Assembly (NCBI GenBank): GCA_947457395.1
Contig: CANGVA010000016.1
Span: 1-48,293, forward strand
Length of the DNA: 48,293 nt
Source: Bacteroidota bacterium
GTDB taxonomy: Bacteria > Bacteroidota > Bacteroidia > UKL13-3
Direction of reading: 5' to 3'
The position numbers and the translations under genes were made by a program. The notes under the pieces were generated by a model. That model saw nothing but the letters and a program-made list of their open reading frames with translations. It ran no database searches and had not been told where the DNA came from. Shown piece by piece: positions 1 through 48,293 of the stretch (its first letter is position 1; every line of letters starts with the position of its first letter).

Positions 1-340
1 ACGCCACATCCGCAATATTTCAAATTTCACTTCCCTACTTCCTCTTCGGCTACTCCCGACAAGTCGGGATTGTTCCACTAGCATTTCTTCGAAATGCAGT
101 CTCACGAACAATTACGCCACATCCGCAATATTTCAAATTCCACTTCCCTACTTCCTCCTCGGCTACTCCCGACAAGTCGGGATTGTTCCACTAGCATTTC
201 TTCGAAATGCAGTCTCACGAACAATTACGCCACATCCGCAATATTTCAAATTTCACTTCCCTACTTCATCTTTATTTCATTCATCCAGCAATTCAGCAGA
301 TTGCAGTTTCACAAACAATCATAACACATCTGCAAAAGGG
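1..340. repeat. 113-bp tandem repeat with two hairpins per unit
   Basis: Copy 1 is 1-113, copy 2 is 114-226 (I count two mismatches), and copy 3 starts at 227 and follows the unit to about 268 before diverging. A worn match to the unit end and next start returns near 302-338. Each full copy holds two perfect hairpins: 7-bp arms with a 2-nt loop at 54-69 (TCCCGAC/GTCGGGA) and 7-bp arms with a 3-nt loop at 81-97 (GCATTTC/GAAATGC); the copy-2 equivalents are 167-182 and 194-210. The array probably continues left of the window. No gene is credible in 1-417. An IS-derived or REP-like noncoding element is the likeliest class. Confidence 0.85.
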
Positions 341-378
341 ACGGCAAAGGTATTACATTTTAAATATATTGCAAATAA

Positions 379-410
379 TTGCTTTAATGAGTTAATATTC
401 CTTAATTTTC
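379..410 (+). promoter_or_regulatory. Putative rsh promoter, near-leaderless
   Basis: TTG at 379-381, a 21-nt spacer and TAATTTTC at 403-410 resemble the Bacteroidota consensus TTTG-N19-21-TAnnTTTG with one deviation. The ATG at 418 lies only 7 nt after the -7 box, so transcription would begin within a few bases of the start codon. Confidence 0.4.
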
Positions 411-417
411 GGGCAAT

Positions 418-2661
418 ATGCAGGTAGTTACCGATCCGGAAAAAGAAAATAAAGAAATTGTAAAAGCCTATCGAAATGTGCTCAAAACATGCAGGCGCAC
501 ATTAGAGAAGAACGATAAAAAACACATCAGAAAAGCTTTTGAAATGTCGCTTGAGGCGCATAAAACCATGCGCAGAAAATCAGGTGAGCCATATATTCTT
601 CATCCGCTGGCTGTTGCACAAATCTGTTCGGAAGAAATGGGTTTGGGTGCAACATCCATTATTTGCGCATTGTTGCATGATACAGTTGAAGATACCGAAA
701 TTACCCTGGATGTAGTGAGGCTTAATTTTGGTGAAAATGTGGCCAAAATTATTGATGGCTTAACCAAAATTGCCGGAGTTTTTGATCAGCAGGATAAATC
801 CATGCAGGCCGAGAACTTTAAGAAAATGCTACTTACATTGAGTGATGATGTAAGGGTAATCCTGATTAAACTGGCCGACAGGTTGCATAATATGCGTACG
901 CTAGATTCCATGTCGCCAAAATCGCAATTAAAAATTGCAAGTGAAACACAATACGTGTATGCACCTTTGGCGCATCGTTTGGGTTTATATGCCATCAAAA
1001 CAGAACTGGAAGACCTTGCCACCAAATACCTGGAACCCGAAAATTATCGGTTTGTTAAAAATAAACTTCAGGAAACCAAAACCCAGCGCAACCGCTACAT
1101 CAAGCAGTTTTGTGAACCCATTATTGAATCCCTCACTGAAAGCGGACTGAAATATGAAATAAAAGGAAGGCCCAAAAGCATACACTCCATCTTAAATAAA
1201 ATGAAGGTGCAAAACATACCTTTTGAAGAAGTGTATGACTTGTTTGCCATTAGGGTTATTATTGATTCTGAAGATGAAGAAACAGAAAAATCAGATTGCT
1301 GGAAAGTATACTCTATTGTAACTGATTTTTATAAGCCCAACCCCGACCGTTTGCGCGACTGGATATCTACACCAAAAGGCAATGGTTATGAATCTTTGCA
1401 TACCACCGTTATGGGACCCAAAGGTAAATGGGTAGAGGTGCAGATACGGACACGCAGAATGGATGAAATTGCAGAAAAAGGTTATGCAGCACACTGGAAG
1501 TACAAGGACAAACCCAATACTACCAATGCCACAGGAGATGGTGGTTTGGAAGAATGGCTGGCACGCGTGCGTGAAATTCTGGAAAACCCGGAATCTAACG
1601 CATTGGATTTTCTGGATGATTTTAAACTAAACCTGTTTGCTGAGGAAATTTTTGTGTTTACTCCTAAAGGTGATTTACGCAAACTACCTGCCAATGCAAC
1701 CATCCTTGATTTTGCATTTGATATACACACCGAATTAGGAACCAAATGCATTGGCGGTAAGGTAAACAATAAGCTGGTGCCGCTAAGCCACCCTATTTCT
1801 AACGGAGACCAGGTAGAGGTGTTAACATCATCCAAACAAACACCCAAAGAAGAGTGGCTTAATTTTGTTGTTACGGCCAAGGCAAAATCAAAAGTGCGCG
1901 ACTGGATGAAGCAGGAGAAACTCCGGGCCTCATCCATGGGAAAAGAAATTCTGGAAAGAAAATTTGCACAGGATAAGCTACCCTTTAACAGTGAAGCCCT
2001 GCAGGATATTGCTGCCTATTTCAGGCTACCCAATATTACAGAACTGTATTATCAGATAGCCACAGAAAAAATTGATAAAACCAAACTGCATATAGCAGAA
2101 ATACTGGAGCAGGTAAAGAAGCAAAGGATAGAGCATGCACAGGAGGTAAAATCGCAAAAAGAACAGCAGGCAATGGCCAAGGCATCCGGCAACTATGCCA
2201 AAGATGCGGTTATTCTGGGCGAAGAAATTGAACTGCCCTACACCTTTGCCAAATGCTGCAACCCTATTCCGGGCGATGATATTTTTGGTTTTATTACAGT
2301 TGGCGAAGGTGTAAAAATTCATCGCACCAACTGCCCCAATGCCATTGGTTTAATGAGTAATTACGGCTACAGACTAATCAAAGCAAAATGGGCCAACCAA
2401 ATTAATATTGATCGTGCCTTTACTACCACCATTAAGGTGCAGGGAATTGACAGTGTTGGTATTGTAAGCAGCATTGCAGATATTATTTCCAAACAGCTTG
2501 AAATTAATATGCATGCTATTCAAATATCATCCAGAGAAGGCATGTTTGAAGGTCTGATAGAACTGGAAGTATATGATACCATGCACCTGGAAGAGCTCAT
2601 GAATAAAATAAAAGCATCCAGCCCATTGATTAAAGTGAGCCGAGAAGATGTGGTGAGATAA
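418..2661 (+). CDS. rsh: Bifunctional (p)ppGpp synthetase/hydrolase, RelA/SpoT family
   Basis: A 747-aa long RSH enzyme that makes and hydrolyses the stringent-response alarmone (p)ppGpp in the cytoplasm. Domains in order: HD hydrolase (about 45-200; H62, and H87-D88 in HDTVED); synthetase (about 245-360; GRPKS at 250-254, GNGYESLHTTV at 321-331, VQIRT at 341-345); TGS (about 408-470); a conserved CC/zinc-finger region near 610-640; and a C-terminal ACT domain (about 665-747). The synthetase loop reads RLRD at 311-314, the basic RxKD-like form of bifunctional enzymes rather than the acidic form of RelA. Both active sites look intact. No second long RSH gene is in the window. It converges on the ABC-F gene with only 2 nt between stop codons. 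Confidence 0.96.
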   Translation: MQVVTDPEKENKEIVKAYRNVLKTCRRTLEKNDKKHIRKAFEMSLEAHKTMRRKSGEPYILHPLAVAQICSEEMGLGATSIICALLHDTVEDTEITLDVVRLNFGENVAKIIDGLTKIAGVFDQQDKSMQAENFKKMLLTLSDDVRVILIKLADRLHNMRTLDSMSPKSQLKIASETQYVYAPLAHRLGLYAIKTELEDLATKYLEPENYRFVKNKLQETKTQRNRYIKQFCEPIIESLTESGLKYEIKGRPKSIHSILNKMKVQNIPFEEVYDLFAIRVIIDSEDEETEKSDCWKVYSIVTDFYKPNPDRLRDWISTPKGNGYESLHTTVMGPKGKWVEVQIRTRRMDEIAEKGYAAHWKYKDKPNTTNATGDGGLEEWLARVREILENPESNALDFLDDFKLNLFAEEIFVFTPKGDLRKLPANATILDFAFDIHTELGTKCIGGKVNNKLVPLSHPISNGDQVEVLTSSKQTPKEEWLNFVVTAKAKSKVRDWMKQEKLRASSMGKEILERKFAQDKLPFNSEALQDIAAYFRLPNITELYYQIATEKIDKTKLHIAEILEQVKKQRIEHAQEVKSQKEQQAMAKASGNYAKDAVILGEEIELPYTFAKCCNPIPGDDIFGFITVGEGVKIHRTNCPNAIGLMSNYGYRLIKAKWANQINIDRAFTTTIKVQGIDSVGIVSSIADIISKQLEINMHAIQISSREGMFEGLIELEVYDTMHLEELMNKIKASSPLIKVSREDVVR

Positions 2662-2663
2662 TT

Positions 2664-4346
<1,683 letters not shown>

Positions 4347-4408
4347 CTATTTACAACAATTATTTCCACATACAACTGCGATTTAAGTTGTAGATTAGGT
4401 TATAGACA

Positions 4409-4437
4409 TTGATATTCAATTGAAATTTCTAACTTTA
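4409..4437 (+). promoter_or_regulatory. Putative promoter of the haem-lipoprotein operon
   Basis: TTG at 4409-4411, an 18-nt spacer and TAACTTTA at 4430-4437 approximate the Bacteroidota promoter. Only 5 nt separate the -7 box from the ATG at 4443, suggesting a leaderless transcript. Confidence 0.4.
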
Positions 4438-4442
4438 CCATC

Positions 4443-5108
4443 ATGTTGGTTTTAAAATACGTTGCGTGTAGTAAGGTTTTAACTTTCACAGGAATCTTAC
4501 TGCTATTTTGCGGCTGCAAACATGATCCTGCAGAACCCGTTACACAAGTCCCTATTTCAGGTGATTCAATTTGTTTCAATACCCAGATTCTTCCTCTCTT
4601 TGTATCTAATTGCGCTATGACTGCATGCCACAATACCATCAGCAAGGCAGATGGTTATCAGTTTACAGATTATGCGGGTATTAAGGTCGGAATAAATAAC
4701 GGCAAAATTTTAGAAACCATTAAAGCTACCGACCCGGGAGATCGCATGCCACCTGCCGGACCACTGCCTGCTGCACAAATTCAACTCATAGAAAAATGGA
4801 TTGCACAAGGTGCAACAGAAAAAATATGTACCAACAATTGCGATACGTTTATGGTAAAGTATACCACACATATTGCGTCTGTTATATCAACCAATTGCCT
4901 GGGATGCCATAGCGGTGCGGCCACATCAGGTGGCGGTATTAAACTGGACTCATACAGCCATGTGCAAAGCCAAACCATGAATGGTAAGCTCATTTGCTCC
5001 GTGCAGCAAGCAGGTGGGTGCTCGCCCATGCCCAAATACGCAAACAAACTAAGTTTTTGCGATATTCGTAAGATAGAATTATGGAAAGCCGCAGGCTGCC
5101 CGCAATAA
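4443..5108 (+). CDS. Lipoprotein with two c-type haem-binding domains
   Basis: A 221-aa predicted lipoprotein: a hydrophobic stretch at about 11-24 ends in FCGC, with Cys25 the likely lipidated residue. The mature part holds two cytochrome-c-like domains. The first has an unusual Cx4CH motif (C57, C62, H63) followed by RMPPAGPL at 101-108 and a helix ending KWIAQGA, the usual end of this Bacteroidota/Planctomycetota cytochrome type, with Met102 a plausible second ligand. The second has canonical CxxCH (C152-H156). It would be an envelope electron-transfer protein. First of five genes, 11 nt before the next. Substrate and partner are unknown; haem attachment at Cx4CH is inference. Confidence 0.75.
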   Translation: MLVLKYVACSKVLTFTGILLLFCGCKHDPAEPVTQVPISGDSICFNTQILPLFVSNCAMTACHNTISKADGYQFTDYAGIKVGINNGKILETIKATDPGDRMPPAGPLPAAQIQLIEKWIAQGATEKICTNNCDTFMVKYTTHIASVISTNCLGCHSGAATSGGGIKLDSYSHVQSQTMNGKLICSVQQAGGCSPMPKYANKLSFCDIRKIELWKAAGCPQ

Positions 5109-5119
5109 TATCCACCCAC

Positions 5120-5569
5120 ATGAAAAAATCAGTTATTCTCATCACCCTCATTTTTTTAATCGTTTCCTGCTCTCATTATGATGATATTATGAAAAACGCA
5201 AAGGAAAGTACCTATACCAGCAGAAGTCATAATGCAGGACAAAACTGCATGAGCTGCCATAATAGAAGTGAATTGAGTGAAGCTGTAAGAGAGGGAGGTT
5301 GGTGGCACGTAGCCGGAACAGTGGTGGGAGGAAGCGGAAAAGATATTGAATTATGGACCGAGCCAAATCGCAAAGGTGAGCTGGTGTATAAATTGCAAAT
5401 TGAACCATCAGGGAATTTTTACACTGCAAAAATTGTAGATTTCAAAATAGGTGTATACCCTGTTGTTGTTAAAAAAGATGGTTCGTTCAAAGAAATGAGC
5501 ACAACCATCACGATGGGGGCATGCAATAGTTGTCATGGGGCAACAACAGATGTTATTAAATCCAACTAA
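5120..5569 (+). CDS. Small di-haem lipoprotein
   Basis: 149 aa starting at the ATG at 5120; a longer frame from 5081 would overlap the previous gene and lack a proper signal peptide. MKK followed by a hydrophobic stretch ends in IVSC (Cys17), a good lipobox. There are two canonical CxxCH motifs, C43-H47 near the N-terminus and C135-H139 close to the C-terminus, flanking a beta-rich middle that resembles a carboxypeptidase-regulatory-like fold. It is probably a membrane-anchored periplasmic or surface c-type cytochrome. I recognise no named family. It lies between two other haem-motif lipoproteins, which supports a shared role. Confidence 0.72.
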   Translation: MKKSVILITLIFLIVSCSHYDDIMKNAKESTYTSRSHNAGQNCMSCHNRSELSEAVREGGWWHVAGTVVGGSGKDIELWTEPNRKGELVYKLQIEPSGNFYTAKIVDFKIGVYPVVVKKDGSFKEMSTTITMGACNSCHGATTDVIKSN

Positions 5570-5575
5570 GTAACT

Positions 5576-5917
5576 ATGAATAAAAGACAAACCATTATCG
5601 GACTTTTTATAATAACAAGCCTATCCGGCTGCTACTACGATAACGAAGAATCGCTATATCCAAAGCCAATAGTGGCAGACGTAAAATGGTCGACTAATAT
5701 TAAACCCATTATTGATGTGAATTGCGCCACCCAATTTTGCCATGGAGTAAGTGCTATTTCTCCTGATCTTACAACTTATGAAAGAGTGTTTGCCAACAGA
5801 GATCGCATAAAAGTAAGAGCCGTTATTGAAGGAACAATGCCCAAATCAGCACCGCTGAATCCCTCGATGAGAGACGCACTTGCTAAGTGGCTTGATGCAG
5901 GCGCACCTAACAATTAA
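5576..5917 (+). CDS. Small mono-haem lipoprotein with Cx4CH motif
   Basis: 113 aa. The signal ends in a textbook lipobox LSGC (Cys19). The mature part has one haem-type motif, C50-A-T-Q-F-C55-H56, again Cx4CH, preceded by an IKPIIDVN segment that parallels ILPLFVSN before the Cx4CH of the gene at 4443. The C-terminal GTMPKS and a helix ending KWLDAGAP match the Met-ligand and terminal-helix part of the same cytochrome type. It therefore looks like a single-domain relative of the first gene. It is 6 nt downstream of the di-haem lipoprotein and 8 nt upstream of the barrel gene. Confidence 0.72.
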   Translation: MNKRQTIIGLFIITSLSGCYYDNEESLYPKPIVADVKWSTNIKPIIDVNCATQFCHGVSAISPDLTTYERVFANRDRIKVRAVIEGTMPKSAPLNPSMRDALAKWLDAGAPNN

Positions 5918-5925
5918 CCCACCAG

Positions 5926-6831
5926 ATGAAAAAAACAATCTACCTTTTTTGCTGGCTGCTGTTTAGCGGTATTGTTTCTGCTCAGGATGATTTACTGAAT
6001 ATGCTTAGCAATGAAACACCTCAAAAACCAACACCTGTTTATGCTACGTTTAAATCAACGCGGTTGGTTAATCTGCAAAGCAATGAAACCATGAAAGCCA
6101 AACACCTTGATTTTAGAATTCAACACCGTTTCAGTTCCATGAATATTACGAAAGATAATAATTACGGCTTGTATGATGTATTTGGATTGGATGGTGCCGT
6201 AATCAGGCTGGGCCTAGAATATGGCATTACCGATAAACTGATGATTGGCCTGGGCAGAAGCACTGCCGGTAAAACCTATGATGGCTTTGTAAAATATCAG
6301 TTGCTGCAGCAAAAAACCAAAGGTATGCCCCTGAGTGTAGTGTTGTTTGGCAATACCGGAATAAGCACACAAGCGTTTGCTGATAAGAACAGACAAAACT
6401 TTGAAACCTCAAGACTTTCATATGTTTTTCAAACCATTATTACCCGCAAAATGAATGATTATTTTTCATTCATCCTCACACCAACAATGGTGCATCATAA
6501 CCTGGTTGAAACCAAAGAAACACCCAATGATATTTTTGCCTTGGGTATTGGCACATCTATAAAAATAAGCCGCAGCACACGCTTTAATATTGAATACATT
6601 CCAAGGTTAAACGGACGTAACCAACCTAAAAACGGAGATAAACCCACCTACTATGATGCCATTGCCATTGGCTTTGATATTGAAACCGGTGGTCATGTTT
6701 TTCAGCTGCATTTCACCAACGGAAATGGTTTAATTGAACAACAGTTCATTGCACGCAATCCATCAGAGTTTAATTTAACCCAATTGCGGTTTGGTTTTAA
6801 TATCTCCAGAACATTTTCCTTTGTTAAATAA
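5926..6831 (+). CDS. DUF5777-type outer-membrane beta-barrel protein
   Basis: 301 aa with a cleavable signal peptide (about 1-19, ending VSAQ). The rest is alternating amphipathic strands rich in aromatic and Gly residues with a C-terminal Phe-containing strand (RTFSFVK), as in outer-membrane barrels. Segments such as KAKHLDFRIQHRF, GLEYGITDKLMIGLGRS and RFNIEYIPRL recall the DUF5777 family of Bacteroidota (assigned from memory). It is cotranscribed with three haem-motif lipoproteins and a YceI gene. It could be the membrane conduit or anchor of that set, but nothing in it shows transport directly. Confidence 0.7.
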   Translation: MKKTIYLFCWLLFSGIVSAQDDLLNMLSNETPQKPTPVYATFKSTRLVNLQSNETMKAKHLDFRIQHRFSSMNITKDNNYGLYDVFGLDGAVIRLGLEYGITDKLMIGLGRSTAGKTYDGFVKYQLLQQKTKGMPLSVVLFGNTGISTQAFADKNRQNFETSRLSYVFQTIITRKMNDYFSFILTPTMVHHNLVETKETPNDIFALGIGTSIKISRSTRFNIEYIPRLNGRNQPKNGDKPTYYDAIAIGFDIETGGHVFQLHFTNGNGLIEQQFIARNPSEFNLTQLRFGFNISRTFSFVK

Positions 6832-6854
6832 TGATTCACATAAACATACCTTAA

Positions 6855-7397
6855 ATGAAAAAATCCATTCTCACCCTGCTTGTTATATGCACAGCTTATA
6901 TATCCCAAGCCCAGTTGTATTCATCAACCCAATCTGTAATCAGCTTTTTTTCTAAAACACCTGTAGAAGATATAAAAGCAGATACAAAAGAAGCACGCTC
7001 ATTGTTAAATACTAAAACAAGAGATGTTGTATTTGTAATTGAAAACACAACGTTTGATTTCCCCAACAAACTCATGCAAGAGCACTTTAACGAGAAGTAC
7101 ATGGAGAGTGAAAAATACCCCATGAGCACCTTTAAAGGAAAGATTAATGAAGCGATTGATTTAACTGAAGAGGGCGTTTATAATGTAACGGTAACAGGCA
7201 AACTAAACATTCACGGGGTTGAAAAAGAACGTACCATTCCGGGAGTGGTAACGGTAAAAAACGGAACCATTCATATAGCATCTGCATTTAAGGTGCAACT
7301 TGCCGCACATGAAATAAAGGTACCCAAATTAGTGATAGCCAAAATAGCGGAAGAAATAGAGGTAAAAGTAGATGCCAGCCTAGCTCAGAAGAAATAA
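6855..7397 (+). CDS. YceI-family periplasmic lipid-binding protein
   Basis: 180 aa with a signal peptide (cleavage near SQAQ, about residue 20) and a YceI-like lipocalin-type beta fold: FEFxN-like strands (VVFVIENTTFDFPNKLMQEHFNEKY), the STFKGKI strand, and GKLNIHGVEKERTIPGVV, the typical YceI core in which HG precedes the RTIP strand. Family members bind polyisoprenoids or quinone-like lipids in the periplasm. It is last in the operon, 23 nt after the barrel gene. Quinone binding here would fit an electron-transfer role, but that is inference. Confidence 0.8.
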   Translation: MKKSILTLLVICTAYISQAQLYSSTQSVISFFSKTPVEDIKADTKEARSLLNTKTRDVVFVIENTTFDFPNKLMQEHFNEKYMESEKYPMSTFKGKINEAIDLTEEGVYNVTVTGKLNIHGVEKERTIPGVVTVKNGTIHIASAFKVQLAAHEIKVPKLVIAKIAEEIEVKVDASLAQKK

Positions 7398-7603
7398 GGG
7401 GGTTGGGTGTTGGGTTCATTCGATTTAGCATCTAGCCTTTGGTTGTTGGCATTTAGATGCGAAAAGATGTTGAATACATTAAACACTTAAAATTTACTAC
7501 GAATCATTCAAGTATTGGGTTGGGCTCTTATTAAGGAAGAATCTTCTAATCTCTAGCTTTAAATCTCTATTCTTTTCACAAGAGAAGTAAAGCAGAAAAA
7601 ATT

Positions 7604-8317
7604 TCAGCTAATAGCAACTGCTAACAAAATACCCAGTAGGATTGCCCAGATTTTACTCCAGCTAAAACGATGGTTCTCGCTGTTTTCAAATAAAATGGTA
7701 GTGGCAATATGCAGAAAGGTGCCCACAACAAAGGCCATCAGATAATCAAAAACATGGTCCTCTACACTATTTAAAATAAAGCGGCTACTTAATGCGCCAA
7801 GAGCCGACATGGATGCATAGACCACAACAAATAGCCTAAGCAAATTAGTTCTAAGATTAGCCGCTTTTAATAAACTAATCATGGCAAATGCAGCAGGCAA
7901 TTCATGCAATACAATACCAATTGCAAAAGATAGTTTTTGTGTGTTAGTTAGAAACACATCGGTACCCAATGGCATACCTTCCATAAAACTATGCAGACTT
8001 AAACTAAACAGGATTTCATAAGGAATTAGCTTTTTCTTTTCGCCATGCAGATGTAAATGGCCATGCTCTATACCACGAGAGTAGCGCTCAAGAGCAATTT
8101 GAAAAAAGAAACCGCCAAGCAAAAAAACACCGGTAAGAAAATTGGCATCTTCATAAATATGGGGTATGAGATGAAACGCTACAATTGAAAGCAAATAAGC
8201 GCCACCAAAAGACAGCACGAGTTTTAGCCGTTGCTCTGAGCGGTAATGAGTGTATAATGCAAGTAAGCCACCTACCAGCGGAAATGAAATAAGCAATATG
8301 ATAATCCAGATACTCAA
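7604..8317 (-). CDS. ZIP family divalent metal transporter
   Basis: 237 aa with about seven to eight membrane segments. ZIP metal-site motifs are visible: HSFMEGMPLG (H109, E113) in helix IV and HELPAAFA (H138, E139) in helix V. A His-rich cytoplasmic loop, HGHLHLHGEKKK at about 85-96, is typical of ZIP proteins. The likely substrate is Zn2+ or a related divalent cation. The start is TTG, overlapping the stop of the PAP2 gene as TTGA, which suggests translational coupling. Last gene of a three-gene minus-strand operon. The roughly 200 bp on its far side (7398-7603) hold no gene I can support. Confidence 0.88.
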   Translation of the reverse strand: MSIWIIILLISFPLVGGLLALYTHYRSEQRLKLVLSFGGAYLLSIVAFHLIPHIYEDANFLTGVFLLGGFFFQIALERYSRGIEHGHLHLHGEKKKLIPYEILFSLSLHSFMEGMPLGTDVFLTNTQKLSFAIGIVLHELPAAFAMISLLKAANLRTNLLRLFVVVYASMSALGALSSRFILNSVEDHVFDYLMAFVVGTFLHIATTILFENSENHRFSWSKIWAILLGILLAVAIS

Positions 8318-8889
8318 GCAGCAGTGTGAATTATAAATGAAACTTTTTTATTTATAAAGATAAAGCCTGTATACCCCAGCGCCATTCCCAAAGCAGCTCC
8401 GCAAATCACATCAAGCGGATAATGGACTCCTACGTAAACCTGAGAAAAAGCAATAGCAAAAGCCCATATCATTGCAACAGGCTTGGCCCATTTAATTTCT
8501 TTATAGAAACTGCTTATAAAAAAAGCAATGGCAAAATGGTTTGTTGCATGCGCAGAAATAAAACTGTATCCCCCACCGCATGGTACCAGTAATCGCAATT
8601 GGTTTTTAAGCACAGGATCATTGCACGGACGCAGGCGCTGTACCATATTTTTAATAAGGTTGGCACTGAGCTGATCGCTTATTAGAACCAATAACGCAGC
8701 TCCAAAAAGAATCCATAAAAATTTTATGCGGTATCGCTCATACAAGAAATAGCCCATTACCGCATATAATAAATACCAATTGCTTTGCTTGCGCATAAAC
8801 GGACACAATAAATCAAGTAAACCGTTTTGCAAACCATTATTAATGGCAAGAAAAAATTCAGAGTCAATATGATTAATCCAATCAGGCAT
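8314..8889 (-). CDS. PAP2-family membrane phosphatase
   Basis: 191 aa with five to six membrane helices and the three PAP2 motifs: K80-x6-R87-P88, S112-A113-H114 (SGH-like), and S149-x6-H156-x3-D160. The position after S149 is Gln, where the consensus SRxxxxxHxxxD has Arg. Family members dephosphorylate undecaprenyl pyrophosphate, phosphatidic acid or lipid A; the substrate cannot be told here. It overlaps the methyltransferase start-side gene by 8 nt and the ZIP gene by 4 nt, so the three are cotranscribed. Confidence 0.88.
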   Translation of the reverse strand: MPDWINHIDSEFFLAINNGLQNGLLDLLCPFMRKQSNWYLLYAVMGYFLYERYRIKFLWILFGAALLVLISDQLSANLIKNMVQRLRPCNDPVLKNQLRLLVPCGGGYSFISAHATNHFAIAFFISSFYKEIKWAKPVAMIWAFAIAFSQVYVGVHYPLDVICGAALGMALGYTGFIFINKKVSFIIHTAA

Positions 8890-9622
8890 ATCGTTTTACT
8901 ACCATTATTAATCGGGGCGAAGTTGGTTCTTTATAAGGATTAAGCGAATAATCGCCAAATATATTAACCAAGTTAAAGGAACAAGAAGCAAAAAGCAATT
9001 CAAAATCTTTTTTTGTAAGTGCTTGCACTTTTTCAGTAAACTCAAATTGCTTATTCATATCCGTGAAATGAATTTTTTTGTAAATGAACCCTTTATCAAT
9101 CCAGCGGTTTATTTTAAATTTAATACCATTAATGGTTTTGCTTTCATGCTCAACCAATTCTTTGATAACATAAGGCGCGTTCATAAAATCAATAAGCAAA
9201 TAACCACCGGGCTTTATGCTGCTATGCATATTTTTTATAACCTGCAGGTTTTCCTCGTTTGATTGAAAGTAACCAAAGCTGGTAAATAAATTCAAGGCTA
9301 CATCAAAAGCATTTTCAAAACGCAGGTTTCGCAAATCGCCCACCTCAAATCTTAAATGCGCATTGGTATGTTGCATGGCACATGCAATGCTTTGTTCGGA
9401 AAGATCTATACCTGTAACATCGAAACCAAGCGAGTTTAGGTAAATGGCATGCCTACCTTTACCGCAGGCAAGGTCAACAATTTTGGTGGCAGGCGAAACA
9501 TGAAAATGCTTGGTAAGATTATCAAGAAACACTTGAGCCTCCCTGTCATCTCTGTTTTGATATAACATGTGGTAATAGGGCGAATCAAACCACTCAGTAA
9601 ACCATTCCTTTTCCGTACTCAT
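8882..9622 (-). CDS. Class I SAM-dependent methyltransferase
   Basis: 246 aa starting at the ATG at 9622 (a TTG 9 nt upstream is possible but less likely). The Rossmann motif I is VDLACGKGRHA at about 49-59, motif II GIDLSE follows, and FDVALNLFTSFGYF plus KPGGYLLIDFMN are the later conserved strands. The fold is clear; the acceptor substrate is unknown. First gene of the operon with PAP2 and ZIP, divergent from glmM. Confidence 0.82.
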   Translation of the reverse strand: MSTEKEWFTEWFDSPYYHMLYQNRDDREAQVFLDNLTKHFHVSPATKIVDLACGKGRHAIYLNSLGFDVTGIDLSEQSIACAMQHTNAHLRFEVGDLRNLRFENAFDVALNLFTSFGYFQSNEENLQVIKNMHSSIKPGGYLLIDFMNAPYVIKELVEHESKTINGIKFKINRWIDKGFIYKKIHFTDMNKQFEFTEKVQALTKKDFELLFASCSFNLVNIFGDYSLNPYKEPTSPRLIMVVKRYA

Positions 9623-9636
9623 TTCATGCAAGTTTA

Positions 9637-9658
9637 GGTGTTTAGCTTGCTAAACACC
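9637..9658. promoter_or_regulatory. Perfect 10-bp inverted repeat between divergent genes
   Basis: Arms GGTGTTTAGC (9637-9646) and GCTAAACACC (9649-9658) are separated by 2 nt, 14 nt upstream of the methyltransferase start. It could be an operator or an mRNA-leader hairpin for that operon. No T-run follows, so it is not an obvious terminator. Confidence 0.5.
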
Positions 9659-9705
9659 AAGTCGTGTATTGTTCATTCTTAGTTATCAGGCATTTAACCT
9701 AAGGG

Positions 9706-9736
9706 TTTGCAGGTTTGTTTGTATCGGTTAAATTTG
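9706..9736 (+). promoter_or_regulatory. glmM promoter (decides the GTG start)
   Basis: TTTG at 9706-9709, exactly 19 nt, then TAAATTTG at 9729-9736: a perfect Bacteroidota promoter. Transcription should begin near 9741, downstream of the in-frame ATG at 9707, so translation must start later, at the GTG at 9758. Confidence 0.75.
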
Positions 9737-9757
9737 CAGCCCCATAAAAAACTCGTT

Positions 9758-11173
9758 GTGACTTTAATTAAATCAATTTCAGGTATCAGAGGAACCATTG
9801 GCGGCAAAGCCGGTGATGCGCTTACACCACTGGATGTGGTGAGGTTTACCTCTGCTTTTGGCAGTATGATGAAAGGCAGCAAGAAAACCTGCAAAATTGT
9901 TGTTGGCCGAGATGCCCGTATCTCTGGTGATATGGTTAACCGATTGGTTACAGGAACCTTACTTGGTTTAGGAATTGATGTGGTTGATTTAGGATTATCT
10001 ACTACCCCTACCGTTGAAATGGCTGTAACTGCAGAAGGAGCCGATGGAGGTATCATACTTACTGCAAGTCATAACCCAAAACAGTGGAATGCGCTAAAAC
10101 TTTTAAACAGTGCCGGAGAATTTATTTCCGATGAGTTAGGCAAACAAGTGCTGGAGCTTGCAGAGAAAGAAGCTTTTGAATATGCACAGGTAGATAAGTT
10201 AGGATCCTACACCCAGAAAACTGATTACATACAAAAGCATATTGATAAAATTTTGGAAATGGAGTTGGTTGATGTGAAAGCGATTAAAGCCAAAAAGTTT
10301 AAGGTAGTGGTAGATGCTGTAAACTCAACAGGTGGCATTGCAGTACCAATGCTTTTAAAAGCATTGGGTGTGCAGGAAGTAGTTGAAATTTATTGTACAC
10401 CTGATGGTAAATTCCCGCATAACCCAGAGCCATTACCTGAAAATTTGAATGAAATTGCTACACAGGTAAAACGTAGCAAGGCCGATTTGGGCATTGTGGT
10501 TGACCCTGATGTTGATCGCCTGGCACTCGTTTGCGAAGATGGAAGCATGTTTGGTGAAGAATATACACTGGTTGCCGTTGCAGATTATGTGCTTAAACAT
10601 ACAAGTGAAGCCTCTTTAAAAGCATCGGGCTTGCAAAAAAATACAGTTTCTAATCTTTCTTCTACAAGGGCGCTGAGAGATATTACGGAAAAACACGGTG
10701 GTAATTATAACGCAGGTGCTGTAGGCGAAGTGAATGTGGTAAAGATGATGAAAGAAACGAAAGCCGTAATTGGTGGTGAAGGCAACGGAGGCATTATTGT
10801 TCCTGAGTTGCACTATGGCAGAGATGCGCTGGCAGGTATTGCCCTTTTCCTTTCTCATCTGGCAAAATTTGGTAAAATATGCTCCATGCTACGCGAAAGC
10901 TATCCGGATTATTTTATTGCCAAGAAAAAAATAGAACTTACTCCGGAAATTAACATCGATAACCTTCTCGGGAAAATAAAAGACAAGTATAAAAACCAAC
11001 CCATCAACACAGTGGATGGGGTTAAAATAGAATTTGATAAGGAGTGGGTGCACTTACGCAGATCAAATACAGAACCTATTATCCGCATATATGCCGAAAG
11101 CCGCAGTGAAACCACTGCAAATAATCTGGCAGAAAAACTAATCATGGATATGAAACAATTTATCAAATCTTAA
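9758..11173 (+). CDS. glmM: Phosphoglucosamine mutase / phosphohexomutase
   Basis: 471 aa from a GTG start (VTLIKSISGIRGTIGG); an ATG at 9707 lies inside the promoter. It interconverts glucosamine-6-phosphate and glucosamine-1-phosphate for UDP-GlcNAc and hence peptidoglycan. All four phosphohexomutase signatures are visible: the phosphoserine loop TASHNP (Ser104), the metal loop DPDVDRLALV, the sugar loop GEGNGG, and the phosphate-binding RRSNTEPIIRIYAES. Bacteroidota GlmM proteins of this type begin the same way. A phosphomannomutase activity cannot be excluded from sequence. Followed 30 nt later by ychF. Confidence 0.9.
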   Translation: MTLIKSISGIRGTIGGKAGDALTPLDVVRFTSAFGSMMKGSKKTCKIVVGRDARISGDMVNRLVTGTLLGLGIDVVDLGLSTTPTVEMAVTAEGADGGIILTASHNPKQWNALKLLNSAGEFISDELGKQVLELAEKEAFEYAQVDKLGSYTQKTDYIQKHIDKILEMELVDVKAIKAKKFKVVVDAVNSTGGIAVPMLLKALGVQEVVEIYCTPDGKFPHNPEPLPENLNEIATQVKRSKADLGIVVDPDVDRLALVCEDGSMFGEEYTLVAVADYVLKHTSEASLKASGLQKNTVSNLSSTRALRDITEKHGGNYNAGAVGEVNVVKMMKETKAVIGGEGNGGIIVPELHYGRDALAGIALFLSHLAKFGKICSMLRESYPDYFIAKKKIELTPEINIDNLLGKIKDKYKNQPINTVDGVKIEFDKEWVHLRRSNTEPIIRIYAESRSETTANNLAEKLIMDMKQFIKS

Positions 11174-11203
11174 CACATACCTGTTACCTTTAATTAAAAT
11201 ACA

Positions 11204-12301
11204 ATGGCTTTAAAATGTGGCATCGTAGGATTGCCAAACGTAGGTAAATCAACCTTATTCAATTGTCTGAGCAATGCTAAAGCACAGGCTGCTAACTTTC
11301 CTTTTTGCACCATTGAGCCAAATGTAGGAACCATTACTGTTCCGGATGAAAGGTTAAATGAACTTGCTAAACTGGTTAATCCACAAAAAATTGTGCCTAC
11401 AACAATAGAAATAGTTGATATAGCCGGTTTGGTAAAAGGAGCAAGCAAAGGCGAGGGCCTGGGTAATCAGTTTTTGGCCAACATACGCGAAACAGATGCT
11501 ATTTTACATGTGCTGCGGTGTTTTGATAATGATAATATCATACACGTGGATGGCTCAGTAAATCCGGTACGCGATAAAGAAATTATTGATACCGAACTGC
11601 AGTTAAAAGACCTTGAGTCAATTGAAAAAAAACTACAACGAATTAGCCGTGCAGCCAAAACCGGAGATAAAGATGCCGCAAAAGCTGAAGCGGCACTATT
11701 AAAATATAAACAACACTTGGAGTCGGGCCAATCTGCGCGCAGTGTACAAGCAACCGAAGAAGAAAAAAAGCATGTAGAAGATATTTTTCTGCTTACCGAT
11801 AAGCCTGTTTTATATGTATGCAACGTAGATGAAACTTCGGTGGTAAATGGGAACAAATATGTTGATATGGTAAAAGAAGCTGTTAAAAATGAGAATGCGG
11901 GTATACTCATTATCAGTGCAGCTATTGAATCTGAGATAACACAGCTGGAAAGTTATGAAGACCGCATGGCCTTCTTAAGCGATTTGGGATTAGCTGAGTC
12001 CGGTGTTTCCAAACTTATAAAAGAAGCATACAAACTGCTAAATCTGATAACATATTTTACTGCCGGGGTGCAAGAGGTAAGAGCATGGACCATTACTACG
12101 GGAACGAAGGCACCGCAGGCTGCTGGCGTTATCCATACCGATTTTGAAAAAGGCTTTATCAGGGCTGAAGTAATTAAATACAAAGACTTTATAGAACTGG
12201 GATCTGAAGCAGCCTGCCGTGATGCAGGAAAACTTGGCGTAGAAGGCAAAGAATATATCTTGGGCGATGGGGATGTGATGCACTTCCGTTTCAACGTGTA
12301 A
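11204..12301 (+). CDS. ychF: YchF/OLA1 family ATPase
   Basis: 365 aa, the usual family length. The P-loop is GLPNVGKS at about 9-16. DIAGLVKGASKGEGLGNQFLANIRE forms switch II, and the G4-equivalent CNVDE follows at about 208. The guanine-specific NKxD is replaced, as expected for this ATP-preferring Obg-family protein. The C-terminal part is the TGS-like domain (TFFTAGxxEVRAWTI-type segment, then FIRAEVIKYKDF). YchF binds ribosomes and is linked to stress and redox control of translation. Highly conserved and complete. Confidence 0.95.
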   Translation: MALKCGIVGLPNVGKSTLFNCLSNAKAQAANFPFCTIEPNVGTITVPDERLNELAKLVNPQKIVPTTIEIVDIAGLVKGASKGEGLGNQFLANIRETDAILHVLRCFDNDNIIHVDGSVNPVRDKEIIDTELQLKDLESIEKKLQRISRAAKTGDKDAAKAEAALLKYKQHLESGQSARSVQATEEEKKHVEDIFLLTDKPVLYVCNVDETSVVNGNKYVDMVKEAVKNENAGILIISAAIESEITQLESYEDRMAFLSDLGLAESGVSKLIKEAYKLLNLITYFTAGVQEVRAWTITTGTKAPQAAGVIHTDFEKGFIRAEVIKYKDFIELGSEAACRDAGKLGVEGKEYILGDGDVMHFRFNV

Positions 12302-12510
12302 TTTCACACTTATTTTTGACCTATCACTGCAACCAGGATTCATGCGGTTTGCTAAATCGTAACATTTATATCCTGCAAAAACCAGATAAGGCATGGCGTA
12401 GCTAAAAACTACCATAACTTCCGGTAAAAAAACAGGTAGTTGTGTGAATAATTATGCTTTTATAAGCACATAAACACCTGCTTTTCTGTTATTTATTAAA
12501 TCTTGAAGCA

Positions 12511-12531
12511 CTTCGCAAATAGGTTGCGAAG
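12511..12531. promoter_or_regulatory. 8-bp inverted repeat upstream of the TPR gene
   Basis: CTTCGCAA (12511-12518) and TTGCGAAG (12524-12531) are perfect arms around ATAGG, 47 nt before the TPR start. A likely protein-binding operator or leader stem; no regulator is identifiable. The rest of 12302-12578 shows no gene. Confidence 0.45.
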
Positions 12532-12578
12532 CGGGTATAAAACTTTGCATACAGAAATTCAAACTAAAACAGAAACTT

Positions 12579-13253
12579 ATGCAAACCATCACAAACAAAC
12601 TTAACACTGTTAAGCCCCTACAATTACTTGATGAAGCGAATGCTTCAATCTCCGCCTGTCGCTACGAAGAAGCCATGCATCTGCTGAATACATTTCTATT
12701 ATTTCAGCCTGAGCATATAGATGCACGCTTAAAAAAAGGTCTGTGCTATTTGTATACCGAGCAGTTTGATCAGGCACGGAATTTATTTAATCAGGTATTG
12801 GACGAAACGGGTGGACATGCCGAAGCATACTATTGCATGGCCGAATACTACAAGGTTATATTAGATTATGATTTTGCTCTAACCTACATAACAGATGCAT
12901 TGATACTAGATGAAGAAAATGCCTCATACCATCGACTGGCCGCAGAACTCTGCTACCTTCAGCAAGACTATGTTGAGGCATTTGGTCTGATAAATAAAGC
13001 CATCGTTATCAACCCATTTAACGAGGAATGGTATTACTGGCGCGCTATTATTCTGGTATGTTTAAATAAACTACAGGTAGCCATACATGATTTAAATCGT
13101 GCCCTGAGCATTAATCCGCGGTTTAAGGAGGCTTACCGCAAAAGAGCCCACCTGCGCATGAGAACAGGTGAGACTGAAGCAGCCCTGCAGGATTTAAGAA
13201 CAGCCCAGCGCTTGGAAATAATGCATGCTGAGCAAATAAATGATGCGGCCTGA
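12579..13253 (+). CDS. Tetratricopeptide-repeat protein
   Basis: 224 aa, no signal peptide, so presumably cytoplasmic. At least five TPR units are visible, with Ala/Gly/Tyr at the usual positions (ASACRYEEAMHLLNTFLLFQPE, KGLCYLYTEQFDQARNLFNQVL, AEYYKVILDYDFALTYITDALILD, VEAFGLINKAIVINPFNEEWYYWRA, VAIHDLNRALSINPRFKEAYRKRA), so nearly the whole protein is one TPR solenoid. It is a protein-interaction scaffold; the partner is unknown. It is monocistronic, with a palindrome upstream and a strong stem-loop downstream. Confidence 0.85.
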   Translation: MQTITNKLNTVKPLQLLDEANASISACRYEEAMHLLNTFLLFQPEHIDARLKKGLCYLYTEQFDQARNLFNQVLDETGGHAEAYYCMAEYYKVILDYDFALTYITDALILDEENASYHRLAAELCYLQQDYVEAFGLINKAIVINPFNEEWYYWRAIILVCLNKLQVAIHDLNRALSINPRFKEAYRKRAHLRMRTGETEAALQDLRTAQRLEIMHAEQINDAA

Positions 13254-13281
13254 GAGGAATTGTTTTGTTGATTGATTGCCT

Positions 13282-13319
13282 TTAAACCCCTTGCGCATAC
13301 ATGCGTTCAAGGGGTTTAA
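13282..13319 (+). terminator. Long stem-loop after the TPR gene
   Basis: A 12-bp outer stem (13282-13293 with 13308-13319) continues into a 5-bp inner stem (CGCAT/ATGCG) after a TT bulge. There is no clear T-run, so termination is likely but not certain. Confidence 0.6.
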
Positions 13320-13438
13320 TGCATATAAACTTTGCAGTAAAATATTAAAAATGTTGCAAGGTAAACTCCATTACTGTATATTTGCTTCCTGTTTTAGTTA
13401 TACATTGTTCTTCAAATTCTATTGAATAAAAAATATAT

Positions 13439-13513
<75 letters not shown>

Positions 13514-13516
13514 AGT

Positions 13517-13541
13517 AAAGCCATCAATTGATGGCTTTTTT
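13517..13541 (+). terminator. Rho-independent terminator after tRNA-fMet
   Basis: Arms AAAGCCATC (13517-13525) and GATGGCTTT (13530-13538) with loop AATT and further Ts. Confidence 0.85.
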
Positions 13542-13638
13542 GTTATACACGACTCATCTCTTCTTCATACAAAAACCGTTAATTCAATACAAGAAAACAA
13601 TCATATTATTTAAAACAACTTTACCGGATTTTTATAAC

Positions 13639-13655
13639 TTGTAACCGGCTTACAA
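13639..13655. promoter_or_regulatory. Inverted repeat upstream of the repeat-protein gene
   Basis: TTGTAA (13639-13644) and TTACAA (13650-13655) around CCGGC, 32 nt before the start of the secreted repeat protein. A possible operator; short enough that chance is possible. Confidence 0.3.
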
Positions 13656-13687
13656 TAAATTTCAAAGACCTATACATTAATTATTTA

Positions 13688-14140
13688 ATGAAAATTATAA
13701 TTTCATTCATCGTTATACTTTTAAACACTACCATCGTGAGCGCACAAATACATATTTACAAAAGCCGCAATACCAACAGCAGTGATATTATTTATACATG
13801 GGATGGCAAACACTTGTATAAAGGCCGTAATACCAACAGCAGCGATATACTGTATACTTTTGATGGCAAACACCTGTATAAAGGGCGTACAACCAATAGC
13901 AGTGATATACTGTATACCTTTGACGGGAAACATTTGTACAGAGGGCGTACTACTAATAGCAGCGACATCTTATATACGTTTGATGGCAAGCATGTTTATC
14001 AGGGGAGAAATACTAACAGCAGCGATATCATCAACACCTATGATGGTAAACATTTTTACAGAGGAAGAAACAGCAATAGCAGCGATATCATCTTTACCTG
14101 TGATGGCAAGCTTCCTGTTTTTTTACTAATTGTGATTTAG
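13688..14140 (+). CDS. Secreted protein made of six 20-residue repeats
   Basis: 150 aa with a signal peptide (about 1-20, ending VSAQ). Residues 21-140 are exactly six 20-residue units of form KHLYKGRNTNSSDILYTFDG, encoded by six 60-bp units at 13748-14107. A hydrophobic tail KLPVFLLIVI ends the protein. Only some positions vary (L/V/F, K/R/Q, N/T, F/Y/W), so the array is under purifying selection or recently expanded. The DGK and YxGR pattern suggests a short beta-hairpin per unit, like WG- or YD-type repeats. Similar short DG/SSD-repeat proteins with a hydrophobic end occur in other bacteria as I recall, without known function. Monocistronic, with its own terminator. Confidence 0.75.
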   Translation: MKIIISFIVILLNTTIVSAQIHIYKSRNTNSSDIIYTWDGKHLYKGRNTNSSDILYTFDGKHLYKGRTTNSSDILYTFDGKHLYRGRTTNSSDILYTFDGKHVYQGRNTNSSDIINTYDGKHFYRGRNSNSSDIIFTCDGKLPVFLLIVI

Positions 14141-14141
14141 C

Positions 14142-14178
14142 CAACAAAAAAGCCCCTCGTTGAGGGGCTTTTTTGTTG
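14142..14178. terminator. Bidirectional terminator
   Basis: A 17-bp perfect stem (14142-14158 with 14162-14178) with loop GTT carries A-runs on one side and T-runs on the other. It serves both the repeat-protein gene (+) and the OmpA-like gene (-). Confidence 0.92.
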
Positions 14179-14192
14179 TGCAACTCAATACA

Positions 14193-15575
14193 TTATTCTA
14201 TCTGCATGTCAACCCTGCGATTTCTTGCACGGCCTGCCTCGGTTGTGTTTGAAACAACCGGCCTACTGGAACCATAACCGGTGGCCGAAATACGCGAAGC
14301 CTCAACTCCTTTGCTTACCAGATAACTTTTAACTGCATCTGCCCTACCTTGTGATAATGAGATGTTCATGAGTGAGTCACCAACATTATCTGTATGTCCA
14401 TCTATTCTGAATAAAAATATTTCATTATCTACAAGCAATTGAGCAAGCTTATCCAGCGCAGGGAAAGAGCTAGGCTTGATAACGGCAACACCAGTTTCGA
14501 ACTGAAGATTTTTGATACCGTCATTGATAACCATTAGCTGATCTCTTGATGCCTGCACAGGGCAACCATTATTGGCAGCTCTACCTGCCTGGGTAGGACA
14601 TTTATCTCTGTAATCAGGTATACTGTCTTTGTCTGTATCCATGGCACGTCCGGATCCATCTACCAATGCACCGGCAGGTGTGTTGGGTTCCTTATCAAAC
14701 ACATCTGAAACACCATCTCCATCACTATCATTTTTATAAGACTCTCTGAAAGCGTTGATTAATGAATCACTCCGTTTTCTATTTTCGGCCAATTGCTGTT
14801 CAAAATTTTCACGCATTGAATTTACGGTTGATGCGTGATCCTTCTTCATATCTTCAATTCTTTGGTTGGTTTCAAGTTTGGTTTTAATAAGTTCATCATA
14901 AACCTGTTCTGCCGGCTCTACCCACTCTATGGATCTATCGTTTTTGGTTGCACCCAGATTGTATGTTAGAAATACTTGTGGCAGGATATAAAAGTCGTTT
15001 GACCTATTGGTTGCTGCCGGAGATTCATATCCATCTATCTGATCGGTAAAAGTTAGACGCTGACTAACCTCGACTCCAAGATCAAAGGAAGAATTAAGGA
15101 ACCATTTAAAGCCGGCTCCATAAGGCACAATTAATGAACTCACCTCGGGCTGCGTAACATTGCTGGTTGTACCAGTATAAGATAATAAACCTATATGATA
15201 ACCTAATCCTGCACCAACATATAATTGTGATACATTTCTACCCGTTCCTTTTTTCTTAAAATTAACCAAGTTTAAATTACACTGGGTAGTAACCTCTACA
15301 AAGTTGCTGGTACTCTCATAATATGGAAGAACTGATCCCAGATTTTTATTAAGCATTTGACCACCTAGCAGCATTGCCCTGACATTAAAGTTATTTGCAA
15401 ATGCATATTTTGCTGAAACACCCAAAGCCCCTGAGAATGATTTAATATCTCGGTCGCCCTGCATAACCGGAATACCTCCATGAACCGAAACTCCCCACCT
15501 TTTGTATTCCTGAGCTAAAGAGGTATAAAATTGAAGAATAAAAATGGCTAAGAAAAGGAAAAATGTTTTTCTCAT
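14193..15575 (-). CDS. OmpA-family outer-membrane protein with TSP3 repeats
   Basis: 460 aa with a signal peptide (about 1-21, ending LAQ). An N-terminal beta-barrel-like region (about 25-215) is followed by a charged coiled-coil (about 225-280), calcium-type thrombospondin-3 repeats (SDGDGVSDVFD, DTDKDSIPDYRDKCP, about 285-335) and a C-terminal OmpA peptidoglycan-binding domain (about 350-460) with the HTDNVGD, LSQGRADAV and RRVDMQIE motifs. It would link the outer membrane to peptidoglycan. A promoter box and a perfect palindrome precede it. Single gene. Confidence 0.9.
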   Translation of the reverse strand: MRKTFFLFLAIFILQFYTSLAQEYKRWGVSVHGGIPVMQGDRDIKSFSGALGVSAKYAFANNFNVRAMLLGGQMLNKNLGSVLPYYESTSNFVEVTTQCNLNLVNFKKKGTGRNVSQLYVGAGLGYHIGLLSYTGTTSNVTQPEVSSLIVPYGAGFKWFLNSSFDLGVEVSQRLTFTDQIDGYESPAATNRSNDFYILPQVFLTYNLGATKNDRSIEWVEPAEQVYDELIKTKLETNQRIEDMKKDHASTVNSMRENFEQQLAENRKRSDSLINAFRESYKNDSDGDGVSDVFDKEPNTPAGALVDGSGRAMDTDKDSIPDYRDKCPTQAGRAANNGCPVQASRDQLMVINDGIKNLQFETGVAVIKPSSFPALDKLAQLLVDNEIFLFRIDGHTDNVGDSLMNISLSQGRADAVKSYLVSKGVEASRISATGYGSSRPVVSNTTEAGRARNRRVDMQIE

Positions 15576-15581
15576 ATGAAG

Positions 15582-15604
15582 TGTAGATTTAATCTACAAA
15601 TCTA
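15582..15604 (-). promoter_or_regulatory. -7 box and overlapping palindrome before the OmpA-like gene
   Basis: On the minus strand TAGATTTG (15604-15597) is an exact -7 box, 21 nt before the ATG at 15575. The predicted transcript start lies inside a perfect palindrome, TGTAGATT and AATCTACA around one T (15582-15598). It could be a repressor operator or a 5' mRNA hairpin. Confidence 0.5.
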
Positions 15605-15643
15605 ATTCATACATTATCCGTTTTGATTTACCTTAACCACAGA

Positions 15644-16957
15644 TCAGGCCTGTAGTGCAGTTTTATAGACACTCAGACACCTGATTCTGGCCTCCTCGTG
15701 TTTTACTATTGGTGCTGAATAGGCCGATGTTCCAAACTCAGGTATCCACTTTTTTATGTATTCTAATTGAGGATCAAACTTTTGCGTTTGCAAACTTGGA
15801 TTAAAAACCCTGAAGTATGGTGCAGCATCTGTGCCGCAACCTGCAGCCCATTGCCAGCCGCCATTATTGGCACTCAAATCAAAGTCGAGTAATTTTTTAG
15901 CAAAGTATGCTTCACCCCATCTCCAATCAATGAGCAAATGCTTGGTTAAGAAACTTGCTACAATCATTCTCACCCGGTTATGCATATAGCCTGTGGTATT
16001 CAACTCACGCATGCCTGCATCAACTATCGGATAACCTGTTTTACCTTCACACCATGCCTTAAATTCAGCTTCATTGTTTCTCCATTGTATCCTGTCATAC
16101 TGAGGTTTGAATGCGTGCTGAGCCACCTGTGGGAAATTAGCCAGAATCATCATGTAGAAATCACGCCAAATTAATTCATTCAAATACGTTTCATTCAAAG
16201 CAAGCGCCTTTTTAGCCTTTTCTCTGATGCTGATAGTACCGAATCGGTAGTGGATTCCAAGACGTGATGTACCGGGTATAGCAGGAAAGTTTCTTGTTTT
16301 ATCGTAATTTTTAATAATACCTGCGGTGGTTTCTTTGGGAGGGAATACCATACTGCTTGGCTGAAAATTCATTGCCTCAAGAGTAAGCATCGGTTGAGGA
16401 CTTACCGACTGAAAATATTCGCCAGTAAATTTTTCTGACGGATAAGCATTCAGCTGCTCATCTGTTAATCGAGCTTTCCATTTTTTTGAGTATGGCGTGA
16501 ATACGGTGTACGGTTTACCATCATCCTTTAAAATCTCATTCCACTCAAAAATGCACTGGTCCTTGCTTGCATTGAATCTAATCTGATGCTTCTGTAGAAG
16601 TTGCTCAACTGCTTCATCTCTTTGTGTGGCGTAGGGTTCATAATCCCTGTTTGCAAACACTTGCTTGATATTGTATTGATGTATTATTTGTTCCCATGCA
16701 TTTAAAGGGCTGTCATAATAAACAATCAAATCACTACCCAGTGACATCAGTTGCTGCTTAATTTCAGAAATCTGATGATGAATAAAACTCACCCTAGCAT
16801 CTGCCCTATCCTCCAGTTTATTTAAAATGAGAGGATCAAAAATGAAAACCGGAATAACCTTTAAACCACTTTTTAATGCATGATAAAGTCCGGCATTATC
16901 ATACAAACGCAAATCTCTTCTAAACCAGAAAGCAGCAAATGCAGTATTGTTTGTCAT
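15644..16957 (-). CDS. phrB: Deoxyribodipyrimidine photolyase (cryptochrome/photolyase family)
   Basis: 437 aa from the ATG at 16957; the frame could extend 6 codons to a TTG. It repairs UV-induced pyrimidine dimers with blue light. The N-terminal Rossmann antenna domain starts with AAFWFRRDLRLYDNAGL; the C-terminal FAD domain shows GTSRLGIHYRFGTISIR, LIWRDFYMMI, TTGYMHNRVRMIVASFLTKHLLIDWRWGE and DFDLSANNGGWQWAAGCGTDAAPYFRVFNP, which contain the FAD-contacting Asn, Arg and Trp residues. Looks like a class I CPD photolyase. Last gene of the panD operon. Confidence 0.93.
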   Translation of the reverse strand: MTNNTAFAAFWFRRDLRLYDNAGLYHALKSGLKVIPVFIFDPLILNKLEDRADARVSFIHHQISEIKQQLMSLGSDLIVYYDSPLNAWEQIIHQYNIKQVFANRDYEPYATQRDEAVEQLLQKHQIRFNASKDQCIFEWNEILKDDGKPYTVFTPYSKKWKARLTDEQLNAYPSEKFTGEYFQSVSPQPMLTLEAMNFQPSSMVFPPKETTAGIIKNYDKTRNFPAIPGTSRLGIHYRFGTISIREKAKKALALNETYLNELIWRDFYMMILANFPQVAQHAFKPQYDRIQWRNNEAEFKAWCEGKTGYPIVDAGMRELNTTGYMHNRVRMIVASFLTKHLLIDWRWGEAYFAKKLLDFDLSANNGGWQWAAGCGTDAAPYFRVFNPSLQTQKFDPQLEYIKKWIPEFGTSAYSAPIVKHEEARIRCLSVYKTALQA

Positions 16958-16978
16958 GAAAAGGATAACAAGCAATAA

Positions 16979-17473
16979 TTAGGCTTGTTTTATTTTCTTT
17001 TCGATAAGCGAGGTAGAATAACCGGGAATAAAATCAATAGTGATTACCTTACCACCTTTAGCATTTACAATATCGTATCCCACAATATTTTCCGGTGTAT
17101 AATCACTTCCCTTAACCAGTATATCCGGCTGTATCTTTTTGATGAGGTTGTAAGGTGTTTCTTCATCGAATAACATCACAGCATCAACACAGGCCAGTGA
17201 AGCAAGAATAAATAAGCGCGATTGTTCATCCTGTATAGGGCGGGCCTCACCTTTCAGTTTCCTTACCGAAGCATCTGTATTCACTCCCACAATCAGTTTA
17301 CTACCCAAATCGGCCGCTTTTGCCAGGTAATCGGCATGTCCGCGATGTAAAATATCAAAACATCCGTTGGTAAACACAACCTGCTCTCCAGACTGTTGCC
17401 ACGCATGCAATTTTGACTCCAGCTGCTGTGCATCAGTGCAAATCTTATTGATAATATGCTGATGAATACCCAT
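16979..17473 (-). CDS. HldE C-terminal-type heptose-1-phosphate nucleotidyltransferase
   Basis: 164 aa from the ATG at 17473, one base after the stop of the upstream gene; a start at 17503 would overlap it by 29 nt. The nucleotidyltransferase signature TNGCFDILHRGHADYL has the HxGH catalytic motif at 43-46, and VNTDASVRKLKG and VKGSDYTPENIVG match RfaE2/HldE adenylyltransferases. It should activate D-glycero-beta-D-manno-heptose-1-phosphate for LPS core; a glycerol-phosphate cytidylyltransferase is the alternative. No kinase domain is fused. Confidence 0.85.
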   Translation of the reverse strand: MGIHQHIINKICTDAQQLESKLHAWQQSGEQVVFTNGCFDILHRGHADYLAKAADLGSKLIVGVNTDASVRKLKGEARPIQDEQSRLFILASLACVDAVMLFDEETPYNLIKKIQPDILVKGSDYTPENIVGYDIVNAKGGKVITIDFIPGYSTSLIEKKIKQA

Positions 17474-17474
17474 G

Positions 17475-18482
17475 TTATGCTGCTTCTCTTTTTCTTTCTT
17501 CAATGATAGTAAGAATTAAGGATATGGCGCCTACAAAAAGTATCATAAGCATTTGCACACCATGAGAAACAAAACCAAAAACCCCACCATCCAGCGAAGA
17601 AACTCCATATAAAGCAAGGCCCTTTGCTACAAAAATATGATAGGCGCCAATGCCCCCGGAAACAGGAGCAGCAAAGCCGAAGGTACCCACTACCAGAATA
17701 CTGAGCGATGCTGCCAGGCCTACACCTGCAGTTCCTTCAAAAGCCATTAAATAGCACCATGTATTGAGGAAATAAAGCAACCAGATGATAAGCGTATAGC
17801 TAAAAAAGAGCAATGGCTGCTTTAAACTAAAAACACTTTTAAATCCTGCTACAAAACCTTGCATTAAGCCACCAAACTTTAAAACAATTGCTGACTCAGC
17901 CAATTTACCTTTAAACTTATAAAACAACATGCCAATGATGAGCATGGCAAGTAAAAGCCAACTGACAATAAAGCCATTGCCTCCTCCAATTTTTTGACTT
18001 ATGGGTATAAAAAAGGTTTCGTTAAAAAAACCATAGAGCGTTTCAAACTGAAGGAATAGAACAACAATGGTTAACAATAGCAGTATAACCATATCAAACA
18101 CCCGTTCAACAACAACTGTTCCTAGCGATTGATTAACAGGTATACGATTTGTTCGGTAAAGGATGCCGCATCTGCTCACTTCACCCATACGTGGTATGGC
18201 GAAATTGAACAAATATCCAATCATCACTGCATTAAATGATTGCATGGCGTTGGGTTTCTTACCCAACGGCTCCAGCATTTGATTCCATCTTAAGCCTCTT
18301 ATCCAATGACTGGCAAGAGAAATAATCAGGGCTGCACCAATCCAGAAGTAATTGGCACTTTTAAACCCTGCCACCACCTTATCATAGTCAAGATTTAGGT
18401 TAATAAAAGCAAGATAGAGAAGGCCTATTCCAAGGCCTAGAAAGAAAACAAATCTTAGGGCTTGTTTAAGCTTTATACTCAA
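17475..18482 (-). CDS. YbhN/UPF0104-type membrane protein (LPG-synthase membrane-domain family)
   Basis: 335 aa, about eight membrane helices, with the family segments [51 protein letters not shown] and [15 protein letters not shown]. The family is related to the membrane domain of lysylphosphatidylglycerol synthase and to glycan-lipid flippases; no aminoacyl-transferase domain is present. The start is a TTG overlapping the panD stop (TTGA), as at the ZIP gene. Position between panD and an LPS-heptose enzyme suggests an envelope role. Confidence 0.82.
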
Positions 18483-18829
18483 GCAGGAAGTTTATTATTG
18501 GAATCGGGATATACAGCAATGGGCTGATGCTTTTTGGCCTCTTCAAAATCCATGTGTGCATACGAGATAATAATTAGGTGATCACCAACAAAGCCCTTGC
18601 GGGCTGCAGGACCATTCAGGCAAATTACACCTGAGTTTCGTTCTCCTTTTATTACATAGGTTTCCAGACGCTCTCCGTTGTTTACATTAACAACTTGAAC
18701 TTTCTCGTTTTCAATGATATTGGCAGCATCCATCAAGGCTACATCAATGGTTATGCTTCCCACATAGTGCAACTCCGTTTGGGTAAGTTTGGCTCTATGG
18801 ATTTTTGATTTAAGTACTTCGATTTGCAT
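18479..18829 (-). CDS. panD: Aspartate 1-decarboxylase proenzyme
   Basis: 116 aa from the ATG at 18829; an upstream start at 18844 would lie in the -7 box. The enzyme decarboxylates aspartate to beta-alanine for pantothenate and CoA. The self-cleavage site is visible as YVGSIT with Gly24-Ser25, which yields the pyruvoyl cofactor; [17 protein letters not shown] and [13 protein letters not shown] are the other conserved blocks. First gene of a tight four-gene minus-strand operon. Confidence 0.93.
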
Positions 18830-18841
18830 AGAAAAGCGCTG

Positions 18842-18849
18842 CAAAGTTA
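18842..18849 (-). promoter_or_regulatory. -7 box of the panD operon
   Basis: Minus-strand TAACTTTG, 12 nt before the ATG at 18829. No convincing -33 element. Confidence 0.45.
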
Positions 18850-18912
18850 TAGTAATTTTTGAGAATGCCTTATTTCAGGAAAAACTACTACCTTCGCCCG
18901 TTCTAAACAACA

Positions 18913-19002
18913 GGAGAAGTGCAGGAGTGGTTGAACTGGCACGCCTGGAAAGTGTGTATACCTTAACCGGTATCGAGGGTTCGAATCCCTCCTTCTCCGC
19001 CA
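18913..19002 (+). tRNA. tRNA-Ser (GGA)
   Basis: A 90-nt class II tRNA with a long variable arm; acceptor GGAGAAG pairs with CTTCTCC, discriminator is G, and CCA is encoded at 19000-19002. The anticodon loop CTGGAAA gives anticodon GGA. Confidence 0.94.
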
Positions 19003-19006
19003 ACCT

Positions 19007-19034
19007 AATCCCGGGCAAGGCCCGGGATTTTTTG
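19007..19034 (+). terminator. Terminator after tRNA-Ser
   Basis: A 10-bp stem AATCCCGGGC/GCCCGGGATT (19007-19016 and 19020-19029), loop AAG, followed by a T-run. Confidence 0.9.
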
Positions 19035-19102
19035 TATCCGCAGGTCTCAGGCTTGCCTGAAAGACCGGAGGATGCAAAAAATCAGGTTCGCCTGTGGCGA
19101 AA

Positions 19103-19225
19103 GGGATTGGGTTGAAGCATCCCCCACATCGGGATCACGCAGTAATCCCGTATAATGAAAAACTACTTCGCAAGCAAACGGGATTGGGTTGAAGCATCCC
19201 CCACATCGGGATCACGAAGTAATCC
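19103..19225. repeat. Pair of 46-bp structured direct repeats
   Basis: Copies at 19103-19148 and 19180-19225 differ at one base (C to A). Each carries GGGAT/ATCCC complementary elements that can form nested stems. The 335 bp between tRNA-Ser and the HTH gene hold these repeats and no gene I can support. Confidence 0.85.
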
Positions 19226-19337
19226 TGCCTGAATCAAATGAAATAAAAACTAAAATGAATAATGCAATTCTCTTCTAGCAAGAGGTTGCGCATGAACAGC
19301 GCAGCTATCAATTTACTGATTACAAGAAAGAATGAAA

Positions 19338-19538
19338 TTACTGCGGTCTAACCACAATTTCCAGCTTCAATACCTCAGCAAGTTTAACGAGGGTATCCCA
19401 AGATGGATTACCCTTTGCACTCTCCAGGTTATTAATACTGCGCAGATGGATACCGCTGCGCTCGGCAAGCTCACGTTGGGTTAACTGCATCACTTCACGT
19501 TTTCTGCGGATAACAAATGCCAAATCGTCTAAACTCAT
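19338..19538 (-). CDS. Small XRE-family HTH regulator
   Basis: 66 aa, essentially one helix-turn-helix domain (about 8-62: FVIRRKREVMQLTQRELAERSGIHLRSINNLESAKGNPSWDTLVKLAEVLKLEI), of the HipB/lambda-Cro type. It would bind DNA as a dimer. No toxin or HipA-like gene adjoins it, so it is a lone regulator. A perfect palindrome 6 nt upstream of its start may be its own operator. Its regulon is unknown. Confidence 0.88.
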   Translation of the reverse strand: MSLDDLAFVIRRKREVMQLTQRELAERSGIHLRSINNLESAKGNPSWDTLVKLAEVLKLEIVVRPQ

Positions 19539-19544
19539 AAGTGC

Positions 19545-19561
19545 AATATATTACATATATT
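19545..19561. promoter_or_regulatory. Palindrome upstream of the HTH gene, likely autoregulatory operator
   Basis: AATATAT (19545-19551) and ATATATT (19555-19561) around TAC, immediately upstream of the HTH start at 19538. Its AT-only arms make chance matches easier. Confidence 0.45.
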
Positions 19562-19780
19562 TATAAATTCAAGTAAACACAATCCAGAATTTGAGATCAT
19601 GTATGTATTATAATGCATATTATTAAGGTACTCAAGAAAATTTAACCTTGCCAATCAGTAAATTAGCGGGATGTGTCTGTTTTGTTCAAAAATTAGGTGA
19701 CGGCTTGAATTATTTTCGCTTCGTATTTCTAAGTATTCCTTCTATTACAACCAAGTCAACTAATAATAAATAATCATACC

Positions 19781-21970
19781 ATGTCAACCTTACGTTTTAA
19801 AGCACTAGAAACAGTTTTGGGTCGTACCAGTATAAAGGTTAATCCACCTTCATTCAAAGTTTCTGATTACTACAATTCACGTGTATTTAATGATGCTGCC
19901 ATGAAAAACTTTCTTGATAAGGAGGCTTACGAGGCAGTTATTCAAGCCATTAAACATGGCGAAAAAATTGATAGAAAGGTAGCCAATCAAGTGGCCGCAG
20001 GAATGAAGAGTTGGGCAATGAGCCACAACGTTACCCATTACACACACTGGTTTCAGCCCCTAACAGGCTCTACAGCAGAGAAGCACGATGCGTTTTTTGA
20101 GCCAACAGAGGATGGCCGATCCATTGAAAAGTTTGCAGGAAGCGCACTGGTTCAGCAAGAGCCTGATGCATCCAGCTTTCCGCATGGTGGCTTACGCAAT
20201 ACATTTGAGGCAAGAGGTTACACCGCTTGGGACCCCTCCTCACCGGCTTTTATTATGGAAGGGCTGAACGGCAATACGCTTTGCATACCTACCATCTTTG
20301 TATCTTATACAGGAGAAGCGCTTGATTACAAAGCTCCCTTACTAAAAGCACTGCATGCTGTTGAAAATGCGGTAGTAGATGTATGTGCAAGTTATTTTGA
20401 TAAGCAGGTTACCAAAGCAATGGCATCTCTGGGTATTGAGCAGGAATATTTTCTTGTTGATGAGGCCATGGTTCATGCAAGACCGGATTTAATGCTAACC
20501 GGCAGAACCCTCCTTGGACATGCACCGGAAAAAGGCCAGCAGCTGGAAGATCACTACTTTGGTTCCATTCCACCACGGGTGCATGATTTTATGGTTGACC
20601 TGGAAATTGAATGCTATAAATTAGGCATACCATTAAAAACACGCCATAACGAGGTGGCTCCATCTCAATATGAGTGTGCACCCAATTTTGAAGAAGTTAA
20701 CTTGGCTATTGATCATAACCAGTTGCTAATGGACTTAATGGAAAAAGTTGCTCAGCGCCATGGTTTCAAAGTACTCTTGCACGAGAAACCGTTTGCAGGC
20801 GTAAACGGAAGCGGCAAACACAATAACTGGAGTCTGATAACCGATACCGGTGTGAATCTATTATCTCCCGGCAAAACACCGCATACAAATCTGCAGTTCT
20901 TAACATTCTTTATCAATGTAATCAAAGCTGTTCACGACCATGCTGATTTGCTCAGGGCCAGTATAGCCACTCCTTCAAACGATCACAGGCTGGGTGCAAA
21001 TGAAGCCCCTCCGGCAATCATGTCGGTTTTTATTGGAACACAGCTAACCAGCGTACTTGATGATTTGGTTTCTGCAAAACCTAAGGGTGCTGTTAAAACA
21101 TCATCCAAGACATCTATTGATGTAAAGAAAATACCGGAAATATTATTGGATAACACCGATCGTAACCGCACCTCACCTTTTGCTTTTACAGGTAATAAAT
21201 TTGAATTCCGTGCCGTGGGTTCATCTGCTAACTGCGCAAATGCAATGATTGTGCTGAACACCATTATGGCTCAGCAGTTAAAGAAATTTAAAGCTGAAGC
21301 CGATGCCATGATTAAAAAGGGTAAGAAAAAAGAAGACGCTATTCTTGAATTGCTCAAATCCTACTACAAGGCATCTAGAAATATTTTATTTGAAGGAAAC
21401 GGATACAGCGAAGAGTGGGTAAAAGAGGCTAAAAAACGTGGCCTGAGCAATATTAAAACAACCCCCGAAGCATTAAATGCATATATCACTCCGCAGTCAA
21501 AAGCACTATTTAGCAACAATGATGTGTTTGATGAAAGAGAATTGGATGCACGCTATGAAATTATGCAGGAAGATTATGTAAAGAAAATTGATATTGAAGC
21601 CAAAGTACTCGGACAATTAGCAATTTCGCATGTAATACCTGCAGCCTTAACTTACCAGCAAAAATTATCTGATAATGTAGCCTCACTCAAATCAATCGGT
21701 TTATCCAAAACTTCATATGAGGCACAATTGAAATTTATTGAGGAGATATCGAAATATGTTAAACACATACGTGAAAATGTAGAAAAGATGATAGCGGAAA
21801 ACAACAAGGCGCATCACATAGAAAATACTCATAAAAGAGCCCTAGCCTATTGTCATAAGGTAAAGCCATTGTTTGATGAAATACGTAAAAGCAGTGATGC
21901 TCTGGAATTTATAATTGAGGATGAGCTCTGGAAGTTGCCAAAATATCGTGAATTATTGTTCGTTAAATAA
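19781..21970 (+). CDS. glnN: Glutamine synthetase type III
   Basis: 729 aa, the length typical of GSIII, the large Bacteroidota/cyanobacterial form; makes glutamine from glutamate, ammonia and ATP. Visible conserved blocks: HNVTHYTHWFQPLTG and EKHDAF near the N-terminus, GIEQEYFLVD (metal-ligand Glu), RHNEVAPSQYECAP, NGSGKHNNWSL, NDHRLGANEAPPAI and FTGNKFEFRAVGSS (arginine/ATP site). The C-terminal helical extension is complete. Preceded by the lone HTH gene on the other strand; I see no confident promoter in 19562-19780. Confidence 0.95.
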   Translation: MSTLRFKALETVLGRTSIKVNPPSFKVSDYYNSRVFNDAAMKNFLDKEAYEAVIQAIKHGEKIDRKVANQVAAGMKSWAMSHNVTHYTHWFQPLTGSTAEKHDAFFEPTEDGRSIEKFAGSALVQQEPDASSFPHGGLRNTFEARGYTAWDPSSPAFIMEGLNGNTLCIPTIFVSYTGEALDYKAPLLKALHAVENAVVDVCASYFDKQVTKAMASLGIEQEYFLVDEAMVHARPDLMLTGRTLLGHAPEKGQQLEDHYFGSIPPRVHDFMVDLEIECYKLGIPLKTRHNEVAPSQYECAPNFEEVNLAIDHNQLLMDLMEKVAQRHGFKVLLHEKPFAGVNGSGKHNNWSLITDTGVNLLSPGKTPHTNLQFLTFFINVIKAVHDHADLLRASIATPSNDHRLGANEAPPAIMSVFIGTQLTSVLDDLVSAKPKGAVKTSSKTSIDVKKIPEILLDNTDRNRTSPFAFTGNKFEFRAVGSSANCANAMIVLNTIMAQQLKKFKAEADAMIKKGKKKEDAILELLKSYYKASRNILFEGNGYSEEWVKEAKKRGLSNIKTTPEALNAYITPQSKALFSNNDVFDERELDARYEIMQEDYVKKIDIEAKVLGQLAISHVIPAALTYQQKLSDNVASLKSIGLSKTSYEAQLKFIEEISKYVKHIRENVEKMIAENNKAHHIENTHKRALAYCHKVKPLFDEIRKSSDALEFIIEDELWKLPKYRELLFVK

Positions 21971-22019
21971 AAAAAAAGCGTATACTTGTCTTTTAGAGCA
22001 ATAATATAGGACCACATCC

Positions 22020-24062
22020 ATGAAAAGAGTTTACTACTTTCTGCTGGCCACTTTTATTTCAGCAGCACTCACTCAATCTTGCAAACCTGGCAAAGGAAGT
22101 ATGGCCGCTGCGCGCGAAGCTTTTGCGAAAAAGGAGTTTTTTACTGCCGGAGAGAATTATAAGGCAGTATATAGTAAAACTAAAAACAAGGACGAAAAAA
22201 ATGAAGCTTGTTTTAAAACTGCAGAGTGTTACAGGTTATCAAACGATATGAAGAATGCGGAAAACTGGTTTAGAAAAACAGTTAAGGCAGATCCGAAAAA
22301 TACAGAGGCATTATGGCGACTTGCACAAGCGTTGAAAGCCAATCAAAAGTTTACAGAAGCTATCGTAGAGTTTAATAATTACAAAAAACTAATGCCTGCT
22401 GATACTAGAGCAGATGATGAAGTTAGAGGCTGTGAGCAGGCACTTAAATGGAAAAACGAAAAAACCCGTTACGTGATTGAAAACGTAAAGGCTATTAATA
22501 GCAAATGGAGTGATTTTGCACCAATGTGGTATAAAAAAGACCAACTTTTCTTCACCTCCGACAGAGAAAATGGTGTTGGCAAAGCTATGTATGGCTGGAC
22601 CGGAAACGGATTTACCGACCTTTATAATGTTAAATTTAAAATTGACAAAAAGAACCCGGACAATATCAAATACGAAATACCGGTGCTTGCCGATAAGGAA
22701 AACCTGAACGGAAAGCTAAATGATGGTACCATCGCATTCGATTCGAAATTTTCAGTAGCCTATCTTACCAAATGTAATTACGACAATAATGGCAAAGGCA
22801 AGAACTGCCGCATTTACACTTCAACAGGCCAAGGCTCTGAGTGGAGTGTTCCTGAGCCAATTTCATTCAGCACCGACTCATTTACGTGCGGGCATCCATA
22901 TTTAAGTAAGGATGGTCAAACATTGTATTTCACATCTGACATGCCGGGAGGACAAGGTGGTAAGGACATCTGGATGGTTACCTACTCTAAAAAAGGTAAA
23001 ACGTGGGGAGATCCAGTTAATCTAGGCCCTACCATCAATACAGATGGAGATGAAATGTTTCCCTACCTGCATGAAGATGGTACATTATATTTCTCTTCAA
23101 ATGGTCATGTGGGTCTAGGCGGAGTGGACATTTTCTACGCTAAAGGAGAAGCCACTGATTGGTCCACTCCTATCAATATGAAATCACCAATCAACTCCGG
23201 TGGCGATGACTTTTCTTTAATACTTGATAAAACAAAAGAAAGTGGATACTTCAGCTCAAACCGAGAAGGTGGCAAAGGACAGGATGATATCTATCGTTTC
23301 CGTATGACACCGCTTGTTTTTACATTAAGCGGTGTTGCCAGAGATTTAAAAACAAAAGAGCTACTGGCCAATACCATACTTACCATAACAAACAGTACAG
23401 ATACGGGTAAATTAATTATTAAAACAGATGCAAGAGGTTTTTATAAAATTACACTTAAACCTAAAACTGATTATGAACTGTTTGGTGCACATGAAGACTA
23501 CTATGATAGCAAAATTTATGGACAAACCACTCGTGGCTTAGAGGTATCTACCGATCTGGTTCAGGACCTTGAGCTCGATCCGTTTGATTATGAAAAAGCA
23601 TTTGAAGTGGAAGGTGTTTACTATGATTTGGATAAAGCCAATATTAGGGCCGATGCAGCTATCATTTTAGATACTGTTGTTTATTTACTTAACAGGTATC
23701 CAAAAATTCGCCTGGAGTTAGGCTCACATACAGACTGCCGTTCAGACTCATTGTATAACAAAGACCTATCACAAAGACGCGCTGACTCCGCTGTTGCATA
23801 TATCGCAAGCCGTGGCATTGATAAAGAAAGACTAGTAGCCGCAGGTTACGGAGAATCACAATTGGTAAACGATTGCGAGTGTGAAGGCAAATACGTGAAA
23901 CGCATTTGTTCAGAGGAGGAACACCAGATGAACAGAAGAACAACCATTCGTTTATTAGGAAACGATTATGTTCCTAAAAATAAGGCAGAAATGAAAAAAT
24001 CCGAGGATAAGAAACAGGTAAGTCCTCAGCAAAGAGGCAATCAGCCTCCGCCAAGAAGATAA
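22020..24062 (+). CDS. PorE-like outer-membrane lipoprotein (TPR, propeller, CRD, OmpA)
   Basis: 680 aa. The signal ends LTQSC, with Cys21 the lipidation site. Order: TPR-like helices (about 30-150), a WD40/PD40-type propeller (about 165-435; repeated LFFTSDRE, LYFTSDMPGGQGGKDIW, LYFSSNGHVGLGGVDIF, GYFSSNREGGKGQDDIY), a carboxypeptidase-regulatory-like domain (about 440-515) and an OmpA domain (about 525-655; SHTDCRSD, LSQRRADSAV, RRTTIRLLG). This matches PorE of the type IX secretion system, which anchors it to peptidoglycan. The C-terminus is Lys/Gln/Pro-rich. A strong terminator follows, separating it from its paralogue. Confidence 0.85.
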   Translation: MKRVYYFLLATFISAALTQSCKPGKGSMAAAREAFAKKEFFTAGENYKAVYSKTKNKDEKNEACFKTAECYRLSNDMKNAENWFRKTVKADPKNTEALWRLAQALKANQKFTEAIVEFNNYKKLMPADTRADDEVRGCEQALKWKNEKTRYVIENVKAINSKWSDFAPMWYKKDQLFFTSDRENGVGKAMYGWTGNGFTDLYNVKFKIDKKNPDNIKYEIPVLADKENLNGKLNDGTIAFDSKFSVAYLTKCNYDNNGKGKNCRIYTSTGQGSEWSVPEPISFSTDSFTCGHPYLSKDGQTLYFTSDMPGGQGGKDIWMVTYSKKGKTWGDPVNLGPTINTDGDEMFPYLHEDGTLYFSSNGHVGLGGVDIFYAKGEATDWSTPINMKSPINSGGDDFSLILDKTKESGYFSSNREGGKGQDDIYRFRMTPLVFTLSGVARDLKTKELLANTILTITNSTDTGKLIIKTDARGFYKITLKPKTDYELFGAHEDYYDSKIYGQTTRGLEVSTDLVQDLELDPFDYEKAFEVEGVYYDLDKANIRADAAIILDTVVYLLNRYPKIRLELGSHTDCRSDSLYNKDLSQRRADSAVAYIASRGIDKERLVAAGYGESQLVNDCECEGKYVKRICSEEEHQMNRRTTIRLLGNDYVPKNKAEMKKSEDKKQVSPQQRGNQPPPRR

Positions 24063-24063
24063 A

Positions 24064-24097
24064 AAATAAAGCCCCGGTTCACGGGGCTTTATTTTTT
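24064..24097 (+). terminator. Terminator between the two PorE-like genes
   Basis: A 13-bp perfect stem (24064-24076 and 24082-24094), loop GTTCA, with a T-run to 24097. Confidence 0.92.
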
Positions 24098-24150
24098 CTA
24101 TACATATGCTAAAACAAAATCAAAAGAATTGTATTTTCGTTATGATACAT

Positions 24151-26097
24151 ATGCGCTACACCTTTGCTTTTATATCCTGCTTACTTCTCTGTATTCCTGT
24201 GATAGCCCAAACACAAACTACAGCACTAGATCTTGAAATTCAAAGGGCGCAGCGCGCTTTTGATGCCCGTAAATACAATACAGCTGCAGCACAGTTTAAG
24301 CGTATCTACCCCAAAATTAAAGAAGAAGAAAAGCAAAATGAAATACTTTATAAGATTGCGGAAAGCTATCGTAAATCAAACAATTTTAAGCAGGCTTTTG
24401 AATGGTATGAAAAACTGGTTAATACAAAATATCCTAATCCGAAAATCCTCTATTCTTATGGCTTACTACTAAAAAACTTTGAGCGTTATGAAGACGCAGC
24501 TCGTGCATTTTATGATTATTTATTTGAGGTGCCCGGAGACAGCAATGCCATGCGAGAAATGCAATCATGTGGTATCGTGCAGCAGTGGAAAGTAAAGCCG
24601 CAAAAGTTTGATATAAAAAATGTAAGTGAGCTAAATACTCCGTTTTCTGATTATGCACCTTATTATGCAGGTGAAAAGTTATTCTGGGCCTCTTCAAGAA
24701 CAGAAGCAACAGGCAACGAAATTTTTGAGTGGACAGGCCAGAAATGCTCAGATTTTTTTGAGGCTACCTTAAACAACGGGAGTTGGAGCAAAGTACAAAA
24801 CGTAAAGGGTGCAATAAACACTAACTTTAATGAAGGTGTTGCCTGTGTAGATTCTACCCTTACCACCATGTATTTTACACAATGCAATGGTACGGATGGC
24901 AAAGGAATGAATTGTAAAATTTATGTTTCCTATTTTCAGAACAATGCATGGGGAACACCCAAAATGCTTCCGTTTTGCTCAGATTCATTTTCCGTTGGAC
25001 ATCCCGCTATTACTGCAGATGGGAAGCAACTTTTCTTTGCTAGTGATATGGAGGGTGGTTTTGGTGAGAAGGATATTTATGTTGTTTCTTACGACATGGT
25101 TAGAGATAAATGGGGTATACCACAAAACCTCGGACCTAACGTTAATACGCAGGAGGATGATATGTTCCCATTTGTTGATGAGGTAGGTAAATTATATTAT
25201 GCTTCAAAAGGATTTACCGGTATGGGAGGTCTGGATTTGTATGTAACATTTGATTCTGCAGGATCCTATGTGAAGGCTAGAAACTTGCAGTACCCCATTA
25301 ACTCAGGGGGAGATGATTTCGGTATTGGCTTTATTCCAAAATCACAGGTAAAAGAAAGCAGCCCTATTGGATACTACAGTTCAAATAGAGAAGGCGGCAA
25401 AGGCGATGACGATATATATTCCATCTCTATTAAACCATACATTTTTGTGCTTAAAGGAAAAGTGTTTGATCGCGAAAGTATGGCTCCTCTTGCACAGGCA
25501 GTTGTTGCAGTAAAAGATGCATACGGAAAGCCTGTTTTCAGCATTCAAACTGGTCCAAGTGGAGAATATACCGGTGAGTTACCGCTTAATGCGATACTAG
25601 ATTTGACAGCAGTTAAAGAAAAGTATTTTGCTGCTACATCTGTTTTGATTTCAACCCAAAATATGAAACATGATTCTGTGCTGGAAATTAATCTAATTCT
25701 CGAACCTATACCTGCCGAAGATGTAGACTTTACACTGAAAGGTATTTTTTATGATTTAGATAAGTGGGATCTGAGAGATGACTCGAAGAAAGTGCTTGAC
25801 TCCCTTACCACTATTTTAACAAAAAATCCGGGGCTGGTTATTGAGCTTGCATCACACACAGATAGCCGCGCACCGGAAGACTACAATTTGGAACTTTCAA
25901 AAAAACGTGCAAAGAGTTGTGTAGATTATCTTATTACAAAAGGTATTGCCAAGGAGAGGCTGGTGCCCGTAGGTTATGGTGAAACAAAACTCATAAATGA
26001 TTGCACGGATGGTGTTGAATGCAGTGATGAGGAACATCAGCAAAACAGGCGAACAACCTTCCGTGTGCTGCGCAGCGATTATAAGGGAAGAAAGTAA
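24151..26097 (+). CDS. Second PorE-like protein (TPR, propeller, CRD, OmpA)
   Basis: 648 aa from the ATG at 24151. Frames could start at 24106 or 24142, but a -7-like TATTTTCG at 24132-24139 and a standard signal (MRYTFAF to VIAQ) favour the later one. Same four-domain order as its neighbour: TPR (about 25-140), propeller with LFFASDMEGGFGEKDIY and GYYSSNREGGKGDDDIY, CRD-like strand region (about 420-500), OmpA (about 515-645; SHTDSRAPED, LSKKRAKSCV, RRTTFRVL). No lipobox Cys is evident, so it is probably soluble periplasmic. Clearly a paralogue of the gene at 22020. Confidence 0.85.
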   Translation: MRYTFAFISCLLLCIPVIAQTQTTALDLEIQRAQRAFDARKYNTAAAQFKRIYPKIKEEEKQNEILYKIAESYRKSNNFKQAFEWYEKLVNTKYPNPKILYSYGLLLKNFERYEDAARAFYDYLFEVPGDSNAMREMQSCGIVQQWKVKPQKFDIKNVSELNTPFSDYAPYYAGEKLFWASSRTEATGNEIFEWTGQKCSDFFEATLNNGSWSKVQNVKGAINTNFNEGVACVDSTLTTMYFTQCNGTDGKGMNCKIYVSYFQNNAWGTPKMLPFCSDSFSVGHPAITADGKQLFFASDMEGGFGEKDIYVVSYDMVRDKWGIPQNLGPNVNTQEDDMFPFVDEVGKLYYASKGFTGMGGLDLYVTFDSAGSYVKARNLQYPINSGGDDFGIGFIPKSQVKESSPIGYYSSNREGGKGDDDIYSISIKPYIFVLKGKVFDRESMAPLAQAVVAVKDAYGKPVFSIQTGPSGEYTGELPLNAILDLTAVKEKYFAATSVLISTQNMKHDSVLEINLILEPIPAEDVDFTLKGIFYDLDKWDLRDDSKKVLDSLTTILTKNPGLVIELASHTDSRAPEDYNLELSKKRAKSCVDYLITKGIAKERLVPVGYGETKLINDCTDGVECSDEEHQQNRRTTFRVLRSDYKGRK

Positions 26098-26110
26098 ATT
26101 GGTGGGATTG

Positions 26111-27112
26111 CTAGTGCATCAAAATTTTAACAAGCACTTCTTTTAAAAGCTCATCTTGTTCGGCTGAGAAGTTGTTCACTCCCTTGCTTTTTAAATCATA
26201 CTCATGCATTATGCGTATGCAACGTTCCAGTTCTGCTGCTGAGTATTTACCTGCTGCCGACTGATAATCATTTGCCTGATAATAATTAAAACCGAATTGT
26301 TTTTGCAATTGTGCTCTATCCCTTACACCGCTTTGTTTAACAATGTATGACTTGTTAAAAAAAGTGTTCATGTTGATGAGCGTGGCAATTATGGAGAACT
26401 CCTTTGATTTGCTCATGTGATGAGCTATATGAAAGGCCCTTGAAGCATTTTTATTGGCTATGGCACCTATTAATTCAAACACGTTAAACTCCTTGCTTAT
26501 GCCAATTTTCAACTCTACATCCGTATCGGTTATCTCCTTATCATCATTTTTATTGATGATGAGTTTCTCCAACTCATTTGCAATTTTTGCCAAATCACTT
26601 CCAAGTGAGTCGGCTATTAAATTGGATGCACGCTGACTAATGCTGTAGCCTTTACCTTTGAGGTATTGTTCAATCCATGGGCCAAGCTGGTTATCATATA
26701 ACTTTTTAGACTCAAACACCACATGCTTGCTAATAGCCTTATAAAAACGGGTACGCTTATCAAGCTTGGAACTTTTGTTACAAATAACCAGAATTGTTGT
26801 TGGCACAGGCTTTTCCAGATAACCTTCCAACTCATCTAGTCCCTTCATTGTTTGTGCTTCTTTAACAACGATTACCTGATACGGGGCCATCATCGGAAAT
26901 CTTCTTGCACTTCCTGCAATGGTATTTACATCCGTATCTTTTCCGTAAAGTATGGTTTGGTTAAAACCTTTCTCCCCATCATTGAGCACATAATCTTCTA
27001 AATAGTTGCTAATTTCATCAATAAAATAATGTTCCTCTCCGTAGAGATAGTAAACCGGAGCAAATTTCTTTGCCCGCAGGTCCGACATGAGTTTATTGAA
27101 TTCGGCCGACAT
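26111..27112 (-). CDS. holA: DNA polymerase III subunit delta
   Basis: 333 aa, full length. The clamp-loader delta subunit opens the beta clamp. N-terminal block FAPVYYLYGEEHYFIDEISNYLEDYVL is the conserved start with the P-loop lost, as normal in delta. Later blocks: MMAPYQVIVVKEAQTMKGLDELEGYLEKP, SLGSDLAKIANELEKL and the C-terminal collar helices (YSAAELERCIRIMHEYDLKSKG). Its start is 25 nt from that of the divergent HsdR-N-like gene, a pairing I recall as conserved in Bacteroidota. Confidence 0.92.
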   Translation of the reverse strand: MSAEFNKLMSDLRAKKFAPVYYLYGEEHYFIDEISNYLEDYVLNDGEKGFNQTILYGKDTDVNTIAGSARRFPMMAPYQVIVVKEAQTMKGLDELEGYLEKPVPTTILVICNKSSKLDKRTRFYKAISKHVVFESKKLYDNQLGPWIEQYLKGKGYSISQRASNLIADSLGSDLAKIANELEKLIINKNDDKEITDTDVELKIGISKEFNVFELIGAIANKNASRAFHIAHHMSKSKEFSIIATLINMNTFFNKSYIVKQSGVRDRAQLQKQFGFNYYQANDYQSAAGKYSAAELERCIRIMHEYDLKSKGVNNFSAEQDELLKEVLVKILMH

Positions 27113-27137
27113 GGAATTTTGCTTTTATTTGCAGTAC

Positions 27138-27584
27138 ATGCAACTAAACTTTCCTGCATACAAGTTTAAACTGAAATCTCAAGAAAACAGAAACTATGTT
27201 TTCGACATAATCAGGAAAAAATATGTGATGCTGACACCTGAGGAATGGGTGAGGCAACATTTATTGCACTACTTGATTGAGGAGGCCGGATACCCTGCTT
27301 CACTAATCGCTGTTGAGAGAGGCCTGCAAATGAATGGTTTACAAAAAAGATTTGATATACTGGTGTTTGATAAACAAGCTAAACCACTTTTGCTGGTTGA
27401 GTGCAAAGCACCCGATCTGCTGTTGACAAAAGATACTTTTTTACAGGCTGCCGTTTATAATTCTCAATTCAACTGCCCGCATATTCTTATCACAAACGGC
27501 ATTGCGCACTATTATTGCAATTATGTTTCAGGCAAGCCCGAAATAAGCACTCAGATACCCACGTTTGCTGCCTTATTGCATTAG
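27138..27584 (+). CDS. HsdR N-terminal-domain protein (PD-(D/E)xK nuclease-like)
   Basis: 148 aa from the ATG at 27138; the ATG at 27111 would overlap the holA start. It resembles the N-terminal nuclease domain of type I restriction subunit HsdR: YVMLTPEEWVRQHLLHYLIEE, then ERGLQMNGLQKRFDILVFD (D of the nuclease core) and LLLVECKAP (ExK). The catalytic D, E and K are present. No HsdM, HsdS, helicase motor or methylase is near, so it is a stand-alone domain and not a restriction system. A role in DNA replication or repair next to holA is possible but unproven. Confidence 0.78.
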   Translation: MQLNFPAYKFKLKSQENRNYVFDIIRKKYVMLTPEEWVRQHLLHYLIEEAGYPASLIAVERGLQMNGLQKRFDILVFDKQAKPLLLVECKAPDLLLTKDTFLQAAVYNSQFNCPHILITNGIAHYYCNYVSGKPEISTQIPTFAALLH

Positions 27585-27916
27585 GCAATCTTTAATCCGT
27601 TGGCCACTTTCAGGCCTGGTTCAAGTAAGGTTACTTCCTTATTTTCTCCAATAACACCAAGTGCCAGACATTCGCTCATAAAATTTGCTATTTGTTTGGG
27701 TGCAAAGTTTACCACAGCTATCACCTGCCTGCCGGGCAGCGATTCCTTAGCATACAACAGGGTTATTTGCGCTGATGATTTTTTTATGCCCAGTGGACCA
27801 AAATCAATGATGAGTTGATAAGAAGGATTGTGGGCTTCAGGAAAATCATGGGCTTCCAGTATGGTACCTACCCGCATATCTACTTTCTCAAAATCACTCC
27901 AGTCTAATGGCTCCAT
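27581..27916 (-). CDS. csaA: CsaA-like tRNA-binding-domain protein
   Basis: 111 aa, one OB-fold tRNA-binding domain as in CsaA and the C-terminus of MetG: DFEKVDMRVGTILEAHDFPEA, YQLIIDFGPLGIKKSSAQIT, GRQVIAVVNFAPKQIANFMSECLALG and EVTLLEPGLKVANG. CsaA proteins are dimeric with reported chaperone-like and tRNA-binding activity. Cotranscribed downstream of prfB (5 nt gap); it overlaps the convergent HsdR-N-like gene by 4 nt. Confidence 0.88.
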   Translation of the reverse strand: MEPLDWSDFEKVDMRVGTILEAHDFPEAHNPSYQLIIDFGPLGIKKSSAQITLLYAKESLPGRQVIAVVNFAPKQIANFMSECLALGVIGENKEVTLLEPGLKVANGLKIA

Positions 27917-27921
27917 AACTA

Positions 27922-29008
27922 TCAGTGTTTGGAAAACTCCATTAAATAAGGTTTAATAAATTGATCCAAATCTCCATCCATCACACCTTGCACATCAGAA
28001 GTTTCTGTATCCGTTCTTAAATCTTTAACCAATTTATACGGATGAAATACATAATTTCTGATTTGGCTTCCCCACTCTATTTTTTTCTTGCCTGCCTCAA
28101 TTTTATCACGTGCCTCATTGCGCTTGCGCATTTCAATTTCATACAATTGTGATTTCAGCATTTTCATCGCCCTGTCGCGGTTAGCACTTTGTGAGCGCTC
28201 AACCTGGCAAACAATCACAATACCGGTTGGCTTGTGTGTAAGTTGCACCTTTGTTTCAACTTTATTCACATTTTGGCCACCTGCACCGCCTGAGCGTGAT
28301 GTTTGAATTTCTATATCGGCATCCTTTATTTCTATTTCAATATTATCATCCACCAGCGGATATACATACACTGATGCAAAGGAGGTATGCCTGCGGGCAT
28401 TAGAGTCGAACGGAGAAATCCGAACCATGCGGTGTACCCCATTTTCTCCCTTCAAATATCCATAGGCAAAATCTCCTTCCACTTCAATAGAGCAGGATTT
28501 AATACCTGCACCGTCACCGGCTTGTTCATCAATTACTGCGGCCTTAAACCCTTGTTTATCACAATACATCAGATACATACGCATCAGCATCTCTGCCCAA
28601 TCCTGGCTTTCGGTTCCACCTGCACCGGAGTTAATATTTATTACACAATTCAGTTGATCTTCTTCATTGCTTAGCATGTTTTTAAACTCCAGTTCTTCAA
28701 CTGCTGTTAGGGTTCTGGCATATTGTGCATCCACCTCTTCGTCAGTTGCTTCTCCGGCAGCGGCAAATTCATTTAGTACGCTCAAATCATCAAATATCTG
28801 CTGCACGGCAGCAAATGCTTCAGTCCAGATTTTTTTAAGTTTAATAGATTTTAAAACCTGCTCAGCCTTTTTGGGATCGTTCCAAAAATCCGCGCCATGG
28901 GTTTGTTCTTCTTCCTTAGCTATTGCAGCTAGTTTACCATCCACGTCAAAGATACCTCCTCAGGTCATCTACCCTTAACTTTATTGATTTAAATTGTTCG
29001 TTTGTCAT
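27922..29008 (-). CDS. prfB: Peptide chain release factor 2 with programmed +1 frameshift
   Basis: The true start is the ATG at 29006-29008. A 20-codon frame ends at a TGA (28946-28948) in the context CTT TGA C; a +1 slip on CTT makes GAC the next codon and continues for a 361-aa product. A perfect AGGAGG at 28955-28960 precedes it at the spacing of E. coli prfB. RF2 features: SPF recognition tripeptide (in [17 protein letters not shown]) and the catalytic GGQ ([14 protein letters not shown]). A GTG at 28944 in the second frame is not the start. The frameshift autoregulates RF2: low RF2 slows reading of TGA and favours slippage. A minus-strand -7 box TATATTTG is at 29017-29024, 8 nt before the ATG. 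Confidence 0.96.
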
Positions 29009-29016
29009 ATGGTCAG

Positions 29017-29024
29017 CAAATATA
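29017..29024 (-). promoter_or_regulatory. -7 box of prfB
   Basis: Minus-strand TATATTTG, only 8 nt before the ATG at 29008; no clear -33 at the usual distance. Confidence 0.4.
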
Positions 29025-29096
29025 GGCCAAAAACAGGTATTGCTGCAGCAAGAGATGAATTACCTGACAATTGTACATATATTAAGCCAATGGTTA

Positions 29097-29104
29097 TATC
29101 TTTG
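29097..29104 (+). promoter_or_regulatory. -7 box of the tmRNA gene
   Basis: TATCTTTG, 19 nt before the mature 5' end at 29124; a TTG at 29071-29073 is 23 nt upstream, longer than usual spacing. Confidence 0.45.
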
Positions 29105-29123
29105 TTAAGTAATATCACTGTCA

Positions 29124-29494
29124 GGGGATGACTGGAATTGACGGGAAGAGCAACTGACAGGTAAGCACGCAGCGCATTGGGATGTTGGCGCTTTAATCTC
29201 AACACTCAAAACTTTAACTGGCGATTCAAACTTCGCTATGGCTGCCTAATCAGGAAGATTACGCAAATGCCATTGTCCCGCAGGGGTTAGCTTAACCGCT
29301 CTTGCATCCGGGGCATCAACAGGAAAAGCGTTGCATCAGCCCTCCTTTGGTTGAAGCGACTACTTAAGAGGATAAGGATTGGTTTGGTAAGTGTTGCAAC
29401 CGTACCCATCTCGAAAACAATGCAACGCTAAGCGTGAAGAAAGCCTGATTCATTCCTTCTCCGGACGCGGGTTCGATGCCCGCCATCTCCACCA
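29124..29494 (+). ncRNA. ssrA: tmRNA
   Basis: 371 nt, one-piece. The tRNA-like ends pair (GGGGATG at 29124 with CATCTCC near 29484-29490), with discriminator A and encoded CCA to 29494; the 5' part reads GGAATTGACGGG and the 3' part has the T-arm GGGTTCGATGCCC. The tag frame 29220-29249 encodes GDSNFAMAA then TAA, matching the AMAA-ending tags known from Bacteroidota. It rescues stalled ribosomes and tags products for Clp/Lon proteolysis. Divergent from prfB, with a terminator directly after. Confidence 0.96.
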
Positions 29495-29497
29495 AAA

Positions 29498-29524
29498 AAT
29501 CCTGCCGCAGGGCAGGATTTTTTT
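29498..29524 (+). terminator. Terminator after tmRNA
   Basis: A 9-bp stem AATCCTGCC/GGCAGGATT (29498-29506 and 29511-29519), loop GCAG, T-run to 29524. Confidence 0.92.
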
Positions 29525-29554
29525 AAGTCTCTTGGTGTAAATAAACAGACTTTC

Positions 29555-31234
29555 TCAAATTACCTTCATTACTTTTTTAAGCACACAGAAGTTTGCAATT
29601 GATAAACGGATTTGATAAATCCCAGGTTTTACATGATCCAAACCATCTATCATTGCTTCACCATTAGCAACTGTAACTTTAGCAGTATGAACCAATACTC
29701 CTGAAGAATTAAACAGCTCAAACACCATTTCAGCATCTGCAACATCACTCATGGTGAGCATGAGTTTAGCATCAAAAGGATTGGGCAACACCTCTACCTC
29801 TGGTTTATTATTGGCTACATTTACTGCTATAACAGCAGAATAGCTATATGATCCATCCCTATCCTGCTGTTTTAATCTGTAATCAACCAACCCTTCTGGT
29901 GCATAAAAATCGCGGTACATATAATCCTGCTTTATGATGCTGTTAATGGCGGCAGGAACCTGAGCTATACTCATAAAGTTTAGTCCGTCATTACTTCGTT
30001 CTACATTAAATTGATCAGAATTGATTTCCGTTGCAGTAGACCACTTGCACAGCACTGTTTTATTTTCTACATGGGCATTGAAACCAATAAGAGTAACCGG
30101 CAGGATGCTGGTTTTGCTATACCATATAGGAGAGGTATATACTTTATCGCCATCAAGCTGGGTGATTACTGCATAGTAATAGTATAATCCACCAATTGGT
30201 AAAATGTGGGTGTAATTTAGTGTTGCCGATGAGCTATTGGAAATGAGTGTTGTTGGATTAACTCCGCTACCCGGTATTCCATGAATAATTGCAATGGAAG
30301 ATACCGGCTCCATATCGGGATCATAAACGGATACCTGAATGGATGCATTGAATGAATCATTGAAAACTGTGCCCAGCGGTTTGCCATTAAGTGTAAACGT
30401 AACCTGCACATTCCAATCATCACTTGCTTGTGTTCTTCTTTTTCTAAAAGCCTCAATAATATTATTTCTGGTTAAAGCAGGCGCAAGTGCTACTGTGCGG
30501 CTCTTAGCCATGCGTCCAAAGGTGGTATTGTGATTATCATGATCAAGAGTAGCTCCTACATGATAACCTTGCTTGAGTGCATCCTTGTAGCGTGCCTCAA
30601 AACTGGATGTTGACGGATTATTATACATGGTATCGGTACTAAAAGCCGGACCTGATCTGATGGCAACACCAACAATTGCACTATCCCATGCAGGTTTTAC
30701 AATAGTTGAAAACATTCCTGAGTAATCTGTTGTAGCAGGGTGTGCCAGGCAGGCAAAAGCATTGGGCGTTCTGGCTACACGCTTGAATAAGGAGTCATAA
30801 TCCAAACGTGCATTATAAATATCATAATTAGGAATAGCGGATACACTATCCCAACCAATAAGTTGATTAATGCCGTATATAAGTGTATGGCCACCGGGTG
30901 GGCCGATAACACCCCACTCCATTCCATACATACAAACAAAAACACTATCCTGATTTGCAGTATTAGCCTGACTTAACCCCATTGCATAAAAACTTTTAAG
31001 CATACCTGCACCATAATGGTTATGTTCTGCAATTCCTAAAAAATGAAACTGCTGAGATAGCTTGGCATATTGATAATCCTGAAGAGGAGTAGATAATCCG
31101 CTGGTAGCGGCATCCTGATTTCCATCAGAATAAGAAGAATGTGCATGCAAATTACCGTAGTAAAAATTGAATGGCTGTGCTTGTATGAAGAATGGGAATA
31201 AACCAAAAAGAATATTGAGTAGAGGTTGTTTCAT
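29555..31234 (-). CDS. Secreted PHP-type metallohydrolase with T9SS sorting domain
   Basis: 559 aa from the ATG at 31234, which gives a normal signal (MKQPLLNILFGLFPFFIQAQ). A PHP/CehA-like metal-dependent hydrolase domain follows: NLHAHSSYSDGN, FLGIAEHNHYGAG, YGMEWG, GGHTLIYGIN and a LDHDNHNTTFG segment supply several His/Asp metal ligands. Then come a Fn3-like region (FNAHVENKTVLCKWSTATEINSDQFNVERSNDG) and a C-terminal type IX sorting domain (VEVLPNPFDAKLMLTM to KKVMKVI). It should be exported by T9SS and act outside the cell on a phosphoester or similar substrate, not identifiable here. Confidence 0.83.
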   Translation of the reverse strand: MKQPLLNILFGLFPFFIQAQPFNFYYGNLHAHSSYSDGNQDAATSGLSTPLQDYQYAKLSQQFHFLGIAEHNHYGAGMLKSFYAMGLSQANTANQDSVFVCMYGMEWGVIGPPGGHTLIYGINQLIGWDSVSAIPNYDIYNARLDYDSLFKRVARTPNAFACLAHPATTDYSGMFSTIVKPAWDSAIVGVAIRSGPAFSTDTMYNNPSTSSFEARYKDALKQGYHVGATLDHDNHNTTFGRMAKSRTVALAPALTRNNIIEAFRKRRTQASDDWNVQVTFTLNGKPLGTVFNDSFNASIQVSVYDPDMEPVSSIAIIHGIPGSGVNPTTLISNSSSATLNYTHILPIGGLYYYYAVITQLDGDKVYTSPIWYSKTSILPVTLIGFNAHVENKTVLCKWSTATEINSDQFNVERSNDGLNFMSIAQVPAAINSIIKQDYMYRDFYAPEGLVDYRLKQQDRDGSYSYSAVIAVNVANNKPEVEVLPNPFDAKLMLTMSDVADAEMVFELFNSSGVLVHTAKVTVANGEAMIDGLDHVKPGIYQIRLSIANFCVLKKVMKVI

Positions 31235-31367
31235 AAAGGCAAAGTAAACCCAACTGCACACCTGTGTAACAAACATTATTGCAAATGGTGTGGGAAAGAC
31301 CTGTCTATTAAACCTACTTAACCAAAAGATACATTGCATAAAAAAGCCCCACATTGCTGTGAGGCTT

Positions 31368-31444
31368 TGGCTCCCCGACCTGGGCTCGAACCAGGGACCC
31401 CATGATTAACAGTCATGTGCTCTAACCAGCTGAGCTATCGAGGA
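31368..31444 (-). tRNA. tRNA-Asn (GTT)
   Basis: Minus strand: acceptor TCCTCGA pairs with TCGGGGA (one G-T pair), anticodon loop CTGTTAA gives GTT, T-loop GGTTCGAGCC, discriminator G and encoded CCA (31368-31370). Confidence 0.95.
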
Positions 31445-31497
31445 TTGTAAACTTTTACTCTACTAAAGCTGAACTGATTAATTCTCAACTTGCGCTG

Positions 31498-31614
31498 AGG
31501 TGCTCTAACCAGTCCCGAAGTAGTCAGAATCTTTGATTCTGCTCCATTTCGTGGGTTCTAAAAAAGCTTTACAAATTTTTGATTTGCTGCTTTAAGAAAC
31601 TTAACTATCGAAGA
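31498..31614 (-). pseudogene. tRNA-Asn-like relic interrupted by a structured insert
   Basis: The 13 nt at 31500-31512 are identical to the D-arm region of tRNA-Asn (31417-31429), and 31601-31614 match the 5' acceptor/D region (31431-31444) at 11 of 14 positions, same strand and order. Between them is about 90 nt containing a perfect 7-bp hairpin with TTT loop (31525-31541). It looks like a decayed duplicate of the adjacent tRNA, split by an insertion. The remainder of 31445-31699 shows no gene. Confidence 0.5.
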
Positions 31615-31699
31615 GTTTCCTTAAAAAGGGATGCAATAATAGGTTTTGAGAACTAATTACGCAATATTTGCCGAAATTTTTTTTAAAATAAATTAAAGC

Positions 31700-32623
31700 A
31701 TGAGTTTATTAGTAGTAGGCAGCGTTGCCTTTGATGCCATAGAAACACCTTTTGGCAAAACCGATAAAATTGTAGGTGGGGCAGCCTCTTATATCAGCCT
31801 TGCAGCAAGTAATTTTACCAATAAAACCAATCTGGTAGCCGTTGTTGGAGAAGATTTTCCCGATGCATTTGTCCAACACCTTCAAAACAAGGGCGTAAAT
31901 ACCGATGGCCTACAAATAAAAAAAGGTGAAAAATCCTTTTTCTGGTCAGGCAAGTATCATGTAGATATGAACTCACGTGATACACTGGTTACTGAACTGA
32001 ATGTGCTGGCTAATTTTGATCCTATTATTCCTCAATCTTATCAGGATTGCGAATATCTGATGCTGGGTAACTTAACGCCAAAAGTACAGCAAACCGTAAT
32101 TGAGCGTTTAAATAAGCGTCCAAAACTAATTGTGATGGATACCATGAACTTCTGGATGGAAGTTGCCCTGGATGATTTGAAGCAAACCATTAAAATGGTT
32201 GATGTGCTAACGATTAATGATGAAGAAGCACGCCAATTATCCGGTGAATATTCATTAGTTAAAGCTGCTGCTGCCATTCAGGCTATGGGACCTAAATTTC
32301 TGATTATTAAAAAAGGCGAAAATGGTGCCTTGCTCTTCCATGGTAAGGAGGTATTCTATGCTCCTGCCCTACCACTTGAGGAAGTATTTGACCCAACCGG
32401 TGCTGGCGATACGTTTGCCGGAGGTTTTATAGGCTATCTGGCTAAAACAGGCGATATTTCTTTTGAAAATATGAAAAACGCCATCATATACGGATCTGCT
32501 ATGGCCTCTTTTTGCGTAGAAAAATTTGGAACAGAGCGCTTGGTAAACCTCACCGAGGAAGAAATGAATACACGCATCAATGTTTTCCGCCAATTGGTTA
32601 AGTTCAATCTTACATCGGTATAA
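31700..32623 (+). CDS. PfkB-family carbohydrate/nucleoside kinase
   Basis: 307 aa of the ribokinase/PfkB fold. The N-terminal strand LLVVGSVAFDAIETP and the GGAASYISLAASNF segment form the substrate lid; signature 2, DPTGAGDTFAGGFIGYL at about 230-246, holds the anion hole and the catalytic Asp (GAGD). The substrate (ribose, adenosine, sugar or other) cannot be told. Upstream is the tRNA-Asn region; downstream, a promoter for glutamate dehydrogenase. Confidence 0.87.
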   Translation: MSLLVVGSVAFDAIETPFGKTDKIVGGAASYISLAASNFTNKTNLVAVVGEDFPDAFVQHLQNKGVNTDGLQIKKGEKSFFWSGKYHVDMNSRDTLVTELNVLANFDPIIPQSYQDCEYLMLGNLTPKVQQTVIERLNKRPKLIVMDTMNFWMEVALDDLKQTIKMVDVLTINDEEARQLSGEYSLVKAAAAIQAMGPKFLIIKKGENGALLFHGKEVFYAPALPLEEVFDPTGAGDTFAGGFIGYLAKTGDISFENMKNAIIYGSAMASFCVEKFGTERLVNLTEEEMNTRINVFRQLVKFNLTSV

Positions 32624-32676
32624 TTAATTATACAATTCAAGTCATTTTTCAACAAAGCTGCTGTTTTGCTAAATCA

Positions 32677-32707
32677 TTTGCTAAAACAGTGGCTTTTGCT
32701 ACTTTTG
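32677..32707 (+). promoter_or_regulatory. Promoter of glutamate dehydrogenase
   Basis: TTTG (32677-32680), exactly 19 nt, TACTTTTG (32700-32707): a full Bacteroidota consensus. The ATG at 32730 is 22 nt after the box. Confidence 0.75.
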
Positions 32708-32729
32708 CCACCACTTAAATTTTTATATC

Positions 32730-34010
32730 ATGTCACAAAGAGATAATGTGATTAAGCATAGCTCGGAAAATCCTTTCGAGTCAATGAAAAAAAGATTTGA
32801 CATTGCTGCCAAAACCATTGGATTGGACGACAGTGATTACCATGTACTCATTGCTCCACAAAAAACAGTAATTGTTAATATACCTGTAACCATGGATGAT
32901 GGTAAGGTAAAAGTGTTTGAAGGCTTCCGTGTGGTGCACAATGCGAATCTTGGCCCTTCAAAAGGCGGCATACGCTACTCAATGGATGTGCATTTAGACG
33001 AGGTACGTGCACTGGCAGCATGGATGACTTGGAAATGTGCCGTAGTAGGCATTCCATATGGCGGTGGCAAAGGTGGTATTAAATGTGATCCGCGTTCCAT
33101 GAGCAAAGGTGAATTGGAGCGCTTAACACGCTCTTACACCGACATGATGGTGGATGTGTTTGGGCCCGATAAAGATATCCCTGCTCCTGATATGGGCACA
33201 GGTCCTCAGGAAATGGCCTGGTTAATGGATGAATATTCTAAACTGGTAGGTAAATCATCTCCTGCCGTTGTTACGGGTAAACCAATTGTGTTAGGTGGCT
33301 CATTGGGTCGCGTGGAAGCAACCGGCCGAGGTGTGATGGTTTCTACCCGCGCTGCATTAGCTAAAATGGGTATTAATCCGGTTGGCACTACTTGTGCCGT
33401 TCAAGGATTTGGCAATGTAGGTTCCATTTCAGCCAAACTATTGGCTATGCAAGGGTTAAAAATACTTGCCATATCTGATGTGAGTGGCGCATACTACAAC
33501 CCTGATGGAATAAATATTGAAGCGGCTATTGCTTTCCGTGATAATAACAACGGCACCCTGGAAGGATTTAAAGATGGCAAGAAAATTACTAACGCAGAGT
33601 TACTTGAACTAGATGTTACCGTGTTGGTTCCTGCCGCCATGGAAGATCAAATTACAGAAGAAAATGCCGACCGCATAAAAGCCAAATTAATTGTTGAAGG
33701 AGCAAACGGACCAACCTCCGCAAGTGCAGATGATATTTTGAATAAGAAAGGTGTGTTGGTTGTACCGGATATTCTGGCCAATGCCGGTGGGGTAACTGTA
33801 AGTTACTTTGAGTGGGTGCAAAACCGACTGGGTTATTACTGGACAGAAGAGCGCGTTTACCGTAGGGCCGACCGTGTGATGAAAACCGCTTTTGAAGGCG
33901 TTTATGCCGCTGCACAAAAGTATAATATCCCAATGCGTATTGCAGCCTACTGTGTTGCTATTCAACGTGTAGCAGATGTGGAGAAACTGAGAGGTAAATT
34001 CGGTTTATAA
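32730..34010 (+). CDS. Glu/Leu/Phe/Val dehydrogenase, probable glutamate dehydrogenase
   Basis: 426 aa, the length of the hexameric NAD(P)-dependent enzymes that interconvert glutamate and 2-oxoglutarate plus ammonia. Glutamate-binding segments: GGIRYSMDVHLDEVRALAAWMTWKCAVVGIPYGGGKGGIKCDPR, with the catalytic Lys in GGGKGG. The Rossmann domain has VQGFGNVGS. VEGANGPTS and ILANAGGVTVSYFEWVQN complete it. Together with glnN, it gives this window two nitrogen-assimilation genes. Cofactor preference is not settled by eye. A terminator follows. Confidence 0.92.
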   Translation: MSQRDNVIKHSSENPFESMKKRFDIAAKTIGLDDSDYHVLIAPQKTVIVNIPVTMDDGKVKVFEGFRVVHNANLGPSKGGIRYSMDVHLDEVRALAAWMTWKCAVVGIPYGGGKGGIKCDPRSMSKGELERLTRSYTDMMVDVFGPDKDIPAPDMGTGPQEMAWLMDEYSKLVGKSSPAVVTGKPIVLGGSLGRVEATGRGVMVSTRAALAKMGINPVGTTCAVQGFGNVGSISAKLLAMQGLKILAISDVSGAYYNPDGINIEAAIAFRDNNNGTLEGFKDGKKITNAELLELDVTVLVPAAMEDQITEENADRIKAKLIVEGANGPTSASADDILNKKGVLVVPDILANAGGVTVSYFEWVQNRLGYYWTEERVYRRADRVMKTAFEGVYAAAQKYNIPMRIAAYCVAIQRVADVEKLRGKFGL

Positions 34011-34030
34011 TTATCCATACATTTCTGTAA

Positions 34031-34065
34031 AATCCCTCTGTGCTTATGCATTGGGGGATTTTTCG
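34031..34065 (+). terminator. Terminator after glutamate dehydrogenase
   Basis: A 13-bp imperfect stem (34031-34043 with 34048-34060, one T-T mismatch and two G-T pairs), loop TTAT, then a T-run. Confidence 0.75.
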
Positions 34066-34093
34066 TTTATATTCGCATTCTTAATTAGTTAAT

Positions 34094-34747
34094 ATGCTGC
34101 ACAGAGAAGGAAAAGCAACCATCTTTATTACCCTAGTGGCTTTGTTTGCCATTAATGCCATTTTACAGTTTTTATTGCCTGAGCATACCACCATTCACAA
34201 TATTGCCATCATCATTTCACTGGCTTTTCTCATTATAATTCTGCAGTTTTTTCGAAATCCGACTGTAACACCCACCAAAGGTGATAACCTGGTTATTTCA
34301 CCTGCCGATGGGAAAGTAGTAGTAATTGAGGAGGTTGAAGCCGATGAATATTTTAACGGCAAGCGCCTTCAGATTTCGGTTTTTATGTCGCCCTTTAATG
34401 TGCACGTTAACCGCAACCCTGTAGGCGGTATTATACGTTATTTTAAATATCATCCAGGCAAGTATCTGGTTGCCTGGCATCCCAAATCATCTACAGAAAA
34501 TGAGCGCACAGCGGTTGTGATTGAAACCCCGCAAAAAAAACAGGTGTTATTTAAGCAAATAGCAGGAGCATTGGCCAAACGCATAGTATGGTATGTAAAT
34601 GAAGGCCAACCGGTTGAGCAAGGTGCAGAAATGGGCTTTATTAAATTTGGCTCACGCGTAGATTTGCTCCTGCCGGTTGATGCAAAAGTTAAAGTAAGCT
34701 TAAACCAAAAGGTAAAAGGCGGAAAAACCATTTTGGCAGAGATTTAA
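34094..34747 (+). CDS. psd: Phosphatidylserine decarboxylase family protein
   Basis: 217 aa, the short (archaeal/Bacteroidota) PSD type. Two N-terminal membrane helices (about 8-55) precede the catalytic part: SPADGKVVVIEEVE, RLQISVFMSPFNVHVNRNPVGG with its His, YHPGKYLVAWHPKSSTENERTAVVIE, and the autocatalytic cleavage site FGSRVDLLLP (Gly-Ser) near the C-terminus, which gives the pyruvoyl group. It converts phosphatidylserine to phosphatidylethanolamine in the inner membrane. Confidence 0.92.
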   Translation: MLHREGKATIFITLVALFAINAILQFLLPEHTTIHNIAIIISLAFLIIILQFFRNPTVTPTKGDNLVISPADGKVVVIEEVEADEYFNGKRLQISVFMSPFNVHVNRNPVGGIIRYFKYHPGKYLVAWHPKSSTENERTAVVIETPQKKQVLFKQIAGALAKRIVWYVNEGQPVEQGAEMGFIKFGSRVDLLLPVDAKVKVSLNQKVKGGKTILAEI

Positions 34748-34798
34748 TATTTTTTACCTGCTTTCTATTACATTCGTGTAATCAAACTAATTAGTACC

Positions 34799-35101
34799 AT
34801 GAAAAAAATAGCATTCGTCATCGCATTCCTTGGTCTTGGACTTGTTGCTGCACAAGCACAAAATGCTCCTAAAAAAGAAATTAAAAAAACCGAAACTTTG
34901 GCTCCAGCCGGCAGCAATGCTGTTGTTGATGCTCCTGCAGAAGTAAACGCAAATGATGCGGCTGTAACAGAAGCAAAATCTTCAGAAAAGAAAGCTAGCT
35001 GCACACCTGAAGAAAAGAAAAGTTGCGGCAGTGCTTCCGGCAAAAAATCATGCTGCAGCAAAAAAGCTGAAGCTAAAAAAGAAACTCCGGTTAACCCGTA
35101 A
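34799..35101 (+). CDS. Small secreted Lys/Ala-rich protein with a Cys cluster
   Basis: 100 aa. A clean signal peptide (about 1-20, ending AAQAQ) is followed by a low-complexity Lys/Glu/Ala region and a C-terminal Cys cluster: SCTPEEKKSCGSASGKKSCC, giving four Cys including a CC pair. It could bind metal or be disulfide-bonded in the periplasm; no family is recognised. Flanked by psd and clpP, with its own terminator. Confidence 0.7.
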   Translation: MKKIAFVIAFLGLGLVAAQAQNAPKKEIKKTETLAPAGSNAVVDAPAEVNANDAAVTEAKSSEKKASCTPEEKKSCGSASGKKSCCSKKAEAKKETPVNP

Positions 35102-35123
35102 AGTGAATTAAACCTAAACAATT

Positions 35124-35148
35124 AAACCCCGCAACAGCGGGGTTTTTT
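35124..35148 (+). terminator. Terminator after the Cys-cluster gene
   Basis: A 9-bp stem AAACCCCGC/GCGGGGTTT (35124-35132 and 35137-35145), loop AACA, T-run. Confidence 0.92.
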
Positions 35149-35214
35149 ATTTTATCCATCATGCAATGGGCAAAACATTCAGGCATTTTGTCATTTTCTT
35201 AATGTGGCAAAACT

Positions 35215-35245
35215 ATTGTGAGTTAAATGGCTTTTACTATTTTTG
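35215..35245 (+). promoter_or_regulatory. Promoter of clpP-clpX
   Basis: ATTG (35215-35218), 19 nt, TATTTTTG (35238-35245), with the ATG at 35268 22 nt downstream. Confidence 0.65.
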
Positions 35246-35267
35246 ACCAAATACAACAAACATTATT

Positions 35268-35954
35268 ATGGACGGAAAAGAATTCAGAAAATATGCGGTT
35301 AAGCATAAAGGCATAAGTAGCATTGCCGTTGATGCCTATATTGAAAGCTCGGTAGAAAACATGACACGTACAGTAATTGAGGAGCGCCCTATGAACTTCA
35401 GGGAAATTGACGTGTTCTCGCGCTTAATGGCCGACCGTATTATTTTTCTTGGTATGCCGATAGATGACTATGTGGCCAATATTGTGCAAGCACAATTGCT
35501 GTTCTTAGACAGCATGGATGCCCGCAGAGATATTCAAATGTACATCAACTCACCGGGAGGCTCTGTATATGCAGGACTTGGAATTTATGACACCATGCAA
35601 TGGGTAAATCCTGATGTTGCAACTATTTGCACCGGCCTTGCAGCATCTATGGGTGCTGTGCTTCAATGCGCAGGTACCAAAGGTAAACGCACCGCACTGC
35701 CGCATGCGCGCATCATGATTCATCAGCCGTTGGGTGGCGCACAAGGTCAGGCTTCTGATATTGAAATTACAGCACGTGAAATTCAGAAATTGAAAAAAGA
35801 ATTATACGATATCATTTCTCATCACAGTGGCCAGCCTTTTGATAAAGTGCAGGTTGATAGTGACCGCGATTACTGGATGACATCTCAAGAAGCGAAAGAA
35901 TATGGCATGATTGATGACGTGCTTACCAAACATAAAACGATAGACAAGAAATAA
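35268..35954 (+). CDS. clpP: ATP-dependent Clp protease proteolytic subunit
   Basis: 228 aa, with an N-terminal extension of about 30 residues beyond typical ClpP (a likely propeptide). The catalytic triad is visible: Ser127 in GLAASMGA, His152 in MIHQPLGG and Asp201 in DRDYWM. The oxyanion segment [11 protein letters not shown] is intact. It forms the tetradecameric chamber with ClpX, whose gene starts on its last base, and degrades tmRNA-tagged proteins among others. Confidence 0.96.
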
Positions 35955-37189
35955 TGGCGAAGACTCCCAAAGAAGAAAATTGTTCATTTTGCGGACGCAG
36001 CAAGGCCGATACAGAATATCTTATTTCAGGTATATCGGCATTTATTTGCGACCAGTGCATCGATCAGGCTTTTAAACTGGTACATGATGACCTTAAAAAA
36101 GATAAGCCCGAAGGTAAGGGCAAGCAACTAAGGCTCATGCGCCCCACCGAAATCAAGGCGCATCTGGATGAGTATGTGATTGGACAAGATGAGGCAAAGA
36201 AAGTGCTTGCAGTAGCCGTATTCAACCATTTTAAGCGCATAATGTACAAACATCCCAATAGTGAAGTGGAGTTGGAGAAATCAAATATTTTAATGGTTGG
36301 CGAAACCGGTACAGGCAAAACCTTACTGGCAAAAACACTTGCAAAAATTCTGGAAGTTCCTTTTTGTATTGCTGATGCAACGGTACTTACAGAAGCCGGT
36401 TATGTGGGTGAAGATGTAGAAAGTATTCTATCACGCCTGCTGCAGGCGGCCAACTATGATGTTGCCTCTGCCGAGCGCGGAATTGTATATATTGATGAGA
36501 TGGATAAAATATCGCGTAAGAGTGATAATCCAAGTATTACACGTGATGTGAGTGGTGAAGGTGTACAGCAGGCATTGCTTAAAATTTTGGAAGGCACCAT
36601 TGCTAACGTGCCTCCGCAAGGAGGTCGTAAACACCCGGAGCAAAAAATGGTGCAGATAAATACTGAAAACATTTTGTTTATATGCGGTGGTGCTTTTGAA
36701 GGCATGGATAAAATTATTGAACGCAGGTTGCAAACGCAATCCATCGGTTTTAAATCAAAAGTTGAAGGCCTGGAAAATGAATCCAACTTTTTACAGTTCA
36801 TTTCTCCTGCAGATTTGCGTAGCTACGGATTGATACCGGAGATTATTGGACGCATACCGGTGCTTGCCCATTTAAATCCGCTGGATAAAGCCACCCTTCG
36901 CAGCATTTTAACGGAGCCAAAAAATGCATTGATTAAGCAATACACCAAGTTGTTTGAAATTGAAGGCATAAAACTAACCATTGAAGATGAGGTGATTGAT
37001 ATGATTGTTGATAAGGCTTTTGAATTTAAACTGGGAGCCCGAGGTTTGCGCAGCATTTGCGAGGCAATTATGCTTGATTATATGTATGAAATTCCAAGTC
37101 AGCGGGCGGTTAGCGAGTTGCGCATATCATCCAAAATGGCTGCCCAAAAAATGGAAAAGATTAAAATGAAGAGTATGAAGGCTGCTTAG
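35954..37189 (+). CDS. clpX: ATP-dependent Clp protease ATPase subunit ClpX
   Basis: 411 aa. The N-terminal zinc-binding domain has C10, C13, C32 and C35. The AAA+ core follows: GETGTGKT (Walker A), GYVGEDVE (pore loop), [10 protein letters not shown] (Walker B), and GGRKHPEQK (RKH loop), with sensor 2 in LGARGLRS. The IGF-type ClpP-contact loop lies in the [13 protein letters not shown] segment (SIGF). It unfolds substrates and feeds them to ClpP. The ATG overlaps the clpP stop by one base (TAATG), so the two are translationally coupled. Confidence 0.97.
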
Positions 37190-37206
37190 GTAATATTGAA
37201 TTGCAG

Positions 37207-37240
37207 GAGGCTACCACAAAATGGTAGCCTCTTTTATTTT
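37207..37240 (+). terminator. Terminator after clpX
   Basis: A 10-bp stem GAGGCTACCA/TGGTAGCCTC (37207-37216 and 37222-37231), loop CAAAA, T-rich tail. Confidence 0.92.
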
Positions 37241-37286
37241 AACCTAAAATAATTTGTTCATTTAAAATTATTCCTAATTTGCCACT

Positions 37287-38687
37287 ATGAAAGCCGAACG
37301 AAACAATAAAAAAACCATTTGGGCATGGACCATGTATGACTGGGCCAACTCGGTGTTCTCACTTACCATAGCCACAGCTATCTTCCCGCCCTATTATGAA
37401 AGCGTAACCAAAGCTGCTGCCATTGCGGGCGGTAATAATCCAGATGGACCCTATTATGTAAACATATTTGGCTTCCAGGTGGTAAGCAGTGCACTTTATT
37501 CTTATGCGCTTTCAGCCGGCTTTTTACTGGTAACACTCTTCTCTCCAATCCTTTCAGGCATAGCCGATGCCAGGGGCAATAAAAAGTTTTTTATGAAAAT
37601 TTTTTGCTACTTAGGCTCTGCATCTTGCATGCTTATGTATTTTTTTACACCGCAAACCGTATCGCTTGGGGTAGGTCTTTTTATTTTGAGTTTGTTTGGG
37701 TTTGGCGGTAGCATTGTGTTTTATAATGCCTTTTTACCTGAAATAGTAACAGAAGACCAGTTTGACCGTGTAAGTGCACGTGGTTTTTCTATGGGATATT
37801 TGGGTAGTGTAATTTTACTGGTAGTAAACCTGGTTACCATCCTAATGCCTGATTTGTTTTTCCCTGTTCAGCAAATGGCTGATGGCCTAATTGCAGCAGG
37901 AACTGATGCTGCACAAGCCATGCAGGATGCCAAGGATCATTATGTGGGTGTGGCCAGCAGATTATCATTTGTAAGTGTGGGCATTTGGTGGGCCGGCTTT
38001 GCACAAATACCATTTGCCATACTTAAAGAAAATCCACGTGACGCAGATTCGGAAACAAATGTGCTGAGCAAAGGCTGGCATGAACTGAAAAAAGTACTCA
38101 AGGAAATTCAGCAGCCGCATAACCATTTAATTAAACGCTACCTGTGGGGATTCTTTTTTGTGAGCATGGGTGTGCAAACCGTTATGTATGTAGCAAGTTT
38201 ATTCGGTGCAGAAGAATTGCATCTGCCTACACAGGATTTAATCATTACCGTGCTCATTATACAAATCATTGCCGTGTTGGGAGCCTGGTCATTTTCTCGA
38301 ATATCAGAAAAAATCGGCAATATTTACAGTCTCATGATTATGATAGTGGTGTGGACCATCATCTGTGTGCTGGCCTATTTCATACAAACCGATGTACAAT
38401 TTTATATGCTGGGGGCATTGGTTGGTATGGTAATGGGTGGCATTCAGGCCATCCTGCGTTCTACCTATGCAAAACTCATTCCGGATAATTCGCCCGATCA
38501 TGCATCTTACTTTAGCTTTTATGATGTAACAGAGAAAATTTCTATTGTCCTCGGAACTTTCAGCTATGGCTTTTTGCTCACACTTACCGGCAATATGAGG
38601 TCCTCTGCGCTTGCGCTAGTTATTTATTTTGCGTTTGGCATGTTCTTCATCTCTCGTATTAAAAACTTTAAAACCTTTCATCCCTAA
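37287..38687 (+). CDS. MFS transporter of the UMF1/Atg22-like family
   Basis: 466 aa with about 12 membrane helices. The N-terminal KTIWAWTMYDWANSVFSLTIATAIFPPYY is the diagnostic UMF1/Atg22 start. GFSMGYLGSVILLVVNL and RSTYAKLIPDNSPDHASYFSFYDVTEKISIVLG are further family blocks. Yeast Atg22 exports amino acids from the vacuole; the bacterial substrate is unknown. First gene of a likely operon with the LutA-like, SPFH and Ldh2-type genes. Confidence 0.88.
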   Translation: MKAERNNKKTIWAWTMYDWANSVFSLTIATAIFPPYYESVTKAAAIAGGNNPDGPYYVNIFGFQVVSSALYSYALSAGFLLVTLFSPILSGIADARGNKKFFMKIFCYLGSASCMLMYFFTPQTVSLGVGLFILSLFGFGGSIVFYNAFLPEIVTEDQFDRVSARGFSMGYLGSVILLVVNLVTILMPDLFFPVQQMADGLIAAGTDAAQAMQDAKDHYVGVASRLSFVSVGIWWAGFAQIPFAILKENPRDADSETNVLSKGWHELKKVLKEIQQPHNHLIKRYLWGFFFVSMGVQTVMYVASLFGAEELHLPTQDLIITVLIIQIIAVLGAWSFSRISEKIGNIYSLMIMIVVWTIICVLAYFIQTDVQFYMLGALVGMVMGGIQAILRSTYAKLIPDNSPDHASYFSFYDVTEKISIVLGTFSYGFLLTLTGNMRSSALALVIYFAFGMFFISRIKNFKTFHP

Positions 38688-38690
38688 GCA

Positions 38691-39407
38691 ATGAAAGTTG
38701 ATGTATTTATACCTTGTTTCATAGATCAGTTAAGACCTGAAACTGCGCTAAACCTAATTAAAGTACTGGAAAAGGCAGGCTGTCAGGTTCATTACAATGT
38801 TGAGCAAACATGCTGCGGACAGGCTGCATTCAATGCAGGATTTTGGGATGATGCCAGAGAAGTAGGTGAAAAATTATTGCGTGAAGTTTCTAATAATAAT
38901 ATGGTTTGTCCGGGAGCTTCCTGTGTAGGGATGATTCGCAACTCTTATGATTTACTTTTTCAGAACTCATCTTACCACAACAAATACCGCCAATTACAAA
39001 AACGCACATTTGAATTAAGCGAATTTTTGGTTGATGTGCTGAATGTAACGCAATTGGGCTCTATGCTTTTTGGCAAAGCCACCTACCATGATTCCTGCAG
39101 TGCATTGAACGAGTGCAGTATTAAATCGCAACCACGTGAGCTGCTCAAAAATGTTCAGGGCCTGGAGTTAATAGAAATGAAAGATTGCGAAACTTGCTGC
39201 GGCTTTGGCGGCACTTTTACAATTAAGTATGAAAATATTTCGGTTGCAATGGCTGAGCAAAAAGTAGAAAATGCAATGGCAACCGGTGCTGAGTATTTAA
39301 TCAGCACGGATTATGCATGCCTCATGCATATGGATGCATATGTTAAAAACAAAAATATTCCTTTAAAAGCCCTGCACCTAGCAGACGTGCTTGCACAGGG
39401 ATTGTAA
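38691..39407 (+). CDS. LutA/YkgE-like (Fe-S)-binding protein
   Basis: 238 aa with two CCG domains: VDVFIPCFIDQLRP, EQTCCGQAAF, MVCPGASCVGMI, YHDSCSALNECSI and DCETCCGFGGTF. This is the cysteine set of LutA/GlpC/HdrB-type subunits that bind non-cubane Fe-S clusters. LutA works with LutB and LutC in L-lactate oxidation; neither is in the window. It starts 3 nt after the UMF1 gene. An Ldh2-type dehydrogenase follows two genes on, so a hydroxy-acid oxidation role is possible. Confidence 0.86.
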   Translation: MKVDVFIPCFIDQLRPETALNLIKVLEKAGCQVHYNVEQTCCGQAAFNAGFWDDAREVGEKLLREVSNNNMVCPGASCVGMIRNSYDLLFQNSSYHNKYRQLQKRTFELSEFLVDVLNVTQLGSMLFGKATYHDSCSALNECSIKSQPRELLKNVQGLELIEMKDCETCCGFGGTFTIKYENISVAMAEQKVENAMATGAEYLISTDYACLMHMDAYVKNKNIPLKALHLADVLAQGL

Positions 39408-39429
39408 CCACTAAATCAAAAATATAATT

Positions 39430-40329
39430 ATGGGACTTATTATTCTCGGAATCATTGTTGTATTGCTTGCCTCCTTGGTTCTTTCTAAAATTGATGTACT
39501 TAAAAATTTTAGCAAAGTAACGCGTATTGCAGGCATTGCAATTATTGTAATGGGCTTGCTCACTTCATGTTTCAAGCAAATTGAAGCAGGCTATGTTGGT
39601 GTAAAAACCCTTTTTGGCAAAGTGCAACCGGGAGTGCTCTCCAGTGGTTTAAATATTATCAATCCATTACTTGATATAAAGGAATTTGATGTACGTACAC
39701 AGAATTATACCATGAGTGGCATACATGATGAAGGTGAAAAATCAGGTGATGATGCCATACGCGTGCTCACTGCTGATGGCTTGGAAGTAACCATTGATTT
39801 ATCTGTGCTTTATCGGGTAATACCTGATGAAACTCCCAGCATTTTGCAGGAAATAGGTTTAGACTATCGGGATAAAATTGTGCGCCCCATTACGCGAACC
39901 AAAATAAGAGACAATGCTGTTTACTATGATGCAGTTGCGTTATACTCAACTAAAAGAGATGAATTTCAAACCCGCATTTTTAATAGCATTGAAAAAGATT
40001 TTAAAGGTCGTGGCCTTGTGCTTGAGCAATTGTTGGTAAGAAATATTACCCTACCCCCTTCTGTAAAAGCAAGTATTGAGTCAAAAATTAATGCCGAGCA
40101 GGAAGCGCAAAAAATGCAATTTGTTTTGCAAAAAGAAAAACAGGAAGCAGAGAGAAAACGTGTGGAAGCACAAGGCATAGCAGATTATCAGCGCATCATA
40201 AGCATTGGCTTAACGGATAAACAACTGCAGTATGAAACCATTAAAGCTAATTTAGAACTGGCAAAATCACCCAACAGCAAAGTTATTGTAATGGGTAAAA
40301 ATACCCCTTTGATTATTGACGGTAAGTAA
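39430..40329 (+). CDS. SPFH/prohibitin-family membrane protein
   Basis: 299 aa. Two N-terminal hydrophobic segments (about 3-18 and 32-48) anchor the SPFH/Band 7 domain (about 50-215; AGYVGVKTLFGKVQPGVLSSGLNIINPL, VEVTIDLSVLYRVIPD, LLVRNITLPPSVKASIESKINAEQEAQ), then a charged coiled-coil (about 225-265, EKQEAERKRVEAQGIADYQRI). Such proteins form ring-like membrane scaffolds and modulate membrane proteases such as FtsH. The role here is not known; it is the third gene of its operon. Confidence 0.88.
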   Translation: MGLIILGIIVVLLASLVLSKIDVLKNFSKVTRIAGIAIIVMGLLTSCFKQIEAGYVGVKTLFGKVQPGVLSSGLNIINPLLDIKEFDVRTQNYTMSGIHDEGEKSGDDAIRVLTADGLEVTIDLSVLYRVIPDETPSILQEIGLDYRDKIVRPITRTKIRDNAVYYDAVALYSTKRDEFQTRIFNSIEKDFKGRGLVLEQLLVRNITLPPSVKASIESKINAEQEAQKMQFVLQKEKQEAERKRVEAQGIADYQRIISIGLTDKQLQYETIKANLELAKSPNSKVIVMGKNTPLIIDGK

Positions 40330-40337
40330 ACGAAGAC

Positions 40338-41414
40338 ATGAAAGTTACAGGAGCGCAGCTTAAAACTTTTACTGAACATGTTTTTACTACATGCGGCATG
40401 AATGAAGCCGATGCAACCCTGGCCGCAGATGTGCTGGTAGCAGCAGATTTACGAGGCATTGACTCGCATGGCGTGGCCAGACTTAGCGGCTATGTGCGCT
40501 TGTGGCAAGCCAAGCGTGCCAACATGAACCCGCATTGGAAAATCATTCACCAAACACCTTCAACGGCTACAGTTGATGCAGACGAAGGATTGGGTCTGGT
40601 AGTGGCGCCCAAAGCCATGCAAATTGCAATTGATAAGGCAAAACAAGTTGGCACCGGTTGGGTGGCCATACAAAACTCTAATCATTTTGGCATCGCAGCT
40701 TATCATGCCATGATGGCTCTTGAACATAACATGATTGGTATAGCCATGACCAATGCCAGTCCGCTCGTTGCGCCCACATTTAGTAAAGAAAGATTATTGG
40801 GTACAAACCCGATGTGTTACGTTTTTCCTGCAGGCAAAAATCTTCCGGTGGTGGTTGATATGGCTACATCCAGTGCAGCCAATGGAAAACTGGAGATTGC
40901 ACAGCGCACAGGTAAACCCATTCCGCTAGGATGGTTGCAGGACAAGGAAGGTAATGATACTACAGACCCGTTTGCCCTATCAAAAGGGGGCGCATTGCTG
41001 CCTTTGGGCAGCTCACATGATGCGGCCGGGCATAAAGGCTATGGACTAGCAGCGGTGGTAGATATATTTAGTGCCGTGTTATCAGGTGCCAACTATGGCC
41101 CGTGGGTGCCGCCATTTGTTGCCTTTTTAGATCCATTATCCAATTTACCCGGTAAAGGTATTGGGCATTTTGTTGGTGCCTTGCGTGTAGATGCATTTAG
41201 GCCATATGAGGAGTTTGTTGAACATATGGACAACTGGATCAAACGTTTTAAGTCTGCTGCTACAACAGGAGATAAAAATCAGGTTATGATACCGGGTGAA
41301 CCGGAGTTCATGGAGTATGAAATAAGAAAAAAAGAGGGAATAAAATTAAATGAAAAAGTGCTGGAAGATTTAATAAAGCTAGGGCATGAAATGGGGATTG
41401 TATTTCCCTCATAA
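40338..41414 (+). CDS. Malate/L-lactate/ureidoglycolate dehydrogenase (Ldh2 family)
   Basis: 358 aa of the Ldh2/YiaK/MdhA-like NAD(P)H-dependent fold, unrelated to Rossmann MDH/LDH. Visible motifs: DLRGIDSHGVARLSGYV with the substrate/catalytic His, AIQNSNHFGIAAYHA, GTNPMCYVFPAG, MATSSAANGKLEIAQRTGKPIPLGW and HKGYGLAAVVDI. The oxidised hydroxy acid (malate, lactate, 2-hydroxy acid or sulfolactate) cannot be told. Gap of 8 nt after the SPFH gene. Confidence 0.87.
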   Translation: MKVTGAQLKTFTEHVFTTCGMNEADATLAADVLVAADLRGIDSHGVARLSGYVRLWQAKRANMNPHWKIIHQTPSTATVDADEGLGLVVAPKAMQIAIDKAKQVGTGWVAIQNSNHFGIAAYHAMMALEHNMIGIAMTNASPLVAPTFSKERLLGTNPMCYVFPAGKNLPVVVDMATSSAANGKLEIAQRTGKPIPLGWLQDKEGNDTTDPFALSKGGALLPLGSSHDAAGHKGYGLAAVVDIFSAVLSGANYGPWVPPFVAFLDPLSNLPGKGIGHFVGALRVDAFRPYEEFVEHMDNWIKRFKSAATTGDKNQVMIPGEPEFMEYEIRKKEGIKLNEKVLEDLIKLGHEMGIVFPS

Positions 41415-41464
41415 AAATCTCCTTAAGCTATTTACGGGCATGCTTAATAAATCTGCATGCATGC

Positions 41465-41495
41465 TTTGAAACACGGATTCTGTTTTACACCTTTG
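41465..41495 (+). promoter_or_regulatory. prmA promoter, predicted leaderless
   Basis: TTTG (41465-41468), exactly 19 nt, CACCTTTG (41488-41495), a one-base deviation from TAnnTTTG. The ATG at 41500 is 4 nt past the box, where transcription itself would start. Confidence 0.6.
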
Positions 41496-41499
41496 ACTC

Positions 41500-42333
41500 A
41501 TGGAATCGTATTTTGAATTTATTATCACCTGCAATGAGGATGTACGTGATCAACTAATTGCTGAGCTGGCAGATGAAGCTTATGAAGGATTTGTTGAAAC
41601 CGAGCATGGGTTTTCTGCTTTTGTACCCGGCAGTGCATTTAAGCGTGAAGTTTTTGAGCAACTCCTCCAGAAATATGAAATAAACCCTGAAACCGTTCCG
41701 CAACGAAAGATTGAGCAACAAAACTGGAATGCACAATGGGAAGCTGGATATGAACCAATTATCATTAATAGTGATGTTATTATCAAAGCACCGTTTCATC
41801 AATCGAGTAAAAAATATCCGTATGAATTAATCATTCAGCCAAAAAACACATTCGGCACCGGGCATCATGAAACAACGCAATTAATGATCAGGCTAATGTT
41901 TCAACAGCAATTTGAAAACAAACAGGTTTTTGACTACGGTTGCGGGACAGGTGTGCTTGCTATTATGGCAGCTAAGCTAAAGGCAAAATACGTTTATGCA
42001 ATTGATATAGATGAATGGTGCACAGACAATGTGCCTGAAAACATGCGATTAAACGGCATTGAAAATATTGTGTTTGAAAAAGGTGATTTAAGTATGGTAA
42101 AACCTCAGAATTTTGATGTGATCTTGGCCAATATCAACAAGAACATTTTGCTAAACAGTTTTGAAACATTAAGCCGCTTGCTGGTAAATGGAGGGATCCT
42201 CCTTATTAGTGGTTTTTATGAAAGCGACCTGCGAGACCTGAAAGGAGCAGCGGCCATACATCAGTTGTACCTGCAGCAACACATCACTTTAAACGATTGG
42301 TGCAGTGCTGAGTTCAGGTTGCAGCAAGCCTAG
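41500..42333 (+). CDS. prmA: Ribosomal protein L11 methyltransferase
   Basis: 277 aa. An N-terminal substrate-recognition domain (about 1-90, including NWNAQWEAGYEPI) precedes a class I SAM domain: FGTGHHETTQLMI, motif I DYGCGTGVLAIMAAKL (145-160), YAIDIDEWCTDN and DVILANINKNILL. PrmA trimethylates ribosomal protein L11. Family length for Bacteroidota. Monocistronic; the promoter layout predicts a leaderless mRNA, and no shorter start preserves the domain. Confidence 0.94.
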   Translation: MESYFEFIITCNEDVRDQLIAELADEAYEGFVETEHGFSAFVPGSAFKREVFEQLLQKYEINPETVPQRKIEQQNWNAQWEAGYEPIIINSDVIIKAPFHQSSKKYPYELIIQPKNTFGTGHHETTQLMIRLMFQQQFENKQVFDYGCGTGVLAIMAAKLKAKYVYAIDIDEWCTDNVPENMRLNGIENIVFEKGDLSMVKPQNFDVILANINKNILLNSFETLSRLLVNGGILLISGFYESDLRDLKGAAAIHQLYLQQHITLNDWCSAEFRLQQA

Positions 42334-42342
42334 TTTTTGCAC

Positions 42343-42372
42343 TTGATATCTTGAACAACTTTTTCATCTTTG
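42343..42372 (+). promoter_or_regulatory. Promoter of kbl
   Basis: TTG (42343-42345), 19 nt, CATCTTTG (42365-42372). The ATG at 42395 is 22 nt after the box. Confidence 0.6.
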
Positions 42373-42394
42373 CACACTTTAAATTATACAACTT

Positions 42395-43591
42395 ATGTAC
42401 GGAGGATTAAAAGATCATTTACAAAAAGAACTGGCCGAAATTGAATCAGCCGGGTTATATAAAAGAGAACGCATTATTGTTTCTGAACAAGGCGCAGAAA
42501 TTACATTGAACACGGGTCAAACTGTGCTTAACTTTTGTGCCAATAATTACCTGGGCCTTTCATCACATCCGCGTGTGAAAGAGGCTGCCAAACGCGCTTT
42601 AGATACTCATGGATTTGGTATGAGTTCCGTACGTTTTATCTGTGGCACACAGGATATTCATAAAGATTTGGAAAAAGCCATTGCAAACTTCTATCAAACA
42701 GAAGATACCATTTTATATGCTGCTGCTTTTGATGCCAATGGTGGTGTATTTGAACCACTGTTTCAGGAAGCAGATGCCATTATCAGTGATGAACTGAACC
42801 ACGCTTCTATTATTGATGGGGTGCGTTTATGCAAAGCACAACGCTATCGTTATAAGAATAATGACATGGCCGATTTGGAAGCACAACTCATTGCTGCCAA
42901 TTCAAAAGGTGCGCGCTTCAAAATCATTGTAACAGATGGTGTATTCAGTATGGATGGATACGTAGCGCAATTGGATAAGATTTGTGATTTAGCCGATAAG
43001 TATGATGCACTGGTAATGACTGATGAATGCCACAGTGCAGGCTTTATTGGTAAAACCGGTCGAGGAGTTCCAGAGTTATGCAATGTGATGGGTCGGGTAG
43101 ATATTGTTACCGGTACACTCGGAAAAGCTCTGGGTGGTGCCATGGGCGGCTATACCACAGGTAAAAAGGAAATTATTGAAATGCTGCGTCAGCGCTCCAG
43201 GCCATATCTGTTTTCTAATTCTCTTTCGCCAGTAATTGTTGGAGCCAGCCTGGAAGTTTTTAAACTATTAAACGAAAGCACCGCTTTAAGAGATAAGTTA
43301 GAACAAAACGTAAAGCAGTTTAAGGCAGGCATACAAGCTGCAGGATTTGATACGCGCGGAGGCGAATCTGCTATTGTTCCGGTTATGTTATATGATGCTA
43401 AATTATCGCAAACGTTTGCTAATAAACTACTGGATGAAGGTATTTATGTTATCGGGTTCTTTTACCCGGTAGTTCCCAAAAATCTGGCACGCATACGTGT
43501 ACAACTATCGGCAGCGCATGAACCGAAGCATATTGAAAAGGCTGTTGCTGCATTTATTAAAGTTGGTAAAGAACTCGGGGTGATAAAATAG
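42395..43591 (+). CDS. kbl: Glycine C-acetyltransferase (2-amino-3-ketobutyrate CoA ligase)
   Basis: 398 aa alpha-oxoamine synthase. The PLP lysine is K244 in [10 protein letters not shown], with D210 and H213 in [12 protein letters not shown] and the [17 protein letters not shown] and [12 protein letters not shown] motifs. Kbl converts 2-amino-3-ketobutyrate and CoA to glycine and acetyl-CoA in threonine breakdown. No threonine dehydrogenase (tdh) neighbour. The related BioF and SPT are alternatives, but the N-terminus ([22 protein letters not shown]) is Kbl-like. Confidence 0.92.
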
Positions 43592-43902
43592 ATATTGGAC
43601 CTTGGGCATTTTCAAAAGCACAGATGCAGATGAAAGACCGCTGCGCTGAAAGAAAAAAGAGGCGAGAGATGAGAGGAAAGAATGCTACGCTGAAGGATGA
43701 AAGTAACAAGAATAAAATCAAAATAAGTTTTCTGTAGCATCAATTCAACATCACGCTAACACATTGAGATCATATTACATCAACACATTATCAAATTAAT
43801 ATAATTTGATCTTTCTAACTCCAAAGGCCAATAAATGCGTTCCAAACAATCATGCTATATCAGGTGATATTTATAGGAAATCCACTTACCAAACTCGCCT
43901 GC
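43592..43902. other. Intergenic region without a supported gene
   Basis: I see no credible gene or RNA here. About 43628-43712 is purine-rich on the plus strand (repeated GAAAG/GAGAG tracts and two GCTGAA words). It could be a spent coding remnant or UTR. The upstream regulatory array begins at 43903. Confidence 0.6.
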
Positions 43903-43962
43903 TTAACATTGGCTTAACAAACAATTGATATTGGATTAACTTAACATTAACCTTGGGGTAAC
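43903..43962 (+). promoter_or_regulatory. Six-unit 11-bp-spaced TTAAC array (candidate Pho box)
   Basis: Units start at 43903, 43914, 43925, 43936, 43947 and 43958 and read TTAAC, TTAAC, TTGAT, TTAAC, TTAAC, GTAAC: every spacing is exactly 11 bp. The wider 8-bp form (CTTAACAT, CTTAACAA, ATTAACTT, ATTAACCT) closely matches the cyanobacterial SphR Pho-box unit PyTTAAPyPy(T/A). A -7 box TAGCTTTG lies at 43984-43991, 21 bp after the last unit, with no -33 TTTG, as for activator-dependent promoters. Confidence 0.7.
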
Positions 43963-43983
43963 TGCTGCTAAAGGGCACGGATA

Positions 43984-43991
43984 TAGCTTTG
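43984..43991 (+). promoter_or_regulatory. -7 box of the TonB-receptor gene
   Basis: TAGCTTTG, an exact TAnnTTTG match, 22 nt before the ATG at 44014. The place of the -33 element is occupied by the TTAAC array. Confidence 0.65.
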
Positions 43992-44013
43992 TGCCAACTT
44001 TAAGCAATATACT

Positions 44014-46968
44014 ATGAACAAGGTTTTACAAATAGGTCTCATTAAAATGGTGGTGTTGTTATTATTGGCTGCTTCAGGGGTAAACGCACAAAATAACGGG
44101 AAGATAAGCGGCAAAATAACTGATAAAAAAACCGGAGAGGAACTGATTGGTGTAGCCATACAGGTAGAAGGCACCTCGTTTGGTACAGTTACCGATTATG
44201 AAGGTAAATTTAACTTAAGCATTGCCCCCGGCACCTATAATTTGATATTCAGTTATATTTCTTACAGTAAGAAAATAGTAAAGGGTATTGAAGTAAAAAG
44301 TAAAGATATTACTCCCGTTAATGTTACCCTTGAGCAATCAACCAAAGAATTAAATGAAGTGGTAATACAGGCGGAGGCCAGAAAAGAAACTGCCAGTGCA
44401 TTATTAATTCAACAAAAGAAAAGTGTGGCAATTTCAGATGGTGTTTCAGCTGATTTAATTAAAAGGACTCCGGATGCAACTACAAGCGATGTGATGAAAC
44501 GAGTAAGTGGTACTTCGATTCAGGATAATAAATTTGCCGTTATCAGGGGATTAAATGACCGATATAATACCGCCTACATCAACGGTGCGCCCCTTCCAAG
44601 CACGGAGTCTGACAGAAAAGCCTTTTCATTTGATATTTTCCCATCAAATATGATTGATAATATGGTGATTACGAAAACTGCTTCGCCCGACCTTCCAGGT
44701 GATTTTGCGGGTGGCGTTATTACCATTAACACAAAAGATATACCTGAAAAAAAGTTTATTTCTTTTGGTGTAAGCAGCAGCATTCACAGCATTACAACCT
44801 TTAAAGAAGGTTATCGCGCAAACAGAGGTGGCAATGACTGGATTGGGCTAGATGACGGAACAAGGTCCTTGCCTTCAAATATTCCTGCACGCTTAAGTTA
44901 TGAGCAAGGCACCTTAGGTGAAAAATTTGATAATAGCTTTAAATTTAATGACCAGTGGCAGGCCGAAAATATTCCATCTATGCCGGTGAATACCTCTGTC
45001 AACTTCTCTGCGGGAAGTAATTTTAAAATCAAGGAAAAGCAAGAATTAGGGTTTATTGTATCACTTTCGCGTTCAGAAAATTTCAGGATTGTACCCGTTG
45101 AACGAAACAAGTTTAATAAACCAATGAATGTAGAGGAGAATCAGTTTCGCTCACAAAATTTTGATAGTATCTATAAAAGAGAAGTATTGGTAGGTAGTAT
45201 GTTTAATGTAGGCTGGAAAGCAGGTAAAAATCATAAGATAAGTTTTAAAAATGCATACACCATCAATACAGAAGATCAAACTATTTTTAGATCCGGATTT
45301 GATGATTTGCAAGCTGAAGACCTACCACAACTAAGAAACAGATATTATATCTATCAGCAAAATACTTTATTAAGCAATCAAATTATTGGTGAGCATTATT
45401 TTGTACCAATTAAATTAAAAGCTAAGTGGGTGCTAAATAACAATCAAATCTCACGTCAGATGCCCGACTTCAGAAGAGCCTCTTATCGTTCTACTTTTGA
45501 CGGCTTTTCCGGTGAATACAGCCCTTTTACCTTGCAGGTTGGCCCGAATATTGACATTACCCAAACCGGCCGCTTTTACTCTGACCTGAAAGAAAACATT
45601 CAAAGTGCCGGAGTTGATTTACAATTACCACTGGAATTTTTAACTACCAAGCATATTAAAACTGATCTAAAAGTAGGTGGGTTTATGCAGAAAAGAGAGA
45701 GGGATTTTCAGGTACGTGTTTTTGGATATAAACTACGCCAGATTATTAAACCGGGCAATAAATTTAACTACCAAGATTTCATAACGCAGGATGTAGATAA
45801 GGTTTTTTCAAAATCAAATTTTGCTGAAGATACATTCTATATGGATGAAAGAATTAATCCGCAAGACGTTTATAGAGCAAGCTCTACACTGAAGGCCGGA
45901 TACATCATGTTTGATCAGCGTTTCTTTTCAAGATTCAGAGCCGCCTATGGCGTGCGTATAGAAAGTTACAACCAGCAGATGAATTCATTGGGAAGTGCAG
46001 GAGAACCGGTAAATGTAGATACCACCTTTGTTGATCTGCTTCCATCAGTGAACCTGACCTATGAACTTACAGAGAAAATTAATCTGCGCCTTTCAGGTAG
46101 TAGAACACTTGCAAGGCCTGAGTTCAGGGAATTGGCACCATTTGCTTTTTATGATTTTAATATCAATTCTATGGTGGTTGGAAATCCAAATTTGAACAGA
46201 ACCCAAATTCAGAATTACGACTTCAGATTTGAATATTACTTAGGCGAATCACAATTAGTATCTGCTTCATTGTTTCATAAAAGATTTTCAAATGCCATTG
46301 AACAGGTGTATGAATTTACCGGAAGTGACGCAACACTTGGCTATACAAGTGATGCCAAAGCACAAAATTCAGGTATTGAATTGGAGCTGAGAAAGAATTT
46401 TGCATTTTTAGATAAATTGCTGGGAATAAACTTTGCCAGAAACTTTGCAGTGAATATAAATTATGCTTTTATCCTTTCTGAAGTGATTTTAGATGAAAAC
46501 ATTAGCAAATCCCAATTTGGCACAAGACCACTACAGGGTCAATCTCCTTATATTCTTAATGCCAGCTTACAGTATTACAATCCCAAGTTAAATATGTCTG
46601 CTGCATTTTTTGTTAATCGCATAGGTAGACGTATTGCTTTTGTTAGAGAAAAGAATGGCCTGGTTCCGGATTTATGGGAGAACCCTAGAACCGTGCTTGA
46701 TTTCTCTATCTCTAAATTATTTTATAAGCATATAGAAGTGAAATTCACACTGAGTGATTTGCTTGCACAGGACCTGGTATTTTATCAAGATAATAACAAT
46801 AACGGTAAATGGGATGAGGTGAACACCAATCTAAATCCTAAATCAGGTCCAATTTCACCTTATGTTGACCCTGCAGTACCTATTGCTCAAAAGGCAGCCT
46901 TTGATAATGTAATCTTCCGATATAAAATGGGGATGCAAATTGGCCTTGGTATAGGATTTAAATTCTAA
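44014..46968 (+). CDS. TonB-dependent outer-membrane receptor with carboxypeptidase-like N-terminus
   Basis: 984 aa. Signal peptide about 1-26 (ending VNAQ); a carboxypeptidase-regulatory-like domain (about 30-115, ISGKITDKKTGEELIGVAIQVEGTSFGTVTDYEGKFNLSIAPG); plug (about 130-250, VSADLIKRTPDATTSDVMKRVSGTSIQDNKFAVIRGLNDRYNTAYINGAPLPSTE); then a 22-strand-type barrel (LNLTYEL, SRTLARPEFRELAPF, QNYDFRFEYY) ending in F (GIGFKF). It imports a large or bound substrate with TonB energy. There is no SusD partner, so not a classical starch-type Sus pair. The promoter array suggests phosphate control; the substrate is unknown. Confidence 0.92.
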   Translation: MNKVLQIGLIKMVVLLLLAASGVNAQNNGKISGKITDKKTGEELIGVAIQVEGTSFGTVTDYEGKFNLSIAPGTYNLIFSYISYSKKIVKGIEVKSKDITPVNVTLEQSTKELNEVVIQAEARKETASALLIQQKKSVAISDGVSADLIKRTPDATTSDVMKRVSGTSIQDNKFAVIRGLNDRYNTAYINGAPLPSTESDRKAFSFDIFPSNMIDNMVITKTASPDLPGDFAGGVITINTKDIPEKKFISFGVSSSIHSITTFKEGYRANRGGNDWIGLDDGTRSLPSNIPARLSYEQGTLGEKFDNSFKFNDQWQAENIPSMPVNTSVNFSAGSNFKIKEKQELGFIVSLSRSENFRIVPVERNKFNKPMNVEENQFRSQNFDSIYKREVLVGSMFNVGWKAGKNHKISFKNAYTINTEDQTIFRSGFDDLQAEDLPQLRNRYYIYQQNTLLSNQIIGEHYFVPIKLKAKWVLNNNQISRQMPDFRRASYRSTFDGFSGEYSPFTLQVGPNIDITQTGRFYSDLKENIQSAGVDLQLPLEFLTTKHIKTDLKVGGFMQKRERDFQVRVFGYKLRQIIKPGNKFNYQDFITQDVDKVFSKSNFAEDTFYMDERINPQDVYRASSTLKAGYIMFDQRFFSRFRAAYGVRIESYNQQMNSLGSAGEPVNVDTTFVDLLPSVNLTYELTEKINLRLSGSRTLARPEFRELAPFAFYDFNINSMVVGNPNLNRTQIQNYDFRFEYYLGESQLVSASLFHKRFSNAIEQVYEFTGSDATLGYTSDAKAQNSGIELELRKNFAFLDKLLGINFARNFAVNINYAFILSEVILDENISKSQFGTRPLQGQSPYILNASLQYYNPKLNMSAAFFVNRIGRRIAFVREKNGLVPDLWENPRTVLDFSISKLFYKHIEVKFTLSDLLAQDLVFYQDNNNNGKWDEVNTNLNPKSGPISPYVDPAVPIAQKAAFDNVIFRYKMGMQIGLGIGFKF

Positions 46969-46988
46969 TTTTTCCCTGTAAAATATTG

Positions 46989-47022
46989 ATAGCACAACCT
47001 GAATAGTTGTGCTATTTTTTTT
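46989..47022 (+). terminator. Terminator after the TonB-receptor gene
   Basis: A 10-bp stem ATAGCACAAC/GTTGTGCTAT (46989-46998 and 47006-47015), 7-nt loop, then a run of Ts to 47022. It makes the following gene an independent transcription unit. Confidence 0.92.
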
Positions 47023-47031
47023 GAATCAATC

Positions 47032-47069
47032 ATAACATAGATTTAACATTTGATTAACTATTCTCTTAC
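47032..47069 (+). promoter_or_regulatory. Second 11-bp-spaced TTAAC array (candidate Pho box)
   Basis: Units ATAAC (47032), TTAAC (47043), TTAAC (47054) and CTTAC (47065) are each 11 bp apart. The -7 box TAGGTTTG (47080-47087) begins 21 bp after the last exact TTAAC unit, the same offset as for the TonB-receptor promoter. Confidence 0.65.
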
Positions 47070-47079
47070 TATGGGTATA

Positions 47080-47087
47080 TAGGTTTG
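47080..47087 (+). promoter_or_regulatory. -7 box of the secreted beta-rich protein gene
   Basis: TAGGTTTG, an exact TAnnTTTG match, 19 nt before the ATG at 47107. Confidence 0.6.
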
Positions 47088-47106
47088 TTCCATCAATTTA
47101 AATTCC

Positions 47107-48293
47107 ATGAAAAAACTATCCTACTTATTAATTCTTATGCTCCTAGCCTTTGCGGGAGTCTATGCTCAAAAAGCTAGAACTATTCCAGCTGGTGAAATCA
47201 CAGCCAACACTACGTGGTTTAGTGATACTATCTACACACTGGATGGTTATGTTTATGTTAAAAATAATGCTACATTAACTATCCAGCCTGGCACCCTCAT
47301 CAAAGGAGGTGACCCAACAAAAAGATCTACTTTAATTATTACCAGAACGGGTAAACTGGTGGCAAACGGAACACCTAATCAGCCTATTGTATTTACCTCT
47401 TCCAGGAATGCAGGTAGCCGTGCTCCCGGTGACTGGGGTGGTATCGTTATTCTTGGCCAAGCTCCTATTAACAGACCAACCGACTGCTCTACTTGCCCGG
47501 GTGCATCTGTTGCTGCTACCCTGCCAGGTATTCAAAACAACATAGAGGGTGACCTTGACAATGCAAGTGGCGATGGTTTATATGGCGGTAATGATCCCAA
47601 TCACAACTCTGGCACTTTAGCTTATGTACGTATTGAGTATGGTGGTGTGGTTATTACTCCCGGTAATGAAATTAACGGTTTAACAATGGGTGGTGTAGGT
47701 AAAGGAACTGATATTCACCATATACAGGTTACCCAGGTAAATGATGATGGCTTTGAATGGTTTGGAGGTAATGTAGATGCCAAATATCTTGTATCTAACA
47801 GAAATATTGATGATGACCTTGATGTAGATTTTGGCTTTACCGGTAAAGTCCAATATGCTATTGTGCTGCGCGACTCTAACTGGTATGATATTGGCTCAGG
47901 CCCAACTACCAATGGCTTTGAATCTGATAACGATGGTACAGGTTCTGAGGCTACACCTTATACAGATCCTACTTTCTCTAATGTTACCATTGTTGGTCCG
48001 CTTGCTTCAGGTAGTTCATTAGGTTTTACTAACTCTTTTCAAAATGGCGCTCGTATCAGAAGAAATTCTTCAACATCTGTATTCAATTCCATTATCATGG
48101 GATGGCCTGCCGGTTTATTTGTTGATGGTACACGCACAGGAGCTAAATTCCTTAACGACTCTATGATGTTTAAAAACAATATCCTCGCCAATCTAAACAA
48201 CATCAATAACTCTTCAGCTAATGCTTCGCAGGTTAGAACCAAAGTTGTTCAAAACGGAACTGATACCTTTAACACATTTGGCGGTATCTTAAC
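47107..48293 (+). CDS. Secreted beta-rich protein, probable T9SS substrate (cut by window end)
   Basis: The frame is open from the ATG at 47107 to the window edge: 395 complete codons, no stop. Signal peptide about 1-21 (ending VYAQ), then TIPAGEITANTTWFSDTIYTLDGYVYVKNNATLTIQPGTLIKGG and PIVFTSSRNAGSRAPGDWGGIVILGQAPIN, segments I recall from a family of secreted Bacteroidota proteins often paired with TonB receptors and ending in a T9SS domain; Gly/Asn-rich strands suggest a right-handed beta-helix. The C-terminus, where a sorting domain would lie, is outside the window. Coregulation with the TonB receptor is predicted from the promoter. Confidence 0.75.
   Translation, partial: MKKLSYLLILMLLAFAGVYAQKARTIPAGEITANTTWFSDTIYTLDGYVYVKNNATLTIQPGTLIKGGDPTKRSTLIITRTGKLVANGTPNQPIVFTSSRNAGSRAPGDWGGIVILGQAPINRPTDCSTCPGASVAATLPGIQNNIEGDLDNASGDGLYGGNDPNHNSGTLAYVRIEYGGVVITPGNEINGLTMGGVGKGTDIHHIQVTQVNDDGFEWFGGNVDAKYLVSNRNIDDDLDVDFGFTGKVQYAIVLRDSNWYDIGSGPTTNGFESDNDGTGSEATPYTDPTFSNVTIVGPLASGSSLGFTNSFQNGARIRRNSSTSVFNSIIMGWPAGLFVDGTRTGAKFLNDSMMFKNNILANLNNINNSSANASQVRTKVVQNGTDTFNTFGGIL

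Follow-up and report, generated by a model that had tools for sequence, protein, structure and literature searches.

The promoter of a TonB-dependent receptor gene in a Bacteroidota genome carries six short direct repeats with a period of 11 bp, which raises the question of which regulator reads these repeats and to which signal the receptor gene responds. The window, i.e. the whole stretch of 48,293 nucleotides analysed here, makes up contig 16 in a genome of 2.54 Mb and 99.96% completeness, and the features discussed are collected in the table below. The repeated words begin at 43903 (TTAAC), 43914 (TTAAC), 43925 (TTGAT), 43936 (TTAAC), 43947 (TTAAC) and 43958 (GTAAC), all in 11-bp phase, and the last unit ends 21 bp ahead of the -7 element TAGCTTTG. 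Direct reading confirmed this arrangement as described in the initial annotation, together with the absence of a TTTG at the -33 position. Housekeeping promoters of the Bacteroidota combine a TAnnTTTG -7 element with a TTTG at -33; the receptor promoter has the former and lacks the latter, the -33 position being covered by the last unit of the array. Tandem direct repeats with an 11-bp period, placed over the -35/-33 position at a fixed distance from the -10/-7 element, are features of Pho boxes, and both were found here, the last unit starting 26 bp before the -7 element in both promoters of the window. The second array, ahead of the next gene, was absent from the initial annotation.

Features of the receptor locus, with positions in the window
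Feature	Position	Strand	Basis or remark
Six-unit array, proposed Pho box of PhoB	43903..43962	+	Direct reading, shuffles, ortholog conservation
-7 element TAGCTTTG	43984..43991	+	-33 TTTG absent; last unit starts 26 bp upstream
TonB-dependent receptor, 984 aa (CarboxypepD_reg, Plug, beta-barrel)	44014..46968	+	Pfam
Second phased array (TTGAA 47021, ATAAC 47032, TTAAC 47043, TTAAC 47054)	47021..47058	+	Precedes the next gene
Next gene's -7 element TAGGTTTG	47080..47087	+	Last unit starts 26 bp upstream
Secreted protein, no Pfam match, gene cut by the contig end	47107..48291	+	L032 relative; setting

The highest six-unit score upstream of the receptor gene is 27 of 30, as compared to a maximum of 22 in 5000 first-order Markov shuffles of the 314 bp stretch upstream of the gene. 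Over the window, 11 three-unit matches with at most three mismatches were observed, against 3.5 +/- 2.3 in the shuffles, the shuffle maximum being 10.

Receptor matches were identified in 57 of the 78 genomes searched, the own genome included; the closest named relatives are found in a Sphingobacteriales MAG (92% identity) and in a MAG labelled Chitinophaga pinensis (61%). Promoter conservation was examined for the 30 best receptor matches, correctly oriented, and the array was present in 29 of these promoters (at least 12 of 15 on three units), mostly with six or seven units. At the same three-unit threshold, the array precedes the next gene in 22 of 27 cases, phoB in 28 of 29 and the pst leaders in 12 of 14 (PstS-like matches under the family cut-off being excluded from the pst counts), as against 9% of 205 other genes. 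Presence at the pst and phoBR genes of the lineage, another feature of a Pho box, was thus observed. The consensus unit TTAACaTTnnn is common to all four promoter classes. Their mean four-unit scores, out of a maximum of 20, are 17.0 (receptor), 15.6 (next gene and pst leaders alike) and 15.3 (phoB), and the 205 other genes average 11.65. The excess is limited to a period of 11, and TTAAC outscores the permutations of its own letters. The TTTG of the -7 element falls in one register modulo 11 in 25 of 41 occurrences at the receptor, 16 of 21 at the next gene and 10 of 15 at pst, where one in eleven is expected; these counts include promoters of related genomes that are not independent, which makes their p-values overly favourable, and the divergent receptor promoters, with the TTTG in one helical register in 12 of 16, provide the fairer test. 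The phoB promoters carry the array, and the -7 register was not seen in them.

A search of the 78 genomes, with the reversed array pattern as control, examined the association with phosphate genes more widely. The strict pattern of three units and TAnnTTTG gave 23 matches and its control none; about 19 of the 23 belong to the receptor or its neighbour, and pstS and a PiT gene account for one each. Three units followed by TTTG alone gave 60 matches against 9 in the control. Of the 60, 23 lie at the receptor, 9 at the next gene or the gene of a similar secreted protein, 5 at pst leaders, 4 at phoB and one each at Porin_O_P and PiT, which makes 43 in these classes; the other 17 stand away from recognised phosphate genes. 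Three exact TTAAC units without the -7 box (11 matches, control 6) proved too rigid a pattern to help, and two units with TAnnTTTG at three mismatches gave noise (87 matches, control 132). At four loci in relatives (L288, L286, L272 and L112), the array and TTTG stand ahead of genes for endonuclease I, a choice-of-anchor I protein, a metallophosphoesterase and an outer-membrane efflux protein, which on the strength of this pattern are possible further members of the regulon; endonuclease I and the metallophosphoesterase, in the 'other' group, could plausibly be phosphate-scavenging genes and were not counted as support.

Gene neighbourhoods link the same components. The receptor gene is divergent from a phoB-type regulator gene in genomes G065 and G049 and is clustered with porin, pstS and pstC genes in G051. 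In G056 the regulator gene and pstS are transcribed divergently from either side of the array, and in G063 the divergent neighbour of the regulator gene is the porin-pst operon. Since the same strip recurs in relatives at the receptor, at its neighbour and at phosphate-uptake genes, with an unchanged distance to the transcription start, and is also found before the gene of the activator itself, the array is very probably a multi-unit Pho box through which a PhoB-type regulator would switch on the receptor and the neighbouring gene. The phosphate-starvation regulon proposed in the initial annotation is supported by the conservation of the array in orthologous promoters, with the TTTG mostly in one register, by its enrichment at phosphate genes (phoB and pst leaders, and also PiT and Porin_O_P) and by published data from relatives. 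Import of phosphate-bearing compounds by the receptor was a guess of that annotation.

Other explanations of the array assign it to a different protein or to no protein. Another response regulator of the OmpR/PhoB family could bind the array and also control the phosphate genes that carry it; the own genome encodes four proteins with an OmpR/PhoB DNA-binding domain, related regulators can share direct-repeat sites, and the motif of Riemerella PhoP was found to be similar to that of E. coli ArcA (PMC9603813). This is nonetheless improbable, since 28 of 29 promoters of the PhoB-type regulator gene carry the array, this gene is divergent from phosphate-uptake genes in G056 and G063, and the promoter of L067, the sole one examined among the other three regulators, carries no array. 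An activator specific to the receptor locus, with no relation to PhoB or phosphate, would account for the concentration of about 19 of the 23 strict matches at the receptor or its neighbour; yet the same units occur in the same register at the pst leaders (10 of 15) and at PiT genes, which makes such an activator a distinctly less likely candidate still.

The phased words might also be a by-product of AT-rich, curved promoter DNA without specific binding, as AT-rich intergenic sequence commonly contains TTAA words and DNA is bent by phased A/T tracts. Against this, the score of the array lies above that of every shuffle of the same DNA, other promoters of similar AT content lack the 11-bp TTAAC signal, and the reversed pattern gave 0 and 9 matches against 23 and 60. 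These shuffle, promoter and control counts already largely exclude a by-product, whose probability is negligible.

If the array is a Pho box, its operation may be outlined from the biology of PhoB, from which tandem binding, the replacement of the missing -33 element and activation on starvation are all taken. On phosphate starvation, a phosphorylated PhoB-type response regulator would occupy the array head-to-tail, with one DNA-binding domain on each 11-bp unit and the domains on one face of the helix. As the last unit covers the -33 position, the bound regulator would bring the sigma factor to the TAnnTTTG element at -7 in a class II-like activation. The first array would thereby switch on the TonB receptor and the second the neighbouring secreted protein, and the two products may scavenge phosphorus at the cell surface. 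The full-length relative of the secreted protein, L032, has 1334 aa with two domain copies, PKD domains and a T9SS sorting domain at its end; no PDB relative of the secreted protein was found by sequence, and its predicted structure has a mean pLDDT of 31.5 (three sequences).

The own genome (G000), covered by pattern searches and chosen stretches, shows which phosphate components are available to such a regulon. Four sites match TTAAC-N6-TTAAC-N21-TAnnTTTG with no more than one mismatch; they lie ahead of the receptor gene, the next gene, a PiT transporter gene (PF01384) and a thioredoxin-like gene. The phoBR genes, encoding the PhoB-like regulator and a PhoR-like kinase, have TTAAC-N6-TTAAA-N6-TTAAC directly upstream. 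The operon of a porin (Porin_O_P), DUF47 and PiT carries weaker in-phase units (TTAAA, TTAAT, TTAAT) and a -7-like box at a different spacing, and both of these features count against the Pho-box reading. Among the four proteins with the OmpR/PhoB DNA-binding domain, the PhoB-like regulator scores best; its best-matching families are those of PhoB, with scores under the curated cut-offs (229.2 of 296.2 for TIGR02154 and 221.7 of 270 for NF053854), so that on these sequence scores it is not filed as a formal PhoB member. The adjoining PhoR-like kinase (L027:6581-7633) has 350 aa with HisKA and HATPase domains and gave no match to a PAS or any other sensor domain. The genome has PhoB/PhoR-like proteins, DUF47, two PiT transporters and a Porin_O_P, and no match to PhoU (TIGR02135) or PstC (TIGR02138); PstC is also absent from most relatives of the same family. 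Lacking PstC and PhoU, this genome is a test case for phosphate sensing via PiT and DUF47, which by analogy with PitR of Staphylococcus aureus, and assuming that PitR corresponds to DUF47, are a candidate starvation sensor (PMC13170248). A phased TTAAC, TTAAC, TTAAT also stands ahead of the gene of a TrkA-like potassium channel, from which gyrB is divergent (L003, G000 C13:46382-46419).

Direct repeats of TTAACA constitute the PhoP box of Bacillus subtilis, which shares the core word and has a nearly equal period, in another phylum and another kind of promoter. Pho boxes are generally 11-nt direct repeats bound head-to-tail, and that of E. coli PhoB shares with the window array such repeats near the promoter and head-to-tail binding, but differs in its core (CTGTCAT as against TTAACAT here), in having two units by definition and in its sigma-70 -10 box (PMC4415409). 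The initial annotation aptly likened the array to the box of cyanobacterial SphR, in which 8-bp repeats CTTAACCT, at least three in tandem, are separated by 3-bp linkers (PMC1906773) and which hence shares the 11-bp period and the TTAAC core; the regulator and promoters there are cyanobacterial, whereas the Bacteroidota arrays have up to seven units and are tied to TAnnTTTG. Within the Bacteroidota, DAP-seq of Riemerella anatipestifer PhoP, a PhoP/PhoB-type regulator, gave TTTAACA as the most conserved motif bases, with targets that include its own promoter and that of a TonB receptor; in the parts of that report available, an 11-bp multi-unit array or a -7 register is not described, and the motif is compared with that of ArcA and not with Pho boxes (PMC9603813). 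In the phosphate-utilisation cluster PUSIV of F. johnsoniae, the TonB receptor Fjoh_0545 and the secreted protein Fjoh_0546 (the FII protein), encoded beside phoBR, are strongly induced by phosphate depletion; the window pair is like these two in setting, and the text searched gives no box (PMC8115612). B. fragilis PhoB binds the pstC promoter, again with no box given in the part of the report seen (PMC3547664). No earlier explicit Pho-box consensus for the Bacteroidota was found in the open literature searched, the Riemerella TTTAACA motif being the nearest (PMC9603813).

The array is very probably a variant of a known element, the Pho box, and what is new is a defined unit, period and -7 spacing in the Bacteroidota, which would allow phosphate regulons to be predicted from Bacteroidota sequences. 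It would also place an uncharacterised TonB receptor and secreted protein in the phosphate-starvation response. The chances appear evenly balanced that much of the Bacteroidota uses this element as its Pho box, in arrays of up to seven units that take the place of the -33 element, and that in the present lineage it serves a regulon without PstSCAB or PhoU, in which phosphate would be sensed via PiT, DUF47 (PhoU-like) and a short PAS-less PhoR-like kinase, and whose most strongly marked targets are the TonB receptor and the secreted protein, not pst.

Two irregularities of the receptor array recur in relatives. The third unit, TTGAT (43925-43929), is off-consensus, and TTGAT or TTGAC is found in several receptor orthologs too. 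An additional TTAAC at 43941 (43941-43945) lies half a turn past the start of the fourth unit, out of phase with the array, and its TTAA is repeated in several receptor orthologs (TTAACTTAAGG, TTAACTCAAGG). Judging by this recurrence, both the off-consensus unit and the out-of-phase TTAA may be functional.
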